A stretch of 64,000 bases of DNA from Diplonema papillatum (taxonomy: Eukaryota > Euglenozoa > Diplonemea > Diplonemida > Diplonemidae). Under the pieces are notes generated by a model. The model did not search any database. It had not been told where the DNA came from and saw nothing but the letters and a program-made list of their open reading frames with translations. Positions within the stretch are counted from its first letter, which is position 1; the number at the start of each line of letters is the position of its first letter. Shown piece after piece: positions 1 through 64,000 of the stretch. The stretch covers positions 1-64,000 of the forward strand of contig JAPJBO010000046.1 in the NCBI GenBank assembly GCA_030068145.1. The letters are read 5' to 3'. The translations under genes and the position numbers were made by a program.

Positions 1-96
1 CTGCTTGCGCTCCCATCCCGTCTGCGGTCGAAAACTGCCATTCAGTGTTGCAGCTTTGCGGAGCCCAGCCTGCGGTACGGCTCGCACCTGGCCGGC

Positions 97-408
97 CTAC
101 TTCGCCGTCTGCTCTCGTGCGGCGGCTTCGTAGGCGCGCATCACAGCTTCAAACGCCTGCTGGTTTGCTATTTGTGGTCTCTTGTTGAGTCCGGCCATGT
201 TCCCGCCTCCGAGAGACGTCAGGACGTTGACTTGCATCTCAAGCGCCGGGTGAATCGGCGTCTGCACGATACTCGTCAGCCGTCGCATCGCGCTCTTCAT
301 CGCGTACGATTTCGCGGTCGCCGAGTCCCGATACTCGGCTGTCGCTCGTCTCTGAACCTCATCCATCGCGTGATTCGATAGAGCATCGGCGTCTTCTTGT
401 TGCGTCAG
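97..408 (-). pseudogene. C-terminal fragment of an unknown protein
   Basis: The minus frame is open for about 104 codons to a TAG at 97-99. It reads as an alanine- and glutamine-rich, probably helical protein with stretches such as ALSNHAMDEVQRRATAEYRD and IANQQAFEAVMRAYEAAARE. Composition and lack of low complexity suggest true coding sequence. The frame runs upstream straight into a small palindromic element at 406-444, and beyond it no longer looks coding, so the 5' part is missing or displaced. No family was recognised. Confidence 0.35.
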
Positions 409-444
409 TGGGGAGTCATTTGCATGCAAATGAGTACCACAATA
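406..444. repeat. Small palindromic foldback element, copy 1
   Basis: AGTGGGGAGTCATTTG and its partner CAAATGAGTACCAC flank a perfect 14 bp palindrome (ATTTGCATGCAAAT, 418-431). The same frame, GTGGGGAGTCAT..ATGAGTACCACA, occurs inside SINE-A copies at 8731-8762, 9291-9340 and 59663-59703. At 9308-9323 the arms differ but still pair. Confidence 0.7.
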
Positions 445-562
445 GCTCGCATATATTAAATTTAGCGCAGTTAGTACTTGAGCCTTTAGGCATTCCGTGC
501 GGGCCAGTTCCAGGCGATAGGGTGTTCGCCGAGCGCTCGGTAGGCACCTTGTCCTCGGTGAC

Positions 563-1060
563 ATGGAGTTTCTGCTCCGGCTTGGGGGTGGTGACTTCGT
601 CATTGCCGGGGATGCAGGAGAGCTTCCGGGGAGCAAAGATATCCTCTGCCTGACGTTCTCGTACCTGGACACGATGGAGCAGAGATGGAGGATGCGGCTT
701 GTGTTTGCAGCACTTGTGTGGCAGAAGGATCCAGCAACGACAACCAAGTATCTCCAGTACGTGCTGGATTACTTTCAGAAGCTGCAAGAGTCGCTCCTTG
801 CCTTGGGGTTCGATCTCCCTGGCGATGCACTGCTCCCAAGGATGAAAAAGATGGTTACAGACAGAGGCCTCTTCACGACGGCTAGTGAGTGTACGCCTGT
901 GGGGCCGTTGACGAGGTCATCATGGAGCCCGTGCATCGCCTGCACCTTGCTGACAAAAATGTCTGGCTACCGACCTTCCTTTCAAGGAAGGTCGGTCGCC
1001 AGACAAGGACCTTTGCGATCACTTAGCGCTTCTTCATCATTCATCATCCCGTCTTGCTAG
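563..1060 (+). CDS. Possible gene fragment, unknown protein
   Basis: This ORF begins MEFLLRLGGGDFVIAGDAGE and stays protein-like through about residue 105, with an amphipathic stretch TTTKYLQYVLDYFQKLQESL followed by LALGFDLPGDALLPRMKKMV. After about 900 it turns into ordinary intergenic sequence and a strong hairpin at 961-1004, so only the first two thirds are credible. No pyrimidine tract precedes the ATG. Family unknown; it may be an internal piece of a mobile-element protein or a truncated host gene. Confidence 0.3.
   Translation: MEFLLRLGGGDFVIAGDAGELPGSKDILCLTFSYLDTMEQRWRMRLVFAALVWQKDPATTTKYLQYVLDYFQKLQESLLALGFDLPGDALLPRMKKMVTDRGLFTTASECTPVGPLTRSSWSPCIACTLLTKMSGYRPSFQGRSVARQGPLRSLSASSSFIIPSC
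961..1004. repeat. Near-perfect 44 nt hairpin
   Basis: The arms are GTCTGGC-t-ACCGACCTTCCTT and AAGGAAGGTCGGT-c-GCCAGAC with a 2 nt centre. Of 21 pairs only one is mismatched. It could be a cruciform-forming foldback element or the footprint of one; no target duplication is evident. Confidence 0.8.
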
Positions 1061-1317
1061 GCTGCTCACAGTCGCTCGAAAGATCTTTCTGTCCCCTTTT
1101 CGCCACCAACCCGCCTGCAGTCCCCGTGCTTGCTGCCATGATCTTAGAACATCTTCATCTCGAGAGCTTCCGGTCTCATATGCACATCGCCCACTTGCCT
1201 GCGGTTTCCGTCCCTCGTATGCTTATGCTTGGCACGTCTTGGGCCAGACAGTGGTCAACATGGTCGCCCATGGGCCAGTCAGGGGTCCACCAGTGGTCGA
1301 ACCCAAAATACTAGTGT

Positions 1318-1383
1318 CAATCTCGATCACACTCTACAACGCTCTACTACACTCTACTACACTCTATTAAACACGCTCGATTA
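1318..1383 (+). repeat. LINE-Z-type tail repeats ahead of a truncated LINE
   Basis: Degenerate 10-11 bp units of the CTCTACTACA / CTCGATTACA type run directly into the open frame of the LINE-Z copy that starts at about 1384. The same unit forms the 3' tail of LINE-Z at 3076-3126. This suggests that the 5'-truncated copy inserted into, or was joined to, a pre-existing tail. Confidence 0.6.
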
Positions 1384-2907
1384 CACGAGGCGACGGAAGA
1401 AACTCTGGGCCACATTTGGTGGCAGTGCCGGGCGTATGAACGAATCCGAATGCAACAGCAGTATGCCGAAATTGTTGACGCAGATCGCTCGACTTGGCCT
1501 CCGTGCCTGCAAGAACACGGGATTCTGCCGAAGGGAAGTCGAATCAACATCGAAGTGCTGCACACATTCATGGCGGAAGTCATGCAAGAGAGACGACGGC
1601 TGGAGAGAGAAGGAAGAGACCGGGCAGTCGGCCACCCCTGGAGACAACTGCACCCTGACGACTGCCCCCCGCGCCGGCTGAATTTCGAAGCGATCGCTGG
1701 ACCGGGGACCTTCACGGCGGTAGCAGGAGAGAGGTGGTTCCGGGCGCTGCAGTATTGGCTGGATGGGATGTGCTGGTCGGTAGCGGGTGACGTCTCGACG
1801 GCAGAGCTCGCAGTAGACTTCGAAGTGTACACCGGGCTCGATCTACCGGGCAGTTTAGTGGCGACGACAGGTGGGACGCCGCTGTGTATCCGTGCGAGAA
1901 TGTTGGCGCGGATGCTGAAAACGATCGGGGAAGCGCTTGAGCGGAAAGGGGTGGGGCCGCTTCTGCCGGGTAGAAAGCTGGAGAAGATAGGTTCATTGAG
2001 AACGGTAGGGGCCCCCCCATGCCTCACGGGCTACGAGATGAGGCCAATTTTCCGCGGCGGCGAGGAGACGATGGGAATCTTGGAGACGCAGCTGAAGGCG
2101 AGCCGGCATGCGTTCACCGGCGAGGCGTGGGGGATGGACCTTTTCCCGACGTACGGAAGAGAAAGGGCGGAGCGTGCGGCGAGATGGGCGGCCTTCGATG
2201 ACGCTACGGAGAAGAGGAAAGGGAAGAAGTCGGCTGTCGTCGGAGGGGATCCGTGGCTCGTGCCGGAAGGGATTCCCCGACACGAAAAGTGGGGTGAGCG
2301 GGTGTGCCCCGGGCACCAAAAGGTGAAGTGCGACGTGTGTAAGCGCCGGGGCAAGTCGGTGGCGTGGTGCTGCCAGGCCCATCACAGGGAGGGTGATGGC
2401 CTAGCCGTAAAAATGTGTGCCGAGCACCGGATGACGCAGTGCGCCACGTGTAAGACGACAGCGGAGTGCTGTCGCAACCATCACCACCGATGCCTCGATG
2501 GCATGCCGACGTGCGACGGCTGTAAGAAACACGCCGACCTGAGGAGTAGGAGACCCGGGCACTGCTGCAGGAAAGGGCACCACCGGGCGGCCGTGGCGAG
2601 AGGTGAAGAAACAACGGCGAAGAAGAGGAAGGCGGAGCCGGAGGGTCCCGCGCCAGCGCCGAGACAGGCGAAACGTGAGAACGTGGTGCTCGTTCTGCCG
2701 GAAGCAGAGGAAGACGAGCGAGAACCCGCAACATCAACGCCGACATCAGCAGCGAAGGTCGGGAAGATGGCGCCAACGCCAGCGAAGAAGCGGCAACCAG
2801 ACTCCGCGGCGGAGCCGGTACCGAAAAGACGCAAAGGACGCGTCGATGCGCCACGACCATCGCCCAGGCGCCTGGGAAAAAGCAGAAATCGACGCGCAAC
2901 CGGATGA
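1384..2907 (+). CDS. LINE-Z: C-terminal part of a non-LTR retrotransposon ORF
   Basis: The open frame continues upstream of the first ATG (1450) to about 1384 and reads TEETLGHIWWQCRAYERIR. This is the His-x4-Cys end of the zinc motif found after the reverse transcriptase/RNase H region of many protist LINEs; the WPPCLQEHGILP motif after it is also usual in that position. The polymerase itself is absent, so this is a 5'-truncated copy. Around 2284-2590 (residues about 280-380 from the ATG) lie three Cys/His repeats of the form C-x2-H or C-x-D, C-x2-C, CC-x2-HH (CPGHQKVKCDVC..CCQAHH, CAEHRMTQCATC..CCRNHHH, CLDGMPTCDGC..CCRKGHH), a likely zinc-binding nucleic-acid module. A basic tail with KKRKAEPE and PKRRKGR follows. 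The stop at 2905-2907 leads into a 3' UTR that recurs at 11940-12130 and 32510-32700. Confidence 0.75.
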   Translation, partial: HEATEETLGHIWWQCRAYERIRMQQQYAEIVDADRSTWPPCLQEHGILPKGSRINIEVLHTFMAEVMQERRRLEREGRDRAVGHPWRQLHPDDCPPRRLNFEAIAGPGTFTAVAGERWFRALQYWLDGMCWSVAGDVSTAELAVDFEVYTGLDLPGSLVATTGGTPLCIRARMLARMLKTIGEALERKGVGPLLPGRKLEKIGSLRTVGAPPCLTGYEMRPIFRGGEETMGILETQLKASRHAFTGEAWGMDLFPTYGRERAERAARWAAFDDATEKRKGKKSAVVGGDPWLVPEGIPRHEKWGERVCPGHQKVKCDVCKRRGKSVAWCCQAHHREGDGLAVKMCAEHRMTQCATCKTTAECCRNHHHRCLDGMPTCDGCKKHADLRSRRPGHCCRKGHHRAAVARGEETTAKKRKAEPEGPAPAPRQAKRENVVLVLPEAEEDEREPATSTPTSAAKVGKMAPTPAKKRQPDSAAEPVPKRRKGRVDAPRPSPRRLGKSRNRRATG

Positions 2908-3147
2908 ACCTCGACGAGCAATCGAAGAAGAAGCGAAGCACCAAACGCGCGCCTGAGCGCGACGATCAAGACGAGCTAAAGAGGCGAAAGCATGACACAT
3001 CACGTGCGAAGAGATAACCGCGCCGTCGGCGATGCAGATTATCGCCACAGATTCTTTGCATTCTAATCCAAACGATAACACTCGATTACACTCGATTACA
3101 CTCGATTACGCTCGATTACACTCGATCAGGGGGTAGGTGAATTGGCT
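2908..3147 (+). mobile_element. LINE-Z 3' UTR and tandem tail
   Basis: After the stop come a conserved segment (GAGCAATCGAAGAAGAAGCG.., then GATGCAGATTATCGCCACAG and TTTGCATTCTAATCC), four to five CTCGATTACA units, and the terminal motif AGGGGGTAGGTGAATTGGC at 3128-3146. The same order occurs at 12100-12205 (plus), 37505-37600 (minus) and, partly, at 37800-37885 and 11730-11800, which defines the 3' end of the family. The tail is a 10 bp tandem repeat, not poly-A. Confidence 0.75.
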
Positions 3148-3148
3148 C

Positions 3149-3275
3149 ATCGAACCTTCCAAAAGTAAACGAACCGATTCCAAAACTAGTTTCGAACCTT
3201 CCAAAGTAAACGAACCGATTCCAAAACTAGTTTCGAACCTTCCAAAAGTAAACGAAGCACTTCAAAACTAGAAAC
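3149..3275. repeat. Three tandem 42-44 bp units
   Basis: CGAACCTTCCAAAAGTAAAC followed by GAACCGATTCCAAAACTAGTTT begins at 3149, 3193 and 3235. The third unit is diverged and ends at the first G-run. Confidence 0.85.
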
Positions 3276-3280
3276 GAACC

Positions 3281-4200
3281 GGGGGGGGGGGGGGGGGGTC
3301 AGCCGGCTGATGGATGGATGATGGTTCTTAACAAGATGCCTGGGGGGGGGGGGGGGGATTGCAAGACGTGCTTGGAATGGGTATGTGCTCAACACCGCAC
3401 TGGTCCCGTCTGCGCCGTGTTTCGGTCCTTTAAGCCACGGACACATAAGGCGGACCATCATCAGCGTGGAACCTGAGTGTCTGCAGACAGGACTGCGGTG
3501 TGAGTCTGGTTTGTCAGGCGGCTGTTCGTAGCTCGTCACAGCCAGGACCACCCGTGCTACTAGAGCACAGGCGAATCCGTCACGGGGAGAAGGCCCCTAC
3601 AACCGTGTCTGAGCAATCAGTTAAAAAACTCAGGGCACTCGCCCTGATTGTGACTGCGACTCGCTAGGCAGCACTGACTTGTCTTCTTTTTACGGTGGCA
3701 ATCTGCGAAGTAAACTCCGCAGAGCACAGTGGACATGGGGTTGCCGTGTGCAGCACCAATGGTTGAAGTACCAAAAGGAAAAGAGTGCGAGGAAGTAATC
3801 CTGCGTGCTGAGGGCAGCAAGTCGCGTTACGCGAAGTACCCTACTGGAATGGGGGATTGCAAGAACGTGCTTGGAATGGGTATGTGCTCAACACCGCACT
3901 GGTCCCGTCTGCGCCGTGTTTCGGTCCTTTAAGCCACGGACACATAAGGCGGACCATCATCAGCGTGGAACCTGAGTGTCTGCAGACAGGACTGCGGTGT
4001 GAGTCTGGTTTGAGGGGGGGGGGAGGGGGGGGGGGGGGGAAATGTTTCTTGGGTTTGAAGAGCGCGGGGGGTGGGGGGGGGGGTCAGCCGGCTGATGGAT
4101 GGATGGATGGTTCTTAACAAGATGCCTGGGGGGGGGGGGGGGGGGGGTCAGCCGGCTGATGGATGGATGGATGGTTCTTAACAAGATGCCTGGGGTAGGG
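3281..4200 (+). repeat. G-runs with Rep-H units and a duplicated Rep-E block
   Basis: Rep-H (GTCAGCCGGCTGATGGATGG..TTCTTAACAAGATGCCTGG, 46 bp) occurs at about 3298, 4083 and 4147, each bounded by runs of 8-24 G. A block of about 160 bp starting GGATTGCAAG and ending GTGTGAGTCTGGTTTG is present at 3357-3517 and again at 3851-4012; it contains the Rep-E core GACCATCATCAGCGTGGAAC. The 3519-3850 interval continues Rep-E and matches the area around 36070-36240 (CTCCGCAGAGCACAGTGGAC and following). A short CAGGGC/GCCCTG hairpin lies at 3631-3647. No gene seen. Confidence 0.7.
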
Positions 4201-4470
4201 ATGTGACAGTCCGCCCTGAGAACAATCTTTTGGCGAGTCTACGAGCCTTTTGGCAGGTCGGCATTTTTGGTCGACCTCCACTCTTCGGTCCAAGAAGTGT
4301 CCAATAAACCGCGATTTTGAGGACAGGGGTGGAGCTTGGCCATTAAAGTTGAAATCGACTCGTTCTAGACCGGACCCTGCACATTGCCTGGCCTGAGTTT
4401 TGCAGGGTTGGCCGGCAGCCCGGCATACCGGTTTTCAGGCCCGTAAACCGGTTGTCTCGAGTCGGTAAGC

Positions 4471-5042
4471 CTCGACTAGAGAGGCTGCCTTGTGCGTACG
4501 TCGAAGGAGGCTAGAGGGGGAGAAAACAATACAACTACAAAGTGGGTCTTTTTTTAGAGTTATAGTTCGCAGGAGTATCCGGGATTTTAGAGTCTTTTTT
4601 GTTGCTGAACGCTTACGCCCGCCACTGAACCCAGATTCACCTGTGTTTCGTGTGGGCTACAGCACATTTACCCCCTTTGATCTTTTGCAGCTGGCAGCCT
4701 CTTCAATTATTTCCTACAAAGCACCAGGTACGCAGGGAAAGCCTGCTACACACCGGGAGCCAAGCTTCACGTGTTCGGCGGTACGGCAGAGCCACGGGCC
4801 GACGGGTCAAGTGGCTACCGACTTCCCAAACAAAAGCATCAAGGCTTGGCGCACCTTGGGGCTTGGCGCTCGCGCTGAACACAAGCTCGTCGAGACGGTC
4901 AGCCGCAGGGCAGAGCGGACGGGGTGGTGGCACTGTGCTGCCTCCGACTCAAGCTTTGCAAGCTGTGCTTGACCGTCACGTTCCTGGACCAGGAGCGGGT
5001 CTTCTTCTTCTTCCTACAAAGCAGGTGCTTATACAAAAATAA
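4471..5042 (+). mobile_element. SINE-A copy with two nested insertions
   Basis: Typical SINE-A sequence: GAGGCTGCCTTGTGCGTAC, then AACGCTTACGCCCGCCACTG, CTGTGTTTCGTGTGGGCTAC, then TTTCCTACAAAGCAGGTGCT and an A-rich end. The core is interrupted by a short Rep-D piece at about 4549-4594, bounded by GTCTTTTTT on both sides. The 3' part is split by Rep-C at 4724-5010. The nesting order shows that SINE-A was already in place when Rep-C inserted. Confidence 0.8.
4724..5010 (+). mobile_element. Rep-C insertion with 13 bp target duplication
   Basis: TTCCTACAAAGCA is present at 4711-4723 and 5011-5023, exactly bracketing a 287 bp element. It begins CCAGGTACGCAGGGAAAGCC, contains TTCGGCGGTACGGCAGAGCC and GACTCAAGCTTTGCAAGCTG, and ends in a T/C-rich tract. 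Related copies are at 11190-11480, 26246-26523 and about 34470-34760. A variable-length duplication with a homopolymer-like end indicates a retroposon. Confidence 0.85.
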
Positions 5043-5164
5043 GACGCCTCACTGGCTAACCACGGTTGATTGCCACGGTCGTTGGAGTTCGTGAACCACT
5101 TGGAATAGCATGAGCAGAAGGCCTCTAGATTGCCGAAGGGTGGGTCAAGCCATGTGTGGCAACT

Positions 5165-5690
5165 TCACGGTGGGTCTTTTTTTACCATGCAGCTTACGGC
5201 CGCCCAGGTTTCTAGTGTTTCGTGTGGGCAACAACACGAGGATGCGGCCCTGCTTAGGTGTGCACCCCCTTGCCTCTATTCGCAACTGGCTGCGTCCTCA
5301 AGTATATCCTACAAGCAGGTGCTTCTACAGTAGTATTAAGTGTGGAAGCAGCCGCAAAGTTCTTTTAATAGACCCCGCCCCGGCAATCTCGACTGTCCAA
5401 CCACGGTCGCGAAAAGGGTTGTGCTCTATAGTGATGAGGTGGTTGATCATCACGCAGCTGCTTTTACAGGTAGTGAAAAAGACGCAGACTCGCTACGAAT
5501 CGCTTTCAAAAAGAACCTTGGAAACAAGTGCATTTGTTCCACCAGGGTAGCGATCTGTTTCGGGATGACTGATGCAAAATACGATCCCCGAGATGGGCGT
5601 ATTGTTGCTTTACTGAAAGACCTGTTGTTTGCTGCGAATTTTGCTCGCCATTTCTTGTTTGCGGAAACGTATCTTCGGCCATAGGGGGAC
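5165..5690 (+). repeat. SINE-A fragment followed by Rep-F pieces
   Basis: SINE-A 3' sequence (TTTCGTGTGGGC.., CTCAAGTATATCCTACAAGC) spans 5165-5335 and includes a foreign GAGGATGCGGCCCTGCTTAG segment shared with Rep-F at 6700 and 16030. At 5355-5480 lies a diverged Rep-F part (CCCGCCCCGGCAATCTCGAC). At 5610-5690 the GCGGAAACGTATCTTCGGCC unit also found at 7005-7170 appears. No gene. Confidence 0.6.
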
Positions 5691-6004
5691 ACCGAGCTGC
5701 CGTGGTCGACCCGATTTCGGCTTCAACACGAAAAGGCAACTGTCACCTAGGGCCCGACTCGAAAAAACTAAAGAATCCGAACTCCAACCACAAAAAAGAC
5801 CCAGGCTCGCTACGCATCGCTTTCAGGCAACAAGTGCATTTGTTCATACCTTGTGCCCTGCCTTAAAAAAAAAGCGGGGGAAGCGGAGAAAAAAGCGGGG
5901 GATCAGACAACACAATTCTGGACGTATATATGCGAACAGGTCGTCCATACCTGTCGGGGCATGTGTCGACCAGGCTCGGAGGTCCTCGGGTCGTAGATCA
6001 GGCA

Positions 6005-6225
6005 TGCCTCCGAAATACTCGAGGGGCTGCCTTGTGCTTGCTTCGAAGGAGGCTAAAGGGGGAGAAACAATACAACTACAAAGTGGGTCTTTTTTGTTGA
6101 ACGCTTCCGCCCGCCACTGAACCCAGATTCAGTGGCGGGCTACAGCACTTTTACCTCCTTTGACATTTTGCGGCCTGGCAGCCTCCTCAAGTATTTCCTA
6201 CAAGCAGGTGCTTATACAAAAAAGA
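6005..6225 (+). mobile_element. SINE-A copy
   Basis: AAATACTCGAGGGGCTGCCT at the 5' end, GGAGGCTAAAGGGGGAGAAA, GAACGCTTCCGCCCGCCACT, and a 3' end TTTCCTACAAGCAGGTGCTT followed by an A-rich tail. A short internal segment (CTGTGTTTCGTG) is lost. Confidence 0.85.
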
Positions 6226-6317
6226 GATGCCTGCACAGACCATGCGCGGTGCCGGGGACATTGGTTCGGACGGGCCCCGACGGCGGACCCCCTTTCCTAT
6301 ACTCTTTTCCCGAAATG

Positions 6318-6372
6318 GGGGGAAAATCTTAGTTTAATGTTTAGGCAGAGCACTGCCTCTCATGCACGGGGG
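6318..6372 (+). repeat. Rep-G, tRNA-Glu-like short repeat
   Basis: A run of G and A, then TCTTAGTTTAATGTTTAGGC (pol III A-box-like), then a possible anticodon arm TGC-CTCTCAT-GCA whose seven-base loop would hold U33 and anticodon CUC (Glu). The 3' half of a tRNA is absent. Other copies: 33083, 47205, 56504 (minus), 63805, and pieces at 47985 and 50562. Confidence 0.5.
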
Positions 6373-6544
6373 GGAAAATGTTTCTTGGGTTTGAAGAGCG
6401 CGTGGTGCTTGCACCACTGAGGCCAGGTTATTTAACGTTTTTCGGGGGGAAAATGTTTCTTCGGGGGGGGGGGGAGTCGGCGACGCGCACGCGCAACCTT
6501 TCCCCCGTGGGCAAGAAGGTCGCCCCTTACCGCACCTTAATTGA

Positions 6545-6935
6545 GTCGCGGTCGCTGATCCCCCAACCGCCAGCATCATGTACTTGATGCGACGCGGAAC
6601 AAGTGCTGACAGCACCGCCCGGCGAATAGAGCCGCAAAAGTGGCAAATCGACCGGTCGGGGGTGCTTAGCAGCCAATGGCCGATGGCTGAGTGCACACCT
6701 AAGCAGGGCTGCATCCTCGTGTTGTAGCCGTGTTGTGTGTACGTGCCTTCGTGGGGGCCTGGTCAACCACCTCATCACAACAGGCGCAAACCTTTCTCGA
6801 CAGTGATTGGACAGTCGGGATGCCGGGGGCGGGTCTCCATGAAGAAGAGAAAGTAAAGCAACACCTGCCCCCTGCGCCTGCTGTCTCCGGCTGCTTCGGC
6901 ACATACAACTTCTGCTATACTACTTCTACCACTAC
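6545..6935 (-). repeat. Rep-F copy, inverted relative to 15855-16190
   Basis: On the minus strand this reads GCCGAAGCAGCCGGAGACAG.., GCATCCCGACTGTCCAATCA, AACACGAGGATGCAGCCCTG, TGCTAAGCACCCCCGACCGG, ending near CATGATGCTGGCGGTTGG. The same order lies on the plus strand at 15855-16190 directly after a (TAG)n array. Here too an imperfect TAG/CTA tract adjoins (about 6915-6945). Confidence 0.8.
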
Positions 6936-6982
6936 TTTTACAGGCGTATTCTTGCTGCGCTGAAGGACTTGTTGTTTGCTGC

Positions 6983-7186
6983 GATTGTATTCGCCATTCT
7001 TGTTTGCGGAAACGTATCTTCGGCCATAGGGGGAAGTACTCTTGAGTATCCAGGCCAGGGTGAGCGATCGTACGTGGAAGCCGAGATTGTATTCGCCATT
7101 CTTGTTTGCGGAAACGTATCTTCGGCCATAGGGGGAAGTACTCTTGAGTATCCAGGCCAGGGTGCGCGATCGTACGTGGAAGCCGA
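6983..7186 (+). repeat. Two tandem 102 bp units
   Basis: GATTGTATTCGCCATTCTTG begins at 6983 and 7085; both units run through GCGGAAACGTATCTTCGGCC, CTCTTGAGTATCCAGGCCAG and GATCGTACGTGGAAGCCGAG with almost no difference, so the duplication is recent. A single older copy of the front half is at about 5600-5690. Confidence 0.9.
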
Positions 7187-7407
7187 GGCCCAACGTCGCA
7201 AGATCACAAACACACGAACCCGGATTTGTAGCGTTGATGTAAGCTGTAGGAACGTTGCTCTTTAGCTGGAACGAGCATGCTGTCTAAGGTGACACGCAAA
7301 AGCGGGATCCGAGCTGCACGCACTCTCGATACCAAGTGTGTTTATGGTGGAACACACCAATCGGAAACATTTCATATACCCTAATCAGAATAACGTTGAA
7401 CTGGACA

Positions 7408-7500
7408 AAAGCTGGAACGGGTTCTTGATGTTCCAGGGTAGGACCTGGGGGGGGGGTGGTCCAGGGTTTACCTGGTCTGCCACTAATCCGTTCCAGCTTT
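7408..7500. mobile_element. Foldback element with 13 bp inverted ends
   Basis: AAAGCTGGAACGG at 7408-7420 and CCGTTCCAGCTTT at 7488-7500 are perfect inverted repeats around a G-rich centre. No clear target duplication. Confidence 0.6.
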
Positions 7501-8027
7501 ATTCCGCCGTTGTTAAAGTCACATTTCACGGAGACTCACTCTATCACGCTTACAACACCTTGATCTTCCAATGCGCAGGCCAAAGAAGACCAAGGAGCGA
7601 AGAACAAAGAGCTGGGGGCCGATGAAGTGCGGCATCCGGCAGTGGCTTAAACCGAAGCAGCACATTCCACCAGGGGATGAAGCGCTCAAAAGGGAGCTGC
7701 CGTCTAAGATGTGCTGTCATGTGCTCGCGTATTTTGCGCAACAGCGCGATGTAGAGCATAGACGCGTAAACTGAACCGATGAGATGGTCTTCAGTATGCA
7801 CGCATTTGCGCTTTGGCTTGCAATCAGGGGAATCGGGCTGGAATCGGCCTTGAGCAACGCAGAGTAGTACCAGTAACAGACATCGATCGGCGGTTCAGGC
7901 TTGGGCTCTGGTTGGAGTTTGCCTGGGAACAATACCGGCATGTGACCGATGATGTCCGGACGCTGCGGCGGTACCTGAGCAAAACCGCGATATCATGGGA
8001 CACACGCTACGCAAGAAATACTCAACG

Positions 8028-8253
8028 TTAGCTGTTTGGTCTTCGCTTACACCACCGTGTGTTGTTTTCTCACTCAGGACTTTGACCTGTTGTGTTTGTG
8101 TGATTTGTCGTGTAGGGGTAGACCCGCATGACCTCACGTCCGTTCAACACGTGGTTCGGTAGTTACAGCACTTGGGATCCTTCTGTTCTTTGTCGGGCAG
8201 CATCGTCGAGCATTTCCTTTCAAGCTGGCGCTTATGTAAAAACACCTAAACCG
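8028..8253 (+). mobile_element. SINE-B copy, 5'-truncated
   Basis: Begins within the element at TCTTCGCTTACACCACCGTG and continues through GACCTCACGTCCGTTCAACA, GGTTCGGTAGTTACAGCACT and GCAGCATCGTCGAGCATTTC to GCGCTTATGTAAAAA. The 3' 90 bp resemble the SINE-A 3' part. Confidence 0.85.
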
Positions 8254-8514
8254 CGAATCCGTAAAAAGTCAAGAATTTAGTTGAGTCGCGCCCTTGACCA
8301 GACAGATGGAAAAAAAAGAAGGTGTTTCTATTCTTCGCTTTTTTTCGCGAACGGGGGGTGTCGGTCCTGCTTTAGGCTTGTCAGTTCTCCCGGTCTCCGA
8401 TTGTGGGGTAGCACAAACTCAAGAGGTCTACCCAACTATTCCCGGTAGTATTAGCATGCTTTCAAAAAGAAATTGGATACACCCTAGTTCCTTGATTGCA
8501 ATGTCTCGGGGGCG

Positions 8515-8610
8515 AAAATACTGGGGCCACATGCGGGATTGTCAGTGCGGGTCAGGTCTGGGCTCAGATTGAAGGTGCTGTTCTCGGGTGCTACCCGCGG
8601 CTCCTGATTT
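8515..8610 (+). repeat. About 95 bp repeat, second copy inverted at 25098-25195
   Basis: CACATGCGGGATTGTCAGTG, GGTCTGGGCTCAGATTGAA and GGGTGCTACCCGCGGCTCCT all recur in reverse orientation near 25.1 kb. Confidence 0.75.
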
Positions 8611-8629
8611 CTTCCCGACGCAGCCGCTT

Positions 8630-8830
8630 GGACGTTTTTGTTGAACGCTTACGCCCGCCACCAAACCCAGACTTACCTGTGTTTCGTGTGGGCTACAGCA
8701 CATTTACCTCTTTTGAGATTCGAATATTGTTGCGATAGTGGGCATGCTGATAACCACACTACTTTGAAATTTCGCAACTGGCAGCCTCCTCAAGTATTTT
8801 GTACAAAGCAGGTGCTTATACAAGTAGTTA
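8630..8830 (+). mobile_element. SINE-A copy carrying a palindromic insert
   Basis: From TTGAACGCTTACGCCCGCCA to TACAAAGCAGGTGCTTATAC. Between the usual CCTCTTTTGA and TTTCGCAACTGG the copy carries an extra block with TTGCGATAGTGGGCATG and GATAACCACACTAC. Its ends (TTGCGA / TCGCAA) pair, so the insert is a foldback. Confidence 0.8.
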
Positions 8831-8984
8831 GGTGTCGTCTCACCCCCGCAGATACGGGAGTAAAACGGAGCAGTGTTTGCATTCAAACGATTCAAGTGCG
8901 GTGGCAGCAGAAACTGTCAAGCCGTGACAGCATTCAGATGGACGGTGCTTATACAGCAACAAAACACTCGAGGGACTGCCTTGT

Positions 8985-9045
8985 ACTCATTTCGACGGAC
9001 TGCGCGCAGCCGCCGTACATCATGCGTTTAGTCCATCGAACGCTA
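8985..9045 (-). pseudogene. Scrap of the poly(A)-polymerase-like gene, minus sense
   Basis: GACTGCGCGCAGCCGCCGTAC and CATGCGTTTAGTCCATCG match, with substitutions, the plus-strand view of the coding region at about 9778-9825 (the RIRIVYAGCAQALDK segment). It lies between SINE-A pieces. Confidence 0.5.
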
Positions 9046-9184
9046 GCGTCTGTCAAGAGCACGCGTGACTCTGCCGTGTTTTGAAGGTGAGATGAGAGGC
9101 ATCGGCTCACTCTGTCCAAGGACCATACCACTATCGCTACAACATTCCAATCTCAAAGAGGTAAATGTGCTGTAGCTCACACAA

Positions 9185-9230
9185 CTGCGACCCGCTCGAC
9201 GCGAACAACGTGGCCCCGGATGTTTGCATG
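9185..9230 (+). pseudogene. Scrap of the poly(A)-polymerase-like gene, plus sense
   Basis: GCGACCCGCTCGACGCGAAC followed by AACGTGGCCCCGGATG encodes CDPLDANNVAPD and matches the CDPLDANNNVAPD segment coded on the minus strand near 9858. It is inverted relative to the parent gene and to the scrap at 8985. Confidence 0.55.
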
Positions 9231-9290
9231 CGCGTCATCCCAGTCGTTGGGTGGTATTGACAAAGGGGTTCCTGTCCTGGGAGAATGTTG

Positions 9291-9545
9291 TTGCGATAGT
9301 GGGGAGTCATCGGCATGCCGATGAGTACGACACTACTCCTTTGAGTGTTTCGCAACTGGCAGTCTCAAGTATTTCCTACAACGTAGGTGCTTATTATGGC
9401 CCGTTTTTGTTGAAGGCTTACGCCCGCCACTCAAACCCAGATTTACCTGTGTTTCGTGTGGGCTACAGCACATTTACCTCCTTGATCTATCGCGACTGGA
9501 AGTCTCAAGCATTTCCTACAAAGCAGGTGCTGCAAAAAAAAAAAA
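9291..9545 (+). mobile_element. Palindromic element followed by a SINE-A copy
   Basis: TTGCGATAGTGGGGAGTCAT with the 16 bp palindrome CATCGGCATGCCGATG (9308-9323) and GAGTACGACACTAC sits in a SINE-A 3' remnant (TTTCGCAACTGGCAGTCTCA, 9350-9385). A second SINE-A starts at about 9405 (TTTTTGTTGAAGGCTTACGC) and ends in a 15 bp A-run at 9536-9549. Confidence 0.8.
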
Positions 9546-9627
9546 AAAGAAACGCACGCGCCCAACCAGAGCTGCCCCTGTGACCCGCAACCACGCAGGG
9601 TACGAAAAAGACGCCGGCGGAGGGTCT

Positions 9628-10030
9628 CTAGCCTTTTCCAGGTCGAACGGGCACCGCCGCGGGTCTCAGCCTGTCGCAGCGATCCCAAAGGGGCTTGACC
9701 GCGACGATGGTCGCGAGCGGCGTCCGGCCCCGGAACACGGCGTCGGCGGGGGTGGCGGGGCCGTTCCATTTGTCGAGCGCCTGCGCGCAGCCGGCGTACA
9801 CGATGCGTATCCGTTGGATCGGGACGGTGTCCGGAGCCACGTTGTTGTTCGCGTCGAGAGGGTCGCAAATGCTGACGGGCGAGTCACAGTGCGCGGGCGG
9901 CTTCGACGCATTCACGTCGTGGACGTCGATCGACTTCGTCTTGTAATCAAACTCCGTGCTGTAGTGGCGCAGGAACGTCTGTGTGCGGGTTTTGAAAGAG
10001 TTGGAGGCTCGGCTTAACAATTCGACCCCG
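9628..10030 (-). pseudogene. C-terminal part of a non-canonical poly(A) polymerase/TUTase-like gene
   Basis: On the minus strand the frame reads RTQTFLRHYSTEFDYKTKSI followed later by SICDPLDANNNVA and PIQRIRIVYAGCAQALDKW. This matches the PAP-associated region of Trf4/Cid1-type nucleotidyltransferases: a helix ending in FDYxxxxIxV, an (I/C)xDPxDxxxNVA motif, then an arginine-rich helix. Only this tail is present; homology fades upstream of about 10030. The matching N-terminal half is 2.1 kb upstream on the same strand (12155-12985), and the segment that should lie between them was not found. Either insertions broke the gene, or the 2.1 kb is a repeat-filled intron and the middle exon was missed. 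Two more scraps of this tail lie at 8985 and 9185. Confidence 0.55.
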
Positions 10031-10430
10031 GCTTCAAAGCCCCCCCGGAACGGACCATGGCAGGCATGAGACTTTTGTGCAATCAAAACTACGAGTGTTC
10101 TGGTTTAACCGCGGTAATAGTTCTCTTTTTAGTACTAACAATCTTGTGGGTTGCCCTTCAATGTATTGTGCACGTAGGCAGCGTGTTTTGGTGGTTGATC
10201 AGAATTCCTTACCTGAACACACACGGGGTAAATACAAGTGGGAAAACGATCAACCGGCACGCACAAACAAAACGAAGCGCAATGTGTTCCAAAAATGTAA
10301 GCCTGAGCAATGAGCGAACCAACACCAACCTGAAGATCATGTCACTGTCACAGTTTACATGTCCGTGCTTCACATGGAGATCCCTAAATACCAGGCGAAA
10401 AAGAAGAAGAACAACCTGAGGAGAGGGCCC

Positions 10431-10477
10431 AAACTGGCCTGCTCAAAAAAAAAAAACTTTTTTGAGCAGGCCAGTTT
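10431..10477. repeat. Perfect 20 bp hairpin
   Basis: AAACTGGCCTGCTCAAAAAA (10431-10450) and its exact complement at 10458-10477 are separated by AAAAAAC. It directly abuts a repeat shared with 55.8 kb. Confidence 0.85.
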
Positions 10478-10640
10478 TTGGCCACATGCAATGTGTGAGG
10501 CTGAACCGCCCAAGTAGGACCTTCTGATCATGGTCATTTGCCAAATTTTTCCACCTGACACCGCGTCCAGGATTTGGGCTCAGGGTAGTGCGGTCAACGA
10601 AAACTCTAGTTTCCCTTTCTACTTTCTCCTACTCTTCGCG
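10478..10640 (+). repeat. About 160 bp repeat, inverted copy at the 5' end of the 55.7 kb gene
   Basis: GCCACATGCAATGTGTGAGG, CCGCCCAAGTAGGACCTTCT, GTCCAGGATTTGGGCTCAGG, GTGCGGTCAACGAAAACTCT and the pyrimidine tract TTTCCCTTTCTACTTTCTCC recur at 55730-55905 on the other strand. A shorter version (ATGCAATGTGTGAGG to TTTGCCAAAT) is at 18308-18385. Confidence 0.85.
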
Positions 10641-10744
10641 ATGTACGGTTTTTTCCTGTGGACAACTTGTGTCCGACTAGCCCAACCGGGGTGGTTGGTT
10701 CCTTCAAGCAGGGGGTCGCCCCCGCGTTCATAGTCGTCTAGTGG

Positions 10745-10795
10745 CTAACGCAGGCCATAGCTACAGATATTCTGCATTCTAACCTCAACTAAAAA
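10745..10795 (+). mobile_element. LINE-Z 3' tail fragment
   Basis: CTAACGCAGGCCATAGCTAC, AGATATTCTGCATTCTAAC: the segment that precedes the tandem tail in other copies (compare 30025-30060). Confidence 0.65.
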
Positions 10796-11186
10796 GAACT
10801 ATGGCCGCGGGCTGCGACCCTTGCCTTCGCTTCCACGGGCGGTGCTGGGCACTTCTTCTTCCGTTGGGGGGTCGTCTTCTTTTTAGCGCTGCAACAAATA
10901 CTGTCTCCAGGGAAGCAGAAAATGGTTCACGGTCAGCTTGAACGAGGCCAAAACTGATTTACAGCACGGGAGGTTACACCACCGCTCATTAGTACAGAAA
11001 TGCCAAGGACGCAAGCCTGCAAGCTCTCGCAACAAAGGTTGCTAAGCTTCTGCGGCACAATTTTCAACCACAGCGTGAGCCGCCTCGTCGATCTTCCTGC
11101 ACAACTCACTATCTTCGGGGCATGAATGACGCTCCCGTATGGCTATCGTTGTGCTTCCCTTTGCACCGAGCCCGTCTTTTAAGAGT
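10796..11186. other. No gene recognised
   Basis: Single-copy-looking sequence between a LINE-Z tail and Rep-C, within the gap that separates the two halves of the poly(A)-polymerase-like gene. No frame on the minus strand resembles the missing middle of that enzyme. Confidence 0.5.
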
Positions 11187-11189
11187 TTC

Positions 11190-11480
11190 TTCGGAGAAGT
11201 TAGTTTGAAAGCCTGCTACACGGAAGCCAAGCGTCACGTGTTCGGCGGTACTGCAGACCATGGGCCTACGGGTCAAGTGGCTGACCGATTTCCCAAACTA
11301 AAGCATCAAGACGTGGCGCACCTTGGGGCTTGGCGCTCGCTCTGACCACAAGCTCGTCGAGACGGTCAGCCACATGGCTGAGCGGACGGGGTCGTGGCAC
11401 TGTGCTGCCTCCGACTCAAGCTTTGCAAGCTGTGTTTGACCGACATTCCTGGAGTACAGGAGCGGCCTTTTTCTTTTTTC
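11190..11480 (+). mobile_element. Rep-C copy
   Basis: GAAAGCCTGCTACACGGAAG, TTCGGCGGTACTGCAGACC, GACTCAAGCTTTGCAAGCTG, GGAGCGGCCTTTTTC. TTTCTTCGGAG before the element and TTTTTTCGGAG after it look like a decayed target duplication. Confidence 0.75.
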
Positions 11481-11729
11481 GGAGGAAAAAGGGAGGCCAT
11501 GCCGCGAGAGGGAGATGAGGGCAACAATCCGTACCTTGAGGATTTCTCCTGCATCCCGATGCTCGTCGTCCGGATACAGCTGGCACAACCGGAGAACCAT
11601 CAAAGTTGAGCAGAAGCCCGAGAGCGGCAGATTGCTCTGCTGGTGCATAGTCCTGGTGAATTGGGTTGGTCTCGGTTTCATGTTAGCAGTGGTTGTTTAC
11701 TCGGGTTGAAGTGGAGCGGTGACTTGTGA

Positions 11730-12205
11730 GCCAATTTTTACCTACCCCCCCTGAAAGCCATCTGAGCTCGATTCCGCGGCGGTGCGCTCTACGAGGTAGT
11801 CACGAAAGAGAGCAGATGCAGATTATCGCCACAAATTCTTTGCATTTATAACTAAAACGATACTGCAGCGATTACTCGATCACCCGCGGCGACTACATTC
11901 GAGTACGCTCGATTCTTCGCTCGATTACGCTCTACGAAACTGTGAGAAGAAGCAGAAATCGATGCGCAACCGATGAAGCTGGACGAGCAGTCGAAGGAGA
12001 AGCGAAGCACCAAGCGCGCGCCTGAGCGCGACGACCATGACGAGCTAAAGAGGCGAAAGCATGACACATCCCGTGCGAAGAGGTAACCGCGACGCCGGCG
12101 ATGCAGATTATCGCCACAGATTATTTGCATTCTAACCCAAACTACGAAACTCGATTACGTTCTAAGGCTCGACGACGTTCGATCGAGCAAGGGGGGAACT
12201 GGCTC
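11730..12205 (+). mobile_element. LINE-Z 3' ends joined head to tail
   Basis: A minus-oriented LINE-Z end motif (GCCAATTTTTACCTACCCCC, 11733) is followed by plus-oriented tails at 11815-11935, then a second, 5'-truncated copy starting at about 11941 (AGAAGCAGAAATCGATGCGC..) that runs through GATGCAGATTATCGCCACAG at 12100 to GGGGGGAACTGGCTCAAATTG at 12190-12210. The last copy abuts the truncated end of the poly(A)-polymerase-like frame. Confidence 0.7.
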
Positions 12206-12985
12206 AAATTGGGTGTTGCCGTGCATTGTGGTACGTAACGCAGCATACCGGATGGCCATGATAACGCTTCCGGCCTCTGGGTACTTGTCAAGCAGCTTCT
12301 GAATGTTCCTCACCGACTCCCGTACAAGGGAGGTCCCGGGCGTCAGGCAGATGTTGCAGGTGATGTTCATCTTCGGGTGCTTGCACTTGCAGAAGACGAA
12401 GGGTGGTGCGTAGAGACTACCACAATTCTCGAAGCCGCGTTCGGTCATGCTGAGCATGAACTTATCCACGGTATCTTTCGTGATTTCGCCGCACTGCTCG
12501 ATGTTCGCGTCGATGTCGCTATCTGGCAGGCTGAGCGACAACGCGAAGCTCCCGTAGACCTTGGTGCTGCACGTCGGCCAAAACGACTCCGCTTGTTCCT
12601 GAACAGTCACTCGGAGCATGTTGCGCGACGCCTTCTCCGCGTCGGTCAGCGACATGAACTTGCGGAAGCACTCCATTTCGTACCGAAGCGTTGGCTTGTC
12701 GTCCGGTGCACATCCGGCGAACTTCAGCCACGGGACCGTGCCCGCCTCAGCGCCGCCTCCGGACGAGTTTTGGTCGCTGCTCGACTGCGCCCACCGGTGC
12801 TTCTTGCTCCGCGCCTTCGCGGCCCTGTACACGGGCCGCGCCATCTTCCTGAACGAGCTCATCGTGTCGCTGCTGAAGTCCTCCGTCCCGGTATCGTCTT
12901 CGTGCCCCGCGGGCCCGCCGTGGTGGCCCCCGGCGAAGTCCAAGTCATGTCTTCTGGTGGGCGAGCCACTGGCCGTGTACGACAT
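12155..12985 (-). pseudogene. N-terminal half of a non-canonical poly(A) polymerase/TUTase-like protein, catalytic Asp lost
   Basis: The frame opens with an ATG at 13076-13078, but a pyrimidine tract ending in CTAG (acceptor AG at 12991-12992) lies just before the in-frame ATG at 12983-12985. I therefore take MSYTASGSPTRRH as the start (276 codons to the stop at 12155). Residues 1-80 are low-complexity. Residues 86-255 match the nucleotidyltransferase domain of the Trf4/Cid1 family: PWLKF.., the YGSFALSLSLPDSDID motif (GS at 145-146, Asp157 and Asp159), and RESVRNIQKLLDKYPEAGSV.. leading to AIRYAALRTTMHG. The third catalytic carboxylate, expected in the cDIs-like strand, appears as Asn in ITCNICLTPG (about residue 211). 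After MHG (256) the frame enters a LINE-Z end, so the last 20 residues and the stop are repeat-derived. Related tail sequence is at 9628-10030. Confidence 0.7.
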
Positions 12986-13030
12986 TGCTGCTAGTGCAGC
13001 AGGGGAAGAGAGGAGGTGGGACGTTGGTTC
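12986..13030 (-). promoter_or_regulatory. Probable spliced-leader acceptor of the poly(A)-polymerase-like gene
   Basis: On the minus strand CCACCTCCTCTCTTCCCCTG then CTGCACTAG ends 5 nt before ATG. Pyrimidine tract plus AG without an open upstream frame fits a trans-splice site. Confidence 0.5.
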
Positions 13031-13079
13031 TGGTTGGAAAAGGGTGGGTGTGACATGGGCAAGGGGGGGGTGAGGCATT

Positions 13080-14185
13080 AGGGGAGGTAAGAAAGTTTGC
13101 AGTGGTCTCCGTCGATTAGGTAGGCTGCACTATCTCAGCTTCTTTTTTTCCTCAGCTCGCTACTGTACGTACTCTTTCCCTCTGTACTCACTTCGGCTGC
13201 CTTTAGTGGGGGTGGGGAAAGGATCGGGCCTCGGTACTTGTTTAAATCGCTTGTCAGATCCCGTCGTTGCGAGCCTGTTCCGAGCTCCTGGGGCGCAAAA
13301 ATGTCAACCGCTGGTTCCCAATGGCGACGTTAAGTGAAGCAGTGACCCTGTCTACTGGCTGTAAGCCATGTCATCTCTACTGCGATAAACGTGCCAGCTT
13401 CCTCTGGAATTGTCAAGGAAACGGAAGGATGAAGACGAAGAGGACGAAGAAAAAGCAGCAGGAGCGGAAGAAGAACCCTCCTCCCCGCCCCGCTAGGCGT
13501 CCCACCACAACCACCACGAGAGCTTCCTGCATAACAACTCTGTTTCAGGTTCGGACGCCAATTCAACCCCCAATCCACGCGGATCCGAAACAGCAGCAGT
13601 GACGCGCCGGCAGTTTTTGCTGCAGGATGGGCTGCCACTGTGAGCATCGACGGCCAACAACGAACAGTGGGCAACGTGTTCACTGCGACGCCCTTTGGGT
13701 GACGAGCGGATGCAGCTCAAAACAACGTTGTTGGTTCGGAAGGAATGCTTTTCCCCACTCACGTATTCTTCCCATCAGAAGATACTTCGCTTGGAAGCCC
13801 GGGGAGCATCGGGTTCTCCCGATGACTTTCAGCAAAATGGATTCTTCCCGCAAGGGGTTGGTTCTGAGACGAACCGAAGTTTCCGTAGGTATCGTTACAG
13901 TCGTTCGTGCGGTTTGAGCCATTGTGCTCGGCCACTCTACGCGAAGCTGGCCCTTTTTAGCCTAAGAGACGGCGTATGGGAAACAATTGTCAGGGCACAA
14001 TACACGTTATACACACGGATGCATACAGGGGCAACAGTAGCTAGCTTTGTATTGCCCGCTGATGACGATAGACGCGTCACCTTCCCGAGAAGCGTGAAAA
14101 CAGATTCAGAACATGGGTGCACTCCAACTAAAACGTGCTTAAGCCGTTCATCCCCACGGTGTACCGTGATAAACAGCTCCAAGCA
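13080..14185. other. No convincing gene
   Basis: A plus-strand ORF at 13267-13602 contains CKPCHLYCDKRASFLWNCQ followed by a lysine/arginine-rich run and prolines, and could be a decayed coding piece, but no family is evident and it has no acceptor tract. The rest is unique-looking non-coding sequence. Confidence 0.3.
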
Positions 14186-14189
14186 GTTC

Positions 14190-14500
14190 TAGCGTTATTT
14201 GTGGATTAGAAGGTCGGTAGTTCTATAAGAAGCTCCAGGCGATAGAGATGGACCTGATAGACCGTAGTACACGCCCCGTGATAGCTTGAGATTAGAATGC
14301 AGATTATCAGCAACGATGGCCTGCAGTAGTCACTAGGTGACTACCTCTTCGATCGTACCGTGTCGTGCTTCAGGCGCTTGCACTCCGTACACTCCGTGAT
14401 TAGTCTGGATTAGAATGCAAAGGATCTGTGGCGGTAATCTGCATCGCCGGCATAATAAACAGCGGCAAGCAACTCGGTCAGCTTCGGGGGGTATGGATGG
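14190..14500 (-). repeat. Rep-D fragment and minus-oriented LINE-Z tails
   Basis: TAGCGTTATTTGTGGATTAG (Rep-D, 14191) is followed by ATTAGAATGCAGATTATCAG (14291) with AGTAGTCACTAGGTGACTAC, and by GATTAGAATGCAAAGGATCTG (14410). These are LINE-Z 3' UTR motifs in reverse. GGGGGGTATGGATGGACCGG near 14487 resembles the LINE-Z terminal motif variant also seen at 30288 and 41238. Confidence 0.55.
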
Positions 14501-14939
14501 ACCGGCCTGGCACTAACGACGGGGGCATGCTGCCGAGAGGTGATAAGCTTGTAGAAACAGGTCCCAAGCGCACATGCATGTGAGGCAAAGCCCCTCGCAG
14601 GCATCACCCAACGGCTGCGACAGGCATTGCACAATGCCGGGCGTAACGCCCGACTCACGCACGTCACAATCGCATCTGAAAAGTGAGACGACGAGAGGCA
14701 TCAGTTCATACACGCGGAAGGCGCTACCCGCGCCATGTAGTAAACGCACACTCTCACAAGAGCCCCTGTGCAAGCCGAGCGCGAAGTACTGGTCGGAAGC
14801 AGCAGTCGGCACCCTCCCGGGCGACGGGCGGAGAGGTTCGTTCGCGCGCGCGTGCGTATTTACCTGTTTTTCGAAGCTGGACACAACGCAATACGTTTGT
14901 CCAACCGTCACTTTTTTTAAACGCACGGCGAGCGCTGGG

Positions 14940-15380
<441 letters not shown>

Positions 15381-15736
15381 GAATTGGCAGCTAGCTTCTG
15401 GCCTCATCGCACTCGGTCTCGGCTTAGGTCTTCGGTCATTGTACTCAGGGTGGGCTTGGCTACCTACGCCATCCGGAGTATTCATCATCGGAAAGGGGAG
15501 GAAAGAGAAGTCAGACAGAACCTTGATAACTTGCAACTAGCGAATGGGATAGAGTGTGCCTGTTGACCATGTCAATGGGCCAACCAGGCGAGATCACAAT
15601 GGGGGCAAGGGAGGGCGGGAAGAAGAAGAATTCAGTCTCAGAAGACCCACCTCAGCCCACCCGAAGTCTCCTGTTGTAGGCTCGGGTGGTGTGCTCATCC
15701 TGCCATGCGCTTTGCTCCAGTTCCTACCGTGTACTA

Positions 15737-16190
<454 letters not shown>

Positions 16191-16275
16191 CCTTTTCAAA
16201 AAAGAAAAAACGAAAAAAAGAAAAACGGGTATCACACACACGGAAACGTTTTTTGCGCTTTTGTATTTGATGGGG

Positions 16276-16371
16276 CTCGGTGTGGCCGCAGCTCGGTGCG
16301 GCCGCAGCTCGGTGTGGCCGCAGCTCGGTGTGGCCGCAGCTCGGTGTGGCCGCAGCTCGGTGTGGCCGCAG
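16276..16371 (+). repeat. Six tandem 16 bp units
   Basis: CTCGGTGTGGCCGCAG repeated six times with one substitution (GTGCGG in the second unit). Confidence 0.95.
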
Positions 16372-16794
16372 TTTTTCTTGATTGTGGCTTGTGGTTGCTG
16401 TTCCTCTATCCGAGGAGCCGCACGGAAAAAAGGAGATCTTGTTTTACCTTGCAGCCGTGATACCTGAAATGTTTCCTGGAGGATACAACTGTACTACGCT
16501 CAAGAATTAACGGCGCATTTCAGACCATCTTCAGGGAACACGGCGTTCTTTGCCACTTCCGACGACGTCCCGCTGCGCGAGAGACGTAGAAATTTCAGCG
16601 AGTACCACGCCGAAATTCTCCGAGAACGCGGGGTCCTCGGCAGCATGGATGGCTATTTTTGCGCGGTCGAAGCTCCCGGGGAAACGTTCGCCGGCCCGAG
16701 AAGGGGCTGCAGATTGGGTACCGCGGCGCAAAGCAGCCGCTAGGAGACAAGAAGACGTCTGCTCGGTGGTCAACCAAGGCGCCCAGAGCCCTGC

Positions 16795-17345
16795 CTCTTA
16801 AGAAGTCCCGTTGCGCACAGAGCGAAGACAGAGACGACGTAAGAGCGCAGGGACCATCTCTCCAAGGAGAGATGTCTGTGACCTCCGTACTTCTACGCGG
16901 GCGTAGGTCGTTTCGTCGGAGCCGCAGCCCGTGAGTGACGGCGTCACAAGTTGGAACTTCGGTGGTGTGCTTACAGAAAAAGAGATAAGCAAAAAAGAAT
17001 GACTGACATTCTTTGATCCTGATGGTTCGGGCTTGTTCAGGAGTGCTACCATTTACCGGGATATTACTAGTCGTCGAAGCCAGCCCCACCCCGAATTCTT
17101 CTGGTGTCGATTCGAGGTGGTCGTGCTCGTCTACTTGCTCCAGTTCCCTCAGTAAACTGCAAATCCCGCCTCTCCTATTCCAAGGACACGGGCTTCCTGG
17201 ACGGTGCCCTCAAGATGTCCCGCTGCGCACAGAGAGAGAGATAATCGACTCAAGAGAGTGCAGGGACCATCTCTCCAAAAATTTGTCTGTTGCCTTACTA
17301 CCCCGTACTTCTAAGGTCGCTTCGTCGGAGTTCGGCGAGAACCCG
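16795..17345 (+). repeat. Duplicated block with GCAGGGACCATCTCTCC core
   Basis: AAGTCCCGTTGCGCACAGAG.. to GGTCGTTTCGTCGGAG at 16800-16930 and AGATGTCCCGCTGCGCACAG.. to GGTCGCTTCGTCGGAG at 17210-17335 are diverged copies about 410 bp apart. The core with its preceding GAGAGA run also occurs at 40565-40630 and 42238-42305, where GTATCCGGTC-like sequence follows. Confidence 0.65.
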
Positions 17346-17346
17346 C

Positions 17347-17751
17347 CTACTCCAAAAACACAGGCTCCTGAATGTTCTCGACACAAATGGCGAAGGGGCC
17401 CAGAGCCCCGCCGCTTCCTCCGAACTCCCGCAGCGTGTCGAGAAACGTGCGCCGCGGGGCCTGCTGCCGCCGGTGACGGGGGTCCGCCCTCCGGGCCAGC
17501 GGCGACAGCGGCCGGTCTGCTGACGAGAGCGACGGCAGCGCCCCGGCCGTCTCGAGCCCCCGCGCCGCCTCCCGCACACTCTCCGCGAGCCCCGGCGGCA
17601 GGTCTGCGTCGCTGGCCAGGGCCAACGGAAACGGCGCGCCGCCCGACAGCGCTGCGGTCAGCACCGCGTCCGCGGACACCGCGGATCGAAGGCAAACGAG
17701 GGGGAGGGTGCCTGTTTTTAGGGTCGGACTTGCTGCGTTTGGCTTTGCCAT
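17347..17751 (-). CDS. Possible protein-coding fragment, unknown
   Basis: ATG at 17749-17751. The 134-residue product starts MAKPNAASPTLKTGTLPLVC, then ADAVLTAALSGGAPFPLALA and LPPGLAESVREAARGLETAG, with a GC-rich, codon-like pattern typical of the real genes in the window. The last 13 residues (CVENIQEPVFLE) fall at the edge of the repeat block at 17205-17345, suggesting truncation. Family unknown. A separate coding-like stretch, FPGSFDRAKIAIHAAEDPAF, lies on the same strand at about 16590-16690 and may be another piece of it. Confidence 0.35.
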   Translation of the reverse strand: MAKPNAASPTLKTGTLPLVCLRSAVSADAVLTAALSGGAPFPLALASDADLPPGLAESVREAARGLETAGALPSLSSADRPLSPLARRADPRHRRQQAPRRTFLDTLREFGGSGGALGPFAICVENIQEPVFLE

Positions 17752-17900
17752 GCATCGGGAGGGACCTCGGGATAGTTAACCCCCCCCCCCCCCCCAAGAT
17801 GTGGGTATTCACACACCTCCAGATGCTCCCGAGGACGGTACACACCACGTAGTTTAAACCACACCACCACAGTAGCCCTCTAGCCTAGACTAGGCATTGA

Positions 17901-18065
17901 TCAAACGATTCGCATTATCGCATATTATCGCATTTGGGGGTTTGGCGCCAATTTTCATTCGCATTCTCGCACGCTGTCGCATATTATCACACGCTGATTG
18001 TATGCGATAATTTTGTGCGATAATGCGATAATTATTATCGTATCGTGCGTTTGCGAATCGTTTGA
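17901..18065. mobile_element. AT-rich foldback element with 14 bp perfect inverted ends
   Basis: TCAAACGATTCGCA (17901-17914) and TGCGAATCGTTTGA (18052-18065). The interior is built of TTATCGCATA / TGCGATAAT motifs in both directions, so most of the element could fold on itself. No clear target duplication. Confidence 0.7.
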
Positions 18066-18119
18066 CCACTATGACTAGGGGGCTCTAAGGGTAGGTGGTA
18101 TTTGGTTTGGTGGTACTAC

Positions 18120-18385
18120 CGGTGTAGATGCAGATACACGTACGTCGTACGTGTAGATGCGAGATACGTAGCACCAACACCACCTCACGATGACCTCAGG
18201 GTCGAGATCCCGAGCTCGTGGTTGCATCCTCTGAGAAACATTTGATGTGGATGTGCACGTGACAAGAAGATTTTGCAACCCGAGTTTTGTGTTTCCGGCG
18301 GTTTTTTTTAGCCGCATGCAATGTGTGAGGAAACTGAACCGCCCAAGTAGGACCTTCTGATCATGATCGTTTTTGCCAAATCGAC
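18120..18385. repeat. Palindrome and partial copy of the 10.5/55.8 kb repeat
   Basis: ACACGTACGTCGTACGTGT (about 18134-18152) is a palindrome inside a larger imperfect one bounded by GGTGGTACTAC and GTAGCACCAACACC. At 18308-18385 ATGCAATGTGTGAGG to CATGATCGTTTTTGCCAAAT matches the repeat at 10478. Confidence 0.65.
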
Positions 18386-18389
18386 ATCG

Positions 18390-19005
18390 TCATCCGCCGG
18401 GGTTCTCCTGATCCAACCCACTCGTTCGAATGGAGCGGATCAGGTGATAACCCGTAGGAACGGCCACAAGGCTCAAGCCAAGCATTAGGGTTTCATTTCC
18501 CTTCTCACGGCCCGCTAGCAGCGACGGACCTCGCGTCGCGGTGCCAGCACGAGGGGAGAACTTGGAGATACAGAGAAAGAAGAAAAGCAGAGGGTTGGAT
18601 GGAGAGGACGCAGGCGTGCGTCGGGGCCCGTGAGGAAGCACCGGCCACCTTGCAAGATGAGAATACCTGCCCTGGAAAGAAGCACCCTTTTACTCGCGGG
18701 GGTAAGCACCCTTGCGGGGGAGCTCTTCCGTGTGCCTCCATGCGGAACCCTTTAAGAAGGCCGCGAGAGTCGGCTGAGCCGGGAGCTACCGGAGAAGGTG
18801 TGTATGTGCTTAGGTATTACAACCTGGTTCGATTGCGGGATAATAAAACCTCGGGGATAAAAGGCTGCGTGTTTTTCCCGTTCAAGAAAAAACGCATTGT
18901 CTTCGTCCCACAGCAGCCGGGCGGCTCTCCGGATATAGTACGACTGGGATGGTATCCCAATCTACGTTCGGTAGATCCATAATGTTCTAGGGTAGGCACA
19001 GCCGG
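18390..19005. other. No gene recognised
   Basis: Mixed-composition intergenic sequence. The reading frames present are short and carry no recognisable motif. Confidence 0.5.
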
Positions 19006-19009
19006 CATA

Positions 19010-19115
19010 TTTTTTGTTTGTGCGTACGTGTGTAAACCCTGTTTTGAGTGATTTAACACAGCACGCTGCCATCCGACACTTTTTGATAAAGACAAGCAAG
19101 CTTGTTACCATACAA
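19010..19115 (+). repeat. 105 bp repeat, second copy at 62038-62142
   Basis: TGTGCGTACGTGTGTAAACC, TTTAACACAGCACGCTGCCA, GACAAGCAAGCTTGTTACCAT; the 62 kb copy differs at a few positions only. Confidence 0.85.
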
Positions 19116-19261
19116 AAGGGGGAGCCCAAGAACACTCCCCTAACCTGGTGAGATCTTGGTGTCGGTCACAAATTGCTTCGAACCTGACTTGCCAACGCGG
19201 GTAAGTAAAGTGTACACGAAAGAAGCCATGCACCCCCAATTCCCACCCAGTACGTATTAGC

Positions 19262-19360
19262 TCTAAGAGAACCCGATTCGACGAAGGTCGCCCGGAGATC
19301 TAAAATCCCGGATTCTCAAGCGAATTCTTATAACTCTAAAAAGAAGCAAAAGCAAACCAT
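19262..19360 (-). mobile_element. Rep-D inserted at the 3' end of a gene
   Basis: On the minus strand: CTTTTTAGAGTTATAAGAAT, TCGCTTGAGAATCCGGGATT, ATCTCCGGGCGACCTTCGTC, GGGTTCTCTTAGAGC. It matches the full-length Rep-D copies at 42965-43060 and 45450-45545. Confidence 0.8.
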
Positions 19361-21518
19361 CCGCCGTGCACGGTAGCTCGTCGATGAGCTGCCGGAGGTT
19401 GCGCCGAACGACGTCCAAGTCGTCAGTGCCCGGTTTCCCCGCGGACGCGTCTTTTCGGCACTCTTCGGCGAAGGCGGAGTACAGCGTTTCGAGCTCGCCC
19501 CGGGTGACCACTGCCGAGTCGAACCTGCTGGTGGTGTCGCCGGTGAGCAAGTGGTACAGGTACCGGAGGGTCGACGCCGCGTCCCACGAGCAGGAGAACC
19601 CGAAGGCGGCGACGTACTGGTCGTACGCCAAGTGCGCGGACTTCGAAAGCGCGGTGGCGTCGGCGACGATGTGGCCGCGGAGCTTGCGCGCCCTGCTGGC
19701 GGACAGCGGCCGGCCAACGCCGAGCAGCGTCATGATGTCGAACACCTGGCCCGGGGTCACTCGGCCGCACCCGTCGCAGAGGGAGAGGAACGCCAGCTTG
19801 AACGCCCGCGGCCCGAGCGGGCCGAGGTGCTGCCTGTCCGGCTGCCGCGCGAGCAGCGCGCGCTTGAACAGCGCCGCCACCACCGGCCCGGAGCGGCCGA
19901 GCAACGACGCCGCTGCCTGCCAGTCGGTCTCCAGGTACGACGACCCCTGCCGCTTCGCGCCGCTGCTGCTCCGCTTGCTCACGCTCCGGTGCACCCTCAG
20001 CGCGGCGTCGTCGAAGTCGCAGCTGGTCGTCAGCAGCTCGGACCACCCCCGCGCCACAACCCCCCCTCCCGACCTGCCAGTACCCTGCCCTGGCGACCCC
20101 AGCAGGGGGGACCTCACCGTCTGCGCGCTGAACTCCGTGTGCAAATCGATGCTCAGCGACCGCCCGGACGGCCGTCCCGTCACGCTCAGCTGCGGCTGCT
20201 GCTGCTGTTTTTTGTGGGGCCCCTCGTCGGGGCTCAGCGGCGGGGGGTCGACGGTGCTCGAGAGGAAGGGCGGGGTGGTCGTTTCGGCGAACACCGGATC
20301 TGATGGAGAATGGCTGGCACCCGGCGGCTTAAGCGGAGGGCATGCCGGCGTGGGCAGTGGCGACGTCGACGCGAAGGTGGGGCTCGGCGCCAGCGCGTCG
20401 GGGGAGCCAGTAGACTGGCTCTGCCGCTTGCGCGCGGGGGGGCCAGGGGTTGCCGTGTCGGAGCTGAGCTTGCGGTTGATGGACAGCCGGCTGGACACCG
20501 GGAGGGCGGAGTCAGGGCACCCTCGGTCTGGCGGGGTGAATCGGTCCAAGCTTCGAACGAGCTGCTGATCACTCTCCAGGTTGTCCCCCGAGGCCGCTGT
20601 TTTGCTGTTGGTATTGGCGTTCCCACGCGACCTGCTGTGTTGTGACTCCGGGTCACCGACGACGACTGATTTCGCGGCGTCGGACTGCACGTCCCACACG
20701 TAGACTTCCTCGAACCCAGCGACCTCCGGCACCCGCATTGTCGTCCCGCGCTCTGCGACCAGCAGCGTCCCTCGTTCCCCGTCATCCGTTCCCCTCGGGC
20801 TCTTCGCTCCGGGAGGGGTCCCGACGGTTCGAGACGTTTGGCAGCGCCGTGCGGTGGTCGCGTCGTCGTGCCACCCCCCCACGCCCCACCGAGGCTGCAC
20901 GCCCGATGTCGCGGGCCTCGCGGCCCGTGCCGCCGCCGGCGGCGCGGGCAGGTACCCGTTGAGCGGCGCGCGCGCGGTCTTCACCAAGAAGCTGCGGTCC
21001 CGCGAGACCTGGAGCAGCAGCGACGGCTGCCGGGGGCCCTGCGTGGACCACGGCCTCGCTCCCGGACAGTGAGGCGCCGCGCCGCCTCCGCCGTCGCCGC
21101 CCCGCCGAGCGTCCGGCGGCACCGGGCGGCCGGCGCCCCGCTGCTTGCGCAGCCAGGCGGCTGTGGTGGCGGCGGCGGGGATGTGCGCTGACGCTTTCGG
21201 CCGCCACACCCGCTTCTGCTGCGGCCCGCAGAGGAGGTCGAGCTCCGCGGCGGCGCTGCCGCCCGTTTGCCCCCGCGTCTTGCCACGCGCCCACCCGCCT
21301 TTGCTCTCTTCTCGTGCGGCGGCGCTCGGCGGGGTGAGCAAAGCCCCACCCCCGTGGTCGCCCGACTGCAGGGACCCCCGCGGGGTCCCTGCAGTCCCGA
21401 CGGACGCGAAGAATGGGTTCAACCCGCTCGTGCCGAACACCCCGCGCCTCTGCGGCGCGGCGATGAAGCAGTACCCGCTTTCCTTCGGGGTCGGCCGCAC
21501 CTGGTGGATCTTCGTCAT
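19263..21518 (-). CDS. Large GC-rich protein with C-terminal calcineurin-B-like EF-hands, truncated by Rep-D
   Basis: ATG at 21516-21518; 751 codons, no intron. Acceptor AG at 21537-21538, 18 nt upstream of the ATG, after a 30 nt pyrimidine tract. Residues 1-560 are proline/serine/arginine-rich and probably disordered, apart from a VAGFEEVYVWDVQSDAAKSV segment. Residues about 575-720 look folded. FLSLCDGCGRVTPGQVFDIM resembles an EF-hand exit, then come TLRYLYHLLTG and RFDSAVVTRGELETLYSAFA, spaced like the helices of calcineurin B or calmodulin-like proteins. The frame should go on into a last EF-hand, but at CTADG (721) it enters antisense Rep-D, which supplies the final 30 residues (ending LRRIGFS) and the stop. 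The usual loop acidic residues are sparse, so calcium binding is doubtful. Function unknown. Confidence 0.65.
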   Translation of the reverse strand: MTKIHQVRPTPKESGYCFIAAPQRRGVFGTSGLNPFFASVGTAGTPRGSLQSGDHGGGALLTPPSAAAREESKGGWARGKTRGQTGGSAAAELDLLCGPQQKRVWRPKASAHIPAAATTAAWLRKQRGAGRPVPPDARRGGDGGGGAAPHCPGARPWSTQGPRQPSLLLQVSRDRSFLVKTARAPLNGYLPAPPAAARAARPATSGVQPRWGVGGWHDDATTARRCQTSRTVGTPPGAKSPRGTDDGERGTLLVAERGTTMRVPEVAGFEEVYVWDVQSDAAKSVVVGDPESQHSRSRGNANTNSKTAASGDNLESDQQLVRSLDRFTPPDRGCPDSALPVSSRLSINRKLSSDTATPGPPARKRQSQSTGSPDALAPSPTFASTSPLPTPACPPLKPPGASHSPSDPVFAETTTPPFLSSTVDPPPLSPDEGPHKKQQQQPQLSVTGRPSGRSLSIDLHTEFSAQTVRSPLLGSPGQGTGRSGGGVVARGWSELLTTSCDFDDAALRVHRSVSKRSSSGAKRQGSSYLETDWQAAASLLGRSGPVVAALFKRALLARQPDRQHLGPLGPRAFKLAFLSLCDGCGRVTPGQVFDIMTLLGVGRPLSASRARKLRGHIVADATALSKSAHLAYDQYVAAFGFSCSWDAASTLRYLYHLLTGDTTSRFDSAVVTRGELETLYSAFAEECRKDASAGKPGTDDLDVVRRNLRQLIDELPCTADGLLLLLFRVIRIRLRIRDFRSPGDLRRIGFS

Positions 21519-21536
21519 TGTATTGATTGCACTATA

Positions 21537-21575
21537 CTAGGGGAGGGGAGGGAGGGGTGGGCTTCGGCAGAATGT
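21537..21575 (-). promoter_or_regulatory. Probable spliced-leader acceptor
   Basis: Minus strand CCCACCCCTCCCTCCCCTCC then CCTAG, followed by an 18 nt leader and ATG. Strongest pyrimidine tract of the window. Confidence 0.6.
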
Positions 21576-21836
21576 GTGCGTGGGGCGTGGGTATGTGTGT
21601 TTGTGGGTGTCACCGTGTTTATTTTGTTCGGGTGTCTTGCGACAAAACGGCCCCTTTCTACGGCATTGGGAGGCGGGAAGGGGGGGGGATACTGCGGGGT
21701 GTTGCGCTGTTATTATCCGGAGAGAGCCAGAGAACACATCAAAAAAACGTCGAAGGGTGCGTGGGCCTCCCTCGAACACCACGGGTCCGGGGGGTGACTG
21801 TGGCACGCCCGCACATCCAGTGTGAAATCGAGAGGA

Positions 21837-21872
21837 CACCCGCAAAACCAGATCACACTGGATTTGCGGGTG
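21837..21872. repeat. Hairpin upstream of the EF-hand gene
   Basis: CACCCGCAAAACCAG and CTGGATTTGCGGGTG pair around ATCACA with one mismatch. A further ATCCAGTGTG just outside pairs with the CACACTGGAT on the right arm, so two alternative foldings are possible. Confidence 0.6.
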
Positions 21873-22121
21873 CCCCGCCGGATGTTCACATTCCGGTCCT
21901 TCGCATCGAAGCCGGGCGATGTCCCCGGCGGGAAGAAGAAGTAGTCATCCTTCTTCCTTTGCGCGCGTACCACATCCTCTAGCAGTCGTGTATGACGAGG
22001 TGTCCCTTCAACACTCGAGCATTTGCACTGACTTTCAGAGGTGTGGTGCATCAGGAGTCTGCGAAAAACGTTCAAACGAGTGTGCTGGAGCACTACTGGA
22101 TTTGCAGGTGCGACACACTGC

Positions 22122-23310
22122 GTGTACCCACACCCGACACTTTGACCTCACAGTTAACTCCCCCACCGGTGCTGTGCGCATATGCAGTGCTGTGCGCATA
22201 TACACACGGTGTACCCACACCCGACACTTTGACCTCACAGTTAACTCCCCCACCGGTGCTGTGCGCATATGCAGTGCTGTGCGCATATGCACACGGTGTA
22301 CCCACACCCGACACTTTGACCTCACAGTTAACTCCCCCACCGGTGCTGTGCGCATATGCAGTGCTGTGCGCATATACACACGGTGTACCCACACCGACAC
22401 TTTGACTGCACAGTTAACTCCCCCACCGGTGCTGTGCGCATATGCACGCGGTACCCACACCCGACACTTTGACCTCACAGTTAACTCCCCCACCGGTGCT
22501 GTGCGCATATGCAGTGCTGTGCGCATATACACACGGTGTACCCACACCCGACACTTTGACCTCACAGTTAACTCCCCCACCGGTGCTGTGCGCATATGCA
22601 GTGCTGTGCGCATATACACACGGTGTACCCACACCCGACACTTTGACCTCACAGTTAACTCCCCCACCGGTGCTGTGCGCATATGCAGTGCTGTGCGCAT
22701 ATACACACGGTGTACCCACACCCGACACTTTGACCTCACAGTTAACTCCCCCACCGGTGCTGTGCGCATATGCAGTGCTGTGCGCATATACACACGGTGT
22801 ACCCACACCCGACACTTTGACCTCACAGTTAACTCCCCCACCGGTGCTGTGCGCATATGCAGTGCTGTGCGCATATACACACGGTGTACCCACACCCGAC
22901 ACTTTGACCTCACAGTTAACTCCCCCACCGGTGCTGTGCGCATATGCAGTGCTGTGCGCATATACACACGGTGTACCCACACCCGACACTTTGACCTCAC
23001 AGTTAACTCCCCCACCGGTGCTGTGCGCATATGCAGTGCTGTGCGCATATACACACGGTGTACCCACACCCGACACTTTGACCTCACAGTTAACTCCCCC
23101 ATCGGTGCTGTGCGCATATGCAGTGCTGTGCGCATATGCACACGGTGTACCCACACCCGACACTTTGACTGCACAGTTAACTCCCCCACCGGTGCTGTGC
23201 GCATATGCACGCGGTACCCACACCCGACACTTTGACCGCACAGTTAACTCCCCCACCAGTGCTGTGCGCATATACATACGGTGTACCCACACTCGACACT
23301 TTGACCGCGG
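22122..23310 (+). repeat. 87 bp minisatellite, about 14 units
   Basis: GTGTACCCACACCCGACACT, TTGACCTCACAGTTAACTCC, CCCACCGGTGCTGTGCGCAT, ATGCAGTGCTGTGCGCATAT, ACACACG. Units start at 22122, 22209 and so on with near identity; two lack the second GTGCTGTGCGCATAT part (about 22390-22460 and 23170-23215). Since 87 is divisible by three, both strands stay open and give 29-residue repeat proteins, which I do not regard as genes. Confidence 0.95.
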
Positions 23311-23395
23311 CGCTGTCTCGCCAGGCGTCCGGCGGCACCGGATAGCCGGCGCCCCGCTGCTTGCGCAGCCACGCGGCCGTGGTGGCGGGTCTGAC
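23311..23395 (-). pseudogene. Copy of a piece of the EF-hand gene
   Basis: GGCGTCCGGCGGCACCGGAT, GCCGGCGCCCCGCTGCTTGC and GCAGCCACGCGGCCGTGGTG match the coding sequence at 21108-21175 (the AWLRKQRGAGRPVPPDARRG segment) with few differences. It sits exactly between the 87 bp and the 95 bp arrays. Confidence 0.75.
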
Positions 23396-23420
23396 ACCTG
23401 CTTTTTCAACTCCAGCTTGC

Positions 23421-23705
23421 ACCGACACCCTTTGTGGGATCTGATGAGCGATCACTCGAACACCTGAAGTCAGCTCTCGGTTCATCCCGCGTCGCCAGTC
23501 CTGCTGTCAAGATGAACCGACACCCTTTGTGGGATCTGATGAGCGATCACTCGGACACCTTAAGTCAGCTCTCGGTTCATCCCGCGTCGCCAGTCCTGCT
23601 GTCAAGATGAACCGACACCCTTTGTGGGATCTGATGAGCGATCACTCGGACACCTTAAGTCAGCTCTCGGTTCATCCCGCGTCGCCAGTCCTGCTTACCA
23701 GAAGT
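23421..23705 (+). repeat. Three tandem 95 bp units
   Basis: ACCGACACCCTTTGTGGGAT begins at 23421, 23516 and 23611; each unit continues GCGATCACTCGGACACCTTA, CAGCTCTCGGTTCATCCCGC, GTCGCCAGTCCTGCTGTCAA. The units are nearly identical. Confidence 0.95.
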
Positions 23706-23857
23706 GGCCCACTTAGAACCAGGATTCTACGTCAGGGTTCAATGAAGTAACCCCTCTGCTCACACCCATTTAAAGTTTGAGAATAGGTCGAGGAAGCGAT
23801 TTCCCCAATGCCTCCAATCATTCGCTTTACCTGGCGTAACTGCTATTTTGGTTCTAA

Positions 23858-24133
23858 CTATCCTGAGGGAAACTTCGTTCTGAGGCAGAACCCCACCGAG
23901 TAGTACTGGGGGCGGAGGGTGGCTACGCCTTGAGCAGTCCCACGGCCTCTCACAGCCTCTCCCTCCCGCCTGCAGGTGTTCTTGTGGCCGTCGCTACCGT
24001 GCTGTGGTGAGCGGCCGACCGCGGCGGCGGCCGCCGGTTTGCTGACCTGCGTCTGCTTCTTCACCGGTTTCGTTGATGATTTGCCGTCTTTTATTCCGCG
24101 CAAAGCGAACGCTTTTTTCTCTGCCGTGGTCAT
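23858..24133 (-). CDS. Possible 5' fragment of a basic protein
   Basis: ATG at 24131-24133. The product starts MTTAEKKAFALRGIKDGKSS and continues with lysine-rich sequence (PVKKQTQVSKPAAAAA), like the N-terminus of a nuclear or chromatin protein. After about residue 50 it loses coding character and ends at 23858. No acceptor tract is obvious. It may be a truncated gene. Confidence 0.3.
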   Translation of the reverse strand: MTTAEKKAFALRGIKDGKSSTKPVKKQTQVSKPAAAAAVGRSPQHGSDGHKNTCRREGEAVRGRGTAQGVATLRPQYYSVGFCLRTKFPSG

Positions 24134-24139
24134 CCCAAC

Positions 24140-24885
24140 AAGGGTGATTCGCGCGCGTGCTCATAATGTGACAAGCGGTAAGCGGTGAACGAGTAAAACT
24201 GACAGATAGAACCACGAACCGGTACACTCGCCCAGAAGGACGCGCGCGTGCAAAAAAAAAAAAAAAGAGAGAACAATGGTGGAAACGGGAAAGAATCACG
24301 AAATGAAGGACGAGAGGTGAGCTTTGTTTCCTAAAGCGTGCTTATTGTCCGGCGGGCGGTTCGGGAAGCACAACGGTGCTCTCGGCCCCCGCCGCCCAAA
24401 AAGCTGATGGTTAATTTCTTTAGTGGGAAGGGGGGTTCGGTCTAGTGCAAAGAAGTATCCGAACAATTCAAACTTGTAGCAGAAAGCAGCATTTTTCTCT
24501 GTGCATTCGACCGTGAGGAGGCCGCTGTGTCGTATGGAGGCTGGTTCGATGAGGGGGTGTTCCCGACAGACTGAGTTACTACGCCATCGCCCACTTCCTC
24601 TTTCTCTCTCTCTGAACCTACCTCCGAGGGGTTGCTGGTTGCTCGTGTGGTCTTTGCGTTGTGTATTCCGTAGCAGACCTACTCGTTACCTCTCGTGTCA
24701 CTGCACAAAGTCAGATTAGAGTCAAACTCAACAGGTCTTCTTCCCCCGCTGACAGTTTCAAGTCCGTCCCCTTGACTGCTGTTTCGCCAGATAATAGGTA
24801 GGGACAGAAGGAATCGCATTGGTCCATTCATGCGCGTCTTTAATTAGAAGACGAAGCATTTGGCTACCTTAAGCAGGAGGAGATT
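24140..24885. other. No gene recognised
   Basis: A 14 bp A-run at 24252 and mixed sequence; nothing that I can assign. Confidence 0.5.
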
Positions 24886-24890
24886 AGAAG

Positions 24891-25043
24891 ATGGCCGCAA
24901 ACGTGGCAGCCCTGACACAGAGTGGCGCGTTTTCGGCAGAAGAACGCAAAGACGCACTGAAAACCTCGGGGGGCGCCAAGCATGGTCTATTGTTGCTGCG
25001 GAAGATAATTAGCCTCCGATACCGTATCTCTAGGATCTCGTAA
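24891..25043 (+). CDS. Short ORF, possible truncated gene start
   Basis: ATG at 24891 in GAAGATGGCC, 50 codons to TAA at 25041. It begins MAANVAALTQSGAFSAEERK, then ALKTSGGAKHGLLLLRKII. The first 35 residues look like a genuine N-terminus, whereas the SLRYRISRIS end looks non-coding. No pyrimidine tract lies directly upstream. Either a small gene or the 5' remnant of a larger one. Confidence 0.3.
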   Translation: MAANVAALTQSGAFSAEERKDALKTSGGAKHGLLLLRKIISLRYRISRIS

Positions 25044-25097
25044 CAGTTCCAAGCTGACACTTCATTGCGGGCACAACATGCAAGAAGGCCTGGAAAA

Positions 25098-25195
25098 AAA
25101 TCAGGAGCCGCGGGTAGCACCCGGGAGCGCCACTCACAGCACTTTCAATCTGAGCCCAGACCTAAACCCGCACTGACAATCCCGCATGTGTCCTC
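25098..25195 (-). repeat. Inverted copy of the 8515-8610 repeat
   Basis: AGGAGCCGCGGGTAGCACCC, TTTCAATCTGAGCCCAGACC and CACTGACAATCCCGCATGTG are the reverse complement of the 8.5 kb copy. Confidence 0.75.
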
Positions 25196-25654
25196 AGAGT
25201 CAATCCTTTTCCCACCGCCCTCACACCGGCCGTGGTTGCTGCCCTCAAACCTTGCACTGTGCGCTTGCTAACAAGAAAGGTAAACCGGCAAACCAAGCTA
25301 GACCACTACACTGCACTTCTTGTGCCTAGAACGATACAACTCCCGATACCGCTCCATGCCGTAAAAGGACATGAGCCTGCGAAATAAAGCCGCCCGACAA
25401 TGCACTTTTTGGGGAGGAGGAGCTGCCGTGTGCTGCTGTCCTTGTGTATTCGTACTTGACCAACAGTTCCACCCGCCGCACGCCAATTGTCGCAAGTCCG
25501 CCCTTCGGTTGAAGCTCGTCCAGAACTTCTCGCATTTCGTTCTTTCCTCGTTTCATTCACGAAGTTTCTGGTCCCTCTCAGGTTGTTGAAAGGGGGCTGG
25601 TCGCCCCACTGCCGTTTCTTGCAGCGGGGCGGATCGGTCTCCCAGTTGCTACTT

Positions 25655-25872
25655 TTTTTGTATAAGCACCCGCTTTGTAGGAAATGCTTGAGGAGACTGC
25701 CAGTTGCGATAGATCAAAGGAGGTAAATGTGTTGTAGCCCACACGAAACACAGGTAACTCTGGGTTTAGTGGCGGGCGTAAGCGTTCAACGAAAAAGACC
25801 CACTTTGTAGTTGTATTGGTTTCTCCCCCTCTAGCCTCCTTCGAAATGAGCACAAGGCAGTCCCTCGAGTAT
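25655..25872 (-). mobile_element. SINE-A copy
   Basis: Reverse orientation: AAAATACTCGAGGGACTGCC at 25872, then GGAGGCTAGAGGGGGAGAAA, GAACGCTTACGCCCGCCACT and AAGCGGGTGCTTATACAAAA at 25655. Essentially complete. Confidence 0.9.
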
Positions 25873-25954
25873 TTTTAGTTGTTTTGAATTGGTTGCGAAG
25901 GTGCACCTAACCCTTCGAAGGTGCTTGGCCTCCTCTTTTTCTTCCCCATTCTCG

Positions 25955-26003
25955 TAGAATGGGCCCGATCGAACCATTGCGAATGCCGCATTGGTTCGAA
26001 CCA
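25955..26003. repeat. Imperfect hairpin
   Basis: CGAACCATTGCG and CGCATTGGTTCG pair around AATGC; ATTCTCGTAGAAT just before is a second small hairpin. A plus-strand ORF through here (25959-26245) includes KHDLKRRLLFYDGRIRCGRK but has no recognised family. Confidence 0.5.
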
Positions 26004-26245
26004 CGGCCACGGAGACTTTTGGCAGCAGCCAAGCACGATCTGAAGCGCAGGCTGCTTTTTTACGACGGAAGGATCCGCTGCGGACGGAAAACGATGCCGG
26101 GCCACGTGCAAGTCACGCTTTTCGACGCTTTCCACGCGAGGAAAAGCTGGCGCCAAGACCTCGCCCCCTCGGTCAGCATTGTTGCACTCACGCGCAAAGA
26201 GACTGCGGACTTCCCATTTTTTTCGGAAGCGCCGCGGTATAAAAG

Positions 26246-26523
26246 GTACCAGGGAAAGCCTGCTACACGGGAGCCAAGCTTCACATGTTCGGCGGTACTG
26301 CAGAGCCACGGGCCTACGGGTCAAGTGGCTACCGATTTCCCAAACTAAGCGTGGCGCACCTTGGAGCTTGGCGCTCGCGCTGAACACAAGCTCGTCGAGG
26401 CGGTCAGCCACAGGGCAAAGCGGACGGGGTTGTGGCACTGTGCTGCCTCCGACTCAAGCTTTGCAAGCTGTGGTTGACCGTCACGTTCCTGGACCAGGAA
26501 CGGCCTTTTTATTTTTCTTCTTC
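26246..26523 (+). mobile_element. Rep-C insertion with 25 bp target duplication
   Basis: A 25 bp sequence beginning TTTCGGAAGCGCCGCG and ending TATAAAAG is repeated exactly at 26221-26245 and 26524-26548, bracketing a 278 bp Rep-C copy whose 3' end is CGGCCTTTTTATTTTTCTTC. Confidence 0.9.
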
Positions 26524-26669
26524 TTTCGGAAGCGCCGCGGTATAAAAGCGGTGGGGCAACCTTTTACTCTCGAGAGTTTGAGGACGCGGGTATCTCCTTC
26601 TAAGAATCTGCGGGAATGCTTTGTTGAGGATAGCGACGTGCTGGAGTTGAAGCCTGGAGGCTGAAAATC

Positions 26670-27020
26670 CAAGGTGCCGTCGGTCAAGAGAGACGCCTTC
26701 TGCGACCCGCCGGTATGAAGGTATAACAGATGAGCTGGTGATGAAGACTGCGATGCGCTCTAGCCTGAGAATGCACAGTGCCGTCGTCTGCTGAGATAGG
26801 ACGTTCACTGCGGTCCGCCGTAGGATTCGAGCACGACCCGACGAGTCCAGTCAATTAGGGATCAGGTTCTTCAAGGTGTGCCACATCGAGCATGCCTCTG
26901 ATCAGACCACGCACATCAGCCTGACTGTGCGGGTACTTCATGAAAGACGCCGCAGCCCGACCTGACGAGTCCTGTCACCGGCGAACAGCTTTCCTACAGG
27001 TTTCTTGCGATTCGTCGAGG
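26670..27020 (-). pseudogene. Decayed copies of the 3' end of the neighbouring membrane-protein gene
   Basis: Three segments (26673-26720, 26775-26870 and 26943-26990) resemble the coding end at 27215-27300: GTGCCGTCGTCTG.., GCGGTCCGCCGTAGGATTCG, CGACCCGACGAGTCCAGTC. Translated on the minus strand, the middle one gives WTRRVVLESYGGPQ then a stop, against TRWVLLKSYGGPQW in the gene. Confidence 0.7.
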
Positions 27021-27205
27021 GAACTCCACCGGGCATCAACGACCTCCTGGTTTGTCCTGTCCACACACGTGGCAGCTAACTCGAGCGGATACCCCGTACG
27101 TGGAACGTTTGGGGTTTCCCAAAGGACAGCAATCGCCGCCTGCGGGGGTTCTCCCTTCGGGTGTTATCGTGCGACAACGCAATCCCTGAAGAAGACCTCT
27201 GCCGG

Positions 27206-27865
27206 TCACCCTGTTTGGTGCGTGCCGTCGTCTGTCATGAGAGACGTCCATTGCGGCCCGCCGTAGGACTTGAGCAGGACCCAGCGAGTCCCGTCAAAAG
27301 CGATCAGCTTCTTCGCGAAGTCGCCGATGGAGACGTAGTACTGGTAGGCGGTCGACTCGGAGTCGAACTTCGGCGACGTGTTGACGCCGCTCTGGTGCCA
27401 CTTGACGACCCACGCCGACTGCCCGGCGCGCACCTGCCCGCCCTTGTTGTCGTTGACCAGCTTCTTGAACGTGTCGAGCGACGTCGCGCTGAGCCCCGCC
27501 AGCTCCTGCACCCGCTCCTCGAACGCAGCTTGAATCTTGCTGAACTTCCCGGCGAGTTTTTCTTCGAGCCTGCCAAGGTCTTCGTCGGTCAGCTCGTCTT
27601 CGTCCTCCTCTTCGTCGGAGTCTCCCCCGGCGGCCCGGCCCCCCCGCCGCAGCCCGTCGAGCAGCTCCTGCACCGCCGACACGTTCCGCTCGAGGAACAG
27701 CAGCTGCTCTGATATCTCGCCCTGCATGTCGCGCACCTCGGAGATCTCGCCTATGTACGCGGCGGCCATCCGGTTCGCCCGGTACGACCGCATGCCGATG
27801 GCCAGCACCATCACGACGCACACAGCCGCAAGCCCAGCCGCGGCCCCGCTCCGGTCGCCTTTCAT
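27206..27865 (-). CDS. Single-pass membrane coiled-coil protein, unknown
   Basis: ATG at 27863-27865, 219 residues. Residues 8-25 (AAGLAAVCVVMVLAIGM) form a signal anchor after a short basic N-terminus. Residues 35-75 are a likely coiled coil, 82-95 an acidic run (DSDEEEDEDELTDED), 97-140 a second helix, and 150-210 a compact aromatic-rich end (AWVVKWHQSGV, STAYQYYVSIGDFAKKLIAF, TRWVLLKSYGGPQW). Type II topology is expected, with the compact part outside the cytosol. No family recognised. The gene lacks a pyrimidine tract right at its ATG. Its C-terminal module is present again as three decayed copies just downstream (26670-27020), which marks it as locally amplified sequence. Confidence 0.65.
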   Translation of the reverse strand: MKGDRSGAAAGLAAVCVVMVLAIGMRSYRANRMAAAYIGEISEVRDMQGEISEQLLFLERNVSAVQELLDGLRRGGRAAGGDSDEEEDEDELTDEDLGRLEEKLAGKFSKIQAAFEERVQELAGLSATSLDTFKKLVNDNKGGQVRAGQSAWVVKWHQSGVNTSPKFDSESTAYQYYVSIGDFAKKLIAFDGTRWVLLKSYGGPQWTSLMTDDGTHQTG

Positions 27866-28019
27866 TGTTTGAGTGGTCGGTCGGGGGGTGTGTGTTTAAC
27901 AAAAGGACGGACCCTACATGTCGTCGCGTTTCGGATAATAATAATAACACGGCTAAGATGGTGCCCCTCCCCGGATGGAAGACGCCGGTTCTTCACGTAC
28001 GTTTTTGAAAGTAGGAAAC

Positions 28020-28043
28020 GGAAGCGGAAACGTTTCCGCTTCC
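28020..28043. promoter_or_regulatory. Perfect 24 bp palindrome upstream of the membrane-protein gene
   Basis: GGAAGCGGAAACG and its complement meet with no spacer. TTTGAAA to the left and TTCAAAT to the right extend the pairing. It lies about 155 bp upstream of the ATG at 27865. It could bind a dimeric protein or be a foldback remnant. Confidence 0.45.
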
Positions 28044-28158
28044 TTCAAATGAACTGTAAAGCGAGTATGAACTGTGGGAAGACCCCTTAGGCTGAAAGGT
28101 CTTTCCATGGTTTCTGCTAGCAAGCCGTTGGGCTTTTGTTTGCAGCCGCAGTTGTCGT

Positions 28159-30021
28159 ATGAACGAAGACCAAACGACAGTTGAGTTCGTTCGGGACGGA
28201 TGTTTTGCCGTGGTCCAGACAGGCCTACATGTGAGACGACAGGAGGATCCGCAGCTGACGGTCGGGCTAGCAAACGCGGCCGCCACGATCATCTACCAGG
28301 CATTGCAACAACGCGAGGACTCGCCAGCGCCTGCCGCGCCCGGAGGCGAATGGAAGGACACACAGGGGGGCCAGCGTGCCGCGCCCCGGAGGCGAATGGA
28401 AGGACACACAGGGGGGCCAGCGTGCCGCGCCCCGGAGGCGAATGGAAGGACACACAGGGGGGCCAGCGTGCCGCGCCCCGGAGGCGAATGGAAGGACACA
28501 CAGGGGGGCCAGCGTGCCGCGCCCGGAGGCGAATGGAAGTACACACAGGGGGGCCAGCGTGCCGCGCCCGGAGGCGAATGGAAGTACACACAGGGGGGCC
28601 AGCGTGCCGCGCCCGGAGGCGAATGGAAGTACACACGGGGGCCAGCGTGCCGCGCCCCGGAGGCGAATGGAAGGACACACAGGGGGGCCAGCGTGCCGCG
28701 CCCGGAGGCGAATGGAAGTACACACAGGGGGGCCAGCGTGCCGCGCCCGGAGGCGAATGGAAGTACACACAGGGGGCCAGCGTGCCGCGCCCCGGAGGCG
28801 AATGGAAGGACACACAGGGGCCGCGCCCCGGAGGCGAATGGAAGGACACACAGGGGGGCCAGCGTGCCGCGCCCCGGAGGCGAATGGAAGGACACACAGG
28901 GGCCGCGCCCCGGAGGCGAATGGAAGGACACACAGGGGGGCCAGCGTGCCGCGCCCCGGAGGCGAATGGAAGTACACACAGGGGGGCCAGCGTGCCGCGC
29001 CCGGAGGCGAATGGAAGGACACACAGGGGGGCCAGCGTGCCGCGCCCCGGAGGCGAATGGAAGGACACACAGGGGGGCCAGCGTGCCGCGCCCCGGAGGC
29101 GAATGGAAGGACACACAGGGGGGCCAGCGTGCCGCGCCCGGAGGCGAATGGAAGTACACACAGGGGGGCCAGCGTGCCGCGCCCGGAGGCGAATGGAAGT
29201 ACACACAGGGGGGCCAGCGTGCCGCGCCCGGAGGCGAATGGAAGTACACACGGGGGCCAGCGTGCCGCGCCCCGGAGGCGAATGGAAGGACACACAGGGG
29301 GGCCAGCGTGCCGCGCCCGGAGGCGAATGGAAGTACACACAGGGGGGCCAGCGTGCCGCGCCCGGAGGCGAATGGAAGTACACACAGGGGGCCAGCGTGC
29401 CGCGCCCCGGAGGCGAATGGAAGGACACACAGGGGCCGCGCCCCGGAGGCGAATGGAAGGACACACAGGGGGGCCAGCGTGCCGCGCCCCGGAGGCGAAT
29501 GGAAGGACACACAGGGGCCGCGCCCCGGAGGCGAATGGAAGGACACACAGGGGGGCCAGCGTGCCGCGCCCCGGAGGCGAATGGAAGTACACACAGGGGG
29601 GCCAGCGTGCCGCGCCCGGAGGCGAATGGAAGGACACACAGGGGGACCAGCGTGCCGCGCCCGGAGGCGAATGGAAGGACACACAGGGGGGGCAGCGTGC
29701 CGCGCCCCGGAGGCGAATGGAAGGACACACAGGGGCCGCGCCCCGGAGGCGAATGGAAGGACACACAGGGGGGCCAGCGTGCCGCGCCCCGGAGGCGAAT
29801 GGAAGTACACACAGGGGGGCCAGCGTGCCGCGCCCGGAGGCGAATGGAAGGACACACAGGGGGACCAGCGTGTCGCGCCCGGAGGCGAATGGAAGGACAC
29901 ACAGGGGGGGCAGCGTGCCACAGGGGGACCAGCGTGCCGCGCCCGGAGGCGAATGGAAGGACACACAGGGGGGGCAGCGTGCCGCGCCCCGGAGGCGACA
30001 CAGGAGGTAGTCACCTGGTGA
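28159..30021 (+). CDS. Possible ORF leading into a minisatellite
   Basis: The ATG at 28159 opens MNEDQTTVEFVRDGCFAVVQ, then VRRQEDPQLTVGLANAAATI and IYQALQQRED, about 57 residues that look coding. The rest is the 46-47 bp minisatellite, whose unit length is not a multiple of three but which contains no stops in any frame. The first part may be a gene fragment; the repeat part is unlikely to be a designed protein. Confidence 0.2.
   Translation: MNEDQTTVEFVRDGCFAVVQTGLHVRRQEDPQLTVGLANAAATIIYQALQQREDSPAPAAPGGEWKDTQGGQRAAPRRRMEGHTGGPACRAPEANGRTHRGASVPRPGGEWKDTQGGQRAAPGGEWKYTQGGQRAAPGGEWKYTQGGQRAAPGGEWKYTRGPACRAPEANGRTHRGASVPRPEANGSTHRGASVPRPEANGSTHRGPACRAPEANGRTHRGRAPEANGRTHRGASVPRPGGEWKDTQGPRPGGEWKDTQGGQRAAPRRRMEVHTGGPACRARRRMEGHTGGPACRAPEANGRTHRGASVPRPGGEWKDTQGGQRAAPGGEWKYTQGGQRAAPGGEWKYTQGGQRAAPGGEWKYTRGPACRAPEANGRTHRGASVPRPEANGSTHRGASVPRPEANGSTHRGPACRAPEANGRTHRGRAPEANGRTHRGASVPRPGGEWKDTQGPRPGGEWKDTQGGQRAAPRRRMEVHTGGPACRARRRMEGHTGGPACRARRRMEGHTGGAACRAPEANGRTHRGRAPEANGRTHRGASVPRPGGEWKYTQGGQRAAPGGEWKDTQGDQRVAPGGEWKDTQGGQRATGGPACRARRRMEGHTGGAACRAPEATQEVVTW
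28331..30003 (+). repeat. 46-47 bp minisatellite with 615 bp higher-order repeat
   Basis: Unit GCCCGGAGGCGAATGGAAGG, ACACACAGGGGGGCC, AGCGTGCCGC, about 36 copies. Variants (GGAAGTAC versus GGAAGGAC; loss of the GGCCAGCGTGCC part; a GGGGACC form near the end) occur in a fixed order that repeats after about 615 bp (for example the CACACGGGGGCC variant at 28632 and 29247), so a block of about 13 units was duplicated as a whole. Confidence 0.95.
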
Positions 30022-30024
30022 CTC

Positions 30025-30060
30025 ATGCAGGCCATCGCCACAGATATTCTGCATTCTAAT
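30025..30060 (+). mobile_element. LINE-Z 3' tail segment
   Basis: CATGCAGGCCATCGCCACAG, ATATTCTGCATTCTAATC. The tandem CTCGATTACA units expected next are absent; instead an antisense 18S rRNA piece follows, and a terminal-motif variant (TCTATCAGGAGGGGATAGATGG) comes at about 30282-30305. Confidence 0.65.
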
Positions 30061-30061
30061 C

Positions 30062-30268
30062 AGCAGTACGCTGATGCCCAGCGAACTCCACCTTGCAACC
30101 TGAGCTCCGGATCCAACTACGAGCTTTGGTACTGGAATTTCTGCGGGTGCTGGCACCAGACTCGTCCACCATTTGGGTTCGTTGACGGGTTTCGATATCA
30201 TCCATAGCTTCGAACGTATGAAATACGTGTCGTGGCTACTTCTCTTTGCCGACTCGGCAGTCTCTGAA
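30062..30268 (-). pseudogene. 18S rRNA fragment, antisense, inside a LINE-Z tail
   Basis: On the minus strand: ACGAGTCTGGTGCCAGCACC, CGCAGAAATTCCAGTACC, AAGCTCGTAGTTGGATCC, GTTGCAAGGTGGAG.. and CAGCGTACTGCTG. Collinear with 36410-36640 but lacking about 29 nt of the helix that holds GTATATTAATGCTGC. It covers the 530-loop and the start of V4 and cannot be functional. Confidence 0.8.
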
Positions 30269-30539
30269 GTGATCGTTCGACGGTCTATCAGGAGGGGATA
30301 GATGGACTGGCTTGATGCGAGCTGGAACGACAGAGAGGGTCGTACAGTACATGGGGTGGCTACGCTTGCTGACAATGCATGGCAATGCACGCAAGTGTGC
30401 TAATGACAGTGTGCGAGGGATTTTACGTCCGCCGGTGCCCTTCTGCCAGAGTTCGAGGCACAAGAGCGAAGACAACTCGATGAAACGGTGGTATTGTGGG
30501 ATGAAAGCAAAAAGAAAAGGGGGAAGGGGGGAAAGAAGA

Positions 30540-31105
30540 AAAAAAAACGATTGGGTGGGCGGGGGGGGGGGGGGGGGGGGGGGGGAGAAAGGGGAAGAAT
30601 GGGGCCGGGCGGCGGGAGGATTGGGTGAAAAGAACTCAATTGAAAAAAAAAAACGGTGGGAAAGAGAAGATGAGCTTGGGTTGGAAGGGGGGGCGGGTGG
30701 GTGTGTGTTGGCTTACCTGCGGTTTACACTGGGGTGTGACCAGAGTGTTCTGCCTATCCGCATCAAGACGCGGAAACAATACTGCTTTCCTACCAGGTAC
30801 CACTGGAGCACTTTTAGGTTTGCACCACTGGCAACGCCGTACCGCATGCAGAACAGTGACCACAGATTGGCGCGGTAGCCGTAAGTGCAGTCAAGTGAAG
30901 TTGTCTCCGGAAAAAAAAAGAGGGGGGTGGTTGCAAGACTCTGCAAGCTAGAATGAACCCATGATGTTCGCTTGAACCTCCGGGTTTGCAGAGCCTTCGG
31001 GGTGACCTGCAGCAAGTGGAATAATACATAGTTTTTTGTTCTTTCTTTCGGTCGTCCTCTGGGGAGGGGCTCTCATCAAGAAGAAAGAAGAAAAAGAAAA
31101 TGTAG
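30540..31105. other. G-run, purine-rich sequence and a Rep-D scrap
   Basis: About 27 consecutive G with one break near 30560-30588, then A-rich purine sequence. GATGTTCGCTTGAACCTCCG with GGGGTGACCTGC at 30963-31010 is Rep-D. No gene. Confidence 0.5.
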
Positions 31106-31107
31106 AG

Positions 31108-31402
31108 AAATACTCGACGTAGCTGCTTCGACTCCGAATGGAAGGGGGGAAATATAGAGGTAAGGGGCAAATACAATACAAACACAATCTGATTTGTTCT
31201 TCGCTTACACCACCGTGTGTTGTTTTCTCACTCAGGATTTTTTGACCTGTTGTGTTTGTGTGATTTGTCGTGTAGGGGTAGACCCGCATGACCTCACGTC
31301 CGTTCACCACGTGGTTCGGTAGTTACAGCACTTGGGATCCCTTCTGTTCTTTGTCGGGCAGCATCGTCGAGCATTTCCTTTCAAGCTGGCGCTTATGTAA
31401 AA
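31108..31402 (+). mobile_element. SINE-B copy, full length
   Basis: AATACTCGACGTAGCTGCTT, CGACTCCGAATGGAAGGGGG, CAAATACAATACAAACACAA, CACCGTGTGTTGTTTTCTCA, GACCTCACGTCCGTTCACCA, GGTAGTTACAGCACTTGGGA, GCTGGCGCTTATGTAAAAAA. GCTTCGACTCC near the 5' end resembles a pol III B box. Confidence 0.9.
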
Positions 31403-31439
31403 AAAATGTAAAGAGTCGCAGGTGGAGGGGGAAAATGAC

Positions 31440-31900
31440 GGGTTTGCTTGCTTTGCTTCTTTTTTCGTTTTTTTTTTTTTTTTGTTTCGTTCTCCCATTT
31501 TTTTTTTTTTTTCCCCCCTTTTTCGTTGGGTCTCCTCCTTTTAAAAAAAGGAAAGAAATGAGCAACGACCGTTGGTGTTGTGCTATATCCATGCGTTTTC
31601 CGCCTTCGTTTTTTTCTTGCGCAAGCCGGGTTGTGGACCGCAGTGTTGTGAGAACCGGGTTTCGGAGACGTGCGGCGGTCCCGGCTCATGCAAGCGCGAA
31701 AGGAACACGAAAACGCTGCTAACGAACTCCTCGATGTGCGGGGGGTGGGTGGGGCCGTGGCATCATTCTTCGCGGACCGGTAGGGAGGGTACGACGGCAC
31801 CTACACGGTGCACTAGTCATGCCACTTGCTAGTCATAAATACTGGCCGTCTATCGTCACAGATTGTTGCTGCATATCAAGTTCAAACTAGTGCAACCAGC
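31440..31900. other. Pyrimidine-rich tract, no gene
   Basis: Long T-runs at 31470-31515 and GC-mixed sequence to 31830 without a recognisable frame. Confidence 0.5.
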
Positions 31901-31953
31901 CTATTGCCATATTACTAGTCATTCTGGCGCTAGTAAGCCATTTTCACTAGGAA

Positions 31954-32025
31954 GATGCCTGGTCAGTACACTGTTTTTCCAATGGAAGAGGATGCCTGGT
32001 CAGTACACTGTTTTTTCCAATGGAT
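31954..32025 (+). repeat. Two tandem 37 bp units
   Basis: GATGCCTGGTCAGTACACTG starts at 31954 and 31991; both run through TTTTTCCAATGGA. Confidence 0.9.
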
Positions 32026-32509
32026 AGTGCACCCGTGCAGGTTCTAGTGACGACACGAATCGTGTGGCGCGAGCAAGTTGGCGACAGCGCCACACAGTTT
32101 TCCCTCCAAACGACATCCCCCCAGCCAGCGACCATTTCTTTCTTTCTGTGCTTCTTTTTTTTGGGCTCGACAACAGTGAAACAGTCACACCACGGCCGAC
32201 CTTGTCTTTAGACAACGGGCTCTGCAAGGGTAGGTAGAAGGAACCATTCGTCAACGATTTTCGCGAGTTCACCGCGAATCCACCCACAAAAGTGAGAGCA
32301 CGAAGGAGTGTTCCGACGGGGCGAGCCACAAAACAAAATAGGAGTGGCTGATGTTGGCCGTACTAGGTTTTCGGTTCATTTGGGGGGGGGCTGTTTCTTC
32401 CGGTGTGGTGACGCCAGAAAAGCTCGACTCGGCGGAGACTCGAGCGCGCGCTGGTGGTTTCCTGGTACGTTGCCACCCTCTATCCCCTGGAGCTGCATCG
32501 AATTGCCTG

Positions 32510-32705
32510 CCGCTGTCGATCACAGTCGGCGCGCAACCGATGAACCTGGACGAGCAGTCGAAGGAGAAGCGAAGCACCAAGCGACGATCAAGACGAGCTG
32601 AAGAGGCGCAAGCATGACACATCCCGTGCGAAGAGGTAACCGCCACACCGGCGATACAGTTTATCGCCACAGATACCTTTGCATTCCAATCCCAACCACC
32701 ACGGT
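32510..32705 (+). mobile_element. LINE-Z 3' fragment
   Basis: CGCGCAACCGATGAACCTGG, ACGAGCAGTCGAAGGAGAAG, GCATGACACATCCCGTGCGA, TTTATCGCCACAGATACCTT, TGCATTCCAATCCCAACC: the region from the ORF end to the UTR, with the tandem tail missing and a 30 bp internal deletion. Confidence 0.75.
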
Positions 32706-33082
32706 GCACCACGGTGGCACCAGATCTATCCCTATTGCCTGGAGCTTCAGGGAATTGCTTGGAACTGTCCAGAGGCGATAGACGGGCTCCGGGGCGTGTG
32801 TGCCCCCCAAAGCTTCGCGTTTCGGGTTTCGACCCCTTTTTTTTTGCGGTTTTATTTCGTCAAGTTGGCGCGGCCGTTCCCCCCACCGCCCCAACCCTCC
32901 TCCCCGCTATAGGACAAGTAGTCGAAAGCAATTTTGTGCTCCTCCCGTGATTCGTTTCAGGCACAGTTGCAAAGGTTTCGAGCGTGGACAAGGTCCATAA
33001 CGGGGACAGCAAGTTCTGCGCTACTATTTTGCTGCCCCTATGCCATAGAACTACGGGGTGTGAGAGAGAGTGTGTGTATATA

Positions 33083-33162
33083 CCGGGGGGGAAATCTTTA
33101 GCTTAATGTCTAGGCAGAACACTGCCTCTCATGCATGGTTGATGCTAGCATCAATGAGGGGG
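33083..33162 (+). repeat. Rep-G, tRNA-Glu-like, with TTGATGCTAGCATCAA hairpin
   Basis: CTTTAGCTTAATGTCTAGGC, ACACTGCCTCTCATGCATGG, then the palindrome TTGATGCTAGCATCAA, which also follows the copy at 56504 (minus). Confidence 0.55.
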
Positions 33163-33242
33163 CATCCCATTTGGTCAGAAGCAGAAATGAATAACACAGG
33201 CAACTGGCGTTGTGCAAGGGTGGCAGGGGAAAAGAATGAACA

Positions 33243-33475
33243 AAGCAAAAAAATACTCGAGGGGCTGCCTTGTGCTTACTTCGAAGGAGGCTAGAGGGGG
33301 AGAAACAATACAACTACAAAATGGGTCTTTTTTGTTGAACGCTTACGCCCGCCACTGAACCCAGATTCACCTGTGTTTCGTGTGGGCTACAGCACATTTA
33401 CCTCCTTTGATCTTTTGCAACTGGCAGCCTCCTCAAGTATTTCCTACAAAGCAGGTGCTTATACAAAAAAAAAAA
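33243..33475 (+). mobile_element. SINE-A copy, full length
   Basis: AAAATACTCGAGGGGCTGCC, GGAGGCTAGAGGGGGAGAAA, GAACGCTTACGCCCGCCACT, CTGTGTTTCGTGTGGGCTAC, TTTCCTACAAAGCAGGTGCT, 15 A. The cleanest example in the window. Confidence 0.95.
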
Positions 33476-33479
33476 AAAA

Positions 33480-34410
33480 GATAGAAACTAAAAGGTCCGG
33501 CCGGCGCGCGCTGGCAATGTGGATTTGCCGTGCACGATGCTCCGCTCCGTGAATGAGGTTTGATTGGGATGTTGGCTGCGGTCGTTGTCTGTGTTGTCGG
33601 GAAGGCAGCCGCGAAGTCGAGTCGAGGGACCCACTTATTTTGGAAACAACAAGCGATTTCACATGTCCCTGTTGATAATGCGGCATGCTTTGCTTAGATT
33701 TGCACTAGCATGCGATCACTTGATGCGGCACATGTTATGGCACATGTTCTAGAATGTGTTAAACCCAGGACAAGGTGGGTCGTGAGGTGTGTCAGACCCG
33801 CCCCCGCGACGCAGTATTCAAGTTTGGAACTGGCGTCATAGGCATCTAACTACAAGTCCTTTGACTAAACCCGCGACTAGATACAAAACGTGGTCGGTCC
33901 TGGTTTGTTGGCGAATGTGTCGCATTGCGTCATCCAGGTACGTGACAGTGTAGGAAGCACGTGCAGCCATAGAAGCTCTCAATCAGCACCTGAACTTGGG
34001 GGTTGACTTTCATTGCGCAGAAACTGCGCTGTATTGTATGCGGTACGAGCCTGGGAGTATCTGCCGGATAACACTTGGTTCTCGTTTTATTTTTTCCTTG
34101 CTCGGGTTGCTCGACCCACGTCGCTGACAAAGAGCATTGTAGCATTGCTTGGATTCTGGAGGGCTGCGAACACGATGCGGCCGGGAGAAACTTGGCAGAT
34201 AGGCGGCTTGGAGGACGAAAACATGGCCGTGAAACAAGGAAAATCGAAAGTCCTGAGCATTGGAGTAGAAGCAAGACGAATATCCTCAACGATGAGACGC
34301 CATCACGTGACCGAACGGGCGACGTCAAGTTCACCTCTCGGTGAATTGTGCTGGCGCTAGGAACCGCGAGGTGTTAACCCCTTACCGACCACCTTCGACT
34401 TTTTTCCGGG
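33480..34410. other. No convincing gene
   Basis: The minus-strand frames at 33930-34334 contain SFCAMKVNPQVQVLIESFYG, which could be a scrap of coding sequence. Family unknown; the frames are short and broken. Confidence 0.3.
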
Positions 34411-34914
34411 GTTTTGAGTCTAAATCCTGGTCATGTCAGGCTGGCACCTGGTCGACTCCTCGAGGGGGGTTTAGGTACCAGGGAAAGCCTGCTACACGGG
34501 AGCCAAGCTTCACGTGTTCGGCGGTACGGCAGAGCCACGGGCCGACGGGTCAAGTGGCTACCGACTTCCCAAACTAAAGCATCAAGGCTTGGCGCACCTT
34601 GGGGCTTGGCGCTTGCGCTGAACACAAGCTCGTCGAGACGGTCAGCCGCAGGGCAGAGCGGACGGGGTTGTGGCACTGTGCTGCCTCCGACTCAAGCTTT
34701 GCAAGCTGTGATTGACCGTCACGTTCCTGGACCAGGTGCGGCCTTTTTTTTTGTGTTTCCGACGATCCCGAATGGACGTACAGATCGGTGTCTTTCGACC
34801 TTTTGTATGCTTGTGGAGTTCAGCTTAGTACGTTTTTTCTCTTTCTTCTTTCTTCTTCTCTTCAGGGGTTTTGAGTCTAAATCCTGGTCATGTCATGGTC
34901 GACTCCTCGAGGGG
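34411..34914 (+). mobile_element. Composite Rep-C insertion between 50-60 bp direct repeats
   Basis: GGGGTTTTGAGTCTAAATCC, TGGTCATGTCA.., GGTCGACTCCTCGAGGGG lies at 34411-34469 and again at 34866-34914 (10 nt shorter). Between are Rep-C (34470-34750) and a segment with TTTCCGACGATCCCGAATGG that recurs at 62175 and 52725. Confidence 0.75.
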
Positions 34915-35709
34915 AGAGTCGTCGTATCGGACTATCCTGTCGACCCCGGCAAGCTCCGTGATGGCAAAATCAGAGTCCTGCGCAATCATGGAAAACGACC
35001 TGCCCAGGCGCCAGTAGTCTGTCCTCGAGCAAGGACGAGAAGGCTGTCCTCGAGCCCAGCTCGACGCCAGTTGTCCCGGGAGTCGAGTATGACTTCGCGG
35101 CGAAGAGGTACCGGCTGAGCGGGATTTCCGAGGTTCAAGGACGGGAATAAAGAGATACGCCGCCAACCTTTCCGTTCCCGCCCTTGAAAGCTGTTTTCGA
35201 CACACCTATCCCAACTTTCCGGCATATCTAAGAAATGGGCTATTTAACGACCCCTGTGGAGGTCGCTGGTCGGTAAGGGGTTAAAGGAGTTGCTTCCCGG
35301 CAATGCTGTGACATTTCACGGCTTGTTCTCTTCTCGTCTTTCAATCTGCTTTGAACAAAAAGACTGCTGCGGCCTGCCTTCTCCCTCGGCTTCGTGTCTC
35401 CTGTTTTCTGAATAAGTAGCTTTTTTCGGTTGCGTGAATGAAGCAGAAACATAACCAAAAGTCGCTTTCTTATCAGATCAGACAGAACCTTACAGGATGG
35501 AGTTGCTTGGAATATAATAAGAAAAAAAAACAGAAAGGTCTCTTGCGGGCGAGCCGACGCCTTCATGCATCTTTTTTTCCATTTCGTTTATGATTTGATA
35601 ATATTTCCCGTGTGACCACCTGGGAGAACGACGGCAACTGCTGGCGGCCCCCATTTGATCGCCCTTCGGGTTCAACTTTTTTTTTGTGTTACCGTCGGTC
35701 CCGGGCCAA

Positions 35710-36255
35710 AACACTCGTCTAGAGTGAAATTTCGCTTGAAACTCCGAGGTTTTGAAGTCTCCGGGTGACCTTCGTCGAAGATATCCTTTGCGCTCTGAGT
35801 GTTCGAGCCTTCCAGGACACGGCGGTTTCACGGTTGCGGGTATCTGCTGCCGGACCAGCCCGGTTCTGACTGTGACTGCAGGAGGGTTTCGCTATACTTG
35901 TTCGCAGGGGTAGAGCGTCGGCTATGTGTTTTACTGACAGTGGGGGGGGGCGGCGCAAGAGCGTTTTGCGTGAGGTTCCACCATCATCAGCGCGAAACCT
36001 GCGAGTCCGCAGACAAGACAGCGATGCTAGTCTGGTGTATCAAGCGGCTATTCGCAGCTCGTCACAGCCAGGACCACCGGCGGAAGAGGAAAGCCTCCGC
36101 GGTGGCGATCTGCTGAGTAAACTCCGCAGGGCACAGTGGATGCGGGGTTGCTGAGTGTGCAGTGCCAATAGTTGAAATATCAAAGGGAACAGAGTACGAG
36201 GAATCCTGCGAGGTGAGGATAGGCAGGTGTCGCATACGCGTAGTACCCTGCTGGA
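35710..36255 (+). repeat. Rep-D copy and Rep-E block
   Basis: TAGAGTGAAATTTCGCTTGA with AAGTCTCCGGGTGACCTTCG at 35720-35785 (Rep-D). Then GTTCCACCATCATCAGCGCG, GCTCGTCACAGCCAGGACCA, ACTCCGCAGGGCACAGTGGA and ATATCAAAGGGAACAGAGTA at 35968-36200, the diverged counterpart of 3440-3860. It leads directly into the 18S rRNA piece. Confidence 0.65.
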
Positions 36256-36340
36256 ATGGGGGAAATCCGAGAACACGTAGGGGGCTTCTGACCGACTACG
36301 CCACGAGCTCCTATGGGCTCCTTAAAGGAAAGGCCTCTAT

Positions 36341-36660
36341 TTTCGAGTGAAGGGAGCCTGAGAAACGGCTACTACATCTAAAGATGGCAGCAGGTACGCA
36401 AATTGCCCAATAGCAACGAAGCGAAGAGAAATAGCCTCGACACGTACTTAGTACGTTAGAAGCAACGGATGATATCTAAACCTGTCAATGAACACAATTG
36501 GTGGACAAGTCTGGTGCCAGCGCCCGCGGTAATTCCAGCACCAATAGTGTATATTAATGCTGCTGCTGTTAAAAAGCTCGTAGTCGGATCCAGAGCTCAA
36601 ATTGCAAGGTGGCCCAGTTTGCTGGGCAGCGTACTGCTGGTATTCAGAAGGCTGGGATCA
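36341..36660 (+). pseudogene. 18S rRNA fragment, 530-loop to V4
   Basis: AGGGAGCCTGAGAAACGGCT, ACTACATCTAAAGATGGCAG, CAGGTACGCAAATTGCCCAA, then GACAAGTCTGGTGCCAGCGC, CCGCGGTAATTCCAGCACCA, GTATATTAATGCTGCTGCTG, TTAAAAAGCTCGTAGTCGG. This is collinear with small-subunit rRNA from about E. coli 370 to the V4 entry. The AGCGAAGAGAAATAG and TTAATGCTGCTGCTG variants are euglenozoan in my memory. Nothing like the rest of the gene flanks it, so it is a fragment; homology past 36660 could be V4 but is unclear. Confidence 0.8.
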
Positions 36661-37504
36661 CTTTCCTCGAGTATCCGGGTGCTCGGAGTTTCGCGTGTCT
36701 TCCGCCAGAGCTCAGTCCGCCCAGCGTGCTTCGTCGCTTGCTTGCCAGTCTTCGGCTCGCTTTCTCTTCTTCTTTCGACAGCAAGTTTCCCTTTTCCTTT
36801 TCGCGTGCAAGACGGCCGTCTTTGACGCAACAACAGGAGGGATGCTTCATTGGCTGCAATGGCGTGTGTGAAGTGTGTCTGTGCTGCCGTCGGTCTGTTG
36901 CAGTCCAGGACACGGGTCAAAAAGTACAAGTCTGACCCTCAGAAGTGTCTGCTGACGCAACAGAGCGCCCAACAAAATTGTGACTGGTTCTAACAGAAGC
37001 ACAAACGAGATACAAGGCCAGGCGGCCAAAGAAGAAGATGGATGCGACCCAGAAGCCCGCGCTGAAAGTCTGAGATAGTGGGACAGGTCTTTCTGCCAGT
37101 AGAAAAGCCCAAAGACACCTGTCCCTGATTCTAGACTGTTTCGAGTTTTAAGAATCCGCGTTTTGTGTCGACGGGACATTCTATGAGCTCGGTTGGACAG
37201 ATCTGTCGAAGTGACACGTTGCATTGGCAAATCCCGCGGTGGTGGCAACGTAACAGACGACGCGCGGCCGGCGGTGGGTGCGAAAGAAGGAGGTGGTTGG
37301 TTTTTTTTTTTTTTTTTTTTGGGAGGGGGAAAATGTTTCTTGGGTTGGGGGGGCGGGGTGCTGTGTACTTTTTTTGGTACCGGTATTGTTTCGAGTTTTA
37401 AAAGAAATTGCTGCTACAAAATTTTCTCACTCTCCGCGAGTACGGAGTCGCCCGTTGCCTTGTGGTCAAATTCACACGAAACTGGAAGAGAATGGGACGA
37501 AGAA

Positions 37505-37600
37505 AGGGCTGAGCCAATTCACCCGCTGCCCGATCGAATGTTGTCGAGCCTTGTAGTTTGGATTTGAATGCAAAGAATCTATGGCGATAATCTGCATTAT
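37505..37600 (-). mobile_element. LINE-Z 3' end
   Basis: Minus strand: ATAATGCAGATTATCGCCAT, TTTGCATTCAAATCCAAACT, then CGATCGGGCAGCGGGTGAAT, TGGCTC. The tail is reduced to one degenerate unit, and the terminal motif is intact. Confidence 0.75.
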
Positions 37601-37609
37601 TTTTTTGTA

Positions 37610-37795
37610 CAAGGGGACTGCCAGTCGCGATAGAGCTAAGGAGGTAAATGTGCTGTAGCCCACACGAAACACAGGTGAATCTGGGTTTAGTGGCGGGTGT
37701 AAGCGTTCAACAGAAAAGACCCACTTTGGAGTTGTATTGTTTTCTCCCCCTCCAGCCTCCTTCGAAATGAGCACAAGGCAGTCCCTCGAGTATTT
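37610..37795 (-). mobile_element. SINE-A copy
   Basis: Minus strand: AAATACTCGAGGGACTGCCT, GGAGGCTGGAGGGGGAGAAA, GAACGCTTACACCCGCCACT, CTCCTTAGCTCTATCGCGAC. The 3' end is cut where it meets the LINE-Z copy at 37600. Confidence 0.85.
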
Positions 37796-37799
37796 CGTA

Positions 37800-37885
37800 C
37801 GGAATCGAGTGTAATCGCCGCACACAATCGCCGCGGAATCGAGCTCGGGTCGCTTTCAGGGGAGGGGGTAGGTGAATTGGCACCA
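37800..37885 (+). mobile_element. LINE-Z tail and terminal motif
   Basis: GGAATCGAGTGTAATCGCCG, CGGAATCGAGCTCGGGTCGC, AGGGGGTAGGTGAATTGGCA; similar in reverse at 11733-11800. Confidence 0.65.
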
Positions 37886-38349
37886 GAGCGCGGGGATAGA
37901 AGGGCAACCAAAAAAAGATGGAGAGGGCGAAGGGGGGGGGGGTCGTTGTATAATGGTTAGCTTGGGCGAAGGAGGGGGAATGTTTCTTGGGTGGGGGGGT
38001 GAAATCGTAGTGCGTGGCTCCACAAAAGAGGAGTTGGGTCCTTGCAGCTCCGCCACAGGGTTAGTTCTGCCCAAGGGCGCCAAAAGCTGCACGCTCATCA
38101 GTCCGCTGTTGTTAATCCTTCGCTCTTCAAGCGTACACAAATCAAATAATATTCTTCTCCTTGTGTGCGCTGCGATTAGCTCCAGTCTCAGTGTCGCTGC
38201 GTAAAAAGGGTAAGTAGAAAACGAACCAACGTGTGTTTGCCACATTTCCATCAAGCAAGAGCGTGAGCGGTTGTGTGAGGGAGCCCCCCGTTTCACAGTA
38301 TGTCATTAGTCGGTTAATATTAATCTTCTACGACTGCGTCTTTTACGAC

Positions 38350-38552
38350 AAAAAAATACTCGACGTAGCTGCTTCGACTCCGAATGGAAGGGAGATAGAG
38401 GTAAGGGGCAAATACAATACAAACACAATCTGTTTTGTTCTGCGCTTACACCAACACGTGGTTTGGTAGTTACAGCACTTGGGATCCCTTCTGTTCTTTG
38501 TCGGGCAGCATCGTCGAGCATTTCCTTTCAAGCTGGTGCTTATGTAAAAAAA
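38350..38552 (+). mobile_element. SINE-B copy with internal deletion
   Basis: AAATACTCGACGTAGCTGCT, CAAATACAATACAAACACAA, then a jump to AACACGTGGTTTGGTAGTTA and GGTGCTTATGTAAAA with a long A-tail. The central 100 bp are missing. Confidence 0.85.
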
Positions 38553-39224
38553 AAAAAAAAAAAAAAACGGATCTGGCAATTCCTTTGTTTTTGCGCACTC
38601 CCTTCAAACCTGCTTTGCTCATCTAACGGGAGTGAGGATAGTACGCTGCCATCGATCGGTTTTGGATCTCGACAAATTGTAAGCCACAAAAAAAGTGTGA
38701 GACTTAGTCAGGTGCAGAGCTTCTCCAGCAAACTCTTTTTCACAAAAAGAAAGGGGGGGGGATGGGGGGCGGGGAATGCCAATCAGGAAGGTAAGGACGG
38801 AAGAGTGGGGCGGAGGAAACAAGCACAGCCACAACACGGTACACAAACGAAGAAGTGAGTGTGTGTGTGGTGTATGTGTGTGCGAGAAAGAAAGCGGTTT
38901 TGAAAATCGATGCTTCCATCTGGTGCCTCTCCTCCGGGCTTGATCCGAAGGAACATTCCAGATGCGTAAACTTCAAGACGGGGATTTCGAAGAATAAAAA
39001 AGATCTTCTTCCGAGAGGTGCATGACCTTAGAAGTGGAACCCCATTGCCTTCCCTTCCGCGAATCCACACCCCGGGAGCTCGAACCCGTCTGCCAAAAGG
39101 TATTTGAGAAACACGACCTGATCACGCCTGCACCAGCGGTCGGTCTCGCGTCTGGCCCAGGACGTGCACGGTTGCTCCCTCGAGTCGAACTATCGCCAAA
39201 GAGGGTACACGAACCGTTGAATCG

Positions 39225-39610
39225 TCTTTTGTTCTTCGCTTACACCACCGTGTGTTGTTATCTCACTCAGGACTTTTGACCTGTTGTGTTTGTGTGATTT
39301 GTCGTGTTGGGGTAGCCCCCGCATGACCACACGTCCGTTCAACACGTGGTTCGGTAGTTACAGCACTTGGGATCCCTTCGGTTCTTGTCGTGTTGGGGTA
39401 GCCCCCGCATGACCACACGTCCGTTCAACACGTGGTTCGGTAGTTACAGCACTTGGGATCCCTTCGGTTCTTGTCGTGTTGGGGTAGCCCCCGCATGACC
39501 ACACGTCCGTTCAACACGTGGTTCGGTAGTTACAGCACTTGGGATCCCTTCGGTTCTTTGTCTGGCAGCTCTTGTCGAGCATTTCCTCCAAGCTGGCGCT
39601 TATGTAAAAT
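39225..39610 (+). mobile_element. SINE-B copy with 86 bp internal triplication
   Basis: 5'-truncated. GTCGTGTTGGGGTAGCCCCC starts at 39301, 39387 and 39473, each unit running to GATCCCTTCGGTTCTT. The three units are nearly identical, then the normal 3' end with GCTGGCGCTTATGTAAAA follows. Confidence 0.9.
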
Positions 39611-39699
39611 TGCAAGCTCCCGTTTTAACCACAGCCCAAATGCTGTACACCTCAAGACATGAAACATGAGATGAGACACTCCTATGTCAGAGAGCTGTT

Positions 39700-39850
39700 C
39701 AGTGCGTATGTATGCACGTATGTGTGTGATGTGTTTGTGGGTATGTGGGGTTATGTGTATCTGTGTGTATATATGTGTGTGTGGGTATGTGGTTTCCTTT
39801 ATTCAGACTTAGATCAGAACCATTTAGTGTTAACTTTTCCCCTTCGTTGA
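39700..39850 (+). repeat. TG/TATG-rich simple sequence
   Basis: Alternating TATGTGTG-like runs from 39706 to about 39790. The short frames here are by-products. Confidence 0.7.
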
Positions 39851-40166
39851 AAAGGTTCTTTTTTTTTTTTTTGGACGGTTCCCTTTGCTTTCATTGTCTC
39901 CGTGTGCAGAGGTCAGCGAAGTACATGCATTTTTTAAAGCAGACAGCCCAGAAAGGAAATCTGGCTTGCATGGGTTTCATTAGCATCCGCACTCACAAAA
40001 ACTCACGAGGTGGAGGTGTTCGCAAAGCAAGCTGGAAGGAAGGTGCACGGGTTCCAGGTGCAGCGACTTCCATCAGCTTACCGAAAACTGAGAGAAAGAG
40101 GGAGCTGAACGCCATACAGACAGAGGGGAGGAGGGTTTGGTTTGCAAGAACGCTGAAATAAAATGG

Positions 40167-40302
40167 TGTCACCTGAGGGGGTAATCTCAGGGCCGCCCCA
40201 CGTGATAAAGCCGTTAAGCACTGGGAACTTTTAAGTCCACGGACCACACGGACTAAGCACTGCCGTTGAGCAGCGGCTGCCGGCTTATCCCGTGACACCT
40301 GT
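40167..40302. mobile_element. Short element with GGTGTCAC inverted ends
   Basis: GGTGTCACCTGAGG at 40167 and CCCGTGACACCTG at 40290 pair over 8-9 bp. Inside are ACTTTTAAGTCCACGGACCA and GAGCAGCGGCTGCC. Related sequence with TGACACC ends is at 44180-44340, 57607-57720 and 59436-59523. Confidence 0.55.
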
Positions 40303-40329
40303 TATATGTAGTTGGCTATCATGAAGAGA

Positions 40330-40700
40330 CTACATTGTACAAAGAGTAGCGTTGGCACTCTTACGGGTTCGTTGCCTTGAATGGACCGTGAGCACATAAC
40401 TACCTGATCGTGTTTCGGTCCCTTATCCGGAGCCACACACAGTAGGCAGGTCATCATCCGCGCGGAGCGATGCGAACCTGGCTCGTCCGGCGGCCGTTCA
40501 AACTCGGCACAGCCACCCATGCTACGCGTCTCGGAGAAACGGCCACACAAACCGCGCAGAAATAACAGAGAGAGAGAGAGACGAGTTTGAGTGCAGGGAC
40601 CATCTCTCCGGGGAGTTTCCGGTCTCCTCACTTCTCTTCGCACTGCTACGGCGGCTCCTGAGGCGCGCTGCAGGTTGCGGCTCTGCTACAGTGAGTGGCA
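40330..40700 (+). repeat. Rep-E relative and GCAGGGACCATCTCTCC block
   Basis: CCTTATCCGGAGCCACACAC, AGGTCATCATCCGCGCGGAG, GAAACGGCCACACAAACCGC resemble 3420-3600. At 40565-40640 a GAGAGAGAGA run leads into GTGCAGGGACCATCTCTCCG. Confidence 0.55.
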
Positions 40701-41889
40701 GCTTAACATTTCCTTCCAAGCGGGCGCTTTTTGCAAAAACGCTATGCGTTAAAACGGGCTTTTGCCAAGAGGCCTTTCGTGTTTTTCTGCAGATGCTTTG
40801 TCGTCTTTTTAATGGTTAAGTAAGAGAGGACCAGTTTTGTCACGATCTTACGAGCCACGCCCTCCGCGCCCCCCGTCTGCAAAGGGGTTCCTAATCTTAG
40901 GATTATGTTTTTTTCCTGTTGTTTCTTTTTCGGAGGGCAAGTCTTCGGGAGGGGTGGGAAAAGATAAACAGCAGGCATTTTTTCCTGACTATCGTTTTTT
41001 TACTCTCTTTAATTCTTCAGAAAGAAAAAAAAATGTGGTATGAGAATTGCAAAGGCGTTTGTCGGTTTCCGTGCGCCAGCGGCAGCTCGGGCAAAACGAG
41101 AACGAATTGAAGGAGCCCAGGCTGTGGGGGGGCTGGCTCAAACTTCAACACGAGGATAGACACATCTCCAGGGGTCCAGGGCCCCCCTTTCTTTTCTTTA
41201 CACACACTCTCCCCCTCCTATCCCTACACGGTGGCCAGTCTATCAAGAGGGGATGGACCGGCTCAGTAAGTGCATTGATAGGATCTGCCATTGAACGCGC
41301 TGCTTCCTTTTCTGGGTCCACGAAACAGAGCGCGCGGAAAGACACTTGAAAAACGACGGGTGTGACACCTCGGTTTTCGGGTGTGGATTCGCTACGTATT
41401 CCTCCCCTTGTCCGAAAAAGCAGAAGATGTACGTTGCGCTCTTCTTTAGAAGGGAAAGTTCGCTTGACTTCACCGTGTAGGGGACAGGTGGCTTTCCCGT
41501 CGGAGGTCCAGTAGATCCCTAAAATGCTCAGAACAGGGCTTTTTTCGGACGCTTGTTTTGTACAAGGGGATCCCCTTCATTGCAGTAACGCAAAAAGCAC
41601 TGCGTGCCACCATTGCGGCGTGTTTTTTTCGCCTGGGCAGATGACTGCACGGTGTTTCTTATGAAAGACGGCACGTCCCGTACCTGGCGGCAACTCACTA
41701 CCGCAGGCTTTTCTTATGAAAGGTTTGCTGTCGTGTTCCGAGGCCTTCTGCAAGGCCTCCCTTTGAACCAGGTTGCTGGCCAGGAACCATACACCCCCAG
41801 CCCAGCTTAGATGCAGTGTGTTTTTTCGAACGGCGGTTTTTGACGTTGCCTTTCGCCGAAGCTAGTCGTGGCCCGACAAATCTGACGTG

Positions 41890-42310
41890 CCCTGAGTAAC
41901 TCAGGCATTGCTATAGACTGGGTTCTGGCTTGGAGGCGTTCAGCCGTCCATCCAGTGGGTGGTAGCATCACGGCACTGTCCGATGGAAAAACCGCAGATA
42001 CCACGACTAGAAACGGGTCAGTACTCTCGTTCCATCGGCCAAACGGCAAACCAGCTTTTCAATAGGAAACGCATAACTCCGGTCCGCCTCAGGCACGGTA
42101 ACAACGCAACAACAAGTCCGCAAAGCGGAAGAACGGGGGGATGTGCAGGTGGCGAAAGAAGCCGGTGTGCGTGCGTGTAAGGAGGGATGTATGGGGGGTG
42201 TGGGACTTGTTTCCCGCGCGTGTGAACCAAGGATTAGAGAGAGAGAAAGAGAGAGAGAGACGAGCTAGAGTGCAGGGACCATCTCTCCGAGGAGTATCCG
42301 GTCGCCCCAC
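41890..42310 (+). repeat. Repeat shared with 62285-62405 and a third GCAGGGACC block
   Basis: AGACTGGGTTCTGGCTTGGA, GGTAGCATCACGGCACTGTC and GAAACGGGT.. match 62289-62390. GAGACGAGCTAGAGTGCAGG and ACCATCTCTCCGAGGAGTAT are at 42258-42300. A GAGGCCTT/AAGGCCTC hairpin lies at 41740-41759. Confidence 0.65.
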
Positions 42311-42313
42311 TAC

Positions 42314-42523
42314 CTAGGATTATGTTAGGACCACTTCTATCTGCTTCCATACCCGGCCGAAAGCCTCCGGCTTCACAGGATGCTCATTCTGCAGGATTCG
42401 CAATGCTTTGATAGGCAACCAACAAGTTGAATTATCTTTGAGAGGCTGCCAATTTAGCCTTCGTTTTATGAGACCTTTCTTCCAAACAGGGGTTCCTGCC
42501 AACAGGTTCGCCTCCATTAACAA
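42314..42523 (-). CDS. AT-richer ORF, unknown origin
   Basis: Frame open between TAA codons: GTPVWKKGLIKRRLNWQPLK, then STCWLPIKALRILQNEHPVK and GRVWKQIEVVLT before TAA. It reads like a protein piece and is clearly less GC-rich than the host genes. Could be organellar, bacterial or transposon-derived; no family recognised. Confidence 0.25.
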
Positions 42524-42964
42524 GAATTACCCCTGTTTGTGTTGAATTGCGAAGCCCACGAAGACTTAATTGAGCTGGCATAAAACACCAGAGTACTGTT
42601 ACACTACTCTGCACGACGATGCCGCCTTAAAGGCCTGATAAAAGCCGTCAGCCATCTGTCATGTGTGAAAACACAGCCGAGCCACCAACACGGGAAAAGG
42701 GCTAAGAAAAGAATCCTAACGAAACCACCCTGGTGACGAGGGGGCGTTTTTTTCCTTCTCTCTTTTTCTGTAGAGTGAAAACTGTTAGTCCTTTTCAAGA
42801 GGATCGCTTTTTTCTCTTTTGCCCAAGGCGGAAATTTACGTACTTGACTCGCCGAGGGGGGGCGCTCTAAGCAAGCCAGGTCCCCCTTCCCCTTTCAGTC
42901 CTCACTAGCTTCGTCTTCTGATCCTTATGTCGATCCTGTGCACTGTGCTCACTTCCAAAAAAAG

Positions 42965-43060
42965 ACAACTTTTTAGAGTTAAAGTTCGCTTGAAATACCG
43001 GGGTTTTAGGGTCTCCGTGTGACCGTTCATGAATGGGTTCTCTTAGAGCAAGAAAGGGCT
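42965..43060 (+). mobile_element. Rep-D, full-length form
   Basis: TTTTTAGAGTTAAAGTTCGC, TTGAAATACCGGGGTTTTAG, GGTCTCCGTGTGACCGTTC, ATGGGTTCTCTTAGAGCAAG. Read on the minus strand the T-run becomes a 3' A-tail, as for a retroposon. Confidence 0.75.
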
Positions 43061-43984
43061 TTATGGTTACGGATTGTATATTTAGTGCATGCTTTCGTTA
43101 TGGGTTATGGCTAGCCATATCCGGGACTGTTTGTGACCGACACCAAGTACATTCCTTCGTGGAGTGTAATCTTGGGCCCCCCACGTTCTACAAGTTGAGC
43201 AGGGGTTGCCTTGTAGCCCGTACCGGTCTGTTGTCCGCGTTTTAATGTATTTTCTCGTAGAGTAGTGCTTGGGTTTCGCGACACTTGCGGTGCTTCACGT
43301 GGTGCGGGTTTTTACTCAGAGGCGCCGCCCGGTGCTGTTATCGACGGAGGCGGACACAATGCAGAACCGCGCCAGGGTCCTTCTGGGGTCCTGGCTTCTT
43401 GATGGGACGTTTTCCGGCCGTGGGTTTCGATCTGCACCGTTCTTGAGCAAGGTTTTGTGTTAACAATGCATTGTTTGGCACTAAGAATTAGTAGTTGGCA
43501 GCGTGCTACATGAAACTTACCAAAGCAGGTGAGTTTCGCTAGTGCGCACAAACAAAATTTCGGTATGCTTTTAGCTTTTAGGGCAACACTGTGGGATTCG
43601 GTTCCCGAACTTTGCGTACGGCGTACGTGAGTACAAGTCTTCTTTCCGAAGGTGATCCTGGGCGGTCGTTGAGGTTGACTCATCAAGAATCTTCATATGC
43701 TTTCACTTGCTGTAACAGTTAGTGGGGGAATGAAGGCCTCCTTTCTTTTGTTCCTCTAGGATTCCTGTAGGACAACGTCGGTTTGCAGCACATCTTCCTC
43801 CTTCAGTAATTCGCAACTGACGGCCACCTCGAGTATTTCCTGCGAAAAAGCAGGGGCATGTTTCAAAACAAAAGGAATGTGAAAACGGGTTTTTGCCAAG
43901 AGGCTTTTCGTGTTATTCTGCAGATGCTTTGAGCTATCTTTGTGTCTATGCTTTCTGTCGTCTTCTTGACCGGGTTAAGTGCGC

Positions 43985-44340
43985 AACTTGTGTCAGCCGA
44001 AGCTGCTAAAGCTTCGGCGCCGCCCACGTTATGTTTGTTTAGCATTGAGTTCTTTTAAGTACATGAACCACATGGATTAGCATGCACTGCCTTGAAAGTC
44101 AGGTTATCGGATGACGTCGTCACCTGCCATTGCGTCGTCAAGGTCGAGCATTTGTGGAGCTAGCGGGGTTTGGCTTTCTTGCGATTCCAGAGACTGAGTC
44201 GGCGAGTACGAGGGCGGGCACGTCTGCCCGTTTTTCACTTCACGCTGTTTAGCATTGAGTTCTTTTAATTACATGAACCACACGGATTAACATGCACTGT
44301 TTAGCAGCGGCTGCCAAATGCCAAACATCCCGTGACACCG
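43985..44340. repeat. Diverged copies of the GGTGTCA-end element
   Basis: TTTAGCATTGAGTTCTTTTA with AGTACATGAACCACATGGAT at 44037 and with ATTACATGAACCACACGGAT at 44248, followed by GCAGCGGCTGCCAAATG and CCCGTGACACC at 44340. The TAGCATTGAGTTCTTTTAAG block also lies inside the direct repeat at 57660. Confidence 0.55.
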
Positions 44341-45449
44341 CGCAAGGTGGTAAAACGCTCTTTTGTTTTCTAGCGATATTTGTGGATTAGTTTTTCTTTT
44401 CGATTGCTTTCGATGGGCCATGCAGGCCTGATAGTTGACGACGGGGGTTCCCGCTCGCAGCGCCGGGTGTTGCTGTTGCTTTTGCCTTGTGAACACTGGA
44501 GGGAGTGGAGGTCACCACCGTGTGCAGCACGAGGGGGCATGAGAAAGGTGCATCTGTGACTTGTTCCAGAGAGATTTTTTTCTTTTCGACTTGTGTTTTG
44601 CCGACAACGCTTTTTTTTTTTTTTTTTCTTCTTTTCTTGCTTTGGGAGTATGGCTGGCTTTTGATAAAATTAAGTTTTTTTTTTAGAGTTTTTTTGTGTG
44701 CCGAGCGGAATCGAACGAACAATCGTTGGTCCGCTGCGGCACCGACAAGCCCGAACATAGAGCCGTGCAGTGAGCTCGGCTCCTTCCCTTCCAGGTTGAA
44801 TGTTCGCTTGAGGACTCCGGGACGCTAAAAAGCCTGCGGGCGGCCTTCGGCGACTGGGTTTATTCTCGCAACACCTGCTTGATTATTTTTTCCTTGCGTG
44901 ATCCTTTTCGTTGTTCCTTTTTTTTTTTTTTTTTTTGGGTTGTTGCGTACGCTCAAGGAGAGACAGAGCTGTCCACACAGGAAACCCTGCGTAGGGGCGC
45001 CAAACTGCGAAATTGCAGGAATGGATAGAGCGTGGAACAGCTCCTTCTGCCCATCTTGGTGACTGCTGATGATGGACCACAGTAAATGGGCCACGATTGC
45101 CTGCTCGTGTTGACCACGGTAGACTTGTCGACAGCCCGTTGCGCACAGGGTAGCCTCACTTGCAGTTTGCGATGGAGCCATCAGCCCGGTACTTGATAGA
45201 CTGTTTGTGTTTTCTTCGCTCAGTCAGTCTGACTTATTTTTTGTTGTTTTTTTTTTCAGTGTGACTGTCCAGAGCGCGACTGTTAAAAGCCACGGTCTCA
45301 ACCAACAATGGCGTGCGTGAAGTCGTTGGTAGTTTCTTTCTCCCTCGGGACAACAGAGGAGCGTTGCTTCCCACGCCACGTGTAACAGCTGCATGCGACC
45401 CAGAAACGAAGACGTCGTCGTGGCCCGAATATAAAAGTTTCTTGCGGTT

Positions 45450-45545
45450 TCTTTTTTAGAGTTAAAGTTCGCTTGATATTCCGGGGTTTGGGGGTCTCCG
45501 TGTGACCGTTGGTACATGGGTTCTCTTTGAGCAAGAAAGCTTTTT
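45450..45545 (+). mobile_element. Rep-D, full-length form
   Basis: TTTTTTAGAGTTAAAGTTCG, GTCTCCGTGTGACCGTTGGT, ATGGGTTCTCTTTGAGCAAG. Shorter Rep-D pieces flank it at 44790-44855. Confidence 0.75.
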
Positions 45546-45549
45546 TCTT

Positions 45550-46480
45550 CTGTTTTGCCTTCCCCATTCTTCTTTTTTATTTGTGTGCTGGCCAGATCCC
45601 ATACTTCTTGATTAACCAGATTTCGTTGTCTCTCGTACCTGTGTTTACTGTGTAGCCGGTATGCGCAGGTCACGTGGCGGCTGCAGAACTGACAGAAACG
45701 ACACACTCAGTTGCTGCGTGAGCGATCGAGATCGTAGTTTTGCAGTCGGTAACAAAAGACTGCCTCTGCTCGTGAGCACGGAGATGACAGGAGGAGGGCG
45801 GAAGGTGTGGTTCGTTGAAGAAAAAGACGATCGGCAGGTTGGTAGTCGTAGTAGTAGTAGTTCGAACTTGGTATGCAGCTCGAGGAGCAAGTCTGGAAGA
45901 AGAACAGAGCAAACTTGACAAACAAACGAGTGACAGCCGCCTTGGGCGGCGCCGATCTGAGCGCCAATATCGGCAGGCTGGCGCGTCAGCAGTGTAAGGA
46001 GGATCGTGGTCTTTCGAGTGCAAGAAGAAAGAAAACTTAAGAACCGTTTGCGCCTTTTTTTTTCTTCTCTGATCGTGTTTGTTGTTGTCGTTGTTATGGG
46101 TTGATCCAATAAAAATTCTAATGAGTCCTGCAGGGGGGGGTGGGCAAAGTTGTGCGGGGGCGCGAGATACCATTTTCTCTCTCGATTTCCATGGTCTCCA
46201 ACATGACAAATGTTGCGCTTCTTTTTTCTTTTAAATTTGAAGGTGCGTACACAGAGGGAGGAAAACGCAAGTACACCCGGCGGACTAGAGGTGGAAGGGA
46301 GGGGGATGTGGAAAAGCGCGGAGTGATGGAACCTAAGGATGCCCCACTTGTTCCTGTCGAGACTTCGAAAAGACACGACACTGTTCAGACGTCATTTTCA
46401 AGCAAGAAACGTGGACGGTTGCACGATAGAGCGAAAATGCCCTGTACCGCAGCACACTACCCTTAGTCGTAAATATTCAT
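45550..46480. other. No convincing gene
   Basis: Long overlapping frames exist on both strands, but none shows consistent coding character; a few GTA units occur at 45842. Confidence 0.4.
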
Positions 46481-46484
46481 CTTG

Positions 46485-46750
46485 GAAATACTCGACGTAG
46501 CTGCTTCGACTCCGAATGGAAGGATATAGAGGTAAGTGGCAAATACAATACAAACACAATCTGAAAGTTCTTTGCTTACACCACCGTTTGTTGTTTTCTC
46601 ACTCAGGACTTTGACCTGTTGTGTTTGCGTGATTTGTCGTGTAGGGGTAGACCAACACGTGGTTCGGCAGGTACAGCACTTGGGAACCCTCTTGTTCTTT
46701 GTCGGGCAGCATCGTCGAGCATTTCCTTTCAAGGTGGCGCTCATGTAAAA
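46485..46750 (+). mobile_element. SINE-B copy
   Basis: AAATACTCGACGTAGCTGCT, GACTCCGAATGGAAGGATAT, TTTGTTGTTTTCTCACTCAG, CACGTGGTTCGGCAGGTACA, GCAGCATCGTCGAGCATTTC, GGCGCTCATGTAAAAAA. The GACCCGCATGACCTCACGTC segment is deleted. Confidence 0.85.
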
Positions 46751-47204
46751 AATATAACGGCTGGGGGCGCAACCAAACGGACACCGGGAGACACACTACC
46801 AGATCGGTGGCTGTGTCTTTCGAAAAGAGTTGCCGAATTCTGAGGTGAAAAACGTGCCGGGCTTGAAAGACGTCTGCTGAAGAACAATGGGTATCCTTAG
46901 GGGAGAGGATGGTTGCGGTGAGAGCCGGGCCGCTGGCAGGATGCGTTTCCCAAACAGGCGGCGGCGCTGTGATGTAGGTGCAATGGATCACAAGTACATC
47001 AAAGAGAACATTCGCGCAACAGGTCCCAGCGTTTTGCGCAGGCAACCTTTGCATGCTGCGGTTGACCGTTGCGCCAGTGTCCCGGAGCGAGCAAGCTCTC
47101 TTCTGGAGGGTTCATTTCGGAGTTTTCAGGAGCCCGATTTTGAATTGACTTGGTCACTATGACCGGTGAACAGGTTCTGCCTGGAGGTGTGTGTTGTGTG
47201 GGTA

Positions 47205-47275
47205 TGGGGGATTTTTAGTTCAATGGGTAGCGTACGCTTCAGCAGGATTTTGCCTCTCGTGCATGTTGCAAGCGT
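47205..47275 (+). repeat. Rep-G, best A-box of the family
   Basis: TTTTTAGTTCAATGGGTAGC fits the pol III A box, and TTGCCTCTCGTGCATG gives a TGC/GCA stem with loop CTCTCGT (anticodon CUC). No T arm follows, so it is not an intact tRNA gene. Confidence 0.5.
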
Positions 47276-47702
47276 CAGGTCTTTTTTTCGAAGGGGAGAC
47301 GGGAGGATCTAGGGTCTGCATGAGGATCTAGAATGATGCTTTGTCTGCGCACCGCAGGCGACGAGCTCGTCCACGTGTGCACATTTTTTTTATTTTTTGG
47401 GGGCGGTGGGGGGGGCAGGGTACTATAGCTCGGCGTCGACCTTTTGGACCGGAAAAACTGTCAGTCTCGTTGGTGTTCCCTGGTACGGTGAGCCACTACT
47501 ACCTTCAGTAGAACCGCCTGCAATACCACTGCACCGAATGTTACCACCGCTTTCGTTTACCATCGCTTTCGTGCTCGCAATGCGTATCGCATGGGTTGGT
47601 ACTGAATAGTAGTTGGCTGCGCTCTGGAAACAAAACAAAGCAGTCCGCCAGTTTTCTGCAAGAACCCTGATTTTTTCGATCCAGAAAACACCCCCGACTA
47701 CA

Positions 47703-47850
47703 CAGTGGAGTCCAGCCGGAAGCTGGAGGTAAAAATGGTGTGTTCGAGTCGCACCCGAAAAGCGGGTGTGCTACAACCAAAAAGCGGTGTTATGTACCCC
47801 CGCTTTTTGACGCCAGCTTTAGCTCCCAGCTTCTAGACTGGGCTCCACAG
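47703..47850. mobile_element. Foldback element with about 30 bp imperfect inverted ends
   Basis: CAGTGGAGTCCAGCCGGAAG, CTGGAGGTAAA pairs with TTTAGCTCCCAGCTTCTAGA, CTGGGCTCCACAG; inside, AAGCGGGT and ACCCCCGCTTTTTG also pair. The CAGTGGAG end recalls hAT elements, but no 8 bp duplication is visible. A one-ended relative is at 49167-49240. Confidence 0.6.
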
Positions 47851-48474
47851 ACCCTAGGGAGGGGAAGGAGCTGATTTTTTTTGTTCTGCAATTTCTGTTT
47901 GGCTGGGTCTCGCGGCTGTGAGGGTGATTCAGTGAGAGCCGTAGACACTATCTAGAGTAGAGGGAAAAAAGGTGGAGGGGGGCTGGATCTTAGTTTCAAG
48001 GTTTTAGGCGGGAGGGGGGGGGGGGGGGGAGATTCTGGAAGGGTGGGGGCGGAAAACAACGAAGTAAGAGAGGTAAAAAGTTATGAAGTCACCCACTCAC
48101 TTTGGCTGTGTCGCTCTCCAAGAAAAAAAGGGGGTGCGGGCGAATTTAAAAAGAAATGGAAAATAAAACGAAGAACAACCGGGACTGAAAAGGAGGGGAA
48201 TAGAGGAGCCAGACAACTACGGGGGGACAAGGGAAACATCGCCATCAAAAGAATATACCCTTCCCCCCCCCACCCTTCTTGACAATACTCGAAGCTCCGC
48301 GTGTGGCTAAAAAAGATATTGCAGACCGTGTCTTTTCATGCACCGTGCACGCGTTCTAAGAGGGTTCTCCGTCTTTAAGACGGTCCGTGGTACCTCCACC
48401 TTCCGGGGAAATCTCACGCATCTTCTTCAATGTTCAACTCCTTTTGGGGTCAAAGGGCCGGTCTTTTTAGAGTG

Positions 48475-48540
48475 CAAGTTTTTAGCGGTATTTGTGGTTT
48501 AGAAGTCGGTGTTTTAAAGTCTCCGGTTGACCGTTTGAGG
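48475..48540 (+). repeat. Rep-D fragment
   Basis: TTTTTAGCGGTATTTGTGGT, TTAGAAGTCGGTGTTTTAAA, GTCTCCGGTTGACCGTTTG; same subtype as 54172. Confidence 0.7.
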
Positions 48541-48769
48541 AATAGGGTGATGGAGGGAAATCAGGGGGGTGGTGCTTCCTTTTTTGTGAATGCCAACGTT
48601 TTTTTTTTTTTTTTTTTTACCGAACGTACTTATTTATTCCTGTACCATACATTGCATTCCGACGGATTCCGTCGGTGTACACGGAATGGAAACACTTCTC
48701 AAATGCTCATGATCAGAACGTGCACTCGGGCAGTCCGAGTTTTTTCGCACATGGCATGACATGAGGCTA

Positions 48770-48990
48770 AAAAACTCGAGTGGCTGCCTTGTGCTTACTT
48801 CAAAGGAGGCTTGGGGGAGAAACAATACAACGACAAAAATGGGTCTTTTTTGTTGAACGCTTCCGCCCGCCACTGAACCCAGATTCACCTGTGTTTCGTG
48901 TGGGCTACAGCACATTTACCACCTGTGATCTTTTGCAGCTGGCAGCCTCCTCAAGTATATCCTACAAAACAGGTGCTTATACAAAACAAA
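48770..48990 (+). mobile_element. SINE-A copy
   Basis: AAAACTCGAGTGGCTGCCTT, GAACGCTTCCGCCCGCCACT, TGTGTTTCGTGTGGGCTACA, GCAGCCTCCTCAAGTATATC, ACAGGTGCTTATACAAAACA. Confidence 0.9.
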
Positions 48991-49164
48991 ATATCTGCGT
49001 CGTTATGCATTGTATGCCGTACTTTTCCATATTTACTTTTTTTACTTTTTGAGAGTTTTCCTCTCCCCCACCTCTCGTAGCTTTTGCTGAGCGCTTCAGG
49101 TCACGAGCTCTGGTGCTAGGCCAGGCTCTGGGTGGTCCGCGTGGTGAAGTTTCCGACTCTCTTA

Positions 49165-49370
49165 CGGTAGAGTCCAGCCTCAGAAGCTGGAGTTTAAAAA
49201 AAAAGCTTCAAAAGCGGGTGCCCCTCTTTTTCGGGTGTACAAATACACGCGTTTTTTGGGTGCAACACATCTGCTTCTTGGATGAGATGCGGGCGCACCC
49301 TCAGAGCAATTCTTGGGGTTTAAAGGGTCCGGTGTTTTAGAGTCTCCTGGTTGACCAGAAAGTCGGTGGT
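49165..49370 (+). repeat. Relative of the 47.7 kb foldback plus Rep-D
   Basis: GTAGAGTCCAGCCTCAGAAG, CTGGAGTTTAAAAAAAAAGC, AAAAGCGGGTGCCCC at 49168-49225; GGGTCCGGTGTTTTAGAGTC and CCTGGTTGACC at 49324-49360. Confidence 0.55.
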
Positions 49371-50147
49371 GAAGGGAGCTGTAGACATATTGTGCGAACC
49401 TTGTCAGCCAAAGCTGTGAAACTGCTTCTTCAACACCAGCCTTCGGAGGGCGGACTCCATGACCAGGGAAGACTCTGCCGTCAACTATTTTTTTTTTTTT
49501 TCGTTTTTGTGTTTCCTTTTTCCATTTGCGGGTAGAAACAGTGCTCGCGTTCGGGAAGATACTTGCACATCCTTGCCAACCGTTCACTCTTTTCCTTTTG
49601 TTGAGACAGCTTCTTCTTGTGCTACGGGGGTTTTCTGAGTCGTGTGTGAGGGCCAGTATTTTCCATAGCGCGAGCACTGGGTAGAGATGAATCTGATGGC
49701 CTTCCGTCGAGCTGCACGTGAACGAAGAATGCGGGGCGAGGGGGTTAGCTGTGCGTCGGTGTAGATTTCCTGGCGTGAGTGGTAACAAAAACGCGTTTTT
49801 TTTTTTGTCACTCCAAGTGTAAGAGTCGGTCGCAGCATATCGCGTTGCAACACTAACTTCGAACAGGAACCACATGCGTAAGCCGGACCTCCCTAACGCG
49901 TTTTGGCGCCAATTCCTTTTTTTTCAGGCCCCCTAGCTTGACACACTGCCTCTCCAAAGGAGGCGCACAGCCCAGTAAAACACACGTTTCTTCCCCCTCG
50001 TCCAAGCAGAGCGCCGCACCACCAGGTCGGCCCACCTGAATGTTCGCTTCTTGTGTTTTTTTTTTTTTTTTTTTTTTTTGCCGGGTTTCTTTAAAACTCA
50101 GTTCTTTTAAAACTTGTGGGCGGGGAGTTTTGGCAGGTATTTTTTCC

Positions 50148-50445
50148 CAGGGCTTACGCTCCACGTGTGGAACGTGTGGATTTCCACACGTTAATTCTTT
50201 TTGGATTTTGTTCCCCCACATGTGGATCCACAGGTACCACATGTGGATTTTGATTTATTGGTCCACATGCCGGCCCACTAGTGGTCAAGGCCGCACAGCC
50301 AGGTGTCGGCAAGTCCAGTAGCGACGCTATTTTTTTTTTGCCGTCGCACATAAGGGGACAGGTTTTTTTCCCCCTCGAACCTTAAGCGCCCACACGTGGA
50401 CCACACGTATTTTCTCTGAGACCAAAAAACGGAGCGTAAGCCCTG
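50148..50445. mobile_element. hAT-like MITE with perfect 8 bp target duplication
   Basis: Ends CAGGGCTTACGCTCC (50148-50162) and GGAGCGTAAGCCCTG (50431-50445) are perfect 15 bp inverted repeats. TTTTTTCC stands at 50140-50147 and at 50446-50453. CAGGG ends, 8 bp duplication and a 298 bp non-coding body (rich in CCACATGTGG / CCACACGTGG motifs) are the marks of a non-autonomous hAT element. Confidence 0.9.
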
Positions 50446-50561
50446 TTTTTTCCTCGGACATTCGTTTTATGCACGAGCTTTCCGGTGGAACATTTCCGGA
50501 GTTGGGGCTTGCACTGATGCCGTTGTTCTTCGCGTGTACAGGGTATCATTCTCCGTAGGGG

Positions 50562-50950
50562 GGAAAATCTTAGTTTCGTGTCTTTAGACGGGGGGGGGGG
50601 GGGGGGGGTCAGCGCTCTTGTTAAGGATCAGCCACTTTGGCCGGATGGCCGGATAAACCAGACCCCCCCTCCCCCCGTACAGTGCAGTTGCCTTGGAGGC
50701 TGGGTGGTCAAATTCTCTAAGGTGAAATGGTCAAAATTCCCTGCCAAAAGTGGGCCCACAAAAATTTTCCAAAGTGTGGTATTTGGGGTATTTGGGGCAA
50801 AAAAAAATTTTTTTTTTCTGACCGCCCACCGTGGTGACCACCTTAGAGTGTGACAGGTAGCGTCTCCCCCCTCCACAGTGAAAATAGCCTGAGGGGGGGG
50901 GGGTCAGCCGGCTGATGGATGGATGGATGGTTCTTAACAAGATGCCTGGG
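50562..50950 (+). repeat. Rep-G scrap, G-runs and Rep-H unit
   Basis: GGGGGGAAAATCTTAGTTTC at 50561 (Rep-G front), 16-18 G at 50590, and at 50902-50949 GTCAGCCGGCTGATGGATGG, TTCTTAACAAGATGCCTGG (Rep-H) between G-runs. AAAAAAAAATTTTTTTTT at about 50800. No gene. Confidence 0.6.
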
Positions 50951-51234
50951 GGGGTTTCATGTACTAGCACGTTTTCGTTGGCTTCGTTTTCTCTTTCATG
51001 TGCAACCGTTGTTCCGGAAATGGTCCCGTCAATACAAATGTACTATTGCAAAAAGAAAATGTACCCTCGCTCAGTCGGTTGCCTGAGCCGGCATTCTTTT
51101 GATTGGTGCTTTCGGCGCGGTGGGTTGCTTTCGATGGTCGTTTCCTTCTTCTGTTCCGGGAAGACGGAGCTTCGGGATCTCTGCTGATGAAGGGAGCCGG
51201 GGTGTGTAGCGATGGCTCATCTTGCGCCTTTTTT

Positions 51235-51642
51235 TTTTTTTTTTTTTTTTTTTTAGAGTGAAAGCTCGTTTGAAACTCCGGGGATTTTTTGGTGCCTGTC
51301 CGGGGGTGCCCTTCGGCAATCGAAACAAACCTTTTTCGTGGCCGTCACACGAGGAAATACTCGACGTAGCTGCTTCGACTCCGAATGGAAGGGGGGAAAT
51401 ATAGAGGTAAGGGGCAAATACAATAAAAACACAATCTGATTTGTTCTTCGCTTACACCACTTTCTCACTCAGGACTTTTGACCTGTTGTGTTTGTGTGAT
51501 TTGTCGTGTAGGGGTAGACCCGCATGACCTCACGTCCGTTCAACACGTGGTTCGGTAGTTAGAGCACTTGGGATCCCTTCTGTTCTTTGTCGGGCAGCAT
51601 CGTCGAGCATTTCTTTCCAAGCTGGCGCTTATGTAAAAAAAG
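51235..51642 (+). mobile_element. Rep-D followed by SINE-B
   Basis: A 24 bp T-run and TTTTAGAGTGAAAGCTCGTT at 51231-51275 (Rep-D), then a SINE-B copy from 51354 (AAATACTCGACGTAGCTGCT) to 51642 (GCTTATGTAAAAAAA). Confidence 0.85.
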
Positions 51643-52151
51643 AGCGTCGGTGTGCACGGCTTGCAGAGATACGCGAGCGGAGAGTGTTCTACGAGTACCC
51701 GTTCGTTTTCGCGGTTTCGGCCGTCGCGTCCGCGTGTCGGTGGCTTCTCGGTATCGTACTCGACCGACACTTTCTCTCGGCTCTGAGTCTCTTTGCGTTT
51801 TTTTAGAGGGAAAAACTTAGTGGGGGGGGGACACGTGTTGATTACCCGCGGGTTCTTTGTAGTTTGCGCAGGAAGAATATTTTTTGTGTGTGCGTGTGTG
51901 TGAGAGTGTGGTTTTTTTTTTTTTTTTTTTTTGCCCGCTGACGCCGTCCTGGACGCCACACCCCGTTGAAGCTTTTGGGGGCGAAGGATGCCCCGCAGAA
52001 AGCTCAACTCGCCTCTCACAGTGAGCCAGTCCACCCCAAGTACCCAGACTGTGTCTGTCGCGTCTCAGTTTGCTGCCGGGGATAATAACATATAAGTCGA
52101 ACTTTGAGTGCGTAGGTCCCCTCGAAGAAACCACACTTGCAGGGATACTGG

Positions 52152-52216
52152 AGTACAGTCCCCAACCACCCGCGTACGGGTGGTTGGGAAGGGGGGATGT
52201 TTTCGGACTGTACGCG
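52152..52216. repeat. Nested inverted repeat
   Basis: Outer arms GTACAGTCC / GGACTGTAC enclose inner arms CCCAACCACCCG / CGGGTGGTTGGG with loop CGTA. Both are perfect. Confidence 0.8.
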
Positions 52217-52358
52217 CGCATTGCCGTTTCTACGCATGATTACGAGTTCAGTTTTCTCCCTACATTCAACACACGAGTGGTACGCAGTATGCCAGCAAGC
52301 AGAGTTCCCAGGGTACCAAGCGATCGGGTTCGCAAAGAAGCGCGTGGTTTTGGTTGGT

Positions 52359-52430
52359 TCGTTACCGACAACTTATATTTTGATGAGGTGTCATCCAGAT
52401 GCAAACCTGAAGCCGCCCACACGAGTGAAA
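52359..52430 (+). repeat. Diverged relative of the OTU-flanking repeat
   Basis: CGTTACCGACAACTTATATT, TTGATGAGGTGTCATCCAGA, TGCAAACCTGAAGCCGCCCA match 57586-57640 and 59423-59480. Confidence 0.65.
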
Positions 52431-53478
52431 GGTGCTTTGGAACACCTTGGAGGTTCGAAGTGAGCGTTGCTTGGAACTCTAGGTCGAATTCACGCGCATC
52501 AGGCGCTTGCCTACCTGAGGAGTCATGGCCGCGTATTGGCATAAACAACCGTCGATAAGTACGGGACGAACCGGCTCACCTGACACCTCCGCCTCCGAGC
52601 GAGTATCAATCTCGTCAAGAGGTGCGCGCGCAGGAGAGGCGCGGAAAAGCGGAGAAGGGGAAGGGGGGGTGGGTGGGTGTTTGCTTATTTTCGGGGTGTG
52701 GGGATGTCGTATCTTCTTTTTTTGTGTTCCGACGATCCCGAAGGACGATCAGTTTGGCCTCTTCTTTTTTGAATTGCCAGAGGGGGGGGTCTTTCCCGAC
52801 GATCCCCAGACTGGTTTTTTTTTTAAGACTGTTTCTCGTGTTAAGAAGTCGGTGTTTCTAGTCTCCGATTGACATCTTTTGGAAAGTTCGTCGTAGTCTG
52901 CAGGGACACAAGATGGATTCGCAAGGTCGCGGTTCTCGGTCAGTTGCTTTTCAGTGTACCGTCACCTCTAGATGCACCGTGTAACTTCGCATTCAGCTTA
53001 GCTTTCTAAGAGACAAGCTAAATATATTGATGCACAATCCGGTGTCTTCGACCTTTCTTGTCTCACTCCCCAAACGGGTGGCTCTCTCCCCCCCCCCCTT
53101 TTTTTCAGTCCCCTTTCACGACCTTTTTGCTTTTTGCACGGCGCCCGAAGGCAAACCCCAACTCCTGTATGGGATGGGGTGGGGGAGAAACCAGCCAAAG
53201 CGACGAAAAACGAAGAAATGAAACAAGATCAATGAGGGGAGAAAGATCTTTGAAAAAGAAAACGCTAAAAAAAAGAATAAGAAGGGCGGGGGAAAGCAAA
53301 AGAATCAAGAAGGGAAAAAAAAAAAGGAACGAAGTAACCGTGTATTTTGTCGTCATTTTTTGTTCTTTCGAAAAATGAGGAGGGGGGTTGAGGAAAAAGA
53401 GCACAAAAAAAAAAAATGCCACGTGCGAGGCACGCACTCAGATTAGAGGGTTCTTATTTTTCTGTGTCGGTTTCTGAA

Positions 53479-53592
53479 CAGGGGTTTATAGTAATATACG
53501 GCCTTAAGGGCTTCTCGCAAGCCTGGCGATCTGGAGAGGGTTTGGAGAAGTGGCTATGGACACCACTGCTAGCCACGGCCTATAAATCCCTG
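53479..53592. mobile_element. Second hAT-like MITE, 114 bp
   Basis: CAGGGGTTTATAG (53479) and CTATAAATCCCTG (ending 53592) are inverted with one mismatch. TTTCTGAA (53471-53478) and TTTCAGAA (53593-53600) look like an 8 bp duplication with one change, although this flank is itself nearly palindromic and could also be part of the inverted repeat. Confidence 0.65.
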
Positions 53593-54171
53593 TTTCAGAA
53601 ATTCTGAAGACAAAAAAAAGGGAGAGGTGGAGAAATGGTGGGAATAATGAAGGTGGATAGGCAAAAAAGAAAAAAAAAAAACACAAAGAGCACGTCGCAC
53701 GCAGCTGTGTTCACGTCGGCGGTGGGCGTAAAGACTGAGTGAGCAAAGAGCTTCTGCCTGAAGATTATGGTCAGGTGGCCGGTAGGGGCCCGCTCAGAGA
53801 AATAGGAAGAGGTTTGGCCACTTCGCTGCTGCAAAAAGAAGTTGGCGTAAACAGAGGGTCCACAAAGACCGTTTTCCCCGAGCGGCAGGCCGTTCCTCCT
53901 ACTGTTGTTGAGTTGCTCACCTGCAACCGCGCCCGGGCCAAAAGAATTTCATTTTCCTCCCCCCACCCCCCTCGAGATTTCTACGTCTGCGTCCTCACAA
54001 CAAACCCTCTGGTCGCCCCACACAGGAGGACCCACCCCCTTGCGGGCAGACAAACGGCGTCGTCGTACAGTTTTTTTTGAGTTGTTGGTTGCTGCTACGC
54101 TTCGCCGTATGGTGGTGGGAGGTTATGTATACTTTTGAAGGGCAAAAGCTCGCTACGCAACGCCGGGGGGG

Positions 54172-54235
54172 TTTTAGCGTTATTTGTGGATTAGAAGGTC
54201 GGTGTTTTAAAGTCTCCGGTTGACCGTATGCCGGA
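54172..54235 (+). repeat. Rep-D fragment
   Basis: TTTTAGCGTTATTTGTGGAT, TAGAAGGTCGGTGTTTTAAA, GTCTCCGGTTGACCGTATG. Confidence 0.75.
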
Positions 54236-54500
54236 CTCATGGAAGGGGTCGTATGTTGGCAAGAGAGAGTTAACCCAACGTTGCGTAGATACACGCGATC
54301 AATTTCCAATTGGTGGTATGTATGTGAAATGTGGGTGGGAGAGCTCTGGATGATCCCTGCAGCATTTTGCGCGTTAAAAAAGAAGACGTCTGTTGTGATT
54401 TCTTGCACGAGCGATGCGGATTTAGTTCGCCGCAAATATAAAAAAAAAAAAAAAAAAAAAAGCGGGGTGGAGGGAACTTTTTTATCAAAATGGTCCCCGG

Positions 54501-55712
54501 TCAGATGGTGGCGCCGAGCTGGTTCTGCATGTTCTCCGGGTCGAGGCTCTTGCGGCGGATGATGTTGGCCTCGTGCTTCGTGAGCATGGCGTCGAGCTCG
54601 TCTTCGGTCATCGCGTGGACGCCGGAGTTCTCGGGATTGGGCACCAGTTTGTTGAAGGACGCCGCGCTCTTCGGGCTCGCGGAGTTGGGCGAGCTGGCGA
54701 GCGGCGACGTGACGTTTTGCGGCTGGATGACGACGAGCGGGCCGTCCGAGCACATGCTGCTCCTGGACCGCGTGGTCGGCAGCCCTGAGGGGTGGATCCG
54801 TGACTTCAGCGTGTCGCCGAATGGTGTCGCCGGCCCTCCGTACAACGGCGACTTCCTCGTCGCGTCGAGCTCGTGCAGCGGCGACGTCCCGCAGTGCAGG
54901 TTCTGCGCCGAGGTGCAGCTCCCGCCGCTGCTGCGGCGCTGCCCTTCGCCGTTGGTAGGGCTGTTGGTCTCAAGCCCCGGCGCGGCAAACGCGCGGCGGC
55001 CCGCGAGGTCGTCGCAGCCCTGCGCCGTCGGCGTCTTCAGCTCCGGCTCCGACAGCCCGAAAGCGTAGTTCTGCAGTGCGTCTGCGGGTGCCATGCGCTG
55101 GATGACGTCGAGCGTCGTGCGGATTTGCTGCTTCCGCGAGTCGTTCAGCTCGGACAGCGTGCTGCACCGCCTGTCGTGCGCCGTCGGGAGCATGTGATGG
55201 AGCCCCTCAGGAATGACAAGGTTTTCGGAGATCACAGACGCGCGGCGGTCGTACTCGCTGATTGCGAGGGACGTTCGCCGGGTTTCGTAACCGACGGTCG
55301 TTTCGCTGAAGAGCGAGGGCCGGCGATCCTGCCCGGAGAGCAGGGACGGCGGCTCGGAGGTGGACGTGGCGACCGACGCACGGCGGACGTGGTCCATGAC
55401 GCAGACCTTGCGGTCGTCGAAGCCGGCGGGGTGGCCGTGCTGCGGCATCGGCTGCGTGCCGGCGAGCAGGGCGCCACTTGCGCTGCTGCCCGAAGACGTG
55501 GTCGCGCTGCCCCGCCGGCTCGGCATTCCGACGGCGTCCTCCGCTGCGAGCTTCGCCTGCGGCGGCATCGCGTTCAGCACCGCCACGCCGAACTGCTCGA
55601 AGCGCTCCTTCAGCCCGCTCTTCTTCTTGTGTACGTGGAGCTGCTGGCACTTGTCGCCTGTCGTCGCGTATTTGGCGTTTCGTGTTTCCCGAGGAAAGCA
55701 AGGTGCCGACAT
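54501..55712 (-). CDS. Disordered protein with a repeated RRxS phosphorylation motif
   Basis: ATG at 55710-55712, 403 residues, no intron. Acceptor AG at 55728-55729 after a 30 nt pyrimidine tract. Eight RRxS sites (consensus of PKA and related AGC kinases) stand at about residues 66, 110, 130, 145, 156, 181, 259 and 386. The five between 110 and 184 share a wider pattern, (D/E)-x0-2-RRxS(L/V/T) followed by SE 2-6 residues later: RRASVATSTSE, RRPSLFSE, RRTSLAISE, RRASVISE, RRCSTLSE. An N-terminal KKKSGLKERFEQFGVAVLNA helix, a middle helix DSRKQQIRTTLDVIQRMAPA and a C-terminal MTEDELDAMLTKHEANIIRR helix are the only ordered parts. Probably a kinase-regulated scaffold or signalling protein; family unknown. 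The sequence just upstream belongs to a repeat also present at 10478-10640. Confidence 0.7.
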   Translation of the reverse strand: MSAPCFPRETRNAKYATTGDKCQQLHVHKKKSGLKERFEQFGVAVLNAMPPQAKLAAEDAVGMPSRRGSATTSSGSSASGALLAGTQPMPQHGHPAGFDDRKVCVMDHVRRASVATSTSEPPSLLSGQDRRPSLFSETTVGYETRRTSLAISEYDRRASVISENLVIPEGLHHMLPTAHDRRCSTLSELNDSRKQQIRTTLDVIQRMAPADALQNYAFGLSEPELKTPTAQGCDDLAGRRAFAAPGLETNSPTNGEGQRRSSGGSCTSAQNLHCGTSPLHELDATRKSPLYGGPATPFGDTLKSRIHPSGLPTTRSRSSMCSDGPLVVIQPQNVTSPLASSPNSASPKSAASFNKLVPNPENSGVHAMTEDELDAMLTKHEANIIRRKSLDPENMQNQLGATI

Positions 55713-55727
55713 CAAAACCGGACACCG

Positions 55728-55905
55728 CTAGAGTAGGAGAAAAAGTAGAAAGGGAAACTAGAGTTTTCGTTGACCGCACTACCCTGAGCCCAAATCCTGG
55801 ACGTGGTTTCAGGTGGCAACTTTGGCAAATGATCATGATCAGAAGGTCCTACTTGGGCGGTTCAGTTTCCTCACACATTGCATGTGGCGAAGACAAGTTT
55901 TTAGG
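55728..55905 (-). repeat. Repeat that carries the gene's acceptor region
   Basis: Minus strand: ATGCAATGTGTGAGGAAACT, CCGCCCAAGTAGGACCTTCT, CAGGATTTGGGCTCAGGGTA, GTGCGGTCAACGAAAACTCT, AGTTTCCCTTTCTAC.. ending TCCTACTCTAG. The copy at 10478-10640 is the same up to TCCTACTC and then diverges. Confidence 0.8.
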
Positions 55906-56503
55906 TATTCTTCGGATGTATTAAGAAGACTTAGAAGTCGGTGTTCGTAGTATCAACCAGTTGTTAGCACGCAAGAAAATGCATGTACCTGCCGGGCAGT
56001 ACGACCTGAGGAAGGCGAGGCATCGAGGGACGTGACTGCTGGACAGCTTCCACTTGCGCTGGCACATGCGGCATCTCAGGATCTTGCTTCCCTTCCTGGT
56101 TCTGACGTCATCCCACTCGTTGTGGATGCACGGGCGTTTCTGTGGGTGTTCGTTGCGGCTTTTCAATGTGCTACTACAGTGCGCGACAAGAATCCTTCTC
56201 TGCACATTTGCAGTCGGCTTCTTTTTCTAAGGCGGAAACACCACACCGCTCATTAGTATTCATAAGGCAAGAAGAACGCGAATCGCTAGAGTGAGTCAAT
56301 CGCAGAATGGAACGGTGCATGCAATCCGCTCTAGTTACGTAGCTAACTAATTTGGTATGACCTCCCCTCGATAATCTCAAGCGACGGGTTCAACAGAAAG
56401 AACCGTCCGCGATTCAAGAAGGGCTTCGGCGACGAAGTTCTTAATCCCCCACTTCTCTCTCTCTCCCCTTTTCCCTTTCTATTTTACACTTTCTTCGAAG
56501 AAG

Positions 56504-56572
56504 ACTTGATGCTAGCATCAAACATGCATGAGGAGCAGTGTCCTGCTTAAACATTAAACAAGGTTTTCCCCC
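56504..56572 (-). repeat. Rep-G at the 3' end of the polyglutamine gene
   Basis: Minus strand: GGGGGGGGAAAACCTTGTTT, AATGTTTAAGCAGGACACTG, CTCCTCATGCATGTTTGATG, CTAGCATCAA. The stop codon of the adjoining frame (56554) lies inside it. Confidence 0.65.
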
Positions 56573-57189
56573 CCCGCCTCCTCGTTGCCCTCTCCTGGTG
56601 GATGCTGACGAACACAAACCTTGCTCGGCGGCATGTTGGCGATGTCGTCCTCGTTGACGTCGTCAGCGGCGTCATCATCGGGGGGAGGGGCGACGAGTGC
56701 CTTCTTCACGAGCGGCTTGGGTGCACGTGGCTTGCTCGTCGGCGAGATGCCGCCGACGGACGACATGGCGGGCATGTTCGTCTGGAGCATCAGGGGCACG
56801 GGAGATGTCGTCAGCGGCCGCATCACGGGCGGCTGCTGGTGGTGCATGGACGGGACGAACGGAGACGTCGTCAGCGGCTGCATCGGTGCCTGGAACGCTT
56901 GCGCGGGCTGCTGCAGGAGCTGATGCATGACAGGCTGCACGTGGTGTTGCTGGTGCTGCTGCTGCTGCTGCTGCTGTTGCTGGTACATCTGCTGTGCCTC
57001 GGCCGGGTGGAAGCGCTGCATGGGGAGCTGCGGCATTTGCATCTGCAACGGCTGCTGCTGCTGCTGCTGCTGGAGCTGCTGGTGCTGGTGGTGCTGCTGC
57101 TGCTGCTGCGGGTGGCCGTTGCTGACCGGGAAAATCGGACCCTGCACGCCAGCGGCGGCTCCGTGCGGGAAACCGTCTTTCTGGAACAT
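56554..57189 (-). CDS. Polyglutamine protein, C-terminus replaced by Rep-G
   Basis: ATG at 57187-57189, 211 residues. Starts MFQKDGFPHGAAAGVQGPIF. Glutamine/histidine tracts at about residues 28-46 and 66-83, with a methionine-rich linker (QMQMPQLPMQRFHPAE), then two copies of a PLTTSP(F/V) motif (about 104 and 126). From 150 it becomes basic, then acidic (PPPDDDAADDVNEDDIANMP). The last residues (GGENLV) and the stop come from Rep-G, so the true end is probably lost. Low-complexity Q-rich proteins of this kind are often RNA-binding or transcription cofactors, but no domain proves it. AG dinucleotides lie 3 and about 20 nt before the ATG; the pyrimidine tract is weak. Confidence 0.55.
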   Translation of the reverse strand: MFQKDGFPHGAAAGVQGPIFPVSNGHPQQQQQHHQHQQLQQQQQQQPLQMQMPQLPMQRFHPAEAQQMYQQQQQQQQQHQQHHVQPVMHQLLQQPAQAFQAPMQPLTTSPFVPSMHHQQPPVMRPLTTSPVPLMLQTNMPAMSSVGGISPTSKPRAPKPLVKKALVAPPPDDDAADDVNEDDIANMPPSKVCVRQHPPGEGNEEAGGENLV

Positions 57190-57547
57190 TTGCTGTCCGG
57201 CGGCCGAGTTCTGTCGTGGATGTGTGTGGGTTACGACCCGTTTTTACGTGGTGCCTCCCTTCACGGAAGTACGACCACGTTTGTGTGTGTGTGGGTGCGG
57301 GTGTGCGTACAGTTCATGGCTTAAAGTGAGCGTGGGTGCGTCTGAAGCGAAGTATAGCCCAGGCGTCGCTTTCACCAGTCGGTTTCGAGTTTCCGATACG
57401 CTACGTTCGGGTCCTGTGACACCTCTCCGAAGGGTTGCTACGGGAGGTTGGCAGCTTCTCCATCCGCTCACTTCTGCGCAACACCGTAGGACAATCAAGA
57501 TATGGTAGTGCTTCGCAGCCAAAAATGAAAACACAGTGTGCCAAGAA

Positions 57548-57756
57548 GAAATGCGTAGTTTTGTTTTATTCTTTTACTTGTTAGTTGTCGACAACTTCTT
57601 TTGTATTGAGGTGTCATTCAGATGTAAATCCAAAGCCGCCCACGTCAAATTTTGTTAAGCATTGAGTTCTTTTAAGTACATTTGTTAAGCAGCGGCTGCC
57701 AAAACTTGCCGTGACACCTATGATCAAAGTAAAGGAGGAAAGGAGAAAATGTTTCT
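57548..57756 (-). repeat. Direct repeat, downstream side of the OTU gene
   Basis: GAAATGCGTAGTTTTGTTTT, ATTCTTTTACTTGTTAGTTG, TCGACAACTTCTTTTGTATT, GAGGTGTCATTCAGATGTAA, CTGCCAAAACTTGCCGTGAC, ACCTATGATCAAAGTAAAGG. About 95 percent identical to 59383-59560 apart from a 30 bp extra piece (CATTGAGTTCTTTTAAGTAC). It contains AGGTGTCA and TGACACCT as an inverted pair. Confidence 0.9.
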
Positions 57757-57829
57757 AAAAGAAAAGGGGCAGGCTGTATTTTTGGACCCTCGTAGCTCGC
57801 TGGGTCAGGCGCGCCAGGTAGATGCTGGG

Positions 57830-59224
57830 CTAGTTTCTGTCTGGACTTGGACTGTGTAGTCCTTCTGAATTCTTTTCACAGGTCCGTTCATGCACACCCA
57901 CACCGAACTGGTTGGCAAACGGGTTGCCAGACCTCGTTGTTGTTACGCCACAATGGCGGCATTGAAGAACCATTTCGTTTTGGAAGCTGCGTTCTTGTGT
58001 TCGTGGGATGTTTGCTGGTGGGCTTGCGTGCCGGGTTTGTGTTTGTGACGGCGTCGATAGTCCTTGCGGTAGTTCCGGTGTTTGCGGCTGATCCGGCGTT
58101 TGCGATCGACTTTCTAGATGCTCCGGTGTCGCCGGGCGAGCAGGTGGCTGTTCCGGTGGTTCCGGTTGAGCGAGTGGCTCTTTCGGAGATGCCGGTTGCG
58201 CTACCGGCTGCTGCTCTTGCGGGCGGGCGAGCTCTTCTGGGAATGTCGAGGAGACAGAAGGACTTTCTGCAGATTTCGCTCGGGGGTCAAGGAACCTTTT
58301 GAGTTGTGTGTCGGAGATTGTGCCTGTGACTGGGATGTAGTGCACCTGAGCTATGTAACCGAGCAATACAAGAGGACCCGTTTCTCCAACCGTTTGTGTG
58401 TGGAACCTGTTTCTCTCATCGATTGAGAAGAGGCGGATTTGCACCTTCTTAAGCTTTGTGAAGGCTACGAGGGAGAGGTAATCACCCCAAGTGTAGTTCT
58501 CACGTAGCTTTTCGATGTATTGAGAAATGTTCATGTCGGGTAAGAAGAGTTCCAGATCGTCTCTGTGTGCATCCCAGTAATCTGCCAGTTCGTTGCGGAG
58601 AACCATCTGGTCGCCTTGTTCGTAAGTCAAGCTCAAGAACAAACAGTTACCATTACCAGATACGGTTCGCGGTTGCAACCCTATTTCTCTCAATCTTGCT
58701 GTAAGTTTAAGTTCGCGTTTGAGAAGTCTGTCGCGAGGGTTGTCCTCGTTGGCGGATGGGGAAAGAATTGGAATGCAGTTTTCTCTCGAAAGTGATGATA
58801 CCACCTCACTTACTTTCTTTGTTCTTCTGCGGCCTACTCTTTTTTGTTCTTCTATAAGTGGAAACCCCGCGTAGTACGAGACGGTGCATTTTTGAAACCA
58901 TTGTTTTAGGGACCGTTGCGACGCGCCGAGGTTCGGCAAACGTTCTTGCACACCGTGGTGGAAGACTGTTTTCAGCTTCTGAATGCGATGGCCTCTGTTC
59001 AGCAGTAAGTAAAGTACTAGCTGAATTTCTCTCAGCGCGTCGTGCCAGTTGTTGCACAAGTTGAGGCAGCGAATGAGCAAGTTTTTCAGGATGGCTGACC
59101 CCTGGTGGTCAGGGATGGTTGACCATTGGTGAACGAACCTTACTGGTTTAAAGTGCCAGTTCCTTGTTTTGTCATTGACTGAGAGCCTGACAAAGCTAAG
59201 GTGCTCGTTGGTGCTTTGCTCCAT
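57830..59224 (-). CDS. OTU-family cysteine protease, probably mobile-element encoded
   Basis: ATG at 59222-59224, 464 residues, no intron, clearly less GC-rich than the other genes. Residues 188-300 form an OTU domain: TVSGNGNCLFLSLTYEQG with Cys194 (NGNC replaces the usual DGNC), LRNELADYWDAH, ENYTWGDYLSLVAFTKLKKV and YIAQVHYIPV with His295. Such domains remove ubiquitin or, in viruses and transposons, process related substrates. Residues 315-405 are proline-rich with PExP/TPE repeats. Residues 422-449 hold C-x2-C-x19-H-x3-C, a likely zinc finger. The N-terminal 180 residues (LYLLLNRGHRIQKLKTVFHH..) faintly recall the segment after the palm of retroelement polymerases; that is a guess. The gene lies between direct repeats of 209 and 178 bp. 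No pyrimidine-AG signal sits at the ATG, which also sets it apart from host genes. Confidence 0.75.
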   Translation of the reverse strand: MEQSTNEHLSFVRLSVNDKTRNWHFKPVRFVHQWSTIPDHQGSAILKNLLIRCLNLCNNWHDALREIQLVLYLLLNRGHRIQKLKTVFHHGVQERLPNLGASQRSLKQWFQKCTVSYYAGFPLIEEQKRVGRRRTKKVSEVVSSLSRENCIPILSPSANEDNPRDRLLKRELKLTARLREIGLQPRTVSGNGNCLFLSLTYEQGDQMVLRNELADYWDAHRDDLELFLPDMNISQYIEKLRENYTWGDYLSLVAFTKLKKVQIRLFSIDERNRFHTQTVGETGPLVLLGYIAQVHYIPVTGTISDTQLKRFLDPRAKSAESPSVSSTFPEELARPQEQQPVAQPASPKEPLAQPEPPEQPPARPATPEHLESRSQTPDQPQTPELPQGLSTPSQTQTRHASPPANIPRTQERSFQNEMVLQCRHCGVTTTRSGNPFANQFGVGVHERTCEKNSEGLHSPSPDRN

Positions 59225-59382
59225 CCGTATCCGTATGCCTAGATACTCTACGTCGCCGAACGTTCTGTTCCGCCACGTGGCTTTTTAGAACAAATGATAG
59301 CAGTTCCGGAGAAGTGCACCAGTGCTTAGCCAGATCCTCCACTGGTAGCTCTAATGAGACCCATGTGGTAGATCGGTAGAAA

Positions 59383-59560
59383 GAAATGCGTAGTTTTGTT
59401 TTATTCTTTTACTTGTTAGTTGTCGACAACTTTTTTTGTATTGAGGTGTCATTCAGATGTAAATCCAAAGCCGCCCACGTCAAATTTTGTTAAGCAGCGG
59501 CTGCCAAAACTTGCCGTGACACCTATGATCAAAGTAAAGGAGGAAAGAAGAAAATGTTTC
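59383..59560 (-). repeat. Direct repeat, upstream side of the OTU gene
   Basis: GAAATGCGTAGTTTTGTTTT through TCGACAACTTTTTTTGTATT, GAGGTGTCATTCAGATGTAA, GTTAAGCAGCGGCTGCCAAA to ATGATCAAAGTAAAGGAGGA. Same orientation as the copy at 57548. Confidence 0.9.
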
Positions 59561-59574
59561 GAGAAACGTTTCGA

Positions 59575-59760
59575 GAAACGTTGGCTGAACGCTTACGTCC
59601 GCCAGGAAACCGGTTAACCTGTGTTTCGTGTGGGCTACGCTTACTTCCGTTGAGATTGGAATTTGTTGCGATAGTGGGGAGTCATGCCGATGAGTACCAC
59701 ACTATTTGAGATTCCGCAACTGGCGGCCTCATCACGTATTTCCTACAAAGCACTGTACGC
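59575..59760 (+). mobile_element. SINE-A copy with a truncated palindromic insert
   Basis: CTGAACGCTTACGTCCGCCA, CTGTGTTTCGTGTGGGCTAC, then TTGCGATAGTGGGGAGTCAT, GCCGATGAGTACCACACTAT and GCAACTGGCGGCCTCATCAC, TTTCCTACAAAGCA. The palindrome has lost part of one arm. GAGAAACGTTTC units just before (59563) are a small tandem repeat. Confidence 0.8.
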
Positions 59761-59949
59761 GCGGAGGGAAGTGATCCTGTGCGTGAGTGAACATGATAAT
59801 CTCCTTCCAAACACGCTGTCAGCGTTCTCTTTCGAGTTTACAATGAATTGAAGTTTTAAAAAAAGAAAAGGTACCATGTGGTTCAACTGAGCAAAGGCTT
59901 GGTTGTCAGCGACCAGCATCACGCGTGAAATCGGAGCGAACGGGTAACG

Positions 59950-60845
59950 ACTGCGAGCTCTCCGGTGCGAGCCGCGCTAAACAAAAAAGAGAGAGTGAGA
60001 GAGAGAGTGAGAGACAGAAGCCGAAACAGTCGCGCTTCCTTTTAGTGTGTGCAAGAGAGGTGGCGGGGCACCAGCGGTCGGTGGGGTTCTTGCTTTGCGC
60101 TTTTGTTTGTTTGGGTGTGTTTGTTAGTTTTCCTCTTTTTTCTGATTCCGCTCAGTGCGCGGCAGACGTTCGAGGCGAGGCCACTCGAGCTCAGTCCTTC
60201 TGAGAGAAGAAGAAATCGGTATTCGGAAAGAGCAACGAGCAAACTTTCTAGAAGTTTCTCTTTTTTTCTTTTCTTTCCTTTTTTTTTTTTTTTTTTTTTT
60301 GTTTTTAGTGTTTTTTTTTTTTTTTTTGACCCGAGATTTCTTTGCTCTCCTTGTAGTTCGGGAGTGAAAAATCCGCTCGAAAAACGCGGGAAGTACAAGG
60401 TATCCGAGACATGAATTAGTCGCCGTTGACGCGTGGTCATTGGCCACCCTCGATTTATCGTTAGCCGTCGCTGTTTTGCGGTCAAGCATCGTCGGCCGGT
60501 GACCCTGCAAAACAATCGTCGCTCGATTGTAGTTCGATTGTGTGCCACAGACCACCCTCGATGTCGTCAATTGTCGTCGTTCCGTCACGGACGCAAGGCA
60601 GGAATACTGGACTGATAGGAGGGCGGGCAGAGTTCAGTCACTTGACTGCTGTGCGGCGTTCTACGATGAATGGTAATCAAGGCTGTGGGCTTGCCGTAAG
60701 TATCGCCTTTGCAACGCTGATGAGCATAATGCGGATTTTGCGTGACTATTTTTCGAGACATGGAAAGTGTAACGGGGTAGCTTGGCCAGCAAATCAGCAC
60801 TGGCTGATGCACTCCTTGCATGGATAGCTAGAACCACAAAAAAAG
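59950..60845. other. No convincing gene
   Basis: GA-rich tract at 59990-60020, T-runs at 60260-60330, and repeated TCGATTGT/GTCGTC-like sequence at 60430-60590. No recognisable frame. Confidence 0.4.
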
Positions 60846-60851
60846 GAGATT

Positions 60852-61331
60852 TTGCGAGGCATGCTAAAGTATTGGGAGGGCGGCTGGGGAAATCGCTTTC
60901 CTCGACCGATTCTCAAATTAGCTTGCGGTTACTGCACGCTCGAGCTCTCCCAGTGGGGCGCCTGCTATGTCACCGTTTTCAAGCACGAAGCTCACCTATT
61001 TTACCAGCGGAATCTGACTGAGAAGGAAGAACCATCGCAGCTTGTGCTTGCGGACATGAACCACTGGAAGTCAGAGGTAGAGCACGTTCGAGAGGGAAAG
61101 GAGGCGTCGGTGGTATGCATCCTGAAAACTCACATCTGGCTCGCGGCAGAGCGAGATGGAAATAAGTGCGCTGTAACCAGGAAGGGCAACCAACCAGGCA
61201 GGGTCGCTACGGGCGTTGGACTGCCGGGAGGTCCACACTTTTTGCCGAGACCACGATATTGGGTTCTTCGTTACAGGCTGGCAGTGTCAGACGAAATGTT
61301 GGAGCACATTCATGGAGACGATGGAGCGTGA
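60852..61331 (+). pseudogene. Possible decayed PH-domain-like gene
   Basis: Frame with GYCTLELSQWGACYVTVFKH, EAHLFYQRNLTEKEEPSQLV, then ASVVCILKTHIWLAAERDGN. The order (Trp-x3-Tyr strand, Leu-Phe-Tyr strand, then a CILKT..WLAAE end) is what a pleckstrin-homology fold would show, but the match is weak. Coding-like sequence appears to continue in other frames (DHDIGFFVTGWQCQTKCWST near 61240-61300, plus frame), so frameshifts are likely. Upstream frames (TTKKGDFARHAKVLGGRLGK, 60838-60900) may be the start. I treat it as a broken gene. Confidence 0.3.
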
Positions 61332-62037
61332 TCTGCAGGTGCTGGCTTCAGACGCAGCATTTTCACCCCGACAAGACGTCGGCCCTTGCCGAAGCTTTCC
61401 GAATGCGTCGCCGCAATGCCTTGTTCCAATACGACGTGAGAGAGTTTTTGCACGTGCGTTACGCAAAAGGATGACACTTGGAAGAAAGCGACTAGAAGCC
61501 TTATTGCGCGCTTAAAGGTTGCCGCCGTATGTCGGGCGACGCGATGGGGGCAGAAGCTCTGTGCCAACCCAGGCGTCGAAACATCTGAAATTCAGCTTGT
61601 GGGTGTGATACACGCCGTGGAAAGCTCCTCCTCTTGCGTCTGAAAGTGAGAGTAGCAGCGGGGATGAGGGCTCACTCACACAAAGGGCGCACGGCTGCAA
61701 AAGGCAGAAGCACTGACGCACAGCGTTTCCGCCACTGGTTCACGGCCGGCTGCAGAAGGCAGAATGTGGTGAACACATTTGCTTGGACTGCGATGAAGTG
61801 GGGCGCTGACGATGTGAGGTGTGAGGTCAGAACTGCACAACGATACAAGGTGCGCTACGAATGCGTCAAACAATTTCGACTGCGAAAGCGAAAAGAAGAG
61901 TAAAACCTCTGTTCATGATTCCCGGGACATTTGACGCTGGATGCGCAGACTCGACAGCGTCTCTCCATGCCGATGCGCGCACACGGTGAACACTCTCTCT
62001 CAATATAGCTGGAACCCCACTTTGTTGAAGAAAGGCG

Positions 62038-62405
62038 CGGCTTTGTCTGTGCGTACGTGGGAAACCCCTGTTTTAAGTGATTTAGCACAGCACGCTGCCA
62101 TCCGACGCTTTTGGATATTGACAAGCAAGCTTGTTATCATTAAAAAGCGGGGTGACGCATCACGCGGATTTGTGTTTCAGGACGATCCCGTACGGGCGTA
62201 CAGATGGGTGTGGCTTTCGACCTTTTGTTTGTTTGCGCAGCTCGGCTTCCTACGTGCTTTGTTTGTTTGCGTAACTCAGCATTCCTCTGGACTGGGTTCT
62301 GGCAAGAGGCGTTTCACCCATAATCCTCCCAGTGGTAGCATCACGGCACTGTCCGATCGGACAACCGTATTTTCCAGGGACGAGAAACGGGTAACTACCC
62401 CGTAT
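62038..62405 (+). repeat. Three repeats in a row
   Basis: 62038-62142 matches 19010-19115. 62175-62255 (GACGATCCCGTACGGGCGTA, TTTCGACCTTTTGTTTG) matches 34757-34830. 62285-62405 (CTGGGTTCTGGCAAGAGGCG, GGTAGCATCACGGCACTGTC) matches 41905-42030. Confidence 0.75.
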
Positions 62406-62465
62406 TGCTGTCGGAATGAGCTGGGCTCTCTCTCCATCAGTAAGGTGAAACTCCAACGAGATCCC

Positions 62466-62918
62466 TCAAGTTCCTCTGTGGCGACTGTCCGTGAATCGAC
62501 TCATTGCGAAATCGTAGGTGCTTTCTGGTGCTTCCTGGTCGTGCACGCATACAAGCAAGTCCTTTTTGACCTTCTCCAGGAGTCTGACTACGCCCTGCAG
62601 CTGCATCCACGAGACTGAATCACTCGGCGCTGCCACCCACACGGCGTACTCGGAGTGGTATTGGTCGGGATCTCCCCTGTAGAGCACGTAGTCACACCCG
62701 TACATGAGGCCGCCCTTCACAACCCAACCCTTCCCCTCGTACCACCCCTTCACGAACCCCTCCTCGGCCCGGCCCCACTGGTCGTCCGCGCCTCCGGGTA
62801 TCTCCTCCGACTTCGTTTCTTCGCCGCCGCTGGCCGATTTCCCGTGCCATTCCGTCAGGTACTTCCCCCATCGTGGCCGCGGTAACCGGTCCGCAACGTT
62901 CTCCAGCGACCGCTTCAT
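62466..62918 (-). CDS. tRNA-splicing endonuclease catalytic subunit (SEN34/SEN2-type)
   Basis: The open frame starts further up without an ATG, so I take the ATG at 62916-62918 (150 residues, beginning MKRSLENVADRLPRPRWGKY). Residues 50-126 match the tRNA-intron endonuclease catalytic domain: GWVVKGGLMYGCDYVLYRGD, PDQYHSEYAVWV, SWMQLQGVVRLLEKVKKDLL. The catalytic Tyr80, His88 and Lys118 or Lys119 keep the spacing known from yeast Sen2 (Y289, H297, K328). The YRGDP form is closest to the SEN34 branch. The enzyme cuts introns out of pre-tRNA in the nucleus or at the mitochondrial surface as part of a four-subunit complex. The product is shorter than Sen34 and lacks the last strand of the fold; the end (MSRFTDSRHRGT) may have been altered by the repeats that begin at 62405. 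The N-terminus is also uncertain, since no pyrimidine-AG signal is visible. Confidence 0.75.
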   Translation of the reverse strand: MKRSLENVADRLPRPRWGKYLTEWHGKSASGGEETKSEEIPGGADDQWGRAEEGFVKGWYEGKGWVVKGGLMYGCDYVLYRGDPDQYHSEYAVWVAAPSDSVSWMQLQGVVRLLEKVKKDLLVCVHDQEAPESTYDFAMSRFTDSRHRGT

Positions 62919-63019
62919 CGCATGGCGCGGTGGACGGATGTCGAAGCCAACCTCTCTCCCGACCCCCTTCGCCCCCACTTTCCTTTTTGCAGGGATCCTG
63001 ATGTCGGCTCCGTCCTAAC

Positions 63020-63800
63020 CTCGACAGACGTCTCAGGGTTGGATTGTTCCCCCACTAAGAGGGAGCGTGAGCTGGCTTTCACGGCCCACCAGCGGGACTG
63101 AAAGAATCTTGCCAGGTAGAACGTGGCTACGCTCTGCTGCTACAGCTGCTGCTAAAACCCAGGCTGCCGGCAGCAATCGATGCGCAACCCGCCACGGGCG
63201 GGGTTTTGTGCTTCTAGTGCAGGGAACTACTAAGAAGCGCGAAAAAGGACATAGATTTGTTTGTGTAAGCGCTATGAACACCCACGCATGGGACAGCAGA
63301 ACGGACAAGACATGAACGGCGAGGCTAGCTAGGTCTACGGACGAACAAAGCGCAGTTGCTACCATTGGTGCATTCGAGAGCAGACGGGCGGCATCGCTCA
63401 GCAAGAACGCTGTTTCCGGGTAGGAAAAGCAAAAAAGACGTGCTTCGATTGGCATGTGCCCAGAAGACGCCCTGTCCTATCCGCGCCCGTCTTTGAGTTT
63501 CGAAGTCTTCGAGGACAGCGACGACGACATCGCCATCTAATTGCCCCGCGGAAACTCCACGCCGCATGCAACCCGTGCATGGTCATTGTCGTTCAAATGG
63601 TGAAAGCGGCGCAGCCCGCCTTCCATCCCATCTTCCCCCACCCGGGGGAGACGGTGAGGATGCGGTGGAGCAGTTCCTTCGACCCTTGGACACATTTTTC
63701 AACGCCCTTTTTTCGCACCATCTTTTCTGTGGCTGGAATTCACTGTGAGCTCTATTGCATCAACATGTTTGGACGCCAGTGCTCTCCAAGGCACCGAGCA
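63020..63800. other. No convincing gene
   Basis: Frames on both strands up to 140 codons, none with a recognisable motif or acceptor signal. Confidence 0.4.
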
Positions 63801-63804
63801 GCCT

Positions 63805-63870
63805 GAATCTCGCTCAGGTGGAAGAATCTTAGTTTAATCTTTAGGCAGGACACTGCCTCTCATGCAGGCT
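63805..63870 (+). repeat. Rep-G copy
   Basis: GAAGAATCTTAGTTTAATCT, TTAGGCAGGACACTGCCTCT, CATGCAGG: here the arm CTGC-CTCTCAT-GCAG has four pairs and a seven-base loop with anticodon CUC. Confidence 0.5.
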
Positions 63871-64000
63871 GATGAGGTGAATCGCCACGCAGAAAAACAC
63901 GAGGCGCCAATGGCAAGCAGCGATGGCAGCAGGCACCCAGGCAAAGCATTGCTAACTTGAAGGTGTTGAACAAACACACCGGCCCCACCTACCTTCGTGA

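Follow-up and report, generated by a model that had tools for sequence, protein, structure and literature searches.

An Internally Deleted Copy of a Probable Permuted-Type Penelope-like Element with an OTU Domain in Diplonema papillatum

The Unit and Its Surroundings

The window, that is, the whole 64,000-nucleotide stretch of Diplonema papillatum DNA analysed here (contig JAPJBO010000046.1, positions 1 to 64,000), contains a 464-codon open reading frame (ORF) with an OTU domain, set between two repeats of the same orientation (Table 1), as an earlier sequence-only reading had correctly described. The repeats, of 210 and 180 bp, differ by two substitutions and one 30-bp gap. Within the ORF, residues 1–157 make up the end of a putative reverse transcriptase (RT) region, the OTU domain matches PF02338 (Pfam E 4.9e-9), and the finger region (residues 330–464) has no Pfam match at E up to 10; the C-terminal zinc finger noticed before is indeed there, as a Cys/His finger.

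Table 1. Features of the unit and of a related fragment in the window; L numbers denote loci elsewhere in the genome.
Feature	Positions	Strand	Basis
Upstream pLTR, 180-bp form	59381..59560	-	Repeat alignment and comparison with other copies
First 123 bp of the non-coding 5' leader	59258..59380	-	99% to L005 and 91% to L047, in the same place after the upstream pLTR
Internal-deletion junction, ~4.1 kb missing relative to L047	59257..59258	-	Copy comparison and 24-mer search
End of the putative RT region (GDVEYLGIRIR onward)	58754..59257	-	In other copies YMDDF lies just upstream
Remaining 464-codon ORF with stop and its own ATG: RT end, OTU, Pro-rich linker, Cys/His finger	57830..59224	-	
OTU region, residues 176–301	58322..58699	-	The Pfam match covers residues 190–278
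Candidate catalytic C194 and H295	58643-58645 and 58340-58342	-	Fall on the OTUD5 Cys and His stretches in the alignment
C-terminal C2HC-like finger (C422, C425, H445, C449)	57878..57961	-	Read from the sequence
3' untranslated part with polypyrimidine-A end (AG completed by base 57755)	57756..57829	-	
Downstream pLTR, 210-bp form, 3' end ..ACGCATTTCTT	57546..57755	-	
Fragment of an old solo pLTR from this family	52357..52420	-	Alignment and genome search

The unit is not set apart by its GC content, contrary to the compositional difference from its neighbours noted before: the three kilobases from 57001 have GC contents of 0.524, 0.514, and 0.470, within a window range of 0.454–0.725. The inverted sequences AGGTGTCA..TGACACCT do occur in both repeats, but these 8-mers are internal and not terminal. 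They form a stem in folds of two individual repeats, and part of this pairing recurs in the fold of a 29-copy alignment. A scan of positions 57400–59700 with Rfam at E up to 5 gives no match to a known RNA, hammerhead ribozymes included.

The diverged relative reported near 52359 is real, with 80% identity to the repeat over 64 nt. With 40 of 45 candidates scored, a genome search with this stretch returns 39 further matches. Each of these ends by query base 81, that is, position 52420, and no fewer than four (C182, C612, C13, and C235) lie within repeats of the Penelope-like family.

Elsewhere, the window holds fragments of an LSU rRNA gene (23668–23872, - strand; Rfam 173 bits) and of an SSU rRNA gene (36286–36545, + strand; Rfam 113.6 bits), the latter with the look of a degenerate pseudogene because 562 model positions fall within 260 bases. 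A tRNA intron endonuclease gene is found at 62469–62978 (- strand; Pfam E 3.9e-17). A short way outside the unit, at 57279–57435, is a member of a different dispersed repeat family of ~150 bp, mostly at ~80–84% identity (1411 first-look candidates, 40 scored).

Copies Across the Genome and the Full-Length Element

The genome searched comprises 271 Mb in 2910 contigs and is eukaryotic to judge by the rRNA fragments above, and the repeat and OTU gene do occur together elsewhere in it, as the sequence-only reading had proposed one should check. The body of the unit (57546–59257) is a dispersed repeat (40 of 518 candidates scored). Seven of the 29 loci L010–L038 (L010–L016) match it over 1485–1503 bp with 1–6 mismatches and at most one gap, so that the window copy is young. 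The 3' end ..ACGCATTTCTT is common to 27 of 30 rows, 25 of them continuing into differing flanks and two into the leader, and among the long loci compared the 5' ends differ in position.

One might see in this arrangement a host OTU gene that two independent MITE or SINE insertions happen to flank, and the repeat is certainly numerous (2125 first-look candidates, 40 of them scored) and lacks the OTU body in six of the eight loci extracted from the repeat search. In the other copies, however, body and repeat are joined, duplicated together at many sites and in the same register; the ORF continues into RT elsewhere, and what separates the upstream repeat from the body is the leader of an element. 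We therefore consider such a capture extremely improbable, and read the repeats instead as the terminal repeats (pLTRs) of a Penelope-like element (PLE) of ~6 kb. A MITE was also rejected as the identity of the repeat, whose inverted 8-mers are internal, whose 3' end is constant, and which in other copies is joined to an RT–OTU ORF.

In 14 of the 18 copies examined, codons for YMDDF stand in frame directly upstream of the body; the exceptions are two shortened copies (L024 and L032), one that shares 72 bp only (L029), and one that is out of register yet aligns to L010 (L034). Stop-to-stop ORFs of 1256–1547 codons are present in half of the ten long (10-kb) loci (L040, L041, L044, L046, and L047), and the rest comprise L048, with 1109 codons, and four broken or truncated loci (L039, L042, L043, and L045). 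A further subfamily (L053) is stop-free over 1544 codons and encodes a protein 76% identical to that of L047.

The full-length copy L047 (C3) is ~6 kb long and consists of a pLTR, a leader of ~1.1 kb, one ORF (GIY-YIG, RT, OTU, and finger), and a second pLTR. Its upstream and 3' repeats are identical over 247 bp, and no ORF in its leader exceeds 85 codons from stop to stop. Two more elements, on C2072 (L049, L050) and C1067 (L051, L052), have a pLTR of the same orientation at both ends, the ends alone being compared. Across 29 copies the repeat is 170–250 bp long, a variation due mainly to a single internal segment, and no long pLTR tandems were seen. The upstream pLTRs of L005, L047, L049, and L051 open with a polypyrimidine tract and AG, resembling a splice acceptor; the shorter upstream pLTR of the window starts at the point right after this opening.

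Because 59258–59380 corresponds to the start of the leader, the window unit can be read as repeat, leader start, an internal deletion of ~4.1 kb, RT end with OTU, and repeat. The 24-mer across the junction occurs once in the 271 Mb, with up to two mismatches allowed. The proposal of a small mobile element with long direct ends thus holds for the mobile origin and the direct ends, but the unit is not small in its own right, its size being due to the deletion within a ~6-kb element. A stand-alone small transposon was rejected on the same ground, with the OTU being the C-terminal part of the longer element's protein.

Other places also carry parts of the element. At L054 (C1227), a match to the leader start is followed ~1.2 kb on by a 57-bp match to the 3' end of the repeat, and at 16 or more places the match to the leader covers only roughly its first 200 bp; places of the L054 type are probably a non-autonomous derivative with an unrelated interior. 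L005 (C233) has an intact pLTR and leader but no longer resembles L047 a few codons from the probable start codon, so that it seems to be another derivative with other content. In L045 (sense 7147–7174), the 5' edge of the body is immediately preceded by 28 bp from the start of the pLTR, and this locus is perhaps another internally deleted copy.

Since its 464-codon ORF is intact and has an ATG, and repeats stand at both ends, one might regard the deleted copy as a small non-autonomous family amplifying as a unit, or as a domesticated OTU gene, and other pLTR-plus-leader derivatives (L005 and L054) do seem to exist. Such a family is at odds with a junction that is single in the genome, and domestication with a body that is 1–6 bases from its close copies and hence too recent for selection to be visible here. 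We judge either outcome very unlikely, and treat the unit as a single deleted copy of the ~6-kb element.

Inspection by eye at 57545/59561 did not reveal a target duplication, which had been proposed as something to look for outside the unit, and none was convincing at seven other copies. An 11-base flank match at L046 is of low complexity and overlaps the element end, and CTCTGT possibly flanks the copy on C2072 (by eye). No empty site was found: among the 40 of 1411 candidates scored, the one full-length match to the left flank is the window itself, and the right flank was compared with the retrieved loci only.

Nuclease, Putative RT, and OTU Parts in One Protein

All four long proteins examined have an N-terminal GIY-YIG domain (PF01541, E 2e-5 to 5e-5, above the cut-off) and a C-terminal OTU domain (E 1.5e-8 to 4e-8) by Pfam, and so does the protein of L053. 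In L047, GIY-YIG occupies residues 301–349 and YMDDF follows several hundred residues later, which places the nuclease N-terminal to the RT. Structure predictions are poor, with a mean pLDDT of 30.5 for the GIY-YIG–RT part and 46.5 for the OTU part. A scan of IMG/VR with the GIY-YIG–RT alignment (without OTU) returned no relative.

Profile scores for the RT part are weak. The YMDD stretch matches the NCBIfam group II RT (E 7e-4 to 6e-3) and retron RT (2e-3 to 7e-3) profiles in three of three subfamilies, below the curated cut-offs; Pfam RVT_1 gives 0.076–0.13 for pieces of L041 and L047, nothing for pieces of L053, and nothing for whole proteins at E up to 1. There is no RT among the PDB matches. 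The motifs YGLPKLHK, GLPLG..ANL, and YMDDF presumably resemble those of Penelope-like RTs. We read the long protein as containing a weakly scoring, putative RT palm with YMDD.

These weak scores, together with the OTU- or Ulp1-like proteases of other mobile elements (Ginger1, Helentrons, and NeSL/Utopia), could point to a LINE or LTR retrotransposon with OTU instead of a PLE. The nuclease, however, is GIY-YIG, and Pfam at E up to 1 finds in the long proteins only OTU, GIY-YIG, and a sub-threshold SAM match, whereas integrase, RNase H, and APE are missing from the matches. The direct terminal repeats, like the 5'-truncated copies, also fit PLEs. A LINE or LTR origin is therefore unlikely, and we retain the PLE.

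The OTU part appears to be a member of the OTU cysteine proteases, judged by the Pfam match and by the catalytic Cys and His. C194 and H295 are kept in all four subfamilies compared, and the OTU profile aligns with OTUD5 through both stretches. The Asp-to-Asn change in the DGNC motif was rightly noticed, as the window reads NGNC (N191), but it is not a local mutation, since Asn is found in three of the four subfamilies and Asp in L048.

Across nine pairs of copies the OTU has a dN/dS of 0.046–0.095, as against 0.033–0.08 for RT where measurable, 0.03–0.06 for GIY-YIG, 0.09–0.17 for the finger tail, and 0.35–0.51 for the Pro-rich linker that adjoins the OTU; since dS is often high or saturated, these ratios are approximate, and the OTU's low ratio is partly due to its high, near-saturated dS. 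The OTU changes faster than the RT at the protein level, with 74–88% identity versus 86–92% for RT in four pairs. The contrast with the neighbouring linker nevertheless argues that selection maintains the OTU, which is thus no mere passenger, and we conclude from these substitution patterns that the OTU of the family is under purifying selection. In the protein of one subfamily, L048, the linker carries a long EQSMTRPVTP repeat array.

Placement Among Known Elements and a Possible Role for the OTU

PLEs often carry their pLTRs in partial tandem copies and make target-site duplications of variable length, and some possess a hammerhead ribozyme. The PLEs of Adineta vaga are said to have a C-terminal GIY-YIG, and the Chlamys/Naiad PLEs were reportedly described by Craig et al. 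in 2021 as having GIY-YIG before the RT in one ORF and direct terminal repeats. The Chlamys/Naiad clade is defined by RT phylogeny and a finger-domain insertion. NeSL/Utopia LINEs are not known to have pLTRs.

The present element shares the domain order and direct terminal repeats of the Chlamys/Naiad elements, and adds a C-terminal OTU, a Pro-rich linker, and a Cys/His finger. The GIY-YIG nuclease, its position before the RT, the direct terminal repeats, and the 5'-truncated copies all fit this permuted type, an assignment whose basis is nuclease type, domain order, and terminal repeats, the RT itself being identified from weak profile scores. It is thus very probable that the window unit derives by internal deletion from a permuted-type PLE whose single protein ends in OTU and a Cys/His finger, and is itself non-autonomous. 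The suggestion that the OTU is retroelement cargo is borne out to the extent that it forms the C-terminal part of this protein.

Canonical PLEs (A. vaga and Anolis) resemble the present element in having pLTRs of ~180–220 bp, 5' truncation, and an internally deleted derivative between pLTRs, and differ in the inverted pLTRs, tail, and hammerhead that are reported there and not seen here; the available parts of both papers do not mention OTU (PMC3846280, PMC11167929). In the Anolis element, GIY-YIG is C-terminal (PMC11167929), and the derivative with an internal deletion bounded by pLTRs is described for A. vaga (PMC3846280). Ectocarpus PLEs have been assigned to Chlamys and are stated to be the first reported in that supergroup, and the word OTU is absent from the main text of that paper (PMC12477816).

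Mobile elements with proteases of this kind are known, with OTU in Ginger1 and Helentrons and Ulp1 in NeSL/Utopia. Several families of Ginger1 DNA transposons carry OTU at the C-terminus of the mobility protein, like the present element, but combine it with a DDE transposase and terminal inverted repeats and have no RT (PMC2836005). In NeSL/Utopia LINEs, too, a cysteine protease of ubiquitin-like type is fused to a retroelement protein, although theirs, an Ulp1 accompanied by a restriction-like endonuclease, is N-terminal (PMC4640811). We did not find the combination of GIY-YIG, RT, and OTU in one protein, or any OTU described in a PLE, in the literature searched; the main 2021 paper on permuted PLEs (doi 10.1093/molbev/msab225) was outside that search, and the terms Penelope-like, GIY-YIG, and OTU all occur in PMC3482391, so that a published case may nevertheless exist.

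For the Anolis element, GIY-YIG nicking and reverse transcription of pLTR-containing RNA have been outlined (PMC11167929). In the present family, the GIY-YIG nuclease would similarly nick the target, and the RT would copy pLTR-containing RNA from the nick (target-primed). The OTU may then strip ubiquitin or a related modifier from the element's own protein–RNA complex, preventing its degradation, or may alternatively act on proteins at the insertion site. Neither the nuclease nor the catalytic RT motifs are present in the window copy, whose movement would therefore depend on intact copies.

The window locus is ordinary and alone of little weight. For the family, it is conceivable, though somewhat less likely than not, that in a permuted-PLE lineage an OTU deubiquitinase has become indispensable to the retrotransposition protein, with removal of ubiquitin serving as a built-in step of the cycle or as a counter to host restriction. 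If the OTU is under purifying selection across PLE subfamilies, it would be a further independent case next to Ginger1, Helentrons, and NeSL/Utopia, which also have cysteine proteases for ubiquitin-like tags. With DGNC as well as NGNC subfamilies, and with several copies in a single genome that are young and free of stops, the family would offer a testable system.
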